This document shows positions 1 to 64,000 of a stretch of 64,000 nucleotides of DNA, piece after piece. A program made the translations under genes and the position numbers. The stretch is from Paraphaeosphaeria minitans (Eukaryota; Ascomycota; Dothideomycetes; Pleosporales; Didymosphaeriaceae): assembly GCA_015832175.1 (NCBI GenBank), contig WJXW01000006.1, forward strand, positions 2,480,001 to 2,544,000, in the 5' to 3' direction. The notes beneath the pieces were generated by a model. It had not been told where the DNA came from, did no database searches, and was given only the letters and a program-made list of their open reading frames with translations. The first letter of the stretch is position 1, and each line of letters starts with the position of its first letter.

Positions 1-298
1 GCTCGCAAGGCAGACACCTTACTCCCAGAATGATACCATACCCGTTCAAAATACCACAGACGTGTAAACCAAACATGCAGGACACCAGACGCTGTGCTCC
101 ATCTCATCACATTGCACCGCCCCGTGTCCATCATGCAAATACTAATGCCATACCACACCGAAACGTCGGAAATCTCGCCAGGCAGTGGATACCCCCAGCG
201 CAGAACGTTGTTGGCCACAGTAAGACTTCCTGATAGTTGTTGAATATCCCACCTCCTCGCCAAAATAGATAGATAGCTCATCAGGCCCCCACCCCCTC
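1..298. other. Left edge, no gene seen
   Basis: The only open frame here is short and has no recognisable protein features. The segment lies immediately 3' of the ASH1-type gene and probably includes its 3' untranslated region. Confidence 0.5.
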
Positions 299-3075
299 TC
301 AAGCCTTCACCTTTTTTTCGTACCTCCCGCGCTCATTGCGTACGCGCCCTCGCGGGATCTTCGCCACGCCCGCGCCCGTCTTGTGCATCCCGCGCGGCGC
401 CAGCGCAGACCCTTTCTTCTTACCGGCGAGCTTTGCCTTTGCGACGGCCTTGCCGTACTCGGCGTCGACGTCGCTGTCGGGGACTTCCTCTTCTTGTGAG
501 CTGTCAGATTCCATTTCCGAGTCTGAATCCGGGACTTCGAGTGTGCGCTGGCCGAGCTCACCAGAAGCCTTGCTGAGCTTGAGGGGTTTGATGGCTTTGC
601 GGCTGGGGGTTACTTTCTTGTTCGCGCTGCGGAGGGAGGCGGGCGTGATGTTTGGCGATTCTTCTTCAGACGAGGACTCTGGTGTTGCACTACGGCGTCG
701 CGACATGAGCAGAGCCGCCTTGCTCGACCTCTGCAGAAGCAAGCCCTTCGCCGCTTTGCCTGGGAGGTTCTTGACAGGCTTCAAAGCCCCTGGCTTGGGC
801 GCCGCCTTGGAGACTGTCAGCTTCCGCTTAAGGTTGATGATCGTCTTCTTCGACGTCCGGACCGTGGGTTTAGCCGCCGTGGACGCCTTGTGCAGCAGCC
901 TGCCTCGCTTGGAGGTGGCGAGAGCTTTGTGACGCTGCATCGCTCGGTTCTCACGTGAAGCAATCATGGTGGCGTGGGCCTCAGCTTCCCGCGTGGCTCG
1001 CTCGCGCTCTGCCTCGCTCTGAGCCAGCGCATTCCGCGCTTTCGTCATGGCCGAGGTGACCACCATGCGCTTCTTCGGAGAGTTCGGCGCGCTCACGGAT
1101 CCTCGGCCTCCTCCCATTATCTCTTGCAGCTTGCGCTTGGCTCCAGCCATTCCGGCCAGGAAAGCTGAAGGCAGAGACCGCTCCTCGTGATTGGCAGGTT
1201 TCTTGGGTTTGGGGCCTAGAACACCTCGACATGATTTGGTACCGCAACGGCACTCTTGGATGTTTTTCAGTGAAAATGGGCTGTAGGGAGTCAGTTTCGT
1301 TGTTGCTTGGTCATGTGTGCAACTCACTCAAAATTGTAGTCGTAGGTCAGTTCCTCGCCGGTCATGATGCCTCGAGAGCCCGCGAACAGTGCCATGCGCG
1401 GTTCTCCGCCCACAGTCCACTTAATCATCTCGCAGTTTGGCTCGCAAGAATGGTTCACGAAGCGCGCAATAGTTCCGCGAGTCGCATCGATAATCATTTT
1501 GTTGTCAAAGCTCATAAGATAGTAACACTGCGGATAGTTAGGGGCATTCTCAAAATCTTCAGAGCGAGGAAACTCACCTTATCTTTCTTGTAGACCTGCT
1601 TCATGCGTCGCTCGCACTCGTCCTGGGTGATGATTTCGCCAGCGTACTCAACGATGATTTGGTGGGGCTCGAAACACCGCATGGCCCGAACACCGTAGCC
1701 CTTGCCTTTGGTCTCCATGACTTCAACACCGTAATCGTAGCCATTGCCCTTTGCGCGCTTCTTCAGCTGTGCGAAAGGGCGATTGTTGCACTGTTCAGGC
1801 GTGAGCGGGCAGTTGGTCCCGTCGCACTCATATGCCATGATGCGGTTGTGGCAGGTCTCCCCGCAGCCATCTTCAGGGTCGCAGAAGCACTGCGACGCGT
1901 CGCCGTGCTTTTCACGCTTCCACAACGCAGATGCATCGCCAATGAAGCGATCTGCAGGTCGTCAGTTCGAAAATGCAAATGTGAAGAGCGATTTGAAACT
2001 CACTCTTGTTGAGTTTGACCCAGCCATCGACTTTGACTTTCCGCGGAAGAGGATTGTAAACGTCGTACGGCAGCTTAAATGGCTGGTAGACGACGCGTGG
2101 GTTGCTCTCCAGCTGTATCTCGGTGGCAAATAAAGGAAGTGGCAGGACCTTGCTTTCCTTGGCCTGTCGCGACTTTCTACGCGCTTTATTTCGCTTCTCG
2201 GTAAAGCGAGCATCGAACCCGCGTTCCTGGCCAACATACAGGCCTTGTTTGAGCCACTGCTTGGTCTTGGGCTTAAAGTATTCGGGCTCTTTCTCCTCTT
2301 CCTCTTCCTCCTCCTCCTCCTCCTCTTCGTCGTCGTCCGAGGTGTCTTCCTTGAACTTGGACGATTGCGCGGCTGAACGGAATGACGAGCGTAATCGTGA
2401 GTCCGAGGCGCTGCGCTTGAGCGTCCTCTGCACAAAATCCTTCCCGGCCGAAAGTGTATCCGTAACGGCCGCGCCGGCACCGCTCAGGTTCTCCAAGGCT
2501 GCGCGTCGCAGGTCGTTGCTCAAGCGCGTCGAGGTGCGCCGCTGCGCCGCCTGTGCAGCCTCTGAGGCGAGCTGCTGCTCGGCAGGGTCTTCGAGGTCGG
2601 CAGATACAGATTTGGTCCTGCGCTTGCCGAGGCGCTTCTTCGGAGGCGTGGGGTTGGTCTTGATGACCTCTTGGATGTCGCCGTGCACAACGTTCTCGTG
2701 GTGCTTCTCCAGGTACTTTGTGGGGGTGTGGATGGCAGTGCCTGCCAGGATCTGAACGTTGTACGTGACGACAGACTTGCGCGTGTTCCGCATCGCCCGT
2801 CGTGGCGCACTGTCGGAAGAAGCCTCGGGCGCTGAGTGCGGCGCCGTGGGCGACGGCGGGACTGCACGTGGGGTAGAAACCTCCTCGCGCATCTCTATGA
2901 TTTCCATCTTGCTTGTCTCGGACAGTATGCTGGCCTCATCGCCGAGGCTGGTCGGCGGCGTGGAGGTCGGCGGCGACGCGGTCGAGGTGCGGGAGTCGAG
3001 CTCCTTTCTCGCGGGCACGGTGACGAGAGAACCGAGGGAGGCGGTCGACGAGGGCGACGTGTTGCGGTCGGCCAT
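299..3075 (-). CDS. ash1: Ash1-type SET-domain histone H3 lysine methyltransferase
   Basis: Four exons read as 3075-2004, 1951-1578, 1527-1328 and 1280-299 (875 aa); each junction has a GTGAGT donor and restores the frame. The N-terminal ~355 residues are Ser/Thr-rich and disordered with a poly-Glu run. An AWS cysteine cluster (CFC..CGETCHNR..NCPLTPEQCNN) follows at about 370-415, then a SET domain at about 420-548 with GYGVRAM, NHSCEPN and ELTYDYNFD, and a post-SET CRCGTKSCRG motif. The last ~300 residues are Lys/Arg-rich. AWS-SET-post-SET without the WW/SRI tail of Set2 points to the Ash1 branch, which methylates H3K36 in fungi (family knowledge). It acts in the nucleus. The start is the first in-frame ATG; a longer frame upstream has no ATG in a coding-like context. 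Confidence 0.9.
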
Positions 3076-3711
3076 GCTAGTCGCGTGCGGTGGTTGAGGA
3101 CAGGCGCGTGAAGTGATGCGTGGAGGAGATGGGCCGGTCGAGCCAGGATCCAGGCACGCCCCAGAACACTTCGACAGTGTGGCGCGTCGGAGCAAGCAGC
3201 GACGCTCAAAGGGGCCCCGGCCGTTTGCCTGCACGATGCACGGCGAATTGGGCGTGTTATTGCCCAGCAGCGATATCCCGTTTGCAAGACGGAAGTTGTG
3301 GAGCAGCTTGGGGGTAGATGTGGTAAAGTAAACAACCGCGCTAGCAGTCATCCTCGACCAACCAATAGTGGCTTCTACGCCCAATCTGCCTGTACCACCG
3401 CCCTCATATCGCGCTTTCACTATGGCGAGATGCCTCACGGGTTGCGTGTCGAAATGTTCCAGTGGCCCAATCCTCATGATTCATTCGGTTGCAGCTATTT
3501 GCGGTTCAGTGTTTATCCGCCACCTCCCCTTTCCGGCTTGTCGCTCTGCATCCCTTTCCGCAAATCCTACAGTGCAAGCAAACTTCCGACCTTGGCCACC
3601 CATACGTACAGACATGAAGACATTATATGATAGATTATGATTATGTAGAGCCCGAGGATTGTACCGGTCCTGTATCGGTCCATCATGCACAGTGTATACA
3701 ACAACAACTAC
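3076..3711. other. Intergenic between ASH1 5' end and ERF2 3' end
   Basis: This 636-bp stretch holds the promoter/5' UTR of the ASH1-type gene and the 3' end of the palmitoyltransferase gene. No further gene is supported. Confidence 0.5.
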
Positions 3712-5892
3712 CTACAGTGTCGGCGGGCCAGCTTCGTCACGCACTGCTCTGCCAGCCGGGCCCTGGAAACCTTGCGTCGTGGTACTGACATCGTGCATTT
3801 CCAGCCCGCCACCTTGCTGCTCAGCCGTCAGAGGCGCTGCCCGCTTGTTCCTGCGCGGGCCAAACCTCTGATCGCCTTCCTCATACTTGCGCTTGAAGTG
3901 CAGATAAGTCGGCGGTTTCGGTCGCTGCAGGACCGCAATCAGATTTTTGATGACGCTGCCCTGTGTAAAGGGCCGGTGTCGGTCTTTCTTGATGAATTTG
4001 TGCGAGTTCAAGTACTCGCGTGTCGTCTCTCCTCTGCCCATGAGGAAAACGTGATATATGCCCAAACTCAAAGGATAAGGAGTGGCGAGAATTGCGTAGA
4101 TGCACATTGCAAACGGGCCACGCCATTTAGCAATTGCGGCTCCAAATGAAGCGCCGTTCTGAGAGCGCCACGCCAGGATGTGGACCAAGCTTGCTGCTAG
4201 CAGGTAGACTCCCAGGATAGTTGCCGACGTGACAAAAGTGAAGAAGTAGCGGTAATTTCGTCGGCCAATGCAGTTGTTCAGCCAGACGCAGTGATGATCT
4301 TGTGTCTCCACGCAATTGTCGCAGACCCGGCAATGGTGGGCACGCGGCGGCCTCCAAATTTTGCAGCTTTTGCAATATTTGGTAGGCACTTCCATAGCTG
4401 CGTTGGCGCCAGAGGTCGATACGACCATGGTCCACTCCGTTGTAGGAGGGCCAACGCTGAGCGGGTCATCATTAGGATTAGGCGGCGGAAATGGATGCAG
4501 ATTGCGGGGAAGTATCTGTGGCGGTTAGTGTCGCGAGACCAAAGGCGTGTAACTGACTTACCCCAGGATCTGACGCAGTAGCATGTATGAAGGAAGAAAT
4601 GCAGACCGTGAACAAATAAGCAAAGATGATGGGTATCGAAGGGGAAACATGAAGCCACAGCCACGGTGCACTGCAAGCATGTCAGTATTGTCGCTTATGC
4701 ACAAGTAGGACTTCACGTACGAAAAGCCCAGAAAGAGCGCTGAAGGGATGACAATCAAAGTTCCGGTCGCAATATTCACGGGCCGGTCGCGAGTGTTTTG
4801 TAGACGCCCTCCCCAGCAGAAAGCGGTGTTGCCGGAGAAGTACTGATAGTTCTTGCCCAGCTCTTTCTTCACAATCTCTTTGGTGGGTTCTTTCCGCGAC
4901 ATTCTGGGAGACGATTCGGCGGAAGCGAGTTTCTCGTGGCCCGTCTGGGGTCGCATCTGCGATCGACCTTCGCGGCTTCCAGAAAGCCCGAAGTTGGCGC
5001 TGAATGAACGTGGTGACCGGCCGGGGGTAGGTAGCTTGCCAGATTCGCCCTTGTGAGACTCGGACAGATGGAGATGCTGAGGCCTGGGGCGATGCAACGG
5101 AGTGATGCTCTCGCCGCGGCTCCGGACGGTTTCTGCGCCGGTAGGGGTCGTGTTCGCAGTGGTACGGTCCGGAAGGTCGCGGTCGGTCATGTCGGTGCCC
5201 CGAGAGGGTGGAGGTTGCTGGTCTGGATCGTGGGAGTGGGAGAGTCCGAGGCCGAGGCCGAGGCCGAGGGGCTGTTGTTGCTGGGTGCCTCTTGTCTGGT
5301 TGGAGCCAATGCTCTGGCGGTAAGGGTTTCCTCCAATCTCACTCGTGCCTTCCGAGTAGAGCGAGCTGTGCCCGAGCAGCGACGTGGGACGCTGGTTGCG
5401 CTGTTGCTGCAGGCGCTGCGAGCTCATCGGACGGAAGAAGCCATGGGCGGCGAGCGGAACGTGGGTTCGGCTTGCCGCTGTCGTCGGCCGGCTCTGTGTC
5501 CCCATGCTCCCGGCCACACTCGCCGTCCCTACGCTGGGCAGCACGCCTCCTCTACCCCGCTGCGACGGCGGTTCGCGGGACCATCTTCGGTTGCTTCCGG
5601 ACTGAGATATGGCAATGGACGAGGGGCGCGAGGGCGGCAGTCCGGCGTCTCCGGAGGGGCCCGTCATGCCCAAGACGCGGCTGCCGGTGGAGTTGCGGTT
5701 CTGCGACATGGGAGAAGGTGCGGCGAAGGTCGTGAGCTCGTCGTCGGGTTTCGCGGGCGCGCCGACGGCTTGGTCGTTTGGTGCGATCATGGTGGGAATC
5801 GAAGATGCCTGTACAGCAGATGGCTGCCCACTTGTCGCCATGGCGGGAGTCGAGGATGCATATGCAGCAGATGGCTGCCCACTTGTCGTCAT
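3712..5892 (-). CDS. erf2: DHHC palmitoyltransferase, Erf2 type
   Basis: Exons 5892-4721, 4670-4562 and 4515-3712 give 694 aa. The long N-terminal half is low-complexity (Ser/Pro/Gln/Arg). It is followed by NYQYFSGNTAFCWGGRLQNT, two membrane spans (the second crosses the first intron), the DPG motif, the cysteine-rich domain with HHCRVCDNC and catalytic TQDHHCVWLNNC, two more spans and the TTxE motif in GRGETTREYL. This is the domain order of Erf2, the catalytic half of the Erf2-Erf4 enzyme that palmitoylates Ras-type proteins at the ER. The start ATG at 5892 lies in a good CGCCATGAC context; a second in-frame ATG 48 nt downstream sits in a duplicated copy of the same sequence, so the precise start is uncertain. 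Confidence 0.92.
5840..5892 (-). repeat. Duplicated 48-nt N-terminal unit of ERF2
   Basis: The first ~16 codons (M-T-T-S-G-Q-P-S-A...) are repeated directly with few changes, including the start methionine and its context. This yields two tandem candidate initiation codons. Confidence 0.7.
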
Positions 5893-6455
5893 GGCGAAGG
5901 TGCGGCGATGGGAGTCTCGGCAGGAGTTTTGCAAACGAGTGGCATGACAATGTGCGGATTAAGGGGACATCCCAGGTGTTCCGAAACTTGACTGGAAGAC
6001 GTTGACTCAGGTGGGAATGAAGCGCCGAAAAGCAAGCAAGCAAGCACCTGCAGAAGCGGAGGACAAATGTCTGGGCTGGGGCAAAGGAGGGCGAGAAGGG
6101 AGACGCGGCAGCACGCGTGCAGAGGGAGCGGAGGAGAAGACGAGGGGCTCTGGCAACCTCACGGGCGATGCAGCGCGCGCTCGCTCGCTCGGTTGCGGCC
6201 GATTAGTTATATGAGGTTGGTTAATAGGGGCGGGCGACTCGCGACGTTGATGCGAAGGGGTGAGTGAGATGCAGGACACAATGTGAGGCTAGCCCATTAT
6301 GTTCTAGCGTTGATGATTACATACGCACGGCTTGGCCCACCCACAGCTATCGAACCACTGCTGCCGCTGCAAGCTTCAACGTCACGCACCACCACCACCA
6401 CCCAACACCACACCTCTCCACTCCACCCCACCACGTAGTCCCAATTGCGCCCGCC
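5893..6455. promoter_or_regulatory. Divergent promoter between ERF2 and the mitochondrial protein gene
   Basis: The 563-bp gap separates two divergently transcribed starts. It has no coding signal. The stretch before the rightward gene is CA-rich, as in fungal 5' leaders. Confidence 0.5.
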
Positions 6456-7191
6456 ATGTCGAGCATCGTCGGACGCACCGCCTTCCGCGCCGCCCCGCGC
6501 CTCCGCGTCACCCAGGCCCCCCGCCGATGGAACTCCAACGCCAGCTCCGATGCTAGCATCGCCGGCAAGAACGACAGGCAGGCCGGCAAGGACGCCCTCA
6601 AGGCCGGAGCCAAGCGCGACCCTGAGCTCTACGTACGTCAAATACCCGGAAACTAGCTTGGTTCGACGGGAGGCGCCGTGTCGAGGCCGCAATGGCTGGC
6701 CAAAGTCCGCATGGTTCATTGCCATGCCACACGGCCCGACGCAGACGCCCCATCGACACGTTACCGAGCCGTAGCTAATGTGCAACCGCAGGTCCTCCTC
6801 GCCATCATGAGCGGCATCTTCGGCGTTGCGGGATGGCACTTCTGTAAGAGCCCCCAGGCCCACGCGTGCCTCGGTCGTGCCACTTGACGCAGGACATTGC
6901 TCACACATGCAGCCCGATCGCCCACCAGCGCCTCTTCCGAGCGATCCGTCTCCCAGGCACCCAACAGCAAGCCCTGGGAGGAGAGTGGCGGCGAGGGCAA
7001 GTACCAGTACCACCCTGGCGGTGACACCAGCGCCCCCAAGAAGGACGCTCCTTCAGCACTGAACACGGTCATCATTCCCAACGTGACTTTGCCCAAGGTA
7101 TTGAATCTCTCCAAAATGCTCTCTAGGACATAGCTGACTGCTCCAGGAACTGCACGAAGCCTACAACAAGTGGGGCAAGGACGGCTACTAG
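6456..7191 (+). CDS. Small single-span mitochondrial protein, function unknown
   Basis: Four exons (6456-6632, 6792-6843, 6913-7097, 7147-7191) encode 152 aa. The start has the context CCGCCATGTCG. Residues 1-25 are Arg-rich and amphipathic (MSSIVGRTAFRAAPRLR...RRWN), a typical mitochondrial targeting sequence. A polar stretch leads to one hydrophobic span (VLLAIMSGIFGVAGWHF) interrupted by an intron, then a Ser/Pro-rich tail ending in ELHEAYNKWGKDGY. A single span after a cleavable presequence suggests an inner-membrane protein with a soluble tail. I recognise the general pattern from ascomycete hypothetical proteins but not a named family. Confidence 0.8.
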
Positions 7192-7533
7192 ATCCTCTGC
7201 ACACAACGCCCGTTTCCTTGAGTCACTAGACAGTGCACACCCGACATCTCACCATTTCCTTGCTGCGATGGCTTCGCACCCTGTAGATAAGCTCCAGGCT
7301 GTACCGAGTAGAAGAATTGAGTTTTTTTCATGTATCCTTTCGATTGACTTGTTCTTTCGTGCAAGTCTATGCTAATTCGCCATCAACTCTGATCAGAAGG
7401 GTCTGTGTTAATCCGCCATCAATCCTGATCAGAAGGGTCTGCCAATCCGCCATCAATATGACCAGAAGGGTATATGCTAAACGCCGCCAAATGCAAGTAC
7501 CAAATAAAACCCGCTCCTCCCTCCACCCAGATC
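7192..7533. other. Convergent 3' intergenic with short repeats
   Basis: The gap holds imperfect direct repeats of about 30 bp (AATCCGCCATCAA...TGATCAGAAGGGTCTG) near 7375-7470. No gene is seen. Confidence 0.5.
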
Positions 7534-8352
7534 TTACCAACACGCCACCAGCGCTCCCACAGCCACTGCAAGACCCACTTCACTTCCATACCTCGCCGCC
7601 CCGCCCGTAAACAGCGGCTCCTCGGGCCCCGTCGTACTCGCTGGCGGCGCAGGCAGCGTGTTCCCACTCGGCGCCGGCTCTGGGGCGGGCGTAGGCGTCG
7701 GCGTTTCCCCGCCGTCCTGGACCGTGTTGCTCGACTGCACGGCCTCGGACGATGTCCCCGGCAGCTCAAATGTGGACTTCGAGTCCACCGGCGTTGGGGA
7801 AGGCGGTGGGTTTGTGCCCTGCGTGGGTGCGAAGTGCGTCGTCGTCCCGTTCCACCCGCCGTTTGCGCCGCTGGGAGTGTACCCGGTGCCTGTGCCGGGC
7901 CAGGGGATTGTGACGGTTGTGGTGGTCTTGGAGCAGTTGCGGGTGGGCGAGACGCTGGGCGTGGAGATTGAGGCGTAGATCGTCGATGTTATGGTTGTGT
8001 TGTGGCAGGTGTGGCTTGCACTCGGTGTGGCGGTGGACCACGGGATTGTGACGTTCGCGGTGCTGTTTGTGCAGGTTGGCGAGGAGGAGGGGGCGTAGGG
8101 TGTGGGTGTCGTTATTGGGGGGAGTGTGGGTGTGGAGTCTGGTGAGGAGATTCCGGGGCCGTAGCCGTAGCCGCCGTCTGGTGTTGCTGCTGCTGCTGGT
8201 TCCAGCGAGGGCGAGGGCGAGGTGTCGCTCTGGTACCCGTAGCCCTCCCCGTACGCCTTGAAGACGACATCCTCCGCGCGTGGCGTCGCTCCTGTGGCAC
8301 GCGCGGAGAGGAGGAGAAGCCCCAGTGAGAAAAGGACGGTTCGCGATGCCAT
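7534..8352 (-). CDS. Ser/Thr/Pro-rich GPI-anchored cell-surface protein
   Basis: A single-exon 272-aa protein. It begins with a clear signal peptide (MASRTVLFSLGLLLLSARATG) and ends with a small-residue site and hydrophobic tail (SEVGLAVAVGALVACW), as expected for a GPI anchor. The body is rich in Ser, Thr, Pro and Gly with several N-glycosylation sequons (NST, NVT, NTT, NGT), a GYGYQ/GYGYG motif pair, and paired Thr-rich blocks with conserved Cys (C-T-N-S-T, C-H-N-T-T, C-S-K-T-T). This composition is typical of wall mannoproteins. No enzymatic domain is visible. Confidence 0.8.
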   Translation of the reverse strand: MASRTVLFSLGLLLLSARATGATPRAEDVVFKAYGEGYGYQSDTSPSPSLEPAAAATPDGGYGYGPGISSPDSTPTLPPITTPTPYAPSSSPTCTNSTANVTIPWSTATPSASHTCHNTTITSTIYASISTPSVSPTRNCSKTTTTVTIPWPGTGTGYTPSGANGGWNGTTTHFAPTQGTNPPPSPTPVDSKSTFELPGTSSEAVQSSNTVQDGGETPTPTPAPEPAPSGNTLPAPPASTTGPEEPLFTGGAARYGSEVGLAVAVGALVACW

Positions 8353-8924
8353 CGCTATCCAAGGCTGTCTACAGAATCGAACGCTTTCTCTTTGTTATCG
8401 GCAGATGAGGTATCTCGAAAGCCCAAGTGACACAGTAGATCGGAACGAAACAGTGAACCGGACGGCGGTACGAGGAGCCAAACATGTCATCCCGGGGGCC
8501 CGGGGGGTGCATCCCAGGCTTCTTAACACCCACGCGCCTGCGTTCTGCGCCTGGGGCTCCGCCACGAGGAGATACATGAATCGGTGACGGACTGGCCCGC
8601 ACCGTGCAGCACCGTGCTTGGCTGTACGCGCAAGTCTCCGACGCACTTCTCCGACGCACTTCTCCGTAGCGCGACAAGTGCTTTCCTCAGCCCAGCGCCC
8701 CAGCTCCGCCCCCGCCCGACCCGCCCAATCACATCGCTGCTTTTACGTTCGCACGCGAAGCACCCCCAAAAATAAAGCACCGCCTTTCTCCCCAAAGAGG
8801 AAATTCGCGGAGAACGGCTTTTTGGGTTGGGTTGGATTGGTTTGGATTGATGCAAAAACGTTGGGTTTCGGAGTTGGGAGGTGAAAGGGAGGTGCATGTG
8901 TGGTATTTACCTAGAGGTGGGTAT

Positions 8925-9540
8925 TGCTATTCTCGCGCGCGCACTTTCTAGGCACGGTACGGTACGGTACGGTGGGGAGCGCATACCCAGGTGCCCGTAG
9001 GTACCTTGGGTAGTGGTTGGCTTACGGTAGGTAGGTACAGGTACGGCCGAACAGAGGACCTGCAAACGAATATCTAGATACGATACCTACGGTAGGGACG
9101 TCTACCTAGTATTTTCTTTATCCTACCCCAACGGCGACCGTAGACTTGGGTAGGTACCTAGGTAGTTAGTTACAAGCTTTACCTACCTAGGCACCGCTTT
9201 CTCCGAGAAACACGAGCGGTTTTCTCCACTTGAGTGGGTAGGTAGGTACGGTACCGCGAAAAAGGCGAAACAAGGCGCTGAAGTCCGTGACCAGATAGGC
9301 TGCGCACGTGCACCGTCTACGGAATATCTAGGTACTTAACCTACACGTGCTAGACTAGGTACTCCTCCGAGATAGGTCTGGTAGAGAGACGCTCGGGTGT
9401 GCGGATAGGTATGGTGGTGTAGGTAGGTGGTGTGTGACATGTTGAATGACTTGAAATATCTACCTACCTACCTATCTACCTAGTGCTTTCACCTGGAACC
9501 CGTCGTCCCTTAGGTAGGTACCTAGCGGTATGCCATCTAG
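8925..9540. repeat. Degenerate TACCTA/TAGGTA island
   Basis: Dozens of copies of TAGGTA, ACCTAG and GGTACC occur in both orientations, many as short palindromes. The array is not a regular tandem repeat; copies are spaced unevenly. No coding frame crosses it. Confidence 0.7.
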
Positions 9541-9567
9541 ATTCCTCCCACGTACCTCCCCCCTCCC

Positions 9568-9852
9568 CTACGAACCCCTCCCAACCCACCTCCCCAGCAC
9601 CCCCCTCCACCCCTCACTCTCCCTACCCACCCGATCCCCCTCATCCCCGTCCTTCCTTGCCACCTCCTCCCCACCCCCGCGCGCAGACGTCCCCCGTACA
9701 TCCTGGCTCCCGCCCGTCGACGCGGAAGCCTGTGCTGTAGAACAGAGGGTGTTGGATCCGGACGCGCGGGACGACTGCCGACTGCCGACGAGCGTGTAGT
9801 ACAGGGGTTCGAGGCTGCGGTCGAGGTCGTGGGGGGTGGCCGGTTGAACCAT
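9568..9852 (-). CDS. Weak candidate small ORF
   Basis: An ATG in the context CCAAACATGG opens a 94-codon frame that begins MVQPATPHDLDRSLEPLYYT. The first half looks protein-like; the second half is Gly/Arg-rich read-through of a C-rich tract. No signal peptide, span or domain is recognised. It starts just downstream of an 18-bp tandem repeat. It may be a short gene, a first exon, or chance. Confidence 0.2.
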   Translation of the reverse strand: MVQPATPHDLDRSLEPLYYTLVGSRQSSRASGSNTLCSTAQASASTGGSQDVRGTSARGGGEEVARKDGDEGDRVGRESEGWRGVLGRWVGRGS

Positions 9853-9884
9853 GTTTGGAGGTGGGTGTGTGTAGGTGGGGTTTT

Positions 9885-9962
9885 TTGTGTAGGTAGTCTT
9901 TCGTGTGTAGGTAGTCTTTCGTGTGTAGGTAGTCTTTCGTGTGTAGGTAGTCTTTCGTATAT
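9885..9962. repeat. 18-bp tandem repeat, about four copies
   Basis: The unit GTAGGTAGTCTTTCGTGT repeats head to tail almost perfectly, with a degenerate last copy. Confidence 0.85.
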
Positions 9963-10968
9963 AGATAAACTTTCCTATGTTTCAAGTACAGTAATCTTTT
10001 GTATATCCCACAACAGGTTGAGAAGATGTTCAGTCGGTCTTATATACGGAGCGGGACTGCGTCCTGAGAACAATATCAAGGGCGTGGGGCACGGGGACAA
10101 AGAAATGCGCGCTGGGGGGAGGGCTGGCTGACGCGGTGGTGCGAATCGGATGCATGCCCACCGTGAACGGACCGTTTTTTTTTATTTTTGCACACGAATC
10201 TTCAAACGGTGGTCGTGGAGGAAAGTAGTAGCATGGGGAGACGATGTAGGTATGGCATGACTGACGCTTGGTATGCACCCCAGAAAAAAAAAAGGAACGG
10301 TTAGTTGATCAATCAATCCATCAATCAATTAATCAGACCATGTCACTGCTCGAAAATGACAGCCTCACACTTCGCATTCTTCCACAGAGTTTCAAGCACC
10401 GACGTTCTGAAATTCCCTAAGATCCCCGAGAACACAGTCTTCTCCCCCCTCAAATCGAAAAGACAGAAGAAAGCATTCCCCAAGAACCACATACGAACCC
10501 CCCAAAAAGCCGAGAAAGGTAGGATGATACCAAAACCATCAAAAGACCAAGTACCAAAAAGCAATCAATATCCCATTCACTAGCAACCCCACTACCATCC
10601 CAAGTCTCCCATCATCCATCGTCCATCCCAGAAGGTACGTCGAATGTATATTTCGTCAAAGACCGAGCGTATTTGTCGTGTCATTGTGTTTGTCGTGTCG
10701 AGTTGCAAGTGAAAAGCCATGGATCGCGCAGGGCCGTCCGCTGTGCAGTGTCGAAAGCCAAAGCCGACAAGCCAACACAGCAGCGCCCCCCCATCTCAAA
10801 CAAAGTGCGTGCAGCGAAGCGAAGCGAAAGTTATCCTCCAGTCGATGTGCCCGTGCTGGTGTTGATTGAATCTGAATCTGAATCCGAATCCGAATCCGAA
10901 TCCCGATCCAGGAGGAGAGCGCCACCAAGCGCACGCTCTACCCCGCTCTCAGCCTCGAGTGAGAACGT

Positions 10969-11121
10969 CTACTGGACGATGCAGTTGGCGCCCGGAGTGG
11001 GCATCTGCTTCTGAACGGTGCAGTTGGCGCCTGGAGTCGGCATTTGCTTCTGGACGGTGCAGTTGGCGCCCGGAGTCGCCATGGTGCGCATGACGGTGCA
11101 GTTTGCTCCTGGAGTAGCCAT
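10969..11121 (-). CDS. Candidate hybrid/a-type pheromone precursor: four CaaX-ending repeats
   Basis: An intronless 50-aa ORF starting at ATG 11121 in the context ATCAAAAATGGCT. It consists of four units of the form M-[A/P]-T-P-G-A-N-C-[T/I]-V-[M/Q], separated by the dipeptides RT, KQ and KQ. Each unit ends in a CaaX-like tetrapeptide (CTVM, CTVQ, CTVQ, CIVQ); the last is at the true C terminus. Between units 1 and 2 the TPGANC codons differ only synonymously (CCA/CCG, GGA/GGC, GCA/GCC), which indicates selection on the peptide. There is no signal peptide and no KR Kex2 site. Repeated C-[T/S]-V-M motifs are known from the h-type pheromone precursors of Hypocrea/Trichoderma, and a single C-terminal CaaX from ascomycete a-factors. 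The assignment is inference; a RiPP-like repeat precursor is an alternative. Confidence 0.6.
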   Translation of the reverse strand: MATPGANCTVMRTMATPGANCTVQKQMPTPGANCTVQKQMPTPGANCIVQ

Positions 11122-12020
11122 TTTTGATTTTTGGAGGTTTCTCGTGAAAAGATTGTTAGAACGTGAGTGGGTGAGTGAGTGAGTGGATAGTCTGGTGGGT
11201 TGAGGTCTCAGATGGGGGGCATCTTGGGGGTATTTATGCGTTGCGTGATGCGGTGGGGGAGTGACAACTTGTGAGAGAGGCAAATCGGGCTTTGAGCGGA
11301 GGCCTAGATTATGGTTCGAGACAAGGGAGGTAGAAGGGAGATTGGGGATTGGGTGGGTATGTGATTGTTGTGGTGGTGGTGTGGCGGGTTGGATGGTCTT
11401 GGTATTGTTCGGCTTAGTATTGTTGTGACCACCAAGACCATGTCACGCGGATTTGACCACACTGCTGGGTAAAAATATTGGAAAATGACTGAAGAATCTT
11501 GGTTGTTATTGGACCATAGATGCTTGTGCTGTAGCGTGGCTACGACAGCAGTCTCGAGAACTTTCCGTTGGAGGTTTTCTGGGTCCCCGCTGCCCATGTG
11601 GCCCTGTCAGAGATCGACCGGTCCGTTCTAGGAGGCTTCTACAAGGCCGTGGCGCTGGGACAATTGGCACGACTGTCAGGTACCTGTTCAAGCAGATATA
11701 CGGGTGGCTTGGATCCGTCCGCGGAGTCCAGGCTCCAGTCCTTCTCGTATCATCACAATCACAAGCTTTCTCCAACCAATACTGAAGCCATTGTCGCGTA
11801 GCCTGATTCGGATGGTGATAGTGAAGACTACGTGCATGCAGCTCGGCTCGAGGCCGAAAGGGCAGACAAGGCCTTCATGTTCGGACGTGCCGAGTTCAAT
11901 GGGCGGACAACCACTTAACGAGGTCGAGACCGGTGTGGGATAACGTGGCTACCGCAACAATACACTAGTGTACGCATCCAACACGTGTACCCTCATACTT
12001 CTTTCCCGTGGCAGAATCTC
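11122..12020. other. Intergenic with coding-like fragments
   Basis: The left part is the leader of the repeat-peptide gene. On the plus strand, about 11568-11690 and 11803-11919 read as protein-like stretches (for example ...SEIDRSVLGGFYKAVALG and, after a TAG acceptor-like site, PDSDGDSEDYVHAARLEAER), but no ATG-initiated frame joins them. They could be a decayed gene or an unresolved multi-exon gene. Confidence 0.25.
11231..11238 (-). promoter_or_regulatory. TATA-like box of the repeat-peptide gene
   Basis: CATAAATA on the minus strand lies about 110 nt before the ATG. It is followed by a CACT-repeat pyrimidine-rich leader and an A-rich segment directly before the start codon, a layout typical of strongly expressed fungal genes. 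Confidence 0.45.
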
Positions 12021-14539
12021 TCAACTGGTATTCGTGCTTGAGGGTGGAGGGGGGGCGGGACTGAAGGCGCTAGGGCCATAAATGCTCAGTGGATCGCGTA
12101 AGTCTGTGAACCCTTCGAGCCCTTGCGCTATCATGCTGTCCACATTCGACGTCGCTCCCATCCAGCTCTCCATTGTTGTGTTGTTCGAGTTGACCCAATT
12201 GGTAGGCGGTAGCATGTGAACCTGGCCCATCATAGTAGAATCCCACAGATTCTAGGACGTCGTTAGTAAGAGCCGGGCGTGGGCATAGATGGCGCTTACC
12301 CAATCAATCTCAGACGCGATGTCAGGCATGTCAAAGGTCATGTTGTCAGCAGATGGCCAGTTGCTCCAGATCTGTGGCGGCAACTCTTCTGGCAGAGACT
12401 CTGGTGTCACCTCTTTGGGGAGATGTGAAGTATCTGTCTCGTGTTAGCCTACGAACTTGGCCCTCATTGTAAGTAGACATACTATTCTCAAAGCCGCTCG
12501 GGACAGCGTCCTGCAGTGAAACGTCGGACTGTCCCGGTGAGGAGCATTTTTTTAACATGGCTTTCAGAATGGCGGCACCTCTAACAGAATCTCTGAAACG
12601 GTTGGGATGGTTGGCCCAAATATCGTGGGTAATTTGCAGGAGCGAAACCATGTCCGAGATCTTGTCCGAGGAAGAATCGCCGGTAGACTGGAGGTGGTTG
12701 AGTTCGAGGCAAATAACCATTGCTGCCAGCAAGAAGTCAAATGTTTGAAGCGAAGACATGTACCACCAAACCTTGTTGAGTTGTCCACCAGGCTGGCAAG
12801 CATGGAAAATTGTGATGTGGTATCGTAGGATCTCTAACGCGGAGTCTACACATATCTTGCGCGATCCCGCGTATCTTGGATCAGTCTGGCCCGCCGTAAG
12901 GAAGGTGCGATGCAAGACAAGTTTCGTCTTCAAGTACAGCAACTCGATGTTGTACCGGCCCATGATAAGCACTGGCGCATCGGTGACACACTTTTGTAGG
13001 GGACGGACACGCATTCCTTCGGGAACCTGGTCGTGGACTTCCTCGAGGCGCTTCTCGAGAGACACAACGATGGCATACCGTGGCGGCGTAATCCGTTGTG
13101 CCAGCTCTGCAGCCTCCGCAAATACGGCACATATTTTTGCTTTCGCGATGGTATACGTAGCAGGCGTCGACTCGGACGAGGGTCTTGCCTTGGGCATCGT
13201 CGTCATACCAGGCGAGAGATCTGCATCGTACAGATTCTGCGGTGCTCTCGTATCACTCTCTATGCGTCGAACGACGGCCGGCAGACCAATGGCGAAGGAG
13301 ACCAGCGTGTCGAACATGTTGAGAACGTGCCACACCCGGCGGCGCATCTCTCCTTGGAAAGGTGACATGGCTTTGAAGTTGCTGGGATCACGGTGGTATC
13401 CCATTCTCATCGCAACGCGCATCGATACCCCGTTCATCAGCCATATCTTTGAGTGATGATCATCCCTCCGCAGAAGCTCACACTCGCTGTAGATCATCAA
13501 GGTTTCAAGTGTGTAGGGCTGACTCTTCGTAACGTCTGCCAAGACGATAGCGGACGATGCTAGTTGCTGGAAACGATTGACTGCGCTGTTTAGGTAGTCG
13601 TTGGTACCCTTCGAATCCGTACAGTCATGTGTGGACCCTGGTGGGTTATGGTACGCAGCGACTTGTGCGTTCATGCCAGGGTTTCGAGGCCCGAGTATTA
13701 TACCCAAAGCCATTGCAGAATACAGAAGAGCGATCCACATGACGGAGGTCGACGAAGCGTCAAGCCAGAACTGATTGTACTCTTCTTGGAAAGTGGGGGC
13801 GTGGATGATGAATAGGTGAGGATCGGCGCTATGCAATCATAAGCACGAAGGTTTTTCAGGCCAATCTACAAATTTCGTACCTATTGAACCATAGGGGAAG
13901 AAGCCGGTCGCACTCTTCCTTGGAAGGCATCGCCTGTATTAGCTGTGTTTTGGTGATACTTCTCGGCATGCCAAAAGTCACTGTAGATTGAGCGGCGTCG
14001 TCGTCCCAGTCCTCTTCTTGATCCTCATCCTCGTCGTCCTCTATGCCGTCCTTCACTTCTCCAATTTCTTTCAGCAAGGCCGACCAGTGGCCGGCTCCTA
14101 CGTACGTCTCATTGCCCTGGCTGCTGATCCTCATCTGGCCAAAGGTCTCCGGACTGAGCTCCTCGGTCCCTTTGATAGCAGCAGTTTCGGTGCTCGGAGC
14201 AGCAGGAGTTCCCGCGCCATCCTCTTGCTGTTTCTGATTGATCAAGTTGACGACCAGGCTCTCGAGGTTCCGGATGCGACCCCGCATGTTCTGGGCCTGC
14301 TTGTTTCGCGGCGGAGCAGGAACATATTGGCATGCTTCATGCCTCGAACGCTTCGCACACTGATCGCAAACGGGATGCTCACGGTTGCACTTTAGTTTCC
14401 CCTGGCGGCACGGCGTGCAACTGAGTTGAGGTCGAGCTCTTTTGATGGGCGCTCGGACTAGCAACTCGGCGGCAACAGGTGTTGTCGTAGCGGTAGTAGG
14501 AGCCAAGTTGCCAGTGCACGAAGCACTTGGCCCGGACAT
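12021..14539 (-). CDS. Zn2Cys6 fungal-specific transcription factor
   Basis: Exons 14539-13881, 13828-12483, 12433-12300 and 12251-12021 give 789 aa; all junctions keep frame. A Zn2Cys6 binuclear cluster spans about 41-70 (C-x2-C-x6-C-x6-C-x2-C-x8-C, beginning CTPCRQGKLKC) preceded by basic residues. A short coiled linker follows (GRIRNLESLVVNLINQK), then an acidic patch (DDEDEDQEEDWDDD). The central region from about residue 220 (SADPHLFIIHAPTFQEEYNQFW) through 600 has the helical features of the fungal transcription factor middle-homology region, including the RRVWHVLNMFDTLVSFAIGLP block. The Ser/Asn/Pro-rich C terminus may activate transcription. Its targets cannot be told from sequence; it is transcribed away from the neighbouring HAD gene. 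Confidence 0.9.
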
Positions 14540-14966
14540 GGTTGCGCGGATCAGTGAGAGAGAGAGAGAGGGGATGCTACGGCGGAAACTTTGAAAGAAT
14601 GCCCTTCATACCTACCTGCGCCGGGATGGGGTGGCTGAGCGGGTCCTTCGGTCCCTCTAGGTACCTACTTAAGGCTGATTATTCAGCCATCGGGGCTTTG
14701 GTGAGTAGGTACATGGATAACGAACCGAAATAGTTGGGCTGACGATTTGAAACCAGTTTCAGATTTCAGCCGCATGTTTCGAGTGCGCACTAGCGATGTG
14801 TAGAGGTGTGTAGAGGTAGAGGTAGGTTTGAACGTAGTCAGGCGGCTCGTGTTGTTGTGGGGGTACCTGGTGCCTACCTACCTACCCGTGCCCAGGCCCC
14901 AAGCGGTATCTAGGTAGGCATCGAGATGGTTGGAGACCACCGAGACAGTCCACCACAACAGCCATT
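14540..14966. promoter_or_regulatory. Divergent promoter between the Zn2Cys6 factor and the HAD gene
   Basis: The gap contains a GA run, several TACCTA/TAGGTA motifs and no ORF. It must hold the promoters of both divergent genes. Confidence 0.5.
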
Positions 14967-16328
14967 ATGGCTTCATTCCCACCGTTACGACACATTTCTA
15001 GGGTCGCTTCAGTCCCACCGTTACGACACACTTCTAGGATCGCTTCATCTCCATCGTTACGACATGCTTCTGGGATCGCTTCACGGCACGCCTCGTTCAC
15101 ATTAGCGTCGCCATGCACATTCCGTCCACCATGTACATCACGCAGCTTCAAGACGCAAGCTGCCCCTCCCTCTGTCCCTGAATTCGCATTCGCTTTTGAG
15201 TAAGGCAAGCAAGCCATTCCACCTGTTGTGCACTCTCTGACGCTCCCCAGCATCGATGGCGTCCTCGTTCGCAGCTCCGACCCCCTCCCGCGCGCCCACA
15301 AGGCCCTCTCCTACCTCCAGAAGAACCGCATCCCCTTCATCCTGCTCACCAACGGTGGCGGCAAGCACGAGGACGAGCGCGTCGCCGACCTGAGCTCCAA
15401 GCTCGACGTCCCTCTCTCCACCACCATGTTCGTCCAGAGCCACACCCCCTTCGCCGACATGCACGAGTACAAGGACAAGACGGTCATGGTCGTCGGCGGC
15501 GATGGCGACAAGTGCCGCCTCGTCGCCGAGCAGTACGGCTTCAAAACCGTCGTCACGCCCATCGACATCATCTGGGCGTACCCCGAAGTCTGGCCCTTCT
15601 CGCAGCAGCTGCTGCCGTACTACCAGCCCTTTGCGCGCCCGCTGCCCGCCCCAATCGACCCCGCGTCGCCGTCGACGTCGCTCAAAATCGACGCCGTCTT
15701 CGTCTACAACGACCCCCGCGACTGGGGCCTCGACACGCAAATCATCAAAGACGTGCTGCTCTCGCGCCAGGGCATCCTGGGCACCCTGTCCGCGAAGAAC
15801 GGCGACGCCTCGCTGCCGAACAAGGGGTACCAGCAGGACGCCCAGCCCCCGCTGTACTTCTCCAACCCGGACCTCCTCTGGGCGGCAAAGTACCACCTCC
15901 CGCGGCTGGGCCAAGGCGGCTTCCGCGAGGCCCTGGAAGGCGTGTGGGCGGCGCTGACGGGCGGGCCCTCGGACGGAGTGCAGCTCCAGAAAATCGTCAT
16001 GGGGAAGCCGCACCACCCGACGTACGCCTTCGCGGAGAAGCGGCTCATCGCGCATCGGAAGACGCTCGTGCGGCAGCCCGACGGGCTCGCGGCGCCGCTG
16101 AGGAGGGTGTACATGGTTGGGGATAACCCCGAGAGCGACATCCTGGGTGGGAACAGCTACGAGAGTCCGCATGGCACGGACTGGGCGAGCGTGCTGGTGC
16201 AGACGGGTGTTTACGTCGAGGGGACGGAGCCGGCGCATCGGCCGAGGAAGACGGTGGGGGATGTGTGGGATGCGGTGGAGTGGGCTGTCCGGGAGGAGCG
16301 GTGGAGCGCTGACGTGGAGCTGAGGTAG
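14967..16328 (+). CDS. HAD-superfamily hydrolase, CECR5/YKR070W-like, mitochondrial
   Basis: Two exons, 14967-15199 and 15251-16328, encode 436 aa. The intron splits the catalytic aspartate motif: the exon join restores FAFAFDIDGVL, with D78 and D80 as the HAD nucleophile and general acid. Motif II is LLTNGGG, the motif III lysine is in VMGKPHH, and motif IV is VGDNPESDILGG, as in the class IIA HAD proteins of the CECR5 family. Residues 1-70 form a mitochondrial-type presequence rich in Arg, Ser and Ala and built from tandem 12-residue repeats (FPPLRHISRVAS, VPPLRHTSRIAS, SPSLRHASGIAS). The substrate is not known for this family. Confidence 0.9.
14976..15083 (+). repeat. Three 36-nt tandem units coding the presequence
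   Basis: Three in-frame 36-nt units (core CCACCGTTACGACACA) encode near-identical 12-residue blocks of the targeting peptide. Confidence 0.85.
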
Positions 16329-16448
16329 CAGTGTTGACCTTCGAATATAGAATATACCTGCACAGCAACACATCAGCCCGAAAATGAAACAATTCCGATC
16401 TTCGAATATACGATACGTATACACGCCGGCACATTTGTCCCCTCCACT

Positions 16449-16613
16449 CCAATCCAATCCAATCCAATCCAATCCAATCCAATCCAATCCAATCCAATCC
16501 AATCCAATCCAATCCAATCCAATCCAATCCAATCCAATCCAATCCAATCCAATCCAATCCAATCCAATCCAATCCAATCCAATCCAATCCAATCCAATCC
16601 AATCCAATCCAAT
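16449..16613 (+). repeat. (CCAAT)33 pentanucleotide array
   Basis: A perfect head-to-tail run of about 33 CCAAT units. CCAAT is the core of the site bound by the fungal HAP/CBF complex. Open frames through it only reflect the repeat. Confidence 0.95.
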
Positions 16614-16844
16614 CCAACACGATGAATGGATTGTGCGCCTCACGAAAACGTGCCCGGGTGGAGTGGCGATCATATAGGATGGGTGGGTGGAAATGAGGAT
16701 ATTGCACGTGTAGTATAGTATAGTATAGTATAGTACAGTCCGCGATGCTGGCGGAGTGGATTCGGGGTGAAGATATCAAGGTTAGATAGGTATAGAACGC
16801 ATCACGACGACGACAGAGAAGCACTAAGAGGGAATGTGCATGGG

Positions 16845-17027
<183 letters not shown>

Positions 17028-17297
17028 GGAAAGGTGTACATGTAGGTAAGCATCCAATGCCATCTTTCCCTACAAGGCAGAAGGGGAAGAAAACGGACGG
17101 GTAAAGTAGATGGAAATTGCGGGAATGTGGAGTGGGCTGGGTGTATGACAGGGCTGTGGAGTAAAGGGTATCTATCTCTCTCTCTTGATCTACTCTCTCT
17201 CTTGATCTACTCTCTCTCTCTATCTCTCTCTCTTGATCTACTCTCTCTCTATCTCTCTCTCTCTCTCTCTCTCACATCACATCCACTTCCCACCCCC

Positions 17298-18482
17298 CTA
17301 CAACCAACGCACATTATTAGGCTCTCCCCCCACCGCCACGGCCCCAACCTGCGCCCCAATCCTGCCCGACCTGACATCCCGCCTGTAAAGGCGCACATTG
17401 CCCGACTTCTGATTCGCCACCGCGATCCACCCCCCATCCCGACTGACCTCGAAGTGCCGCGGGAAAAGCCCCCCCGAAGGCGCAATCTGGACCCACGCCA
17501 GCCTCCCGTCGGCCGCGGGCTTGAACGTAGCGATGGAGTCCGAGGCGACGCGCGTACCATTCGCGGGATCGACGTTGGGGACCTGGGCGAGGGTGACGTT
17601 GCGGTTGGAGGCGAGGAGGAAGCGGGCGTCCGGGGAGAGTGCGAGTTCGGCGGCGGCGCCGTACTGGGTCGTAGCCGGGTCGACTGCCGGGCCGTAGGTG
17701 CTCTGCTCGTCGACGGTGGTGAAGGTGAGACCGCCCGCGGGCGCGTAGTGGACTTGGTAGGAGATTATTTTGGAGACGAGCTCGTGGATTACGAAGAGGA
17801 AGGTTTTGCGGCCCGAGGTCCAGAAGGTGGCGTGGCGGGGGCCGTAGCCGGTCGGGGCTTTGAGGTCGGCGTGCTCGACGAGTTTGCCCGTGGTGCTGTC
17901 GATGCAGAAGATGTGGGTTGCGTCCAGGCCGAGGTCGGGGAAGAGGAGGTACTGGCCGGTTGGGTCGAGGACGGAGTGGTGGACGTGGGAGCCGTCCTGC
18001 TGCTGGGGTTTGGGGCCCGTGGTGCGGTTCTCGTAGCCGATGTTCTGGAGGAGGGTGAAGGCGCCGTTGACGTTGCTGAAGGTGGTGAGGCCGTGGCCGC
18101 CGTAGTGGGCAATGGCGAGGTTCTTGTTGGCGTTGTAGAGCTGGGTGGAGACGGGGCCGCCGCGGGGGATCGAGACGACTGCGGTGTGGTTCACGGTGCC
18201 GTCGGCGTTGAGAGCGAAGGTGTGCAGGGAGGACGAGTCCGGGGTGTTCCAGGACTCGTCGATGACGAGAGCCTTGCCCTTCAGGCCAAGGTCGATCCAG
18301 GCAGGCTGGGCGCCGGCCTCGGTGTTTTCGGAGATCTTCTTGAGAGCTCCGTTGGTGTAGTCGAGGGTGTCGATGTAGCCGTTGGCGTTGGTCGCGGACG
18401 TGGGACCGTAGCCGCCCACGAGGAGCTTGGCCGCAGAGGCCGAGGTGGCAAGACCGGCGACGAGGAGGGTACGGAGAGACAT
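17298..18482 (-). CDS. Secreted lactonase-like seven-bladed beta-propeller protein
   Basis: A single-exon 394-aa protein. A cleavable signal peptide (MSLRTLLVAGLATSASA) is followed by KLLVGGYGP, the usual opening of the lactonase (PF10282-type) propeller. Blade motifs recur: LDYTNGALKKI, GGHGLTTFSNVNGAF, HVHHSVLDPTGQYLLFPDLG, GYGPRHATFW, AAAELALSPDARFLLASNRN, FPRHFEVSRDGGWIAVANQKSGNV. The fold is shared by 6-phosphogluconolactonase and carboxy-cis,cis-muconate cyclase; a signal peptide argues for an extracellular role, but the substrate cannot be read from sequence. The start ATG at 18482 was chosen because it opens the signal peptide; an upstream extension in frame lacks an ATG near it. Confidence 0.88.
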   Translation of the reverse strand: MSLRTLLVAGLATSASAAKLLVGGYGPTSATNANGYIDTLDYTNGALKKISENTEAGAQPAWIDLGLKGKALVIDESWNTPDSSSLHTFALNADGTVNHTAVVSIPRGGPVSTQLYNANKNLAIAHYGGHGLTTFSNVNGAFTLLQNIGYENRTTGPKPQQQDGSHVHHSVLDPTGQYLLFPDLGLDATHIFCIDSTTGKLVEHADLKAPTGYGPRHATFWTSGRKTFLFVIHELVSKIISYQVHYAPAGGLTFTTVDEQSTYGPAVDPATTQYGAAAELALSPDARFLLASNRNVTLAQVPNVDPANGTRVASDSIATFKPAADGRLAWVQIAPSGGLFPRHFEVSRDGGWIAVANQKSGNVRLYRRDVRSGRIGAQVGAVAVGGEPNNVRWL

Positions 18483-18909
18483 GGCCAGAACAGTGAATGG
18501 TAGGCAGCGAATGGGGATTGAGCTGTACTTGGTAAGAATGCTATGTGGGGAAGGGAACGAGGGGAGCACACTATATTTATATGTAGGTATGCACAGAGTC
18601 TCACACGGTGTCTCGAGCTAGACAAGGAACACAAAGGCTGGACGTGACGCGGATGATGGAGTGAAGGCAGGCGAAGACGCAAAGCTGGGGTGTGAAGAGG
18701 AAAGGGAAGGTTCCGAGCGCGTGGGCGTTATGAAGACGGGTTCTAGGGACAGGTTCCGCGAATTATACGAGGAAGGATCAATACCAAGGAGGCCGGGGAC
18801 GGGTTAAAGTGCCCTTCACAACAAAGGTAATTGAAGGGTGTGCTTGGGCGCATTGACAGGGCCGTGTGAAGGGCTGGCGGCTCAGCAAGAATCCGTCAGC
18901 ACAGGTAGC

Positions 18910-19000
18910 GTAGGTAGGTAGGTAGGTAGGTAGGTAGGTAGGTAGGTAGGTAGGTAGGTAGGTAGGTAGGTAGGTAGGTAGGTAGGTAGGTAGGTAGGTA
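18910..19000. repeat. (GTAG)n tetranucleotide array
   Basis: About 22 perfect TAGG/GTAG units, the longest regular run of the TAGGTA motif that is scattered elsewhere in the window. Confidence 0.95.
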
Positions 19001-19879
19001 GCGAGGTAGCGAGGTAGCGTACGTGGCTTTAGCGTACACAGCCTGGGCTTGGCGCGTACAGGCGCTGCGAGGACCCCCCAGACATGCCCGCGGCGATGGA
19101 GTTTCCACAGTGGGTGCGAAATGAGGAGAACTGGAGCAGCTGGGATGGCACAGGGACGGCGGGTGGGTTCCTGGGCCTGCATCTAGGTATCTGCAGGGCG
19201 GACCTCTCTTCGGCCCGGTGAAACGGGCGCCGCGAACCAATGTGGAGAGGAAGGCAGGCGGAGAATTCACCGGCTCGTGACCGCCCGCCCACCGCCACGA
19301 CGCTGCCGGGTTTCGCACTCGTCGCTGATAGGTTGATAGAGAATAATAACATGTTATTGAAAGAAAAAGTATTTCGCTCTTAGTTGGTTTTAATATCACA
19401 AAGACAGTCGTGGAAGCTGGGACTCGGTTGGTGAAGGTTGCGAGTCCATCGAGGCACGACTAGGTGGTGAGTAGGTACCGTGATCTGTCATCGCATGCTC
19501 CCTCGGCAGCTCACAACACCAAGCCCCGTGCCCCGTCAGCGGCGCTTCACTGCTTTCGCCCTCATGGCGCAACATGCATCCTCATTGACGGAAGGGAACG
19601 TGCGGAGCCGCGGTTGCGCTGCCTAGCTTCCGGCGACGGCCTCGGTGGCTTCCCTCTTCCCAGCCGACCGACCTAGCCCACGAGCTGCGAAAAGACATGT
19701 TCCGCGCGACAAGGACGAGGAGCAACACTTGTTCCCTCGCTGCGAAGTCGACCGGCTTGACTCGGTTGGCGACAGACGGCCTATAGGTGCGGCATCTCTT
19801 GGGGAGGTATGGTGGGTGCTCTTACTGTGGGCCTGGGTAGTGCTCTTACTATCTACCTATGGCTACGGCAACTCTGTTT

Positions 19880-20305
19880 TTTACCTGCACTCCATCATAG
19901 CTACTGCAACTTTACTCTTTTTTCTACCTGCACTCTATTATAGCTACTGCAACTTCACTCTTACCTGCACTCCATCATAGCTACTGCGACTTCACTCTTT
20001 TTCTTTACCTGCACTCTATCATAGCTACTGCAACTTCACTCTTACCTGCACCCCATCATAGCTACTGCAACTTCACTCTTACCTGCACTCCATCATAGCT
20101 ACTGCAACTTTACTCTTTTTCTACCTGCACTCTATCATAGCTACTGCGACTTCACTCTTTTTTTTTACCTGCACTCTATCATAGCTACTGCAACTTCACT
20201 CTTACCTGCACTCCATCATAGCTACTGCAACTTTACTCTTTTTCTACCTGCACTCTATCATAGCTACTGCAACTTTATCTTTTTTTTTACCTGCACTCTA
20301 GTAGG
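19880..20305. repeat. Minisatellite, about 37-45 bp units
   Basis: About ten copies of a unit with core ATAGCTACTGCAACTT followed by a variable CACTCTT or TACTCTTTTT and then ACCTGCACTC[CT]ATC. Two alternating subtypes differ in the length of the T run. Confidence 0.9.
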
Positions 20306-20382
20306 TGTTGGGTCGGTAGGTACCGTGGTAACTGCCAACTAGGCGATTCCGGTGCGGGTAAGCGCGTCGGCAACTCGGCGAC

Positions 20383-20432
20383 GTCTCGTCTCGTCTCGTC
20401 TCGTCTCGTCTCGTCTTGTCTTGTCTCGTCTT
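20383..20432. repeat. (GTCTC)n pentamer run
   Basis: About nine GTCTC/GTCTT units in a row. Confidence 0.85.
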
Positions 20433-20828
20433 TTCTGCCCTCTTACCACCACCACCACGGCCAACGCGCATAGTAATGGCCATCTAGAGAGACAAAAAGG
20501 GCTTCAGGTACCTGTCACATCGCACCCTGCGACCACAAGTAGGAAAACCGTAGCCTGACTATCCGCACATGGGCGGTGTCGGCTACATGACAAGACGACG
20601 ACTCAACTTGTCCCTGTGCAGCCTGTGCTCCTTGCTGCCCTGGAAATTCCAGATGCAGGACCGCTTCATTTGCAGACCCACCAGTAAGCATGGCCTCTAC
20701 CAAACGCGATAAGTCACTCCCTGACTTTCCCCAGATCTCACGGTGTAGAGCCTACGCGAGACCGTGCTGGAGCCACAGGTGGAGACCGCGCTGGAGCCAC
20801 TACCAAGTCCTCGGTGCTCAGGAAAGTG

Positions 20829-20969
20829 AAAGAAGAAGAAGAAGAAGAAGAAGAAGAAGAAGAAGAAGAAGAAGAAGAAGAAGAAGAAGAAGAAGAAGAA
20901 GAAGAAGAAGAAGAAGAAGAAGAAGAAGAAGAAGAAGAAGATCATGATGATGATGATGATGATGATGAT
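20829..20969. repeat. (GAA)n then (GAT)n array
   Basis: About 37 perfect GAA units, then ATC and about eight GAT units. The purine run is strand-pure for over 100 nt. Confidence 0.95.
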
Positions 20970-22017
20970 GCACGTAGGCACAGCGGTGAAAGCTCCATCT
21001 GGGCCTACGTGGAGCGGACTGATGGAGCTCGCGCACCTAGTACGTACCGACCATGGCGGCAAAAAGAGATATAGAGACAATCCAAGAAGGATTCCGCATG
21101 CCAGGCTTGGATCATGCTCTCTCAAAAAGAAAAGAGCCTGTGAAGGTGGGTACGATAGGGTAGGCGGTGGGTAGAGGGGTGAGTTCACTGCGAGACATGG
21201 GCGGGAACTAGCGCGTGCAGCCCGCTACCAACGCAGCATCGCCCTTCTTTTTCTTTCTTTCTTTCCACCAGCCAGTCTGCTCCTACCCACGGCACCAGGC
21301 ATGTAGACCACAATATCCATTTCCGGTGTGCTTCATCCCGTACGAGCTGCAAGTACCCGTGGCGGCATTGGTCAACGCTGCGACTGAGCCGCACGGGAGG
21401 CCATTCACCAGCGCCTCATCGCAGCTTCCCTTTTGGACGCACGCCTTCCCCACAGCCACTCGCTACCCGCTGCCCGCTGTCCGCTGTCTGCTCTCCGCTG
21501 TCTCCTGTCCACTGCCCGCTACGTCAGAGCTCCCAATTTCCCACCCCCGCTGGCTTGCAGCTCCAGCATCAGCACCTACTCCAACACCAGCTCCTGCTCC
21601 AGCACCCAACCCCGCCGCGCTTTCACCCGCGTCCGCCCGTCCTCCCGTCATCTGGTGGCGCCAGCAGCAACGCGCCCCTCCTCGCTTTCAACCTTCGCCC
21701 ACATCGCCCGTCGCCCGTCACCCGTCACCCGTCGCCCGTCTCTCGTCTCTGAGTCCGCCCAAGCTTCCGGCAAGGTGGCGCCCAAGCCCAGGACTCGCGG
21801 CCGGCGAGGTGAGTCTCTCCGTCTCCTTCTTTCCCTGTCTTGCCCCATCGACCTTGTGCTTCCATCGGCCCCGGACAGCCACACCGAGACAGACGCCATC
21901 CCCGGTCGGCGCTCCGCCGCAGCCTGCTCCAAGAGAGACCTCGCTGGAGGCACCTGAGGTCACTTTCTTTCCTTTGGCCTCCCCACGTGTGTGCATGCCG
22001 TCCAAGCTCCGAGTTGA

Positions 22018-24533
22018 TCCAGCCCAGGTCGTCGTGCCCCTGCTACCTCGCAGGCTGCAGGACGATTGCCGCTAGGAACGCCAACCGCAAACCTGCCGAG
22101 CGCCTCGCATCCGCACTCGCACATCCGCATCGTTCCACGCGAGCAGCTGGACAGCCATTCGCATGAGGATAGCACGCCTACCTTTCGCTCTTCGTCGCTG
22201 CAATTGCCGCCCTTGCCGTCGAGCGACCACGAATCTCGTAGAGGCAGCGCCCAGAGCGACGCCTCGACCACCATCAACACTACTTTTGCACAGATGGCGC
22301 GCCGGAGCAACAACGGCGACATGGACGGCGTCGAGAAACCAACCTCGGGGCCCGTGCCGCTTTCGGGTTTCGTGGCCTTCAAGACACATTCGTCTCGCAA
22401 CAGGCTGAGGAACAAGACTTGGCGCACCGGCGTGCCTGTCGATCTGGTCCAAGGTGAAGGCCTCACCGGCTTTCGCACCGCCCCGTCTTCCTCGCCCCTG
22501 GAACCCGTCGAGCCCGCCGCTCCGCCTTTACTTCAACCTAGCCAGGCCCGGAGCACTCCCTTCACCTTGCCCAAGATCCAGACCGATCTTCAACCTGATG
22601 ACGAGGCGCCCGTACAAATGGACATCCTGGGAGAGCAACAGCCGGTAAGTAAATGGGGAGCAGGGCTCGCTGAGTTGCCCGCGGGGAACGAATGCAGCGC
22701 CCACGCTTCTCATCCAGCACAACAAGCTGTTGCTTTCATAACAGTTTCTTACCTTTCTAGGCACCCCCAAGCGAGGACAGCGACGATGTCAGCCCCACGG
22801 ACACTCGCCCGCCTGCCGTCGAAAACCACTTGCGCCTCTTCGGGCAGCTACCCGACATCATTCGTCTCCAAGAACAGACTGGCGACTTCGACGGTCAGAT
22901 CGTCTTCATTGGCCACCCCAACCGCGACGTCTCCGCTCACCAGTGGATCTCCGCTTCCTATCAATGGATCAATGTCGGTCTGTGGTCTCACACGCGCAAG
23001 AGAATAGAAGGTTCGCTCGCTTCTGATCGTCTGCCAACGTCTGAGTTCTCGTTCGACTCGGTGGAGTATTTCAAGTTCGCAGCCGAGCACCGCGAAGCTA
23101 TGATCAAGCAACACGGTCGACCACGGACAAACCCAGAGACGACAAATACCGAACCCACTCCCACGGAGTCAAGCACAGACCACACCAGTGAAGCACCCGT
23201 TGGAAGCTTCGCCGCGACCTCTGTTCGGACCGTCACCGGGGAGGAATTGGAGGACCCGTTCATCACGCCCGCCAACATCTTGCAGCCAGCCCCCATGGTC
23301 GCATTTAATTTTCGAGGAACCGGTGCCCTCGGTGCCGCGTTGGATTATGGGTTCGAGTTTCCTAGGAAAACAGGTGCGGCGAACAAGGAGCATCAGCAGA
23401 TCTATGTACAGCGAGAGCGAGTGCGGCTCGAGGCACTCCGTGGTCAATCGCTCGCTCACCGGGAAGTGCAGACTCCGCAGACTCCCATTCGCGACGTCGA
23501 GTTCGGTGAATCAGGCCTCAGCCCCCCGACGGCACACGGGACTGTACATCGGCACGATACTCTGCTCTCGTCTGGGGACGTGCAGAATCGACTGCAAGCT
23601 CGAAGCAGGCTGGCAGAGTTGGGTCGAGCGGGTTCCCAACCCAACCTTACTCCGGAGCAGCGTGTCGCCGTCCCTGACTTTCCACTGAACAACGTGAACT
23701 TTAGGAACTCGATTCCCTCGGGTCCGACGGTGGCGAACCCTTACCGCGGGATGTCAACCTTGAACGCTGCTGCTCCACCGTACCGTATGCCGCCCAAGGC
23801 GCCATCTTCTGACAAGTCGGATTCTTCTGTCACAGCTTTGAATATCCCTGCACCTGCCACTGACCCAGCACTCCGCTTCAGCGACCCCGATGGACGGCAA
23901 GAGCACGTTCCCCCAATCGCGAACGGCTTTAACAAACAGGCACCCACTCGGCAGAACTGGAAGGGCCCATTCTTCGCCGACTCCATGCCAACTACGCATG
24001 ATCCCCTTGCGTCACTTTCTGCCCAAATCAGCAACGAGCAGAAGCTTACGAACTGGTATCGCGGCGGCCAAAGCGTCATTCGACAGCAAGACTATGCCAA
24101 GACTCTGGTGGCAGCGGCATCTGCGAGCGAAAAGGCCCGCAGCTTTGGGGTGATTGGCCATGGGTCCGCCCGGAAGCAGCATCTCTCAAAGCACGCAAAC
24201 ACGCATTTGTTCGCCCGCGTCTACGAGCATCTTTCCGAGTACGCGGAGGAATCTCGCGCTGGTGGTGGACAAAGCTACTTCACCCGCGCCTGGAAGCCCC
24301 CAGCCTTGCATCTCCGCGATTTCGGATCCGACGGAAACAACAGCTTCTATAGTAGCATGTCCACTCCTTCGCCTCACATGTCGCGTACGATCAACCGTCC
24401 CTACCAACCTTACCGTGGAGATGGCATCCCGTGGGGGTTTGGTGCCTCGGCGAGCAACTTGGCCCCACCGCAGTATGCACCTAGCTCGGTGACCTCTGGT
24501 GCGTTTGGTGGATCTCAGCCCCGTGGCCATTGA
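22018..24533 (+). CDS. Conserved-looking protein of unknown function (5' end unresolved)
   Basis: Exon ...-22644 is joined by a clean GTAAGT/CTAG intron to exon 22761-24533. The frame is open back to 22018 and reads as protein well before its first ATG at 22294, so an upstream exon is likely; a strong GTGAGT donor at 21809 with an acceptor at 22027 would keep frame. The N-terminal part is Ser/Pro-rich. A compact block just after the intron (NHLRLFGQLPDIIRLQ, FDGQIVFIGHPNRDVSAHQW, WINVGLWSHTRKRIEGSLAS) looks folded. The rest is disordered, with YAKTLVAAASASEKAR and HANTHLFARVYEHLSEYAEE as helical islands. I do not recognise the family. No signal peptide or membrane span is visible. Confidence 0.75.
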
Positions 24534-25385
24534 TTACGTGTAGGACATCCTTTGCACTTTGGGCTCAAGGGCTAATGTTCTTCATAGCAGGCTTGATCTC
24601 CATACCAAGTCAAGACGTGGCGTGCTACATTTCCTTTTGCAGACAGGGTTGTTCTCGACCTGCGGTGACTGCCCCCGGGGACACAACCGCGGCCGACAAG
24701 ACCTACGTGCAGTCTGGTGGCAACGATTAAAGGTTGCAACACACTGTTCCTTTTATACTATCACGGCGTTGCATCCTATACCCCGGGCATCAAGGCGTAC
24801 CGGAGCCTAAGAAATTTGCTCTTTGCATGGGTGTTACTCGACTCTAGCGCAGCTGCGCGCGGTCAATCCGACTTTTGGCGGTCGGTTTGACACGGGGAGG
24901 GTTTTTCTAGCCTCCTGAAATACATGAAATGCCATAACTGCGTTCACGACAGAGTTGACGTTTAGGGCGAAAGAGGCATGGGTAATGGTTGTAACTTGGG
25001 ATGTCTTTGTAATGTGTTTTTGCTGTGTGACCCCGTGTTCGGAACATGAACAGGAGAGCGATGTTGGTAGTGGCGCATGAACGGCAGAGCGATATTGGTA
25101 GGTAGTGCCAAGTGGCGCATGAACAGTGGAGCGACACCGGTAGTGGCGCATGGGTGGCTCAACCAAGTTCGAGCTCGGACCTTCCTCGCTGTACGTACCT
25201 ACCTACCCACCCACCTACCTACCTACCCTTGCTCGGCCGCAACCTCAACAACTTGCGAGTTGTGCAAACCGTCACAACCTCGCCCGTCCGTCCATCCGCC
25301 TCTCGAGTCCCGTCCAGACCCATCCTCCCCCTTCCGCAATGCCCCCGAAACATCCACCACCGCGCCCCCCACGCACCTAACCATC
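24534..25385. other. Intergenic, no gene seen
   Basis: This 852-bp gap contains short imperfect repeats with GTAGTGGCGCATGAAC near 25060-25150 and TACCTACC runs near 25195-25230, but no convincing frame. Confidence 0.5.
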
Positions 25386-26700
25386 ATGCTGGCGGAACCC
25401 CGCTGGAGCTGCACCATTCCCTCGCTGCACGACGATACGCCCTTGGATGTGCGCATCTACCACCCTTGGATTCTGCACAAGCGCGACGGTGGCGGCGGCG
25501 GCGGCGGTGGCGAGATGTGGTGGACGCGGAGGCGGGGCGTCGTGGTGGCGCATCCGTATGCGGCTTTGGGGGGGTCGTATGATGATGGCGTTGTGGGTGT
25601 TGTGGTGGAGGAGTTTTTGGCGGCGGGGTGGGTTGTGGGGACGTTTAATTTTAGGTGGGTGGAGGGGGGAGTCGGATGTCGTTTCGCAGACTCGGACACA
25701 GGCAAACTCAGACGCTGACTTGCCCATAGAGGCGCCCATGCAGCCAAAGGACGCACGAGCTGGTCCGGCAAGCCCGAGCTCGTCGACTACCACTCCTTCG
25801 CCGCCTTCTTCATACACTACATCTCCTACCTGCGCCCGAACCCCCCGCCGGATCCATCGCCCGTGCCGCAGACCGTGGCCACGGACGAGCCCGCACCCGT
25901 CGTCGTCCTTGCCGGCTACTCGTACGGCTCCCTCATTGCGCGCAACCTCCCGCCCCTCCCGTCCCTCCTCCAGCCCCTCGCCGCGCCGACACCGGGCTCC
26001 GCCGCCCACGAGATCCTGCTCACCGCGCGCAAACTCGCCGCACAAGATAACCGCGAGTTTGGCGACTCGGCGCGGGATGCCGAGCGCCGCGGGCTCACGG
26101 GCCGCGAGCACACGCTGTCTGTCAAGATGGGCGGCGAGGAAACGAGCCCCGAGATGCGCCGCCGCAGCAGGGACACTCGGTCGAGCTTTGACGCCGGCGC
26201 GGGGAGGAGCGATGTGCGCAGCAGGCTGAGGAGTCTCAGCCACGGGCATCACCACCACCATCACCGGAGGGCAAAGGATGTTGCGAATCCGCAACCGCCG
26301 CCTACCGCGGTGGAAACCGACCCGGGGATCCAGCTCCCCGAGATAGGCTACCTTCTCATCTCGCCCCTCACCCCGCCAACAGCCACGCTGCTTGCGCCGG
26401 CCCTCGCGCGGCCTTTTTGGAGCCGGTCTGGCGACGCGGATGCAGATGCGGATGCGCAGCTCAAGACCCACGCGACGCTCGCCGTGTATGGGGCGCAGGA
26501 TGCGTTTGCAGGCACGACGAAGATGAGGGAGTGGGTCGTGCGCATGCAGAGGGAGAGCTGCGCTCGCGGGGGCTTCGTGGGCGTCGAGGTCGGCGGCGCG
26601 GGGCACTTTTGGCGTGAACGGGGTGTGGAGCGGGCGTTGAGGGGGGCGTTGAGGGCGTGGGAGGGGAGGGTGGGGGGAGTAGGTGGGAGAGGGGGTCGAG

Positions 26701-26705
<5 letters not shown>
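25386..26705 (+). CDS. Alpha/beta-hydrolase fold protein
   Basis: Exons 25386-25654 and 25730-26705 give 414 aa. The intron lies in the first strand-loop: the join reads GTFNFRGAHAAKGRTSWSG. The nucleophile elbow is GYSYGS (Ser about 153), preceded by VVVLA. A candidate acid lies in AVYGAQDAFAG and the histidine in GGAGHFW (about 379). Between the elbow and the later core lies a low-complexity insert of roughly 130 residues with a His run. The protein resembles fungal homologues of small bacterial and plant alpha/beta hydrolases whose substrate is unknown. No signal peptide is seen, so a cytosolic location is likely. Confidence 0.8.
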
Positions 26706-26736
<31 letters not shown>

Positions 26737-27008
26737 TTTCTGTGCATGTGCGTGTGCGTGTGCGTGTGCGTGTGCATGGAATGCTTGGTTGGTTGGTTCG
26801 TTGCTTGTCCATGGTGCACACGGAGCCACATGCTTCCCCTGCAGTCTATTGTCTCTACCTACAGCTAGCAGCGTGTGGGGGTCGTTGTTTGGTCTATAGC
26901 GTCGCCATGTCCGTTGGGGGACGCATACTCTAGAAAGATGGATGGATATACCTAGATTGCTTCAAGCGTTCCCATCTTTTCGAGAGGGCGGGTGGATGGG
27001 GTGTGATG

Positions 27009-27113
27009 GAAATGGAAATGGAAATGGAAATGGAAATAGAAATGGAAATGGAAATGGAAATGGAAATGGAAATAGAAATGGAAATGGAAACGCAAATGGA
27101 AATAGAAATGTGT
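27009..27113. repeat. (GGAAAT)n hexanucleotide array
   Basis: About 17 units, a few changed to AGAAAT or CGCAAAT. Confidence 0.9.
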
Positions 27114-27199
27114 GTAGTCGAGTTGCCTGTAACTGCCCGTTGCCTATTGCCCGGGGACGACTGTACCAATGCGAGTCAAGCTGGCCGCGGGAGTGCTGG

Positions 27200-27246
27200 A
27201 CGGGACGGGACGGGACGGGACGGGACGGGACGGGACGGGACGGGAC
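27200..27246. repeat. (GGGAC)9 pentanucleotide array
   Basis: Nine perfect units with runs of three guanines every five bases. Confidence 0.95.
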
Positions 27247-27591
27247 TAGACTGCCTACCTACCTACTCTATCGATACCTGCCTACGCTATCGTTACCTAC
27301 CTATCTACGGCATGTCCCGATGCGGAAGTGCCGGGGCCAGGGTTTCCCCGCAATGGTGTGACGCAATACCTAGTGCTACGCGGCAGTCCTCCTGTGCAGT
27401 GGGAGCGTGGGATGGCTTGGGTCGGTTGTGGGTATTTGGTCGTCGCTGTTGCTTGGTTTTTTGGGTACTCGTATAGGTAACTCCTTTCTATTGCATTGCT
27501 TCCCCGCCTCCCTTTCTATTGCATTGCTTCCCCGCTCGCCCCTCCCTCGTACCCATACATCTACAGCATCGAAAAGAACAGCCCCGCAACC

Positions 27592-28568
27592 ATGTCCACG
27601 AAAAGCCTCCCCGAGTTCAGCTTGAGCGGCAAAGTCATCCTCGTCTCGGGAGCAGCGCGTGGTCTCGGTCTCACCCAAGCAGAAGCACTCCTCGAAGCCG
27701 GCGCCACCGGTCAGCTCCGCGTCGACCCCCTCCCTCCAGACACTGACACACTGCGCAGTGTACGCTCTCGACCTACTCCCTGCGCCCTCGCCCGACTTCG
27801 AGCCCATCGCTGCCCGCGCGGAGAAGGAGTTCGGCACCCGGCTGCACTATCGGCAGGTCGACGTGCGCGAGGTCGAACAGCTTAATAGCGTCGTCGGAGA
27901 TATTGCTGCCGAGCATGGACGGCTGGATGGGCTGATTGCTGCGGCTGGCATCCAGCAGGAGACGTCGGCGCTCGAGTATACGGCTGCTGATGCTAATCGC
28001 ATGTTCGAGGTGAATGTTACCGGTGTGTTCATGACCAGCCAGGCCGTCGCGAAGCAGATGATCAAGTACGGCAACGGCGGAAGCATCGTCCTGATCGCCA
28101 GCATGTCCGGCAGCGTAGCCAACAAGGTACCCCACCCGCCTCCAAGTTTCAGCCCAGCCCAGATCACCAAGCCACGACGATCTAACTGACGGCCCTGCGC
28201 CATCCACCCAGGGCCTCATCTGCCCGGCCTACAACGCCTCCAAAGCCGCCGTCATCCAGCTCGCTCGCAACCTCGCCATGGAATGGGGCCCGCACAACAT
28301 CCGCGTCAACACCATCTCGCCCGGCTACATCGTCACCGCCATGGTCGAGGCCCTGTTCGTGCGGTACCCCGAGCGCAGGGAGACGTGGCCCAAGGACAAC
28401 ATGCTGGGTCGCTTCTCCAGGCCCGACGAGTATCGCGGCGCGGCCGTGTTCTTGCTGAGCGGGGCGAGCAGCTTCATGGTAGGGTCATGGTGCGGTGGGT
28501 GTTCTGTTGCTGACTTGTGCTAGACTGGGGCGGATTTGAGGATGGATGGGGGGCATTCTGCGTGGTAG
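27592..28568 (+). CDS. Short-chain dehydrogenase/reductase
   Basis: Four exons: 27592-27709, 27759-28126, 28212-28478 and 28524-28568, giving 265 aa. The nucleotide-binding motif is VSGAARGLGL, the second acidic position follows VYALDLL (which suggests NAD(H)), the NNAG-like motif reads AAAG, the catalytic Ser lies in IASMSGS, and Tyr169/Lys173 lie in AYNASKA. The last 45-nt exon supplies the family's C-terminal TGADLRMDGGHSAW; without it the protein would end in an unrelated tail. It resembles fungal sorbitol/mannitol-type classical SDRs, but the substrate cannot be assigned. The sequence around the stop codon is tandemly repeated downstream. Confidence 0.9.
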
Positions 28569-28613
28569 GTGGGCATTCTCCATGGTAGGTGGGCATTCTA
28601 CTTGGTAGGTGGG
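28550..28613. repeat. Tandem repeat spanning the SDR stop codon
   Basis: A 20-nt unit (GGGCATTCTGCGTGGTAGGT) occurs three times in a row; the first copy contains the last codons and the TAG of the SDR gene, and the next two lie just downstream with small changes. Confidence 0.8.
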
Positions 28614-29375
28614 GGTGGAGCGTGGCGAGGGTTGGTTTTGTGCGTGGGGCGAGGGGCTGGGATCGCGCTGTGTGTTGGTAGTGATGTTGGATGGATCGAA
28701 TATGTTGTGAGAGTCAATGGATGATGGAGTGCGAAATAAGTAGAGATTTGACCGATGATGGAGGGCGAAATAAGTAGAGAGTCGACGGATGATGGAGGGC
28801 GAAATAAGTAGAGAGTCAATAGATGGAGTGCGGAATAAGTAGAGAGTCGACGGATGATAGAGGGCGAAATAAGTAGAAAGTCGACAGATAATAGAGTGCG
28901 TTCTAAGTAGAGAGTCGACGGATAATAGAGTGCGTTCTAAGTAGAGAGTCGACGGATAATAGAGTGCGTTCTAAGTAGAGAGTCGACGGATGATGGAGTG
29001 CGAAATACGTTCAGAAACCGACTGACTAAGCGGCCGAGGCTGCAAGTTCCGGGAAAGGCGCGACAGGTTGACATTCACAAGCAACATCAACCCGTTCGCG
29101 CCTGCTCCCCAAGCTGGTCACGACGATGCCTATAAAGTAGGTCAACCATCAAGAGCCACGCTCTGTTGGAACCATCCATCCGTCTGCCTTTCCGCCGCCT
29201 GTGTCGCTCGGCGCAAACGGGTCCAGGATTCACCGTCGGCAACTGTACCTACCTACACTCCCTGCTTGTACTATACAATAGCTATCTACCGGCCCCTCAC
29301 CAAGCAATAGCACCACCCGAACGCTTTATATCGCGTGCTAGGCCAGCATAGGCCATCTACGGTCAGCGTCTTATC
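28569..29375. other. Intergenic with minisatellite
   Basis: The gap is mostly a 34-bp minisatellite. The last ~350 bp would be the promoter and leader of the ZZ/EF-hand gene. No other gene is seen. Confidence 0.6.
28707..29012. repeat. 34-bp minisatellite, about nine copies
   Basis: The unit reads TAGAGAGTCGACGGATGATG followed by GAGGGCGAAATAAG. Two subtypes occur: early copies end in GCGAAATAAG and later ones in GCGTTCTAAG. Confidence 0.9.
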
Positions 29376-32300
29376 ATGCCAACGCCCTCGTCCGTCTCTC
29401 GATATCGACCCGCAGTCCTCGTATTCACCGGCGCGGCGGCCGCATATGTTACATGGCTTCTATACACCAGCTTCAGCGGCACCCCGTCCGACGGGCTCCA
29501 TCGAAGCAATGCAGTCCGCAGATCAAACCCGCGCCCGCGCCCTCAAAATCGCAACCACAATCGCCCGCAGCGAATCGTCGAACAGATTCTGGCTGAGCCC
29601 ATTTCGCTGGGCGAATTCGACTTCTTTGGGCGCTCAATCACGCTCGAGACGGGCAATGTGATGGATCGTGATGAGCTGCTGGTGCTTGGACGCGAGCTTC
29701 GGCCGGATGCCGACGACGAAGGGATTGAGCGCGTTATCAACCACCTCTACGACTATTACGTAGACATGTTCTTGGAGACGCTGGCACAGGGGCGTCCTCT
29801 TTCGGAGATGCCGCGAGGAGATCTCGAGGCCATCGTGAGTATAGCGAATGAGCAGTCGACTTGTAAGTCAGAGCATCCAAGCACCCAGCGTTCCCAGTCC
29901 CCAGTCCTCAGTCCCCAGGACAGGGAAAGCAAAGGCCCGAGGAACTCAAAGGCTGTTCGCTAACAACTTCACAGGGCAAGGAACCGAATACGCATTTCAA
30001 CGTCTTCGCACCAGGCCCTCGATCCTGACCGCTCAAGACCTCGTTGGCCACGTTGAAACTGTACCGCCCACTGACGCTGGCGATTGGGAAGACGACATGG
30101 TTGGTGATACAGAGGGTCAGACTCTTCAACGGACTCTGTACCACATAGCGGAAGATCGCGCCCGGCATGAGGGTGTTGTTCATCGTGGCATTACCTGCAA
30201 CGGCTGCGATAGCAGGCCCATCCGTGGCATCAGGTGGCATTGCGCCAACTGTGCCGACTTCGATCTATGTTCTGATTGCGAAGCCACAAACTCTCATATC
30301 AAAACGCACATCTTCTACAAGATCAGGGTACCCGCACCAAATCTTAGCATCACCAAGCAAGAGCCACTCTATCCAGGACGACCGTATTTGATGAGCCCTT
30401 CGGTTGACGCAAAACTGAAAAGACGCCTCGTCCACGATACACGCATAGAGGCCGAGGAGATTGAAGCGTTGTGGGACCAATTTACTTGCCTCGCCACCGT
30501 TCCTTGGACCACGGACCCCAACGGGCTTGGTTGGGCACTCGACCGACGCGCTTTCAATCACGCCTTCATCCCACGGTATTCAACCTTCAAGTCGGCGCCG
30601 AATCTGATCTATGATCGTGTCTTCTCGTACTTTGACACTGACCACAACACCTTGATCGGCTTTGAGGAATTCGTCAAAGGTATTGACGGCCTACATGCTA
30701 CCGATGCGCATGTGAAGCTGAAAATAGTTTTCAACGGTTACGATATCGACGGCGATGGGTACATTTCAAGGAAAGATGTGTTGCGTGTCTTCAGAGCGCA
30801 TTATGCGATCGAAAGAGAAGCGACAAGGAACTACCTGGCAGAGTCTGCCGAGGAGATGTCTGTACGCGGCGCTCTTGATGTGATACAATCCGCCCAACCC
30901 TTGGCATCCGCGTTCACACAGGCCGCTATCGAGCCAGGGGAGCCCAATTGGCTGCTGCGAACAAAACAACCGGACGATGAGGTTGACACGGCGCCGATAA
31001 TCGAGAATCAGTCGGACGCATTGGATCGGGACGTTGTGATCAGAAGCACGAGCAAGAACATGTTTGATGAGGACGGTGATGAGCTTGACCCGAACATGTC
31101 CACAGATAATATCCTGAAAGACAGATGGGCACGAAGGCAATTCTACACCGACGAAGAAGAAGGATTCACCCGGCCGGAAGGAGCTCCAGGGAGTCCAAGA
31201 ACGACTGCCTTTGATGATCAAACTAACGGTTTCCACGATGAGCACGCGGTTGAAGACGAAGAGTGCAAACCTCCGACTCCGGGGTCAGAACGTCCAAGGT
31301 GGTCTCGATCTTCTTCCAGGGTTCGCTTTCAGGATGATCTTGACGTGGAAACACGATCCAATGCTTCGACCTCCTCACGACCAGTAGGAGAACGTTGGGG
31401 CGGCTATGAAATACCCGAGCCTGAGAAAGACCTCGGCAAAGAAGTGCTCTATCAGATAACCCAGCAAGCCTTCAACGAGCTCCTTGACCCCTTATTCAAA
31501 GAAGGGGAAGACGCCGCGATGGACGCGTACGCGTGCCGAGACGAGCGACGTCACTATGTCGCCGAAATCGACGCTGTGTTGGAGAAGTTCGAAAGGGATA
31601 GGGATATGCTCGAGAAAATGGATAGTGTGGGTGCCTTCACGTACTCGAACTGCGTCCTCAAAGCTCTCTGTGAAGAGAATTTCGTAAAGCTCTCAGAAAA
31701 TGCCCCTCGCGATCTGACTGAAATTGCACCTATGGTCGATGATATATTCAAGAACGCGGAGAAAAGCATAACCACGTTTACAGCACATTGGGTCAAGGAC
31801 CGCACGCCTCACCAAGAGACCGACCTGTGGCTCATGATGTTGTACAGGGCCCAGTTGGAGTTCGAGGTCACGGCGACTCTGTTGGAACTGGCCATGAGAC
31901 AGGGTTGGGTGCTGGCTCCCAGCCCTACTTCCCCTATCGCCAAACGTATAACCAGATACCGCCAGAGTGCATCTAAAGTAGCAGATCGCGATCGAACATT
32001 TCCACAATTCCGCCCAAACTCGCTAGAAGACGCGGTACCGCCGGTCAAGAAGGCCCCCGATGCAGCAGTGGACGCCACACTTGAGCCTCCTGGGCGTCCG
32101 TTTGGTAAGCCCCTCTATCATGCCCTCACCCCCAAAATTATAAACATACTAAACCACCAACCCAACCAGGCCCTCTCTTTGTCGTCCTTGCGCGCACCGA
32201 CACCGCCTCCACCGCAAACGATACCAAATCCGCCACCGAAGTCGGAGCAGCCCCTTACGACCTCCCCGAGCACAACATCACCCTCTCGCGCCCCCTCGTC

Positions 32301-32663
32301 ATGAACGAAATCGGCCCCCACCCCTGCATGCACAACCTCTCTTTCTCCTTCCCCAACGGCACCACGTCCACGGTGACTCTCAAAGACGAAACCCGCATCC
32401 TCGGCCAGCACCCCGCCTACGACCCAGACATGCCTCAGGTCGACGGCACCTTCCACGCGGCCATCCGCGCAGCGGCGGCCGAGCCCAATACCACGAAGAA
32501 TAGGCATCTGAGGCGCGTCGTGCTGGCGCGGCTGGAGAGCGTGGACCGCAGAGATGGCGAGAGGAAAGGAAGTGGGAAGGTGGGGTTCGAAGAGTTTGAG
32601 AAGGCGGCGAGGGATGGGCGGATGAGGTTTTTGGAGAGCTGGATGGATTGGGTGAGCTTTTAG
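29376..32663 (+). CDS. Membrane-anchored ZZ zinc-finger and EF-hand protein
   Basis: Exons 29376-29862, 29975-32104 and 32170-32663 give 1036 aa. The first donor (TTGTAAGT) keeps frame with the acceptor at 29974 (joined codon TGG). An N-terminal span (VLVFTGAAAAYVTWLLYTSF) acts as a signal anchor. A ZZ finger lies at about 230-280 (ITCNGCDSRPIRGIRWHCANC...DLCSDCE). Two EF-hand loops follow at about 382 (DTDHNTLIGFEE) and 418 (DIDGDGYISRKD). The rest is acidic and disordered, with a helical region near 680-850, and the C-terminal part again resembles an EF-hand-like segment (GSGKVGFEEFEKAARDGRM). This architecture recurs in filamentous ascomycetes as an uncharacterised EF-hand/ZZ protein; calcium binding is likely, the role unknown. 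Confidence 0.9.
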
Positions 32664-33049
32664 GATGAGCTGGGGGCTGAGGGAGATGATGGGGGGGGAG
32701 TATGAGGGTGAGGGAGGCGCCCAGGGGGCTGAGGGGGCTGAGGGAAGTGCTGAGGGTGACGCTGAGGGTGACGCTGAGGGAGAGTAGGAGGTTGCGCGAG
32801 GTCAGGGGAGCTAGCGCACGAGATGCACGTGTGGGGCAAAGGGAGTATTATGATACCACGATCGTATTGTATTGTATGAAGAGGGACCGGAGCCACGGTG
32901 CGTGTGTGGCGATCAGCTTCCGACGAAAAACGAAAATACAAAGAGCCGGCGTAGGTACCTACAGGAGAAAACGGCGCCACTCTCAAACTCAAAAACAAAA
33001 ATAGTACGGTATGGCACACGGCCAAAACAGCGCTACTTGGGTACAGCCT
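32664..33049. other. Convergent 3' intergenic
   Basis: A short GAGG-rich tract with repeats of GCTGAGGGTGAC near 32735-32785. No gene is seen. Confidence 0.5.
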
Positions 33050-33866
33050 TCACCCCACGCGGAGAAGTTGCATGCCCACACCGCACACCAGCACCCTCGC
33101 AGGCTGGCCCTCGTCGTGCTCGTCGTCGTCGTCGTCGTCGTCCTCACCCCCCAGCAGCACAGCCACACTCGACACATCCGCCACACTCGTCCTCGCCTTT
33201 CCCACGCGTCTGATGGTGATCCAATCCCCGCCATCCCCATCCCCATCCCCATTTCCATCCCCCCTGTCCTCTACAGCCGACACATCAACCGCCCACATCC
33301 TAACCCACTGGTCGTTCCCCCCCGTAACCAGCAGCACCCGGCCCTGCCACGGGACCATGGCGCAAGCCGTCACAGCCGATGCGTGCGAGCGGACTACGAC
33401 GACGGGGACGCCGGTCCACGCCACATCGCCGCCGTCGGGCGCGCACCGCGCGAGTCGGAAGGCGAGCGTGCCGTCGTCGCCGCCGCTGACGACGAGAATG
33501 ATGTCGTTTTTGGCGGGGAGGGCGACCGTGGCGAGCGTTTTGGAGGTGGATTGGTGGAGTGAGGTGGAGGAGTGGTGGGTTAGGTTGTATGGGTGCGGGT
33601 GCGGGTCCGAGTCTGGGTCTTGAGCGCGGTGTAGGTGGAGGGGGAGAAGGGGGATGGGCCACAGGACTGCGTGGCCGTCTGTGCCGGCTGTGAGGATGCT
33701 GTGGGGGGGTGCTATGTGTTTGGATGGGGTGGGGAGGAAGGCGCATTGGGTGAGGCAGGAGGTGGAGTAGAGGGCTGAGGCGAGGGGTTGCCAGTGTTGG
33801 GGGGAGGTGGGGCTGTATGCGTATATCTGTGGGGGAGTTAGTGGTCTGGTCTATCTGTTGTTTTGT

Positions 33867-33904
<38 letters not shown>

Positions 33905-36799
33905 TTTGGGAAGGTTCTTTTGGAGCTGGGGGTGGCGTATACCTTGACCACCGAGTTCGAGAACACCATGCTGATGATGAAGCCCGCTGGGGTTTCCGCG
34001 TGCTGCGCCACGTCGAATGCCATGATGCGCAGGTCCGAGTGCTCGCTTTCGGGCGCGCAGCTGGCCTCGCACACCACGCCTATGCCGCCCAGCGCAGGCG
34101 GGAGAAGGGTTGTCTTCCAGACGTAGAACTCTTCGCAGCCCCCGCTGCTGAAAAGGTAGGATCCGTCGGCGGACCACTGGAGACTCTGGATCCCGGTGGT
34201 GTGCTTGCGCAGGGTGTGAAGGCAGGTGAGGTGCTTGTCTGTATAGGAGAAGATTTTGATGTCGGTGTCTTCCGCACCGGTGGCTATGAGCTGCGACTTG
34301 CCCTTGTCAGTCTCGATGGCTGGGGACGCAGCGACGGCTTTGATCTCGCGGCCATGACCGCCGGAGCGGATCACTTCGTGGTCGGGCCCGGACTGAGAGA
34401 GGATGTGCATGCTTGATGCTCGGGTCCACACCAGAGTGCCGCCGCCTTTCTCAGAAATGTGGGGTTGGAATGACCAGCTTCTGTGCGCGCCGCCCGTTTC
34501 GACACTCATCGTTACTTCTTCGGTGACGGTATTGTATACGACGAATTCTTTGTGTGAGAATCCATACACGTGCAATTCATCGTCGTGAAAGTAGAGGCCT
34601 TCGATGTTTGGGCCGACCGGTAGAGTGATGTTGTGGACCAATCGATAGGACATGGTCTCCAGCTTGATGAGGTGAATCGCAACACAGCCGTCCCGTCCCG
34701 TGGAGACCAAGTGCCCAGAGGGAGAGTCTGTACCCTGGGGAACCCAAGTCATGGCGGTCACTGTCTCCTTACCGTGGATAGAGTGCATGATACCGAGTAG
34801 CTCCGCTGGAGTTTGATCGGCGTGCTCTGCGCTCTGATCTACGATGCGGTACGCGGCAATTGAACCACGTCGAAATCCGAGCAGAACGTAGCTTCCTTCG
34901 GAAGCGTCGACATATACCATACTCGTGATGACGAGGCCGGTGATGTGGTCTGGAATTGGAACGATGGTCGTACTGGATAGTGTTGGCCGAGCACTCTCCA
35001 GCAACTCTTCGAGAGGCTGAGGCTCTTTGCACTGCGTCAAATCCACGTGGAGTAGCTGAGCATCCTTCTGTCCAACTAGGGTAACCAGCAGGACCATCCA
35101 GTTCGACTGCAACGAGTCTGCAAAGGTTCCTGTAAAGACCTCCCCGATCTTGCCGTTGACCGTGTGCAGTTTTGTCAGTCGTGATGTTTTCTTGTGATAT
35201 GCGTACAGGCTTCCTTTCGCTCCAGCGACAAAGGCTACACCAAGTGAGGGCTCTCCGGCACAGACCGAGTATCCGCTCAAATCTTCGGGCTGGGCGACTA
35301 ATTCCGACAGGTCGATTCTTGAAGTGTGCTGAGGAGACATTGTCTCAAGGAAGACCCCGCCTGAGTTGGTTGTCAAGATGAAGGAAGATGCGTCCACGAA
35401 CGCATAGCTTCTGAGAAATTCGGTTTGTTTTGAAGAACGGTGGCCGGCTTTCTTCGCAACCGCAGTGCTCTCCTCAGGCGATGCTAGAATAGATACAAAG
35501 TACTCGATATCGTATTGTGCCTGGTCGGCGGATCGGCTCCTGGTCCTAAGAGGAAACTTTGTGATCTTACTGTCAGCTCCTCCGAGTGCGACGGATCTAT
35601 AAGGTGACGAAGCGTTTGGAAGAGCCATGGACCATACGTTCTTTCCGTTGTGATAGGGGGCTGTATCCATGAGATCGAGTTGCCATGGTGGCGTGCTCGC
35701 CGAGGTTGAACTCTTAACGTTCGTGTTAAGTGTCCATGTGCGGGATGTCGCGTCTTCGCCTGCAGAAAGGAGGACTATCTTGTCAGGTGACACACTAGTA
35801 TTACCTCCGCTATCGAGAAATTCTATCTTCCAGACGCGGGAGGTATGACCCCATCCTATAGCAACGCAGTCCTTGTTCGAGACGTCAGTATCATAAGAAG
35901 CATTACTGAAGCCAGTGTGTCTTGTTCGCTGCAGCTCTTCGTCACCAGCGTGCGATTCGGGGCCTTCTTCCGCAGTGGCCCGACTCACATCCCAGATGCG
36001 TATCGTACGGTCGTCACTGCAGCTAGCGAGCAGGCGCCTTGAACCCTGGCCGTTTACACAGAGCAGATTAGATATCTGCACTCCGAAGATTGATCCCTCG
36101 TGACCGAGGAATACACGATGAGTACGAGATGTGCTTTCTTCGGGACGCAATTGATCCCACGACCAGTAGATGATTTCCCCGAAAGCGGTTCCTGCCGCGA
36201 CGAGGATACAATCGCTCGACTCCCATAGCAAGTGAGCAGAATAGAGAATCGAACGCGAGCTCGAAGTCAGCCCTCTTACTGACAGGGAGCCGAGGGATCT
36301 GGCGCGTGGGGACTGGACTCCAGGTTCCTGTACTATGTCGAGGAGCGCATTATGTGCGGTCACCGCCACGCATCGTTCTGGAAGGGTGTTTTCCGGCGAT
36401 CTGGGCGCGGGTTGCAGGTCCAAAATCCAGTCCGGCGTCTTTGAGACTTCGGAAAAGGTCGCATTGAGCGGTGGCCAGCTATCATCTTCATCGCGGAATG
36501 TATCAAGTATTAGCGTTCGAATTAGTAGTCCTCCCCAGATGATGAGATGGACATGATCAGCCGAACTTGAAAGTTGGCGAATTCCATGGATAGCTTGCCC
36601 CTCAAAGATTTGTTCTGATGATATCAATGTGTTCTCCCGGCGATGATAGAAGTGCAAGCAGGGACCTTCAGCGACAATGAGCAGCAGTCCGCATTCGGCC
36701 AAAGCCGTTATTGGAAGGCGAGTACATTCATGCTTTGGATTTTAGTATGATCCAAGCAGTGAATGGCGGATATAAACCTACCTGTAGCTTCCGGGCCAT
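33050..36799 (-). CDS. RTT10: WD-repeat tRNA methylation cofactor Rtt10/Trm734 (WDR6)
   Basis: Three exons: an 18-nt first exon 36799-36782 (MARKLQ), then 36732-33943 and 33826-33050, giving 1194 aa. The start was chosen because this ATG exon restores an in-frame ITALAECGLLLIVAEGP opening, the typical Rtt10/WDR6 start. WD-type blades follow throughout, for example FLGHEGSIFGVQI...LLASCSDDRTIRIWDVS, VAIGWGHTSRVWKIEF and GIQSLQWSADGSYLFSSGG. In yeast this protein partners Trm7 for 2'-O-methylation of tRNA anticodon position 34. An Asp-repeat sits near the C terminus, and the second intron contains a (CA)n run. It is divergent from the PBDC1 gene with only ~210 bp between starts. Confidence 0.9.
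33866..33902. repeat. (GT)n run inside an RTT10 intron
   Basis: About 17 GT units lie within the second intron of the WD-repeat gene. Confidence 0.85.
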
Positions 36800-37010
36800 T
36801 GGAGAAATGGCTGGAAGTTGCTTGTGATTTCTGCATTGGAATTTGGCGTTGAGTAAGCGTGACTGCGGGGCCAGGCGGGGTAGGAACGATAAGTACCAGT
36901 ACTTTTCTGCCACCTCGAAAATTCATAGACGACGACGACGACGACGACGACGACGACAACGAGCAACTTCCCCAGATCTAGCACCGGGAACCTCAATCTC
37001 GCATCTCACC
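36800..37010. promoter_or_regulatory. Bidirectional promoter RTT10/PBDC1
   Basis: Only 211 bp separate the two divergent starts. A (GAC)n run (36926-36956) lies inside. Confidence 0.6.
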
Positions 37011-37576
37011 ATGTCTCTCGGAACGCAGGGCGCTATCCCAGAGGGAGCGCAGGACAACAACCCCGATGTAGGACACGCCTCTGCAACGCCATCGCATCGC
37101 ATCGCATCGCACTGACAGTCGCCTAGGTCGAAGCGCAATGGGCCGTCCAGGCGGGAAAGCACATGGAGACATACTGGAACATCCTGGAGAAGGTCAAGGG
37201 CTCCAGCCTCCGCCTCACCAAGTTTGACGACGACATCTACGCCCACTTCAAGAAAGACTTCCCCGAGGTGGACGCCAGCAGCAAGCTCGACCAGGACGCA
37301 ATGAAGAGCAAGGAGGGCAAGGAGCGGTGGCGCAAGTTCATGGAGGAGTACAAGAACACGGTCGACGACTACAACTTCGGCACCATGTTGCGCGACTCGC
37401 CAAAGGTCGAGTACGGCCCGGACACCACCATGATGTCGGTGCGCATGCAGTTTTACGCCATTGAGATCGCCAGGTCAGTACAGTCAGGGGTTCATGGCCT
37501 GGGAGTGGGCGCTGACAGGACCAGGAATCGCGAGGGCCATAACGATTGGATCTACGACAAGGCCCACGGCAACTGA
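37011..37576 (+). CDS. PBDC1/Ypl225w (Chp1) homologue
   Basis: Exons 37011-37067, 37127-37473 and 37525-37576 give 151 aa, close to the family size. The core reads VEAQWAVQAGKHMETYWNIL, then LRLTKFDDDIYAHFKKDFPE, KERWRKFMEEYKNTVDDYNFGTM and a terminal EGHNDWIYDKA, all diagnostic of the PBDC1 family. The yeast member Ypl225w has been reported as a chaperone for newly made eEF1A. The protein is cytosolic: no signal peptide or membrane span is seen. Confidence 0.88.
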
Positions 37577-38207
37577 GCCTAAGGCTCCTGGCTCCTGGCT
37601 CCTGGCTCCGTCAGCTACGCGACTTCTAGACAACGACCATGACAGCGCACGAGGGATGATCGGCGAGTGCAACAAGGCACACGGCTCGCCCCATGTCCGA
37701 GCGCGGCTCAGTCCTACTGTGTGCATTTGTTCTTCACGCTTGGCACCGTCTTCCCATGATACCCAGCCGCGTCCCGATGAGGAAAAGATAGTGAAAGCAA
37801 TACATGGTCTGGCACCACCCTTCGGCATGTCACTCGCTAAAATGTCCGATTGTCGCAGAAACGTGATGATACGTGCGTGTCTGAGCTGAATCGCAGGCCA
37901 ATGGCTCCAGTTGTCAATTGAAAAATGTTCGTACGTAGGTACCCCATCAACTACTCCCTGATCCGTAAATGTCCAGGCGACGGGGCCGGAGAACCTTCAA
38001 GGGTAGGAACAATATCAAGCGCGAAACAAAGCACGCGAGAGCAACATGCAAGCCGCCCCGTAGCATTCATGAGCTAGTCCGCATTCGGCAGTCTTAAACT
38101 TCAACTTCACTCTTTGCTCCAAAGATCCTCTTGCACTGCAATTCCTCCAGTCTCTCCTTGCAAGTTTTTCTCGCGTCTTCACGAGTCCCTGGGAAACGAC
38201 TGCGAAC
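37577..38207. other. Intergenic upstream of the ABC exporter
   Basis: The gap starts with a (GGCTCCT) triplet of repeats at 37580-37606. No gene is seen; it should hold the exporter promoter. Confidence 0.5.
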
Positions 38208-41200
38208 ATGGCCACACCCGCAGCCTCGAATCGCGTCAACGAACCGGATAAGCAGGATGTGCTGGATGCAGAGGAGCAGCAATTCGTGGCCAACATGGGC
38301 TGGAAGGCTCTGTTCAGCTTCACGACCCGTAAACATTTGCCAGTCCTCGCATTCGCCGTACTTGCCTCCTCTCTTGCCGCTCTTACGCTTCCCGCGCTCG
38401 CCGTACTCTACGGTCTGTTGTTTCGAGAGTTCGGGTCTGTTGCCAAGGGTGACAAGTCAGACTCGCAGTTTCTGAAGCAGGTTTCGACGTATTGTATCTA
38501 TGTCACAGCCATAGGTGGCGTCAGTTGGTTGGGCAACAGTCTGCACTTCGCTGCATTCATGACCTTCGGCGAAATGCAGGCACGCAGCGCACGAGGGAGG
38601 TTATTCGGTGCGTTGCTCAACAAGGACATGGCTTGGTACGACACGAGGGATACGGGCATGGCGGCGTTTCTGCCAGCCATGCAAACGTGAGAACAGACAC
38701 AGCTTCGCAACATGCTATGATGCACTTGCTAACCCGTGGTAGACAAATCCACGACCTCCAGATTGCAGTTTCCCAACCCTTCGGACTCGCCGTTCAATGC
38801 GTCGTTCAAACCATCGGCGCTCTCGCTGTCGCCTTTTATTCCTCGTGGAGCCTTACACTCGTCATCATCGCCTCTGTTCCGATCATGTACCTCGTAACGG
38901 CCTATCTGTCCAAGTTGTTAGATCAACGCGCGCACGAACAGAGCCACGTGTTGAGGCAAGCACTGAAGTATCTCACCAACACCATACGCAGCATCGAGAC
39001 CGTCAAGTGCTTCAACGGAGAACGATACGAGTCTCAAAGATATGGGAGGGTGGTGACTTCGGCCGGAAAACTGTATAACAAACAAGCCAACTTTCGGGCT
39101 CTGCAGCTGGGTGCGATGCAGTTCTTCACGCTGAGTGTCTTCTTTCAGGGATTCTGGTATGGTGCACACCAGATATTCGAAGGGAGGATCAACGTCGGCC
39201 AGGTCATCACAACATTTTGGGCAGCTATGATGGCTGTTCAGGGCGTGACTGGATTTCTTCCCCAGTTCATTGTGCTGCAGAAAGGCAAAGTCGCCGGTGC
39301 AAGACTTCGGATGCTGATAGCACAGATCTCCGAAGACGGTTCTCTCGTTGAGACAACTGGGCAACAGATACCACCGACATGCGAGGGGAGAATCGAGTTC
39401 AATAATGTACGTGATGCTGGAGCTGTAAAAATTCAATGCTAATGGTTCAGGTATCGTTTTGCTATCCTTCGCGGGCAGATCAAGCTGCCTTACGCAATGT
39501 CTCCGTCTCGTTCCCCGCGGGTGAGACCAGCTTCGTTATAGGGCGGAGCGGATCAGGCAAGAGCACGTTGGGCCAGCTGCTCATTCGGTTTTATCAGCCC
39601 GCCTCTGGCCAGATTCGACTCGACGGCAACTCGATCCAAGAACTCAACGTACATTGGCTTCGTAGTCAGATCACCCTCGTGGAACAACACAGCGTCTTAT
39701 TCGATGGTTCAATCCGCGACAACATCGCTATGGGTAAAGGAGGCGAGCAAGCGAACAGTTCGGATATCCTGAACGTTGTGTCATTCGCCATGCTTGAGCA
39801 GATGGTACATGATCTTCCGGAAGGGCTCGACACCGAACTGGGGACACAGGGAAACAGTCTCAGCGGTGGACAGCGACAAAGAATGGCACTTGCGCGCGCA
39901 CGTCTGCGCGATTCCTGTGTCCTAGTCCTCGATGAGTCCACAAGCGCGCTTGACTACATCACAAGGTCTATCGTACTACGGGCCATACGTTCTTGGAGGC
40001 GAGGCAAAACGACTATCATCATTACACACGATATTACGCAGATTCTTCCGCAAGATATGGTGTATGTCATGGACAAGGCACAAGTGGTACCACAAGGCAC
40101 GAGGGACCAGATGGCGGCAATACCATACTCTCCATTTCACACCTTCTTGGTTGAAAAGGACTGGAAAGACGAATCAGAAGAAGAAGACTCCGAGGATGAT
40201 ACCGACATGATCGTTGGATTGTACAGGAACTCGTGGAGCGGGTCAAAAACACCCAGCCACCTACCGAGCCGCGTGACCAGTCGCCCTAACTCTACTATAA
40301 TCAGACGTTCCGGGATGTTCTCACCATTTTCGAGTCCGGATGTTGAGGCTGCGTTCTCTCGAAGTTACAGAGCTTCTGGTGACTTCACGGGAGAAAGAGT
40401 GACCAACTTCTCCGGGAAGCTCCGACCGCGTCCTATGACAACGATCGGCACCGTAAGAGACCGGTCACCCCTCGTGGCTGTAACGCAACCACAGTCAACA
40501 GTCTATTGCCACTCTACAGAGATAGACCTGTCGAAGCCGTCCTCAGCTGCAAGACCTGTATCAGTCGCTCCGCCCACGACGTTACTAAGACCAACAAGCA
40601 AAGATGAATATCCATCTTTTCGCAGAACGTTCCGCGAGAAGATGGAGATTCGGAAGCAACGTCGCAGTCTCATGCGTGAAGAGAAGTCTACCGAAACCAC
40701 TGAGCAGTTAAGCATTACCGGCGTGCTACGTACGGTATGGCCTCTGGTCGATTGGCCTACGCGACTTGCTTTACTTGCAGGGCTCTTTTGCTCTCTGATC
40801 CATTCAGCCGCTACTCCCGTCTTCGGATACGTACTCTCCCAGCTGTTCTCAACATTCTACACTCTGGGCAACCAGCGAGAATTGGCTCGGACTTATGCTC
40901 TCTCGATATTGGGAATCGCAGCAGCAGACGGTCTCGCCAACTACGGTTTCAACGTGCTGTTCGAGATCTCGGCACAGAGATGGGCTACTACGCTCAGAAC
41001 AGAGAGCATGAAACGCATACTTCTCCAACCACGAGAGTTCTTCGACTGGGAGGAGAACAGCGTGCCGCGACTAGCAGAGTGCTTGGATCAGTTCGCAGAA
41101 GAGGCTCGGAATCTGCCGGGACGTTTTTTCTGCATCTTGATCGTCATGGTATTCACGGTTGTTATCGCGCTGGTCTGGGCTCTGGTCATTTGCTGGAAGC

Positions 41201-42594
41201 TCGTGCTCGTGTCCATGGGATGTCTCGCCGTCATGTTCTGCATTACCCGAGTGTTCCACGCGATCAGCAGTCGCTGGGAGAATCTTAGCAACAGCGCCAG
41301 CGAGCGAGTAGGCCAAGTCCTGCATGAGACTTTTGTCAACATCAGGACCGTGCGATGTCTTGTCCTCGAGGACGTTTTTCGAAAGAGGTATGCCGAAGCG
41401 ACCAGTAGCGCTCTCTCGATCGGAACCAAGCGCGCGATATACACCGGTTCGATATACGGTCTCAACTACGCCAGCGCGGCTTTCATCACTGCAACGTTGA
41501 TGTGGTGGGGAGCCTGGCTCGTGTCCAAAGGACAATACACATCTACCGACATCATCACAACCTTCAACGTCCTCATGCTGAGTGTCGCCCACGCCAACCA
41601 CGTCGGCGACTACATTCCTCAAATCAACGTCTCCAAGGACGCCGCCTCACGCCTGATGCGTCTTGCACGTCTCCCTCAGGACTCCCACGAGCTCAGCGGC
41701 ACCTCGCAGCTCTTCACCGCGGGCGACGTCGAATTCGACAAAGTCAACTTCACCTACCCGACCCGACCAACCCACCAAGTGCTCAACGGCGTCAGCTTCA
41801 AGATCCCAAAGGGACGCTGCACCGCCATCGTCGGCGCCTCGGGCTCCGGGAAATCCACCGTCGCCGCCCTCCTCCTGAAACTCTACCGCACAAACCCACA
41901 CGCAGGGGCGAACGCAAACGCGACATCGCACCCGCACATCTCAATCGCCAACCACGACATCGCCACCCTGCACACCCCAACCCTCCGCTCCAGCATCGCC
42001 ATCGTCCCCCAAACCCCCGTCCTCTTCCCCGCCACCGTCAGAGAAAACATCATCTACGGCCTCGACCTGTCCAGCGCCCACACCACCGAGACCAGTATCC
42101 GCGCCGCCGCCCGCGCCGCCGGCTGCGCCGACTTCATCGACACGCTCCCGCAGGGCCTCTCGACCATCATAGGCGACGGCACCGGCGGCAGCGGAGGCGG
42201 AAGCACCACCCTCTCAGGCGGCCAAGCCCAACGCCTCGCCCTCGCCCGCGCCCTCGTGCGCGCCCCCGACGTCCTCGTCCTCGACGAGGCGACCTCGGCT
42301 CTGGACGTCGAGGCTGCCCGCGTCGTGCGGGATACGGTGGAGCGGCTCGTGCGTGGGGATGCGTCGGAGGTGCGGCGGCGCGGGATGACGGTGGTTGTCA
42401 TCACGCATGCGCGGGAGATGATGGCGGTTGCGGAGCATGTGGTGGTGCTGGAGCGGGGGCGGGTCGTTGAGGAGGGCGGGTTTGAGGAGTTGCGGCGGAG
42501 AAGGATGGGGGCTTTTGCGCGGTTGGTGAGGGGGGAGGGAGGGGAGGCTGGGGAGGGGAGGGACGGGGGGGTTGCAGAGGGGGGGTTTGTGTAG
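38208..42594 (+). CDS. ste6: Full-size ABCB transporter of Ste6/AtrD (a-pheromone exporter) type
   Basis: Exons 38208-38686, 38743-39406 and 39451-42594 give 1428 aa in the order TMD1-NBD1-linker-TMD2-NBD2. TMD1 covers about 45-330. NBD1 has Walker A GRSGSGKST (~411), signature LSGGQRQR (~517), Walker B VLVLDEST, and the H-loop in ITHD. A long charged linker (~620-790, DESEEEDSEDD... and RPRPMTTIG) precedes TMD2 (~811-1105). NBD2 has GASGSGKST (~1174), LSGGQAQR (~1301), VLVLDEATSALD and H-loop ITHA, so both ATP sites look complete. The linker and N terminus resemble fungal Ste6/AtrD a-factor exporters rather than drug pumps; that placement is a judgement from memory and needs a tree. A multidrug ABCB pump is the alternative. 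Confidence 0.8.
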
Positions 42595-43138
42595 GTGGGC
42601 TGTTGACTGGGTTGGGTTGGCTTTGGTAGGGCGACGGTTACCGTACTGTACTGTACTCTTTTTTTCTGGTCGTTCTGGATGGCTGTTTTGGCGGGGTGGA
42701 CGGGGCTTGGTTCGATACGGTTGATGCTGTGCTGTGCGTCTGGCTTGTGTTTGTGAGCTTTCAGAAGTAGCCGGTGACGTGCACAGGGGGCGATGGGTGT
42801 GCCGGCTCCTTCGCATTTCACATGGCTCCAGGTGAAGATGCAAGGATGCGATGTTTGAGAATTGGCAGAGGCGCAATGTGCGTCTGCGGGGGGTCTCTTG
42901 TTATACATGTTGTACAGTCCAGTCCAGCCGTCTTTGACCTACGCCATCCCCAGTGACGAAACCACTCGTCCCGACTCCGCCCAATGCACGTCCTAGATCT
43001 TACACATGTCCATCCAATCTCCTCTTATATACAAACCTCAACCCCACTCCGCCCCATGCACGTCCTAGATCTTACACATGCCCATCCGATCTCCTCCTTT
43101 TATCACATACACCCCTCATCCGCCCCCACGCCCCTAGT
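42595..43138. other. Convergent intergenic with a direct repeat
   Basis: The gap between the exporter and RSM22 contains a direct repeat of about 70 bp and otherwise nothing recognisable. Confidence 0.6.
42971..43110. repeat. Two-copy direct repeat, about 70 bp
   Basis: Both copies share ATGCACGTCCTAGATCTTAC followed by ACATG[TC]CCATCC and ATCTCCTC, with 5-10% difference. Confidence 0.85.
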
Positions 43139-45556
43139 CTACCTCAGCAACTCCTCACTCCCCAGCCCCACACTCCTCTTCCTCCCCTTCCTGCCCCCGC
43201 TCCCCCTAATCTTCCTATCGGCATTATACCGCCCATCCCTATCCCCTCTCCTGCCCGTAACCCGAGCCCCCATATCCACCGCCTCGTCCCCCCTGCTCCC
43301 CACATCCAACATGACGGTAACCTTCTTCGGGCTCCGGATGCGCCTGCCCTTGCGGTCAAACTCGTCGCGCGGACGCCCGAGCCGCACGTTCCGCGGGATC
43401 CGCGTCTTCGCGCCGAGCGCCCACAGGTCGCCCCACCGTGCTTTGCGCGCGTCGCGGAAGGCCTGCCGGCTGAAGGAGCGCGGGACGGTCCAGCGCTCGA
43501 GGGTCGCGGCCGGCGTGCACACGTCGAGGATGATGTGGCCGCGGCGCTTGAGGGCGGGAAGGATGAGGCGCGGGAGGGTCAGCGGGTTGATGTCGGCGGG
43601 AGAGGTGAGTTCGAGTTCGGCGCCGTCTTCGGCGGAGGGGTCTGGCTTGTATTCGTGGCCGGAGAAGGCGGCGTCGGTGGTGGCGGCGTCCTGGACGAAG
43701 CCCCGGCCGAGCTTGTCGTGGTGTGCGAGACGCTGGTCGCGGCCGCGCTGCACGGCGAGGTAGCTGTATTGGATGTCTTCGTGGTTGCGGTCCGTCGCGT
43801 TGAGAATGCGCTGGAGGTACGGCGGGCGGACGTAGCGCTGGCTGAAGAAGCAGAAGTCCTTTCGGCCGTGACTAACGCCCGGGGATTGGTACATGGGACA
43901 CGTGCCGTGGTTGGTGCAGGGCGCGATGATCATGCCTGTCTCCTTCTCTGTGAACTGAGTCTCTTCGTCCGGCTTGGAGACCTGTTCCTCCAGGGGGACC
44001 TCGACAAGTGTCGAGCCTGGCGAGGCGATGTGCTTAGCAAGGAGGAGCTCGCGGGCAGCGGCTATGACTTCGAACCCGCGGGGCAGACCTTTTTCGATGA
44101 GGATGAGTACACCACCCTTGGGATTGAGAAGAGACCAGTACTTGTGCACTTGCTCCTTGCGAAGATATTCCTGCTTCAACCCCCAGAGCGTGTGAGGTGC
44201 GATGATGACGTCGTAAAACTTCCGGGGCTGCTGCGCGTTGACCTCTTCCGCCTCGGGCAAAGTATCAGGCAAGCGGGGAATGAATGTGGTGTTCTCTAGC
44301 AATCGGCTAGCTCGATGCCGCAGGGTGTCTGGTGCAGTCAAGACAGTGGCTTTTCCAAGCGGTGCATTCGGCAGTGACGTCTTGCCGGGATCTTCATGCA
44401 TACGCTCCCAGTCAGCCCTCAGGATCTCGTGCCACGCAAGGATACCAACACCGCCGGAACCAGCATCGAGCACCATGCCACCCTTCTTGTTCGTGAGGAG
44501 GTTCTCAATCCACGCGGAGCCTAGTCTTCGTCTGACCTCGACTAGGGAGCTCATGACGCTGGCGTATGTTCCGGGCTGCACTGAAGCCATATACACATCG
44601 GCCTCGATATTTCCCATGTCGGAGTGTGAAGGATCAAGCGGTATCGGCTTCTGTTCCTTGCCCAGGCGGGCGGCGGGTGTAGACGCGGAATAGGGCAGAC
44701 CCGGTCCTCCCAGTATGCGGTTTGACGATTCGGCAAGATGTTTCATGTTCGCACGGGTGAGCAGCTCCGTGGTAGGATCGACAAACGTTTCCTTGGGCAA
44801 GAAGACGGTTGAGGGCGAGGGCTTGAATCTGCCGGCGATAGTCAAAGGATGCGCACGCATGAACTCGTCCTCGTCCTCTTCCTGCTCAACGCCCTCCTCT
44901 TCAGCCTCTTCCACATCTCTCGTAGCCCGCTCGTACACGGAGTTGTGGTAATTCTGCTCCTTCTGCTCGCGCAGAGCCTCCCACTTTTCCTTTGTCATGG
45001 ACCCGTCCTCCTCTTCCTCAGCTATCTCTTCCTCAACTTGGTCAAAGACTTCGACTTCTTCCAGCTCGCCGTCCTCGCCCTTTCTCAGCAGCACAGTCGA
45101 CCCGTCCTCGCGCTCCTCTTCGAAGATGTCTTCTTCCTCTTCCACCTCCACCTCCAACAGCTCCTCTGCAGTCTCCACGAATATCGGTGTCCCGTACAAC
45201 CTCTCGTACACCTTCAGTTCCTCGTCGCTCAAATGGCCCTTCGGCAATGCATCCCCAAACAACTGTCGCGCCTTCCGCGCATTAACTTCGATGCTCAATC
45301 GGTCGGCCGGCGTAGGCGGCGAATCGATCGCCTGGGCAGCAGAGGTCGCCGGGTGCTCTTCCGTCTCCCGGCTCAGGCGCCAGGTCGTGGTGAATGGGCG
45401 TCGCTGGGAAGCATGCTGAGCGACAACTGCGCTCGTCCGTGGGAATCGGTTCGAATGTGCCACCGGCGTCCGTGACCTCGCGATGCGCGCCTGCGCCAAC
45501 AGAGAACCAAGTCTGCACAAGTTACAGATGGAATGCAAGCTCCTCCCCGGGATCAT
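43139..45556 (-). CDS. RSM22: Rsm22 mitochondrial ribosome assembly methyltransferase-like protein
   Basis: A single-exon 805-aa protein (start ATG at 45556, MIPGRSLHSIC). The N-terminal ~70 residues are a mitochondrial presequence (Arg/Ser/Ala-rich, ...RRPFTTTWRLS). A Glu-rich stretch of ~100 residues follows. The Rossmann methyltransferase core includes YASVMSSLVEVRRRLG, MVLDAGSGGVGILAW and YDVIIAPHTLW. The Cys/His motif CTNHGTCPMY...DFCFFSQRY (about 540-570) matches the metal or Fe-S site of the METTL17/Rsm22 family. The C-terminal tail is very basic. In yeast and humans the family acts in assembly of the mitochondrial small subunit. It is transcribed toward the exporter gene. Confidence 0.92.
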   Translation of the reverse strand: MIPGRSLHSICNLCRLGSLLAQARIARSRTPVAHSNRFPRTSAVVAQHASQRRPFTTTWRLSRETEEHPATSAAQAIDSPPTPADRLSIEVNARKARQLFGDALPKGHLSDEELKVYERLYGTPIFVETAEELLEVEVEEEEDIFEEEREDGSTVLLRKGEDGELEEVEVFDQVEEEIAEEEEDGSMTKEKWEALREQKEQNYHNSVYERATRDVEEAEEEGVEQEEDEDEFMRAHPLTIAGRFKPSPSTVFLPKETFVDPTTELLTRANMKHLAESSNRILGGPGLPYSASTPAARLGKEQKPIPLDPSHSDMGNIEADVYMASVQPGTYASVMSSLVEVRRRLGSAWIENLLTNKKGGMVLDAGSGGVGILAWHEILRADWERMHEDPGKTSLPNAPLGKATVLTAPDTLRHRASRLLENTTFIPRLPDTLPEAEEVNAQQPRKFYDVIIAPHTLWGLKQEYLRKEQVHKYWSLLNPKGGVLILIEKGLPRGFEVIAAARELLLAKHIASPGSTLVEVPLEEQVSKPDEETQFTEKETGMIIAPCTNHGTCPMYQSPGVSHGRKDFCFFSQRYVRPPYLQRILNATDRNHEDIQYSYLAVQRGRDQRLAHHDKLGRGFVQDAATTDAAFSGHEYKPDPSAEDGAELELTSPADINPLTLPRLILPALKRRGHIILDVCTPAATLERWTVPRSFSRQAFRDARKARWGDLWALGAKTRIPRNVRLGRPRDEFDRKGRRIRSPKKVTVMLDVGSRGDEAVDMGARVTGRRGDRDGRYNADRKIRGSGGRKGRKRSVGLGSEELLR

Positions 45557-46661
45557 GTTTGCGAATGCGTGTTGTGAGGCGTCAACATGGAGCGTCGCAG
45601 AAAAGTTGCCTCCTGTCCTCCCCAAAGGCGCGCTAGTTTGATCGCCAGCCAATCAGCGAATACGCGTTTGGAACGACTCTTCCACTCTGCGAGTCCGTCA
45701 CCACCAGTGACATGATCATCTACAGTGACAAAATCATCTTCTACTGAAGCGCCAGTCGTGCAGGGTGTTGGAACGAAACTTGGTACGGTCCAGCTATCCA
45801 ACGTCCCAGTCAGTGTCGGCACAGCTTGAAGCTGACTTGATGCTGATACAATCGCATACATCACCCATGTAAACATGCACACTTGCAAGGAGAATCGTGA
45901 TTATAGAGCAACTAAACTACCTGAAACCATCTGCACCCCGGACGCAGTGATAGCATGGTAGAATTCACACCTCCCCGGAAGCGGCCCCTTCGGTCCGTAC
46001 GCAAGGAAATGCAATTTGCCAGCCGCCCATTGCTGCCATCCTGCCCCTCTCACTGCTAATACAACCAGCTTCTTCACCCTCGCAATTCGCAATTTAAGTG
46101 TACTCGTCCCCTTAAACATCAGACATCCCCACAAGCTGGCAGACCATCCTCGAAGGGGGGGAAACGCACCACGGTAAGGAAAAGTTTAAGGAAATTGGGA
46201 CAAAAAAAACACAAGGGGCAAGGATAAGTATTACGAGTGGAGAACCATGAATCAGACCATGTGCCCATCATCAGTCGGTCGTTGTCCGGAAAAACCGTCG
46301 CAGTCCAACGTTCCTCAGATACCAGCCAGTGTGAGCCAGAATATCATCCCTCATCGCTGGTGTTTCGAGGATATATTGATCGAAAGACTGTCGAAAGGTA
46401 CCGTGGACAAGCCGAGACCACGGAGCAGAGTCGCCAAACATAGAGGCCATGGAAAACGCAAGACATCGAAAAAGTCGGGTCCAGGTCCGAATCCGGTTTG
46501 ATGAACAACGCCCGTGTACTGATCGAGGAAAATGACAGCCGTCCGGACATGTACGAGGACGGCGGTGCCGCATTTCCCGAGATTGAGCGGAGTGACATTG
46601 TGTGACTACACCCACGTCCGCTAAAGAGATTGGAGATGACGAATCGAAAGCCGCATCATGC
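45557..46661. other. Intergenic between RSM22 and HRR25
   Basis: This is the 5' flank of RSM22 and the 3' flank of the kinase gene. Short open frames exist on both strands but none has protein-like features. Confidence 0.5.
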
Positions 46662-48074
46662 TCAGTAGCCACCGGGTGCAAATTGATCACCGCCACGCTT
46701 GTTAGACGAGCGAAGCTGCCTGGACAAGGAAACAAAGATTAGTGAGGTCTGATTGGCAATCCCCCGCGCCCAGCGTTATGAACGAACACTACACGCAGAG
46801 GAGAGGAGTCCCTTACTAGGATCAGATATGTCGAACTCACATTCCGATGCCCTCCTGGCGCGCATTGACCGGACGGCCTCCCTTGGCAGCAGTACCTGTT
46901 CCGGTGCCAGCGTTGGCAGCGGCCGTGGTGGTGACGTGACGACCACGGGCCTTATCATCTTCCTCACCTTGACCTTGGTTGCCGGCAGCCTGGGCAATGG
47001 CCTGGGCGTTCTTCTGGTACTTGTAGACGGTCCAGTCGAACACGTAATCATACTGGAATCCCTCGCGAACAAAGAGATCACGGAAGATCTTGCGCAGGTA
47101 CGAGTAGTCCGGCTTGTCATCGAAGCGCAGGGAACGCGTGTAGTTCAGGTAGATGGCAAACTCGTTAGGGAAGCCACGGCACAGGACCTCGGTGGGAGTC
47201 GTCATCTTCTTCTCCATGATACGATCGTACTTTTGCTTCTTGGTAGCGGCCTTGAGTCCTTGCCAGGGGAGGGATCCACGGCAGAAGTAGAGCATGACAT
47301 ATCCAAGGGACTCCATGTCATCACGACGGGATTGCTCTGTTGCACGTTAGCGCGAACATGCAGGTGTCATAATCAGGCCAACTTACCGACGCCCAAGTGG
47401 GTGTTGATGGAGGCATAACGAGCGGTACCAGTCAGGTTCTTGTTCTCACGGTACGGAATGTGGAAGTGAGTCTTCGGGTCACGGTACTTCTTGGCCAGAC
47501 CGAAATCGATCACGTTCACCTGGTTGCCGCGCTTGCCGATACCCATGAGGAAGTTGTCCGGCTTGATGTCACGGTGGATGAAGGACTTTGCATGGATGTA
47601 CTCGATGCGGGAGATGAGCTGGTCGGCAAGCAGCAGGACCGTCTTGAGAGAGAACTTGCGGTTGCAGAAGTTGAAGAGATCCTCCAGACTGGGACCGAGA
47701 AGGTCCAAAACCATGGCATTGTAGTCACACTCGGTTCCGAACCAGCGGACGAAGGGGATGCCGACACCGCCGGCGAGGGACTTGTAGACACGAGCTTCAT
47801 ATTCCAGCTGCGGGTGCTTAGCCTTGACGCTCTCGAGCTTGATGGCAATCTCCTCGCCAGAGATTATGTTGGTGCCTGTGGACCCGTTAGTGCCATGTTG
47901 AAACACGAAAACATTGCAAGCACGTACCCAGGTAGATGTCACCGAAACTGCCGCTGCCTATCTTGCGGCCGATTCTATACTTGTTGCCGACACGGAGATC
48001 CTGTGTGGCCGTCAGCTCGGGTCCTGCAGCGCGTGCATGCCGTCGGGCGGGGCTGCTCGTACCATTGTCGCCAT
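46662..48074 (-). CDS. HRR25: Casein kinase 1 (Hrr25/CK1 delta type)
   Basis: Five exons: 48074-48063 (12 nt, MATM), 48000-47928, 47875-47387, 47336-46841 and 46719-46662, giving 375 aa. The tiny first exon restores [19 protein letters not shown], the near-invariant CK1 start; the last restores the tail [19 protein letters not shown]. The kinase domain shows [37 protein letters not shown] and the CK1 hallmark [13 protein letters not shown] instead of APE. A short, low-complexity tail follows ([19 protein letters not shown]). In fungi this essential kinase acts in DNA repair, ribosome biogenesis, vesicle traffic and the circadian clock. Confidence 0.95.
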
Positions 48075-50632
48075 GTTCACGGGAGGTCAACCTTGAGGAG
48101 GTTGTCCTGCGGTTGCGGGTGTATGTGGGTGGAAGGGGTTGCGAAGGTGCAGGAGGGCTGCAGTGGTTGGGTGGGCAAGGTGATCAGCCTGCGCGGGTAT
48201 TCCGGTCAGTGGAGGTAGTTTGCCAACGAGGCGGTGAGTAAGCGGAGAGGCAGCGGGACACAGCCGAGGGGAGGCTTGTGCGAAGAGAGCAGAGCCGGGT
48301 GAGTGGGGCGGACAGTGATAAATAGGTGGTGAGGATGTTGCGGAGGGCCCGAGGCCGATCGCAGCGACGACTGACTTACAGGGCGTGAATGGCAGATGAG
48401 CCCAACGGGGTAGGTAGCGGCACGGGCCTGTGTGCGAGGGCGGCGGGCACGGGAAAGGGTTTGCTGCGAGGGCACTGGCGCGATGGAGCGGCTGCACGCG
48501 AACGACGAGCAGAGGGGCCCAGGGAACACACTCGGGGCGAGTGTCTGTGGTGTGGAGAGATGGAGGGACGAGGGGAGCGTCTGGGAGAGGCTTCGTATTG
48601 CCTCCCGCAGGCCTTGGAAGTGGAAGTCACGTGCACGGCCCTAGCGTGGGCCGAAAGAAGCACTTTCACAGTGGAGTTACGGCGACGCTGCCAATCACGC
48701 CCTCCTCGCATCGTGGACCAGCCCAACTCATGCTTCCGCTGCGGGCTCCCAAATGCCTCAAGACGTTTCAGACGGGGTCCCGCTCCAGCACAGGTCACAG
48801 GCCGACGCTGAGGAACATGTCTCGACTCTCCACTGTCCAGCCGACCCCTTTATGCGCGTCACTCGCCCACTGTAAAAGGAACCCACTGTAAAAGGAACCC
48901 GCCGTCTCTCATCCTGTCTGACCTTTAGTGCACAAACGGGTGCAACTCTTGCTTGCAAATGGCACCGGAAGCCACTCGCTCAAGTTGCCGTTGCAGCCGC
49001 TGATGCCATGCCCGACGCTTGGGGGGGATCGCCCTTGATCCGATCGTGACGATAATGTAGGTAGAGTGTGCCCGCAAAAGCACCGCTGTGATGGACCTTG
49101 GCATCATAATGCGACATGTACTGTGTACGCCCAAGTTTTGGTCGGATTCTAATTCTAGCATCTTTGTCCCGGATGCCCTCTTCGGCAGCCATCCTTGCCG
49201 CGGTGCAGCCCAACATGGTCTGGCATTCTCTTACACACCTGGGCACCTGCATGCATCCCCACACGTGCCGCCATGTTTGCCGGAAGTTGTTCACAGGACG
49301 TGCCCAACGCTCCGCAGGAACACAAGTGCCCGCCCTGCTGCCGCCATGTGGAGCTTTTTTGGAGGCCCCGATCGATCGAGCTATCCTGCGGCCCGCTACA
49401 CGCGGCTGCGTAAATAGCACCACATAGTCAGGGTGCCTTTAGGTACATGCAATGTAGAGCCTTCAAGTACATGCAATGTAGAGCCTTCAAGTACATGCAA
49501 TGTAGAGCCTTCAAGTACATGCAATGTAGAGCCTTCAAGTACATGCAATGTAGAGCCTTCAAGTACATGCAATGTAGAGCCTTCAAGTACATGCAATGTA
49601 GAGCCTTCAAGTACATGCATTACATAGTCTTTAAGTCCATGCATTACATAGCCTTCAAGTACAAGCAACTGTAGAGCCTTCAAGTACATGCATTACAGAG
49701 CCTTCGAGTACATGCATACCGTAACAGATTCAAGTACATACATTTGTAAAGCCTCCAAGTACATGCAATAGTAGAGTGACATGCCCATGTTTGCAACCAA
49801 TACCGTACATCCTCGCGACGCAGACCTCCTAGATAATCCTCACTCTGCAGGCCATGCCATCTGCAGACCATGCCAAACCCCAGTGCACCATCCATCGGTC
49901 CTGCAAAAGACACCCAACACGTCTTCACACGCGCATTGGTGGATACTCACGTCGATGTGCATCATGTTCGGCGGCACGAAAAGTGGCTCGACACGTGTAG
50001 GTAGCCCTGCAAAGGACGGGTCCACGTCGGGGATAATAGGGCAGTGATATACCTACCTATACAGCGGGGAAATGGAGTTTCCATTCGTTGTTATAGCAAT
50101 CACGACTCGTATTGACCTACCTACTTAGCTCATACCTACGGTCCGAACCGTGAGACAGGTGCTAGCTGGTGCTGGTTGTGAGCGCTAGACGACAGGTGTT
50201 TCCGGCTGCGCTTGTTCCGGTAGGTACGAGCGGTTGCCTACACTGCATCGTACATTGTAGCATTGCGTTGACGTGCAAGTATCAAGATCGTGCTGGCTGA
50301 CTTGCAACCAAACAACTTGTGAACGCTAATGAGCTTCCACACGCTCATCGAAGACCTCGGCCTGGCTTTTCTGACCTGCCCAAGCTCAAGCATAGCGCCG
50401 TGCTGTCGTCTTCCTCATACGACAGCTAGGCACAACGCCGTGCTGTCTTCTTCACATCACAGCTAGGCACTCGTGCGAGGTCCTCTGTATCAACGTAGTT
50501 AGCTTCCATCATCGTCCCAGTCGTGGCCATAACCAAGGGTATCATAAAACAAACGCCTAGCCTAAGCCCAAACACACACACTCTCTCTCTCTCTCGTCGG
50601 CCGTTAGTCTCCAATACACTACTCCCCTCTCC
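48075..50632. other. Long intergenic region with a 24-bp repeat
   Basis: The first ~750 bp, directly upstream of HRR25, is GC-rich and probably its promoter and leader. The middle holds a 24-bp tandem repeat; the remainder contains TACCTA motifs. No gene is supported. Confidence 0.6.
49441..49765. repeat. 24-bp minisatellite
   Basis: The unit AGCCTTCAAGTACATGCAAT plus GTAG repeats about seven times almost perfectly, followed by five or six degenerate copies. The unit is a multiple of three, so long open frames here are artefacts. Confidence 0.92.
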
Positions 50633-51210
50633 TCAGTCAAGTCCAAACTGCTGTGGCGCCGCCATGCTCATTCTCAGCTGCCTCTCCCTCTGCTTGGCCT
50701 GCATTTCGAGCGTCTCCACCGCATAGCTTAGCCGCTGCTTCTTCGCCCTCAACTGCTTGTACTTCATCTCTTCCACAGCACTAACGGGCTTCCTATTCGC
50801 ACCTGCACTCCCTTTGCTCCTGGCCCCGAATGCTGATTCGGCGTTGCTGTCCTGCGTGTCGAGCCGGCCCTCGTTAAGGCCGCATTTCGCAATCAGAGAC
50901 TGCTCGCGGCGCTCTAGCTTATCCAGGTAGTTTTGGACGCGGGTGAGGAGCGATTCAATTTCGGGACGTATTTCGGAGAGGAGAGCGGATTGGGCGGACT
51001 GCAGGTCTGGTTCGGAGATGAGCTCGAAGTGCTGGGAGCAGGTTAGAGTCGGGTCAGAGGTAAGACTGCGGAATTTCTTCCTACCCGAGTCGTCTGCAGC
51101 ACCTTTTCAAGGCGTGGGAAGTCGTTGGTAGCTTCGTCGAGGATGTTGATGGACGAGTCGAGCAGCTGCATGCTGCTGCGCAGCGATCCGACGCAGCCTT
51201 CGAGGGCCAT
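50633..51210 (-). CDS. SPC19: DASH/Dam1 complex subunit Spc19
   Basis: Two exons, 51210-51085 and 51031-50633, encode 174 aa. The N terminus MALEGCVGSLRSSMQLLDSS followed by INILDEATNDFPRLEKVL is the Spc19 signature, and after the intron RHFELISEPDLQSAQ continues the family block. A coiled-coil-like region follows (EIESLLTRVQNYLDKLERRE; KYKQLRAKKQRLSYAVETLE). Spc19 is part of the DASH ring that couples kinetochores to spindle microtubules. It is divergent from ATP18, with ~255 bp between starts. Confidence 0.9.
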
Positions 51211-51465
51211 GATATGTCAAGCGACAGCGGTTTGAAGATTTATCTACAGCAAGACCTTGTAGTCTGTTGAATCGCTGCGTGGTCGTGTAGTCATTTCCGC
51301 TTGCCCAGTGTTTACCATGCTCGCGTTCCCCTCCACCGCGGCGGAACCCCGGCAAAGCGCCGTCTTGGCGGCGCGAAGATTCGGAGCACAGCAGCTCACC
51401 TCCCATCCGCCATCACCACCCGACTACCACCCCATCCACCCCGATTCCTCCATCAACCCGCAAAG
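51211..51465. promoter_or_regulatory. Bidirectional promoter SPC19/ATP18
   Basis: A 255-bp gap separates the two starts; no other coding signal is seen. Confidence 0.6.
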
Positions 51466-51921
51466 ATGCCTGGTTTCCTCGGCCGCAAGTTCCCGGCGCC
51501 CGTCGGTATGTCAATTGAGCCGCTCCTCCGCCCTGCACGACCGTCCGAAGATCGGGTTGCTAACCATGCACAGCTAAGCCCATGTGGCCCTTCTACGTCT
51601 CCGGTACGTCGCGCGCGAACCCCAGCTGGACAAAACGAGGGCGAAGAGAATCGGGAGCTCCAAGAGATGCGATTGATGCGATGGGGGGCCAGGGGGATGA
51701 GGGAAGGACTTGGGAGCACGGCTAACGGAACATAGGCCTCGTCATCCTCTACGGTGTAAACGCTGCCGCCGGCGCCATGATGACCGGTCAGTCCCCGCTG
51801 CAATCTCATCTCGCGCACCGGCGCCACCGAAACACGCATGCTGACTTTGGGGGTAGCCGACGAATACAAGGACGACCCAAGGAACCCGCTCCGCAAGAAC
51901 CCCGCCTCGAACAGCCATTAA
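51466..51921 (+). CDS. ATP18: ATP synthase subunit j (Atp18)
   Basis: Four exons (51466-51505, 51574-51603, 51736-51786, 51857-51921) encode 61 aa, the normal size. The protein reads MPGFLGRKFPAPVAKPMWPF, then YVSGLVILYGVNAAAGAMMT as the single membrane span, then ADEYKDDPRNPLRKN. All introns are phase 1 and lie between the structural blocks. Subunit j sits in the F0 membrane sector of the mitochondrial ATP synthase. No exon is longer than 65 nt, so plain ORF scans miss the gene. Confidence 0.93.
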
Positions 51922-52679
51922 GCGATACCCGAATAGTACGAGTGTCAATCGGCAGGATGGTGGAAGCGATGTACAATAGCCGTGCCATTGGGAAAGGAGC
52001 CGAGGGCTCGGAGGCAGGGACTGTATAGATCTATGGACAAATGAGAAGCCACTCTTCCGAACGACCTCCCTGAGTCCGGTTTCTCTCCGGTGCGATTGGC
52101 GAGGGCCTCTCGTAAGACCCATCAAACTGTTGTGTCTTGACCATAATCCAGGGCCCGAGAACAACGCTCCAAGCTTCTCGACATGTCTTGTCGAGTATTT
52201 ATCTTCACGACAAGCGTGGAGACCAACAGGGAGGCACGAGCATACATCCCTGAGATCGATTACACCAATTCCCGTACATGTCGTCTAGCTTACTCGCATC
52301 TAGCGCGCGGCCAGCTCCCACATGCACGACCGCGCTTCAAGATGAGGTGAACCAAGCTTACCGGGACCTGGTGCGCACGTTGCTACCAGTCCCCTCGCCA
52401 CGGATCGCAGCCTGGCAGCCAGATGCATGATCTCGACGATAGTGGAGAGTACCTACGTCTTTCCGTGACTTCCGACCGATTGCGGATGCGACAAACGCGT
52501 GAGATGGAGTTTGTTAAAAGGCCGTTGCGCATTCTTCGACTCCGTCGCTATGCTATGATATGCTATGCTATGACATGCTATGTATTTCACCACCCCTAAA
52601 CTCCAAACAAAGCAACGCCACAACGCACAATTCCCTGCCCTTGCCGCCCACGATCAAATCGCCAACTCACCCCTCCTCC
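51922..52679. other. Convergent intergenic
   Basis: Nothing recognisable apart from a short TATGCTATGA repeat near 52548-52580. Confidence 0.5.
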
Positions 52680-53138
52680 TCAGCCAAGCCACACACTCTC
52701 CTGCGTGTCCGCCTCCACCCCCTTGCCCTTGCCCTTGCCCTTGCCCTTGCCCTTGCCCTTCCATCCCACCTCCACCGCCGCCCCAAACTCCCAGTACCCA
52801 TCACGCTCACCGTCGCGAGCTTGCACGTCACCACCCATCGCCCCGACCCCGCCGGCACGCGTCGCGTCCCCTGTGTCCGCCCAGCCCAAGCCCATGCCCG
52901 AGTCCACTCTTCGCCTCTTCCCATCCTTCCCCCGCCCACCCCCGCCCCCAGCCTCGGAGCCCGTCCGCTTCTGCGCCGCGGGCTCCGCTCGGGGTGCCGT
53001 GCGGTTCGGGTGGAAGGTGTACCCCGCGTAGCCCGTGCGAGCAGAGGGAGGTGGCTGCGTGACTAGGTGCATCGGTGCTGATCTCGTCGCTGGGGAATCG
53101 GGAAGGGAGGGTGGAGACGACGACGTCGATTGTGGTGG

Positions 53139-53187
<49 letters not shown>

Positions 53188-55664
53188 ACCGGGGAGGGCG
53201 TAGATGTGTGGGATTGTGTTGGGTGCATGTACTGAGGCGAGGTGCTGGGGGGGATGGCGATGGGAAAGTGACGCTGCATCTGCGGTGTGGGTGCGGATGG
53301 CATGCTTCCAAATGCAGGCGCGACTGCAAGCGTAGGGTCCCGTCGGTTTGATGCAAGGAATCGAGCTCGATTCGCTTGGGCTTGGGCTTTGGCAAGTGCT
53401 TGTTGCTGTCGCTGTTGGTGCATGGCGCGGGCCTCGCGTGCTTCGCATTCAGCCTCTCTGCGATACCACATGGCCGCTTTGAGGTGGAGCTGTGGGTTCA
53501 GCGCCATGGGCTGCTGGTCCTTGGATGGCTGGAGAGCAGTCGGGGAGATGCCAGGCGACCCTCGATCCTCCGAGCTGGTCGGACGCTGAACTGGTATGCC
53601 GTGTCGCTGCTGCGGCTGTTTCACCAGCCGCATGGCGTCCGGGGGGCGAACGTTGGCCCCCCGTTGCTTTTCGCGCATGTACCGGTCGTCGTCGTCGTCG
53701 GCCAAGTCGATGATGACGACATCATGTGTGCTCGCGCCCTCCGTACATTTTGAGCTGCTGGGTTGAGAGTGAAGTTGATTCTGAGAAAGAGTCAACCGAG
53801 ACCGAGTGTAGACAGCGGAGCTAGCAGTTTCTGGTTGCGACCGCTTTGTAGCCTTGAGCCATGCATCTGCATCGGTGATGATAGGCGATTGTGAGCTTGA
53901 GCCTGGTGTTGAGCGGGTTGTACTGGAGTTGGAGCTAACGATGCATGCATGATCCTCATCCCAGAAAGCTGGGTAAACGTCTACGTCCAACATCCTGCTC
54001 AATCTCCGATTCATGTCGTCTTTCTTCCGCTCCTCTTGCTCCAAATACGCTTCCCAGTAAGTGATCAGCTCGTTTCTCAGGTGCCTGAATGCTTCTACGT
54101 CCTCTTGCTCTCGGGCCACTCTCGCTCGATGTAGAAATGCGTGGCGACCGTTCCGCGTGGTCACGTCAGGTACCGTAGCTGCAAGTCGAGTGTAGAATTC
54201 CTTGAGCTCGGTGAACATGACACGGATCGGGGTTTTCGATACGAGAGATGTAGCGGACGCAGAAGCTATCCAACGTTCCCAGTTGTTGCGGTACGCGACG
54301 AACTCGGGCTCGGTGCAGATGAACAAGGGTACCTTTGTGGGTAGCTGAGGAACTGAACACAGTGGAGTGGACGGTCTACCGTGAGGCGATCCAGTCAAAT
54401 TCACCGATGAGCCATCAGCAGGAGCCATCGCAGTATGGCCAGTCACCGGCAGGCTAATCATAAAGTTGGTCTGCGGGGTGCCTTCATAGACGCCAAGGAA
54501 CCGTGGTTGTCTGACATTTCGTAGGCGCTCGAAAGGCCCGACTAGAGTCTTGATGTTCGTGTAGAGTTCCTCTCGGGTCCATACAAACTTCGAAAAGCCG
54601 AGGCGGACGTTAAGTCTGCATAGATTCCGCGTTTTGCTGAGAATGTCGGAGATTACCACACCAATGTAGTCTCGAATGTCGTAGATCTCCACTTCCTCGT
54701 CCCACGGGAACATGTGGTAGCCGCGATTGGTGTCGTCCTTCCAGTTCTCTACCAGGATATCAACATTGTAGTTCTTGACTGCAGCCCAGTTGAATGTCTT
54801 CAAGAACCTTTCTTTGATTTTGTCTCCACCTCCGACAACGTAGTGAGGGGATCCGTCTGCCCTTCTCGGCTCTAGAAGACGCCTGCCACATATGAAGGTC
54901 CCGTCCTTTCGAACGTCGACTGTGAATGGGACGGTACTGTAAAGGAAATCTCTCACTTCATCGTGTATCTGTCGGTTGATCAGGAGCAAATTGTTCAGCG
55001 GTATCGGGAACACGCTGCGCATCGTGGAGCGGTCGAGAGGCGAACTGGGTGGAGCAACGTGCGCATCTCTACCAAGGTGTGATGGCCCAGCATGCGTGGG
55101 GCCAGTCGAGTAGTACCAGGGCTGTTGTTGATCGGGGTCTTCATCGATGTGAAGTAGCGAAGTGGATGAGCCGATGGCCCTCGATGGAAGCAAGTATCGG
55201 AACACCTCCAAGCGAAGTTCAAGAGGTAGCTTCATGAAATAACACGGCGTGTCGGGGTGTCCTTGATGTTCTGCGCAAAGCTCAAAGTAAGGCGGTGTCC
55301 ATCGGAATAACCTCCCACATCTTTCGCCATCTTCTTGGATGAGCTGACACCACCCAGCATAGCTTTGTTGATCTTTGTGGGTGTAACAGGTGGGTAGGAA
55401 TGTCGAATGCAGATTCTTGGCGTGATGAGAGTTGCGGCCGATGATGGCACTACATCGAACGTTTTTCTTTTTGTTGTAGGCTGAACACCGCCGGAGGAAG
55501 CCTTCTGGGTCTTTCGGGTCCAAGGGCTGCGCCATGGTGTTGCTGTTGGCTAGTGTTGGCATTGTGTCTTCTGCAGGTAGAGACATTGGCTCCGGACCAT
55601 GTTCAATATCGATAACGTCATGGCTAAAGACGACGGCGGCGGTCGTTGACATTGCGGCGGCCAT
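52680..55664 (-). CDS. Large F-box-like protein with N-terminal cysteine motifs
   Basis: A single-exon 994-aa protein (ATG 55664, MAAAMSTTAAVVF). An N-terminal Cys/His region (CSAYNKKKNVRCSAIIG...CYTHKD...WCQLIQEDGERCGRLF...CAEH) resembles a small zinc-binding fold. It is followed by an F-box-like stretch, FMKLPLELRLEVFRYLLPSR (about 150-170), a common opening in fungal F-box and DUF families. A folded region of about 300 residues follows (NNLLLINRQIHDEVRDFLYS, FNWAAVKNYNVDILVENW). The C-terminal half is disordered, with Gln-rich, poly-Ser (GAT repeat in DNA) and KGKGKG tracts. An SCF adaptor role is possible but not shown. Confidence 0.82.
52723..52759. repeat. (GCCCTT)n coding a Lys-Gly run
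   Basis: Six to seven hexamers encode the KGKGKG tract near the C terminus of the F-box-like protein. Confidence 0.85.
53138..53187. repeat. (GAT)n coding poly-Ser
   Basis: A trinucleotide run of about 16 units lies in frame within the F-box-like gene and encodes a serine run on the minus strand. Confidence 0.9.
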
Positions 55665-57823
55665 ACGGCTGCGGGGTTCTGCGGTACCCAAATTGTCCGT
55701 CGGTGGTGGATAGCAGGGACTTTGGGTAACCTTATATGCACCCCTCCGGTCCCGGCGAAACCAGCTTGCAAGGTTGTTTTATCCTGAAGAACCGTTGAGG
55801 AGCGTATGCGGGCCTGCGAAGAGAAGTCCTGCAGGTCGCTCTGAAGAGCAGACAAGCCTGCTGTATGACCTTGTTCCACTTCACGTTCCACAGCTTCCTG
55901 ACCTCGGGAAAGTTCCCTCCCAGCAGCGTCCTGTTGCAAATTGGGCAAAAGAGTGACAAGGCCAGGGTTCAAGCCAGCCCATATATAATACTTTGCCTGT
56001 TTTCTGCACACGGAGCACGGTGCGTTTCTTCCCCAAAGAGGCAACCATCGGGTGCAAAACAAGTGGTGCAATCCTTACCTCAGACCCAGCTACTGGGGGC
56101 TCCATTCCTGCTTTGGCCGTTCCGTGCGGCTGATAGCGTCGCAAATTGCAAATGCACTCGCAATAGATGGTTTGCGACTAGGTAGTCTACCGGTACCGGT
56201 ACCGGTGTCTAGCCAGCGACGACGCGACGACATAACACATGCGAGATGGCACTTTTCTCGCGAGTGACATTCGCACGTACGGTAGGTAGGCAGCGGAACT
56301 CGGGGCTGGCGCTTCGTCTCGCGCGTAAACCATGCCACGCCTGGCTCGTCATTCGCCCGTTCGTACGGCTGCATGGCTGCATGGCTGCACGGCTGCACAT
56401 CTGCATTGCCTTTCACCCATCTGCATTTTCCTAAACGGTGAGCTGAGCGAGAAGCGAGAGCCTTGTCGTCTGGTTGCGCGCGACTCAGCTTAGTGGCCTG
56501 GCTCGATTCCACTTGAAGGTCCTGCCGCGGCGGCCTCGGTGCTGGGGCGAGCGCAGCGTGCTAAGTATGTAGGTATGGTACGGCCGAACGAGTCGCATCG
56601 CGGTGCATACGACGCAGGACTTCAGCAAGGTGCAAATGCAAAGGCACGTTGGCGGTGCCAAGCGTCGCGCTAGAAGTTGGCGTCGCCTTGTCGGTTCGCA
56701 AAAGGATCCTGAACCGGCATGGCCAATGAGTAGTCAGCCTCGAACGCCTATCTCGCTCCACCTCTCACCACGTTTGACACGTCCTCCATCCCGAGGGACC
56801 ACCGGTGAACAGCCTGCAGCCTTGCCGCACCTCTGTTTCTGCATGCCTCACCTTGTACGACTCGGCACGAGGCACCTCTGTTATTGCATGCCTCGCCCCA
56901 CAACTTTGCCCCAGGCCGCTACTACTTGGCACGAGGCCGCACCTCTGTTTCTGTATGCCTCGCAACCCGAAGCCAGACGAGCCAGACGAGCCAGACGAGC
57001 CAGACCACCCAGACCACCCAGACCACCCAGACCACCCAGACCACCCAGACCACCCAGACCACCCAGACGAGCCAGACCGCCCAGACGAGCCAGACGAGCC
57101 AGACCACCCAGACCACCCATCCCGACGTTCCGAGATGCTGTGTGCCCGAGCAAGTCATCTACCTGACATGCGCGCCGCAGCAAGGACAACGGTCACATGG
57201 TCAGCAACCCGCCGTGCGTGGACAGATGTGGTCATCATCGTGCTGACAAGGGGTCACATTGCTTCCGGGTCAAGCGAGCGCTGTTGAATCGCGCCCGTCC
57301 AGACTGCGGGGCAGCATGGGTCGCTCGTCAAGCACATCTGCTGGTTTGAAAGGAAGGCGTCGAGAATGGGTCGCTGGTAGGTAGCGTTGTCATTCAGGGT
57401 CTAGGTAGACAAGCGCTTGCGGACCATGGCCAGGTACGAGTAGGCACTCGGGCTCCGACTCGAGTTTCTGCACACGCAATGCGTTCGGCCATGGCCATCT
57501 CATCCATGTCTGGGGTGTCTGCTTCCGCATAGCCGCAACCCCTCCTCTCCGCGCACACAGAAGGTTACCCCTGATGTTGATGCTCACGACGCGATCAAAC
57601 CTGTCCATGTCGGTTCCGCGCACACGTAGTTTACCCCTGGTGTTGACGCTCATTAGTCGAGCGAGTGCACGGGGTGTTGGCGTTGCGTATCGAGTCGAAG
57701 CTTCAAGATAGACGACTTACTTTCCGACGCATTAGCCAGCATACCAAAGTGTATTGTCGTAGGCACAGTCAATGGCAACGGAAGTGCACAACACGCATGT
57801 TCTTCTACGGCACTAACACTAAT
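55665..57823. other. Intergenic with a 9-bp repeat
   Basis: The gap holds the upstream region of the F-box-like gene and the 3' flank of ATG15. It includes short GCACGAGG-type repeats around 56860-56950 and a 9-bp array. No gene is seen. Confidence 0.6.
56977..57116. repeat. 9-bp tandem array (CCAGACNNN)
   Basis: About 15 units of CCAGACGAG or CCAGACCAC are mixed in blocks; open frames follow from the 9-bp period. Confidence 0.9.
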
Positions 57824-59601
57824 CTACGGAGACGTCTGCGTCGCCGTGGGCTCACTACGCCGGGACGCGTACGCTGCTCCTGCTCTCGCCGTTTGCGTAG
57901 CCGTCGACGACCCTCGCCAATACGCTTGCCCGGCTTCTGCGGTGGTGGTCGTGGGCGTTGGGTCCAGACACCTGCCAAACCAGCCTGGAGTGGTGCACGT
58001 CGTCGTGGTAGTTGCTTCGCTAGTAGTCGTGTCGCTGGTGGTTTTGTCCTTGCAGCCGAACCAACCAGGCTAGCATGCTAAGTATAAATCATGAACGCAT
58101 TTCGGGGTGGTGGACTTACTGTTTCACAAGTACTGGTTGAGGTAGACGTGGTAGTAGTTGTTGGCGATGTTGTGGCAGTCGTGGTGGTGGTTGTGGTGGC
58201 ATCGCGGCACCCCCACCATCCCGGGGTCTTGCACGTCTCGGTGCGTGTCACGGATGTGGAAGTGGTTGTTATTGAAGAAGTCGTAGTAGTCGTGTGCTGC
58301 TTCGTGCCGTTCTCGAACTTCCAAAGATAGCAGTCAACACAATTGACGTCCTCGTCCACGCAGGGAGCGGCCTCGTCGTACTTGGCGTACACCTCGTCTA
58401 TCGAGTACCGCAGTCTGTGGTATTGGGTGCTCTGCCGCCAGCCCCAGTCCTTCACAACATCATATGCACATCGCTTGCCTGTGTGGCACACCGTCTCGAA
58501 CGCGTAGCCAGCGATAGAACAGAAGCTGGATCCACCATTGCAAGTTCCCATGTAGATTGGATCGGCAGTATGTCCAAAATGGAAGCCTGCAGTGTTGGCT
58601 CGGAGTGGTGAGTCTTGGCCCCGAACTGCCAGGCCGAGCCGAGCCGCAGCCAAAGCTTGTGGGTATGTTTCGAAGGTGATTGATGGCAGGCCATGTCGTA
58701 GGCCGATGAATGATGCTAGGGCGCCTCCCAGGCTGTGACCGGTCGTGATGATGTTTGCTTTTGGATAGAGCTGAATGACTTCATCGAAAAGCTCGAGAGT
58801 CGCTTCGAAGTAACGATTAGGCTTTAGCATTTCGTCTTTTATGCATTGCTCGTCACAGGTGTATGTTGAGGTCATACAATCGCAAACCTTGCGCCAAAGG
58901 TACGGACCCTGCTGACCACAACAGCACGAACCGAACAAGTTGTCATTATCTTTGTCACGCCCCGACGTGCCGTTGCCTTCAAACATGGCTACAGTGGTCC
59001 CCTTGACGGACAAGACGACCGTTGAGTTGGTGTCATCGCTGAAGACGTGGCCTCGGATCCCACTGTCCTCCCAACCGAAAGGAATCGAGCCTGCAAAATT
59101 CTTGCCCACATCGAGCCATTCCGGATCATCGCGATTTGGTTTGTATGCGTCCTCAGACATGTTGGCAAAATTTAGGATTGTTTGCTTGTCTTTGACGTCC
59201 GGTCCCATGACATACTCTGGGTGCCAAATGGGCGACATCGGTTGTTGCTGTGAGGCATAATTCTGTAGAGGCGACTTGTCGATCCTTACCGAAGACGTAC
59301 GAATGGGAAACGGTCCAAAATGAGCGGCCGAGTCAGCTTCGATGGCAACTCTTTCCGTGGAAATGTCCAGTCGTCGTGCTCTTGGCCCTGGCTGTCCAGC
59401 CCCATGGTGGAAAATGTGACGGAGCTTCACTCCGTCCGAGGCTATGCTCGCCGTCTTCAAAACATGTTGTGTTGATGTAGGTGGCGACCTAGTGCCCACG
59501 TAGTAGCCGGCGGACAGTAACCCGACCAAGAAGAGGGTTTGGCTGACGAAGGTGATTGTAATGACTATTCGAGAGGAGTTCCAATACGCGCGTTGCGGCA
59601 T
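57824..59601 (-). CDS. ATG15: Atg15 vacuolar phospholipase (autophagic body lipase)
   Basis: Exons 59601-58120 and 58069-57824 give 575 aa. An N-terminal signal anchor ([24 protein letters not shown]) is followed by a lumenal class-3 lipase domain with the motif [11 protein letters not shown] (catalytic Ser290), after [14 protein letters not shown] and [16 protein letters not shown] typical of Atg15. N-glycosylation sequons are present. The Thr-rich tail contains three copies of a Cys-Pro-Gly-Trp motif ([28 protein letters not shown]); the 50-nt intron falls between the first and second. Known role: membrane-anchored lipase delivered through the multivesicular body route to lyse autophagic bodies in the vacuole. 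Without the intron the protein would stop after ...NAFMIYT. Confidence 0.93.
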
Positions 59602-61348
59602 GTTATTCAGGCATGTCTAGAGAGATGGAAGGAGGAGGGTGTGACGGTTGTTATCGATGAGTTGGGGCTTGGCTGACGGCTTCGGCGCCGCGCACGCGAC
59701 GTGGCGCATGACCCGAGCGCTAGAGCTAAATGCGGTTAGATTTACAACACTAGTCTCAATATTTCTGAGCACATGGCAGCCTACAGCACTCATTGTAGGT
59801 AACTTCATGATCTACTTTATCGGCGAAACATGCCTTTACTAAACCTGCTGAAGGATCTAAAATATGAACCCTGAACATACAAGTCAAAAACATCGAAAAT
59901 GGCATCGTCCATTCTGTGAATCAACAATCAAGAGAGATCAAAATTTGGGCAGTAAATAATCTTTGCACAATATTCTACACTGTGCATCCTCGAAAGAACA
60001 GGTGCGTAGCAAGGCTGGGATGATCGGGCCTCCTTTTGGGTATTTACAAGAGAAGGACTTTCTTATCTTTCTCAAAATTCCTGGCAAGTCCCTACGCGCA
60101 AGATTCTTAAACATGATGAGTACAATATCCAGAATGAACATATGTACCTTCGCAATTTCACATTTCCTAACATATTTGAGGCCCCAAAATAATGTCACGT
60201 TTACCAAAGGTCTTAGTAAATTCTTTATACGCGGCCGTCTTTACCATCTACAAGTACGGGTACCAAAGACAGCAATATCCCTATCCGAATACCGGCAAAG
60301 GGAAATCACATCGCATAAACAACTTCAACTCTATAATCTCATCTCGAAGACCTCGCTCATCAGGCTGGTAGCCAGCCAATAAGAATTGCACCAGTCTACA
60401 ACGCAGCACAAAGTACATGAGTCACAAGGTCATAACCGCACAGTATTCCTTGCGTATCTCTGCACGTTCCTGATTCTATCTTACAATACAATCACTGCTG
60501 AGGCCCTTCATTTCCTACCTGTTGCTACATAAGAACCGCCCCGCGCAGGCCTACATCACCTCTGTACCACTGGGTCCCCACATCTTGCCATATCCCATCA
60601 TTGTTGAGAAGGTGTTCTCGGTGCAGCCGTAAGGTGCTTCCTTAGCGTATTGTTGATATATTATACGTCACAGCCTAGCCTAGCTAATCCATCATTCTTA
60701 CACTCAACTCTCTACTTCCAATAATTATGTATCATTTAAGCTGTGTCATCAGCTAATGGCTACCCACCAATTCCTTTATCTTCCCGGTCCGCAGTCCCGT
60801 TCTTTTCACTGTCGTTTGTCTCGCAGCAAGTCTAGACACTATTTATGTATTCATCACTTTTTACATCCCGACCCACATCTCCAACCAACCACCATCATGT
60901 CAGCTCTCTGCCCTGACCTTACGTAAACCCACATTCGAAGCGCCTCTGTCTGCATGCTGGAGTTGCACCAACTTCAAATTTATTTTCGTTGCCTAGTACA
61001 CCAGAGGTCGAACGTGAAGCGTTTGGGCCCTCTGTTGCGATTCGATCTGGACACGTGCGGTGCCGGATTGGATCTTAGGGCGGGTTTCGGTCGGTGGATA
61101 AATGATCGCTTGTACAGGTGCATGCTTTATGAGCGTGGGGCCGCCATATGGGCCGCGAGCAAAAGTACACGAGGTCGAGGCAACGAAGATTAGCGGCACT
61201 CATAGCCCTGAAAAACGATACGCTGTGTCAATTGCTCTACGGAGTGCACCCCGGGCTTTCGAATGCTTACAGGTACATGTATCTACAAAGGTTCCAATAT
61301 CATACAATGTCTTTGGTATGTTACACACTGCCACCACCACCACCTCGA
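59602..61348. other. AT-rich gene-poor region
   Basis: From about 59840 to 60950 the base composition shifts visibly to AT-rich compared with the rest of the window. Open frames are short and have no recognisable motifs. It could be a decayed element or simply long 5'/3' flanks. Confidence 0.6.
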
Positions 61349-62263
61349 TTACATCTTTCCGCCAGTAAGTGCCTCGGCGACCTTCTTGACGCGCTCCTTG
61401 GCCAGCCCAACTCCCTCGCCGCCCTTGAGCTTCTGAAGCCTCTCCATGACACCCTCCGGTACACCAGCCTCCCAGGGGCTGGCGCCAGTGCCGGTCGGGC
61501 TCGTCTGGCCGCCGACGTGCCAGCGCACAGGCTGTTCGTCAGTGCCAAACGCCTTCTCAATTGCCTCGTCCAGCTGCTCCTCACTCACAATGAACTCACG
61601 CGCATTGGTGTACAGGTCGTGGAGACGCGAGCGGCGCACTCCCTCCTGGCGTTCCAGGCGCTTCTCGTATGCCTTTTTCCGCTGGGCGACGAAGACGGTG
61701 CGCGGGGTCCTGGGCAGCTTGTTACGGAGGAAGTCGCGGATGCCCTTGGAAATGGACGTCTGCGTCAAGACGTCGACGGGGCGCGGGGGCGCCATGGCGA
61801 GTCGCCGCCGCTCCGCATTGCTCTGCTCGATCTCTGCCGTGTAGGCCTGGTCGGTGGTGAGCTTCCTCTCGTGCAGCTCCTTGACACCCTCCCGAAAAGC
61901 CTTCTTCCTCGCGTCTGCCAGCCGCTGCTTGTACAGTCTGTACTCTGCATCCTTGCTCCAGGGTCCAGGCTGCGCGACCTTCTTTGGGTTCTGGGTGGTT
62001 TGCGCGATGAAGTCGTCTGATGCCTTGGAGAGCGGGGAACGCGTCTTGAAGACATCGCGGGGGATAGGGAGGTGGCCCTTGACGGCAGGGGGAATGTCGA
62101 AAGTTGGCTGGGCCGGCTTGGGCACTTCGATGTAGTTGGGGGACTCGGGGCCGAGGGCGAGCGTGGGCGCGGTCGAGGAGAAGGAGCGGATGGCCAGGCT
62201 GGCATTGATGAAGGGCGCCTCTCGGGTCGCCCAAGGGAAGCGCACTGGTATTCGCGGCGGCAT
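61349..62263 (-). CDS. Mitochondrial small-subunit ribosomal protein, mS26/Pet123-like
   Basis: A single-exon 304-aa protein starting at ATG 62263 (MPPRIPVRFPWATREAPF). The N terminus is presequence-like (INASLAIRSFSSTAP). The body is rich in charged helices: GHLPIPRDVFKTRSPLSKAS, YRLYKQRLADARKKAFREGV, ELHERKLTTDQAY, RKKAYEKRLERQEGVRRSRL, and HDLYTNAREFIVSEEQLDEA. The PRD[VI]F motif plus the LYTNARxFI motif resemble fungal mitoribosomal proteins of the mS26 (Pet123) family; the family name is from memory and is the less certain part. It is divergent from NOG2 with ~205 bp between starts. Confidence 0.7.
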   Translation of the reverse strand: MPPRIPVRFPWATREAPFINASLAIRSFSSTAPTLALGPESPNYIEVPKPAQPTFDIPPAVKGHLPIPRDVFKTRSPLSKASDDFIAQTTQNPKKVAQPGPWSKDAEYRLYKQRLADARKKAFREGVKELHERKLTTDQAYTAEIEQSNAERRRLAMAPPRPVDVLTQTSISKGIRDFLRNKLPRTPRTVFVAQRKKAYEKRLERQEGVRRSRLHDLYTNAREFIVSEEQLDEAIEKAFGTDEQPVRWHVGGQTSPTGTGASPWEAGVPEGVMERLQKLKGGEGVGLAKERVKKVAEALTGGKM

Positions 62264-62468
62264 GGCGATGGATGGAGCGGTTCTGCTGTTGCTCGTATGC
62301 TCTCGCCGTGCATCCAAAAAGTGCAGGCGCGCCAAGAGCCGAGGTGGTCCGGGCGCTAGAAAAGTTCGGCCCAAAATTCAGACGAGCGCCGCGCTGCAGA
62401 CGTCCGACCAGCCTCTGCGAACTTTTTTCCTTTGGCCCAAACACTTTGTTCTTCCCATATATCCAGCC
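62264..62468. promoter_or_regulatory. Bidirectional promoter of mitoribosomal gene and NOG2
   Basis: A 205-bp gap between divergent starts of two ribosome-related genes. It contains the paired sequences GGCCCAAAATT and TTTGGCCCAAA. Confidence 0.55.
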
Positions 62469-64000
62469 ATGGGTACCGCCAAGAAGGAAAAGAACCGCAA
62501 GGAGCGGGAGGGAAAGACCGGCGATGGCATGGGCAATGTGCGCACCTTCTTCCTCCTCCCTCGCGCCTTTCCACTGACATCTCGCAGGTCAAAGTGAAGG
62601 GCGAAAACTTCTACCGCACCGGCAAGAAGGTCAAGGTGCTGAAGCGCCTCACAGACGGAAAGGCCCAGCGCAACGCAAAGGGAGACATCACCAAGGCCGC
62701 CTCGTACCAGAACCGCGAGGCGCCCGTCGCCCGTGTAGAGCCCAATCGCAAGTGGTTCAACAACACGCGTGTCATCTCTCAGGATGCCCTCGACTCGTTC
62801 CGCTCCGCGGTGCACGCGCAGGCGTCGGACCCGACGTCGTACCTGCTCAAGCAGAACAAGCTCCCCATGTCTCTCATCAACGACGTGAAGAGCATCAACG
62901 GAGTCAAGGTCCATGCCGCCAAGATTGCTGTCGAAAGCCAGCCCTTCTCAGACACCTTTGGCGCAAAGGCGCAAAGGAAGCGCCCAAAGCTCGACTTTGA
63001 CTCCTTCGAGGGGCTTGCTGGGAGAACTGGGGACATGCACGACACCTACTTGGACCGCTTAGAACAGGCCAAGCTGCTGTCGGGGACCACTGGACAAGAA
63101 GAGGAGAACACTGGCGAACTCACCACGTCGCGAGAAGCCATCTTTGGCAAGGGTACCTCGAAGCGCATCTGGAACGAGCTCTACAAGGTCATCGATTCGT
63201 CCGATGTCATTCTGCATGTCATTGACGCCAGGGACCCCGTCGGCACAAGATGTAGATCGGTGGAGAAGTATCTACGGGAGGAAGCACCACACAAGCATTT
63301 AGTTTTCGTCCTGAACAAGGTCGATCTCGTCCCAAGCAAAGTCGCTGTAAGTTCAATATCTTCCACTCTTTTCTCTTCAAACCCATCGATCAAGTCAAGT
63401 GTCTATCCCTACCCATGGACTGGCGCTGTTACATCAATGGGAGATGAAAAACGACTCGCTCCCCCGCGGCCGTTATGGTTGCGGGTAGACGTGCTGCCGT
63501 CTTGGTGGCATGTCGCTAGAGTCCGCGTGTCCCGTTTGAGTTGAGGACTGCCTCTGCTTTGCTTCGGCTTCGCAGCTAGATGGCGGTTTTCTTAGTAACG
63601 TTTCACACATCTCTTCGATGAAAGATCAATTCGCTTTGATACATGGAGCTCGACTAACGTGCTCCAGGCTGCCTGGGTCCGCCATCTCTCCAAAGAGTTC
63701 CCAACTCTCGCTTTCCACGCTTCTATCAACAACTCTTTCGGCAAGGGTTCTTTGATCTCTCTGCTCCGCCAATTCAGCCAGCTGCACTCGGATCGCAAAC
63801 AGATCTCCGTCGGTCTCATCGGCTACCCCAATGTCGGCAAGTCTTCCATCGTTAACACATTGCGCAACAAGCCGGTGTGCACAGTCGCACCTATCGCAGG
63901 AGAAACGAAGGTATGGCAGTACATCACACTCATGAAGCGTATCTACCTCATCGACTGTCCTGGTATCGTTCCTCCGAACCAGCAGGATACCGACGAAGAG
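62469..64000 (+). CDS. NOG2: Nucleolar GTPase Nog2 (3' truncated by window)
   Basis: Exons 62469-62537, 62588-63346 and 63668 to beyond 64000. The protein starts [20 protein letters not shown] and continues with [20 protein letters not shown], the typical NGP1NT opening of Nog2. The circularly permuted GTPase domain shows NKVD (G4, in [11 protein letters not shown]), then GYPNVGKSS (G1) and DCPGI (G3, at the right edge). Nog2 binds pre-60S ribosomes in the nucleolus and nucleoplasm and must leave before export. The 321-nt second intron is long for this window and contains no gene. Confidence 0.94.

Follow-up and report, generated by a model that had tools for sequence, protein, structure and literature searches.

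The question raised by this locus is whether a short, repetitive reading frame in a Dothideomycete genome encodes an a-factor. According to the available part of the paper that described a Leotiomycetes candidate in 2023, no a-factor gene was known before it in filamentous ascomycetes outside the Sordariomycetes (PMC10569646). In the open-licence literature we found no report of an a-factor from the Eurotiomycetes and, among the matches listed, none from the Dothideomycetes. Aureobasidium is a Dothideomycete. Its genome paper, in the portion available, describes a blastp search aimed at pheromone precursors and the identification of Ste2 and Ste3; no a-factor gene is reported there (PMC4227064). 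Here we describe a candidate gene from a 64,000-nucleotide stretch of genomic DNA, which we call the window. Judged from its sequence, the probable product of this gene is a multi-copy, multi-CaaX (‘h-type’) precursor of an a-factor-like lipopeptide pheromone. The gene, its four units and its upstream region are laid out as follows.

10969..11121, minus strand: four-repeat multi-CaaX candidate a-factor precursor (from translation, a search of its own genome and repeat statistics)
11089..11121, minus strand: unit 1, MATPGANCTVM, followed by spacer RT at 11083-11088
11050..11082, minus strand: unit 2, MATPGANCTVQ, followed by spacer KQ at 11044-11049
11011..11043, minus strand: unit 3, MPTPGANCTVQ, followed by spacer KQ at 11005-11010
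10972..11004, minus strand: unit 4, MPTPGANCIVQ, with the C-terminal CaaX and a TAG stop directly after it at 10969-10971
11122..11621, minus strand: upstream region, with a TATA-like CATAAATA at -117 and four AACAAT hexamers (from a sequence scan)

The reading frame consists of 50 codons and a TAG and runs from 11121 to 10969 on the minus strand, which the preliminary description of the locus had left unstated. In translation the peptide reads MATPGANCTVMRT-MATPGANCTVQKQ-MPTPGANCTVQKQ-MPTPGANCIVQ-stop. That description had proposed a 50-residue frame made of four 11-residue units. The frame and its four units are there, while 11 residues is only the conserved part of a repeat that recurs every 13 residues (39 bp) and whose other two residues form a spacer. 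The fourth unit has no spacer, and the stop codon abuts its CaaX. In order, the units end in CTVM, CTVQ, CTVQ and, at the stop, CIVQ; these CaaX-like endings had been read in the same way before and are borne out by the translation. The general pattern of a unit is MxTPGANC-[TI]V-[MQ], and a single basic residue stands right after each internal CaaX (CTVM-R, CTVQ-K and CTVQ-K).

The frame stays open for 107 codons upstream of the ATG and contains no further in-frame ATG there, so the candidate's ATG is the first in frame. The start context, AAAAATGGC, has an A at -3 and a G at +4, and the TATA-like box lies 117 bp 5′ of the ATG; both had been claimed for this locus and both are present in the upstream sequence. 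A protein search of the 47.45 Mb host genome found the candidate ORF as its sole match, even at E<=10. In the window the candidate is flanked by Zn2Cys6 regulator ORFs at 12346-14539 on one side and by an ORF at 7534-8352 on the other.

Compared with published pheromone precursors, the candidate is short enough for an a-factor, for which a CaaX protein of fewer than 100 residues is expected: it has 50, with CIVQ at the stop. A hydrophobic N-terminus is required of a-factors in the available part of one account (PMC13037118), and that of the candidate is no more than mildly hydrophobic, with a mean Kyte-Doolittle (KD) value of +0.65 over the first 11 residues and +0.07 over the first 20. An N-terminus rich in serine and threonine and a GY motif near the CaaX are described, in the accessible text of another account, as common, though not universal, in a-factors (PMC10569646). 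With no serine and eight threonines in its 50 residues the candidate does not have such an N-terminus, and it contains no GY motif; both points are counted against the a-factor reading. Its repeat architecture is that of an h-type precursor as defined in the part of PMC3068285 at hand, with four copies of a differing motif. The literal h-type consensus (L/I)GC(T/S)VM is absent from the candidate, which has ANC(T/I)V(M/Q) instead. Kex2 dibasic sites are also absent from it, the spacers holding a single K or R only, and this too is counted against the reading; in the extract available, Kex2 sites are not found in every h-type member (PMC3068285).

A convenient example for further comparison is HPP1 of Trichoderma, which, as far as its published description is available, is needed for male fertility of a MAT1-2 strain (PMC3068285). 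Like HPP1 of Trichoderma reesei and its Fusarium relatives, the candidate is a short precursor with repeated C-T/S-V-x motifs, the last of which is the terminal CaaX, and the first ‘a’ residue is polar in most copies. The two differ in their details: in the part of the source available, HPP1 has three copies of (L/I)GC(T/S)VM and two Kex2 sites, whereas the candidate has four copies of NC(T/I)V(M/Q) and monobasic spacers. The candidate also belongs to another fungal class, and none of the 26 other window ORFs scanned has a Sec23 or 14-3-3 domain, as the neighbours of hpp1 do, so synteny with hpp1 or with Sordariomycete a-factors was rejected. Fruiting was not abolished when the Kex2 sites of HPP1 were removed, and internal processing may therefore not matter in the candidate either; in the available text, the authors left open whether the internal CaaX motifs are processed (PMC3068285).

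The preliminary description had placed the precedent for h-type precursors in the Hypocreales only. The Trichoderma and Fusarium cases are indeed known, but published examples extend to the Ceratocystidaceae, a Sordariomycete family. In the portions of the two accounts available, the a-factors of Huntiella contain as many as five repeats, each of which ends in CpaX and, in the genes that are best conserved, is 12 residues in length (PMC10182648), and other Ceratocystidaceae have multi-peptide genes with a motif after every peptide (PMC13037118). The candidate resembles these in its near-identical units that end in CpaX or CaaX, 13 residues long where theirs have 12, and in having no signal peptide. 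Unlike the candidate, the Huntiella repeats start with R, almost always have P before the motif and are spread over up to seven genes, according to the same partial accounts. It had further been suggested that no equivalent with GANC-T-V-Q repeats has been described. This holds, as far as we have searched, for the sequence, for the use of monobasic spacers in this setting and for the fungal class, while the architecture of repeated CaaX motifs is already known from the literature.

In the rhodotorucine A precursor the spacers read TVAK and each internal CaaX is followed by a basic residue, as in the candidate. This precursor, from the basidiomycete yeast Rhodosporidium toruloides, carries tandem pheromones between CaaX-like spacers in the available part of PMC3068285. 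The tandem units of the candidate are likewise split by CaaX-like spacers, a likeness drawn from that description; the rhodotorucine A precursor differs in being basidiomycete and in its peptide.

The Leotiomycetes candidate is another short CaaX protein from outside the Sordariomycetes, and it mostly ends in CTVM. In the available text it has one terminal CaaX, a serine- and threonine-rich N-terminus and often a GY, whereas ours has four motifs, no serine and no GY. Its expression was not mating-type-dependent in three species, and its authors, in the same text, doubt a role in mating (PMC10569646), so a gene for a CaaX peptide does not have to encode a mating pheromone. This precedent lends some support to the alternative that survives best, that ours is a real lipidated peptide gene with a non-mating role, encoding a farnesylated signal or membrane peptide of vegetative growth or development. 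We regard this as unlikely, since a precursor with many copies fits a signal that is released, and since the similarly built HPP1 serves male fertility in the published account (PMC3068285).

Could the frame instead be no gene at all, and simply a minisatellite of which one frame is open by accident and ends in a CaaX-like motif? Tandem repeats are common in the window (61 TRF rows), and in such DNA chance alone can produce a repetitive ORF, a point that is counted against the a-factor reading. For example, a 24-bp minisatellite of 14 copies at 49435-49776 encodes repeat ORFs of MYLKALHC and MQCRAFKY, one per strand, and serves as a control showing that minisatellites in the window can yield repeat ORFs. 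The window also holds long simple-sequence arrays, namely (TCCAA)35 at 16443-16617, (TGATGA)30 at 16847-17028, (AGGT)28 at 18903-19017 and (AAG)37 at 20830-20941. The homologue searches agree with the minisatellite explanation and are counted against a pheromone. In a database of 5.8 billion proteins, which includes fungal proteins, eight candidates shared words with the 50-residue ORF and none matched at E<=10; in viral contigs four pattern stretches were found and none was confirmed. Searches of the literature with the repeat strings gave matches via ‘ganciv’ alone, none of them fungal by title (one concerns a patient with Pneumocystis pneumonia).

The pattern of differences between the copies argues the other way. 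Every difference within the TPGANC core is synonymous. Across the 11 shared codons the pooled pS is 0.383 and the pooled pN 0.086, a pN/pS of 0.22. Counted as minimum changes per column, with the columns read by eye, synonymous ones make up 6 of 10, the expectation being 24% (binomial P 0.015). The other four base changes lead to three replacements, A/P, T/I and M/Q, which retain an X-A or X-P dipeptide and the CaaX motif, and the CaaX variants that they leave are expected to be acceptable to farnesyltransferase. The earlier statement that the core codons differ mainly synonymously, the peptide rather than the DNA being conserved, is therefore upheld, and the ratio near one between repeats that had been named as speaking against a gene is not what we see.

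Mismatches between neighbouring repeats fall on the three codon positions as 4, 4 and 12, that is, 12 of 20 at the third (one-sided P 0.013). In five comparison arrays the mismatches by phase are 11/12/14, 6/2/2, 26/27/29, 47/46/46 and 20/16/14, near even in four and uneven in one small array (6/2/2, n=10), by an ungapped alignment that is rough for indels or for a period not divisible by 3 (one period is 34). Because the small array is also uneven and the ungapped comparison is rough, we treat the codon-phase statistic as supportive, not overwhelming. An end of the form C-x-[VILMAT]-[MQSAC] occurs in just 1 of the 467 ATG ORFs of 25-150 residues in the window, and that one is the candidate. 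With a looser CaaX motif four ORFs of 12-70 residues are found in the window, the other three being without such units. Set beside the complete frame, the start context and the TATA-like box, these observations make a minisatellite without a gene quite unlikely.

The weakest alternative, a secreted ribosomal natural product precursor with repeated cores (a dikaritin-like RiPP), has in its favour the repeated cores and the short spacers with basic residues, but is very unlikely given that the stop sits exactly after a CaaX, that Kyte-Doolittle hydropathy windows, the sole measure used, reveal no signal-peptide-like stretch (maximum 15-residue mean 0.38, windows starting at residues 1-16) and that the 26 other window ORFs scanned, a set of larger, uninterrupted frames, contain no DUF3328, which we take to be the UstYa-type domain.

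We return to the a-factor reading and to the genome in which the candidate is found. The preliminary description had named the Dothideomycetes among the classes to be searched, and this was right: the ORF at 58078-59601 in the window matches Atg15 lipases, and its top match is from Paraphaeosphaeria sporulosa (Didymosphaeriaceae, Pleosporales), at 93% identity over 97%, with Lentithecium fluviatile (Pleosporales) the next named match at 73%, among the best 120 of 1437 proteins passing (7995 candidates scored). On these protein matches, which are the basis for the taxonomy, the host is a Pleosporales fungus near Paraphaeosphaeria. The sole 5.8S rRNA match reported for the genome, at C12:25201-25354, belongs to an AT-rich, heavily mutated rDNA copy, as expected after repeat-induced point mutation.

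Both pheromone receptor genes are present. STE3 lies at C8:1711884-1712791, in two pieces above the cut-off and without stops, and its first exon matches 84 proteins, the species-named one being from Bimuria novae-zelandiae (Didymosphaeriaceae; 68% over 77%); STE2 lies at C2:734773-735653. There are nine HMG-box matches in the genome, of which a pair at C6:1394267-1394545 falls within one gene, the TAA that ends the first piece being taken as the start of an intron. The box of this gene reads RPMNCWMLFRD... and its tail KKKRQSRK, which we take to be typical of a Dothideomycete MAT1-2-1. Its neighbours are a gene with an endonuclease/exonuclease domain, APC5 and CIA30, presumably the usual MAT flanks. 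The gene is about 1.1 Mb from the candidate on the same contig. A MAT-alpha model had no match in the host genome, a result that does not in itself prove absence. Given the HMG-type MAT-like gene with these flanks and no MAT-alpha match, the isolate looks MAT1-2 and the locus heterothallic. In published systems, as far as the available text of one account goes, MAT1-2 is the type that produces a-factor (PMC10182648).

Searches for other pheromone genes gave little. The a-factor pattern GYCxVM-stop, one strict pattern, has 0 sites in the 47.45 Mb genome; another single-unit a-factor may lie elsewhere in it, GYCxVM being the pattern covered. Several Sordariomycete a-factors map near a cyanate lyase gene, according to sources available in part. 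The 29.7 kb around that gene here contain no pheromone-like CaaX ORF, and a single short ORF with a CaaX-like end, CIAH. The strict alpha-pheromone pattern WCxxxGQxCW also has 0 sites in the genome, and a relaxed version has five isolated ones, all of them in frames of only 5-69 codons that contain no repeats. STE2 is present, yet neither pattern led to an alpha-pheromone gene; the alpha-pheromone may be divergent in sequence.

The window also contains, some 27 kb away from the candidate, an ABCB-type ABC transporter at 38492-42594 on the plus strand (ORFs 38492-39442 and 39436-42594). This transporter was considered as a Ste6 and set aside: it scores higher against a P-glycoprotein (450 bits) than against 7qkr, a solved a-factor exporter (376 bits), and orthology is not claimed. 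A DHHC palmitoyltransferase domain (PF01529) at 3712-4428 on the minus strand, about 6.5 kb from the candidate, is probably coincidental.

Upstream of the candidate, AACAAT occurs four times on the coding strand between -303 and -31, and it is faintly possible that these hexamers are HMG-protein sites. Four per 500 bp is reached by 0 of 306 other 500-bp windows and by 1 of 2000 shuffles. AACAAT is one among eight motifs inspected there, and upstream of the candidate another five hexamers stand out just as strongly (against 238 windows), so the cluster is given low weight. Within 1 kb upstream, STE2 has three copies and STE3 none; 4 of 137 1-kb windows reach three, including those of the candidate and STE2.

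On balance the a-factor reading is favoured by the motif geometry, the low pN/pS, the single match in the genome, the presence of STE3 and STE2, the HMG locus and the empty GYCxVM search, and also by the published equivalents, HPP1 and the a-factors of Huntiella. The h-type or a-type precursor first proposed for this locus thus keeps its architecture and gains the two receptors and an HMG-type MAT-like locus, while it lacks the (L/I)GC(T/S)VM consensus, Kex2 sites and a homologue in the protein database and viral contigs searched. We infer a-factor function from these features, and consider the peptide a strong candidate for an a-type mating pheromone.

How might such a precursor be processed? 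Farnesylation, removal of aaX and methylation are the established steps of the CaaX pathway. The precursor would be a cytosolic protein; the usual CaaX enzymes would farnesylate its terminal CIVQ, trim it back to the cysteine and methylate that residue. One basic residue stands directly after each internal CTVM or CTVQ, and each internal CaaX could thereby be exposed as a farnesylation site: a protease would cut after the single K or R of each spacer, and a carboxypeptidase would strip the basic residue, leaving CTVM or CTVQ as a new C-terminal CaaX. One precursor could in this way give up to four lipidated peptides, the nonapeptides TMATPGANC and QMPTPGANC (twice) and an N-terminal [M]ATPGANC, all with a farnesylated and methylated cysteine at the C-terminus. 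A dipeptidyl aminopeptidase could further trim the N-terminal Mx-TP dipeptides (X-A/X-P, then X-P). The lipidated peptides would leave the cell through a Ste6/ABCB-type ABC transporter and would act on the STE3 of MAT1-1 partners. Were there no internal cleavage, the pheromone would be the C-terminal unit alone. The chances seem to us evenly balanced that the whole of this more specific proposal is correct, namely that the missing a-factor of the Dothideomycetes is a precursor of four copies, that its single basic residues make the internal CaaX motifs usable, and that several lipidated pheromones arise from it through successive rounds of cleavage, trimming and prenylation.

Thanks to the design of its spacers, the candidate could also serve to examine whether CaaX motifs inside a precursor are processed. 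The Dothideomycetes include many plant pathogens, and with a concrete candidate sequence the question of their a-factor becomes testable. If the reading is true, a multi-CaaX design would be shared by Sordariomycetes, Dothideomycetes and basidiomycete yeasts, and would represent an ancient or repeatedly evolved route.
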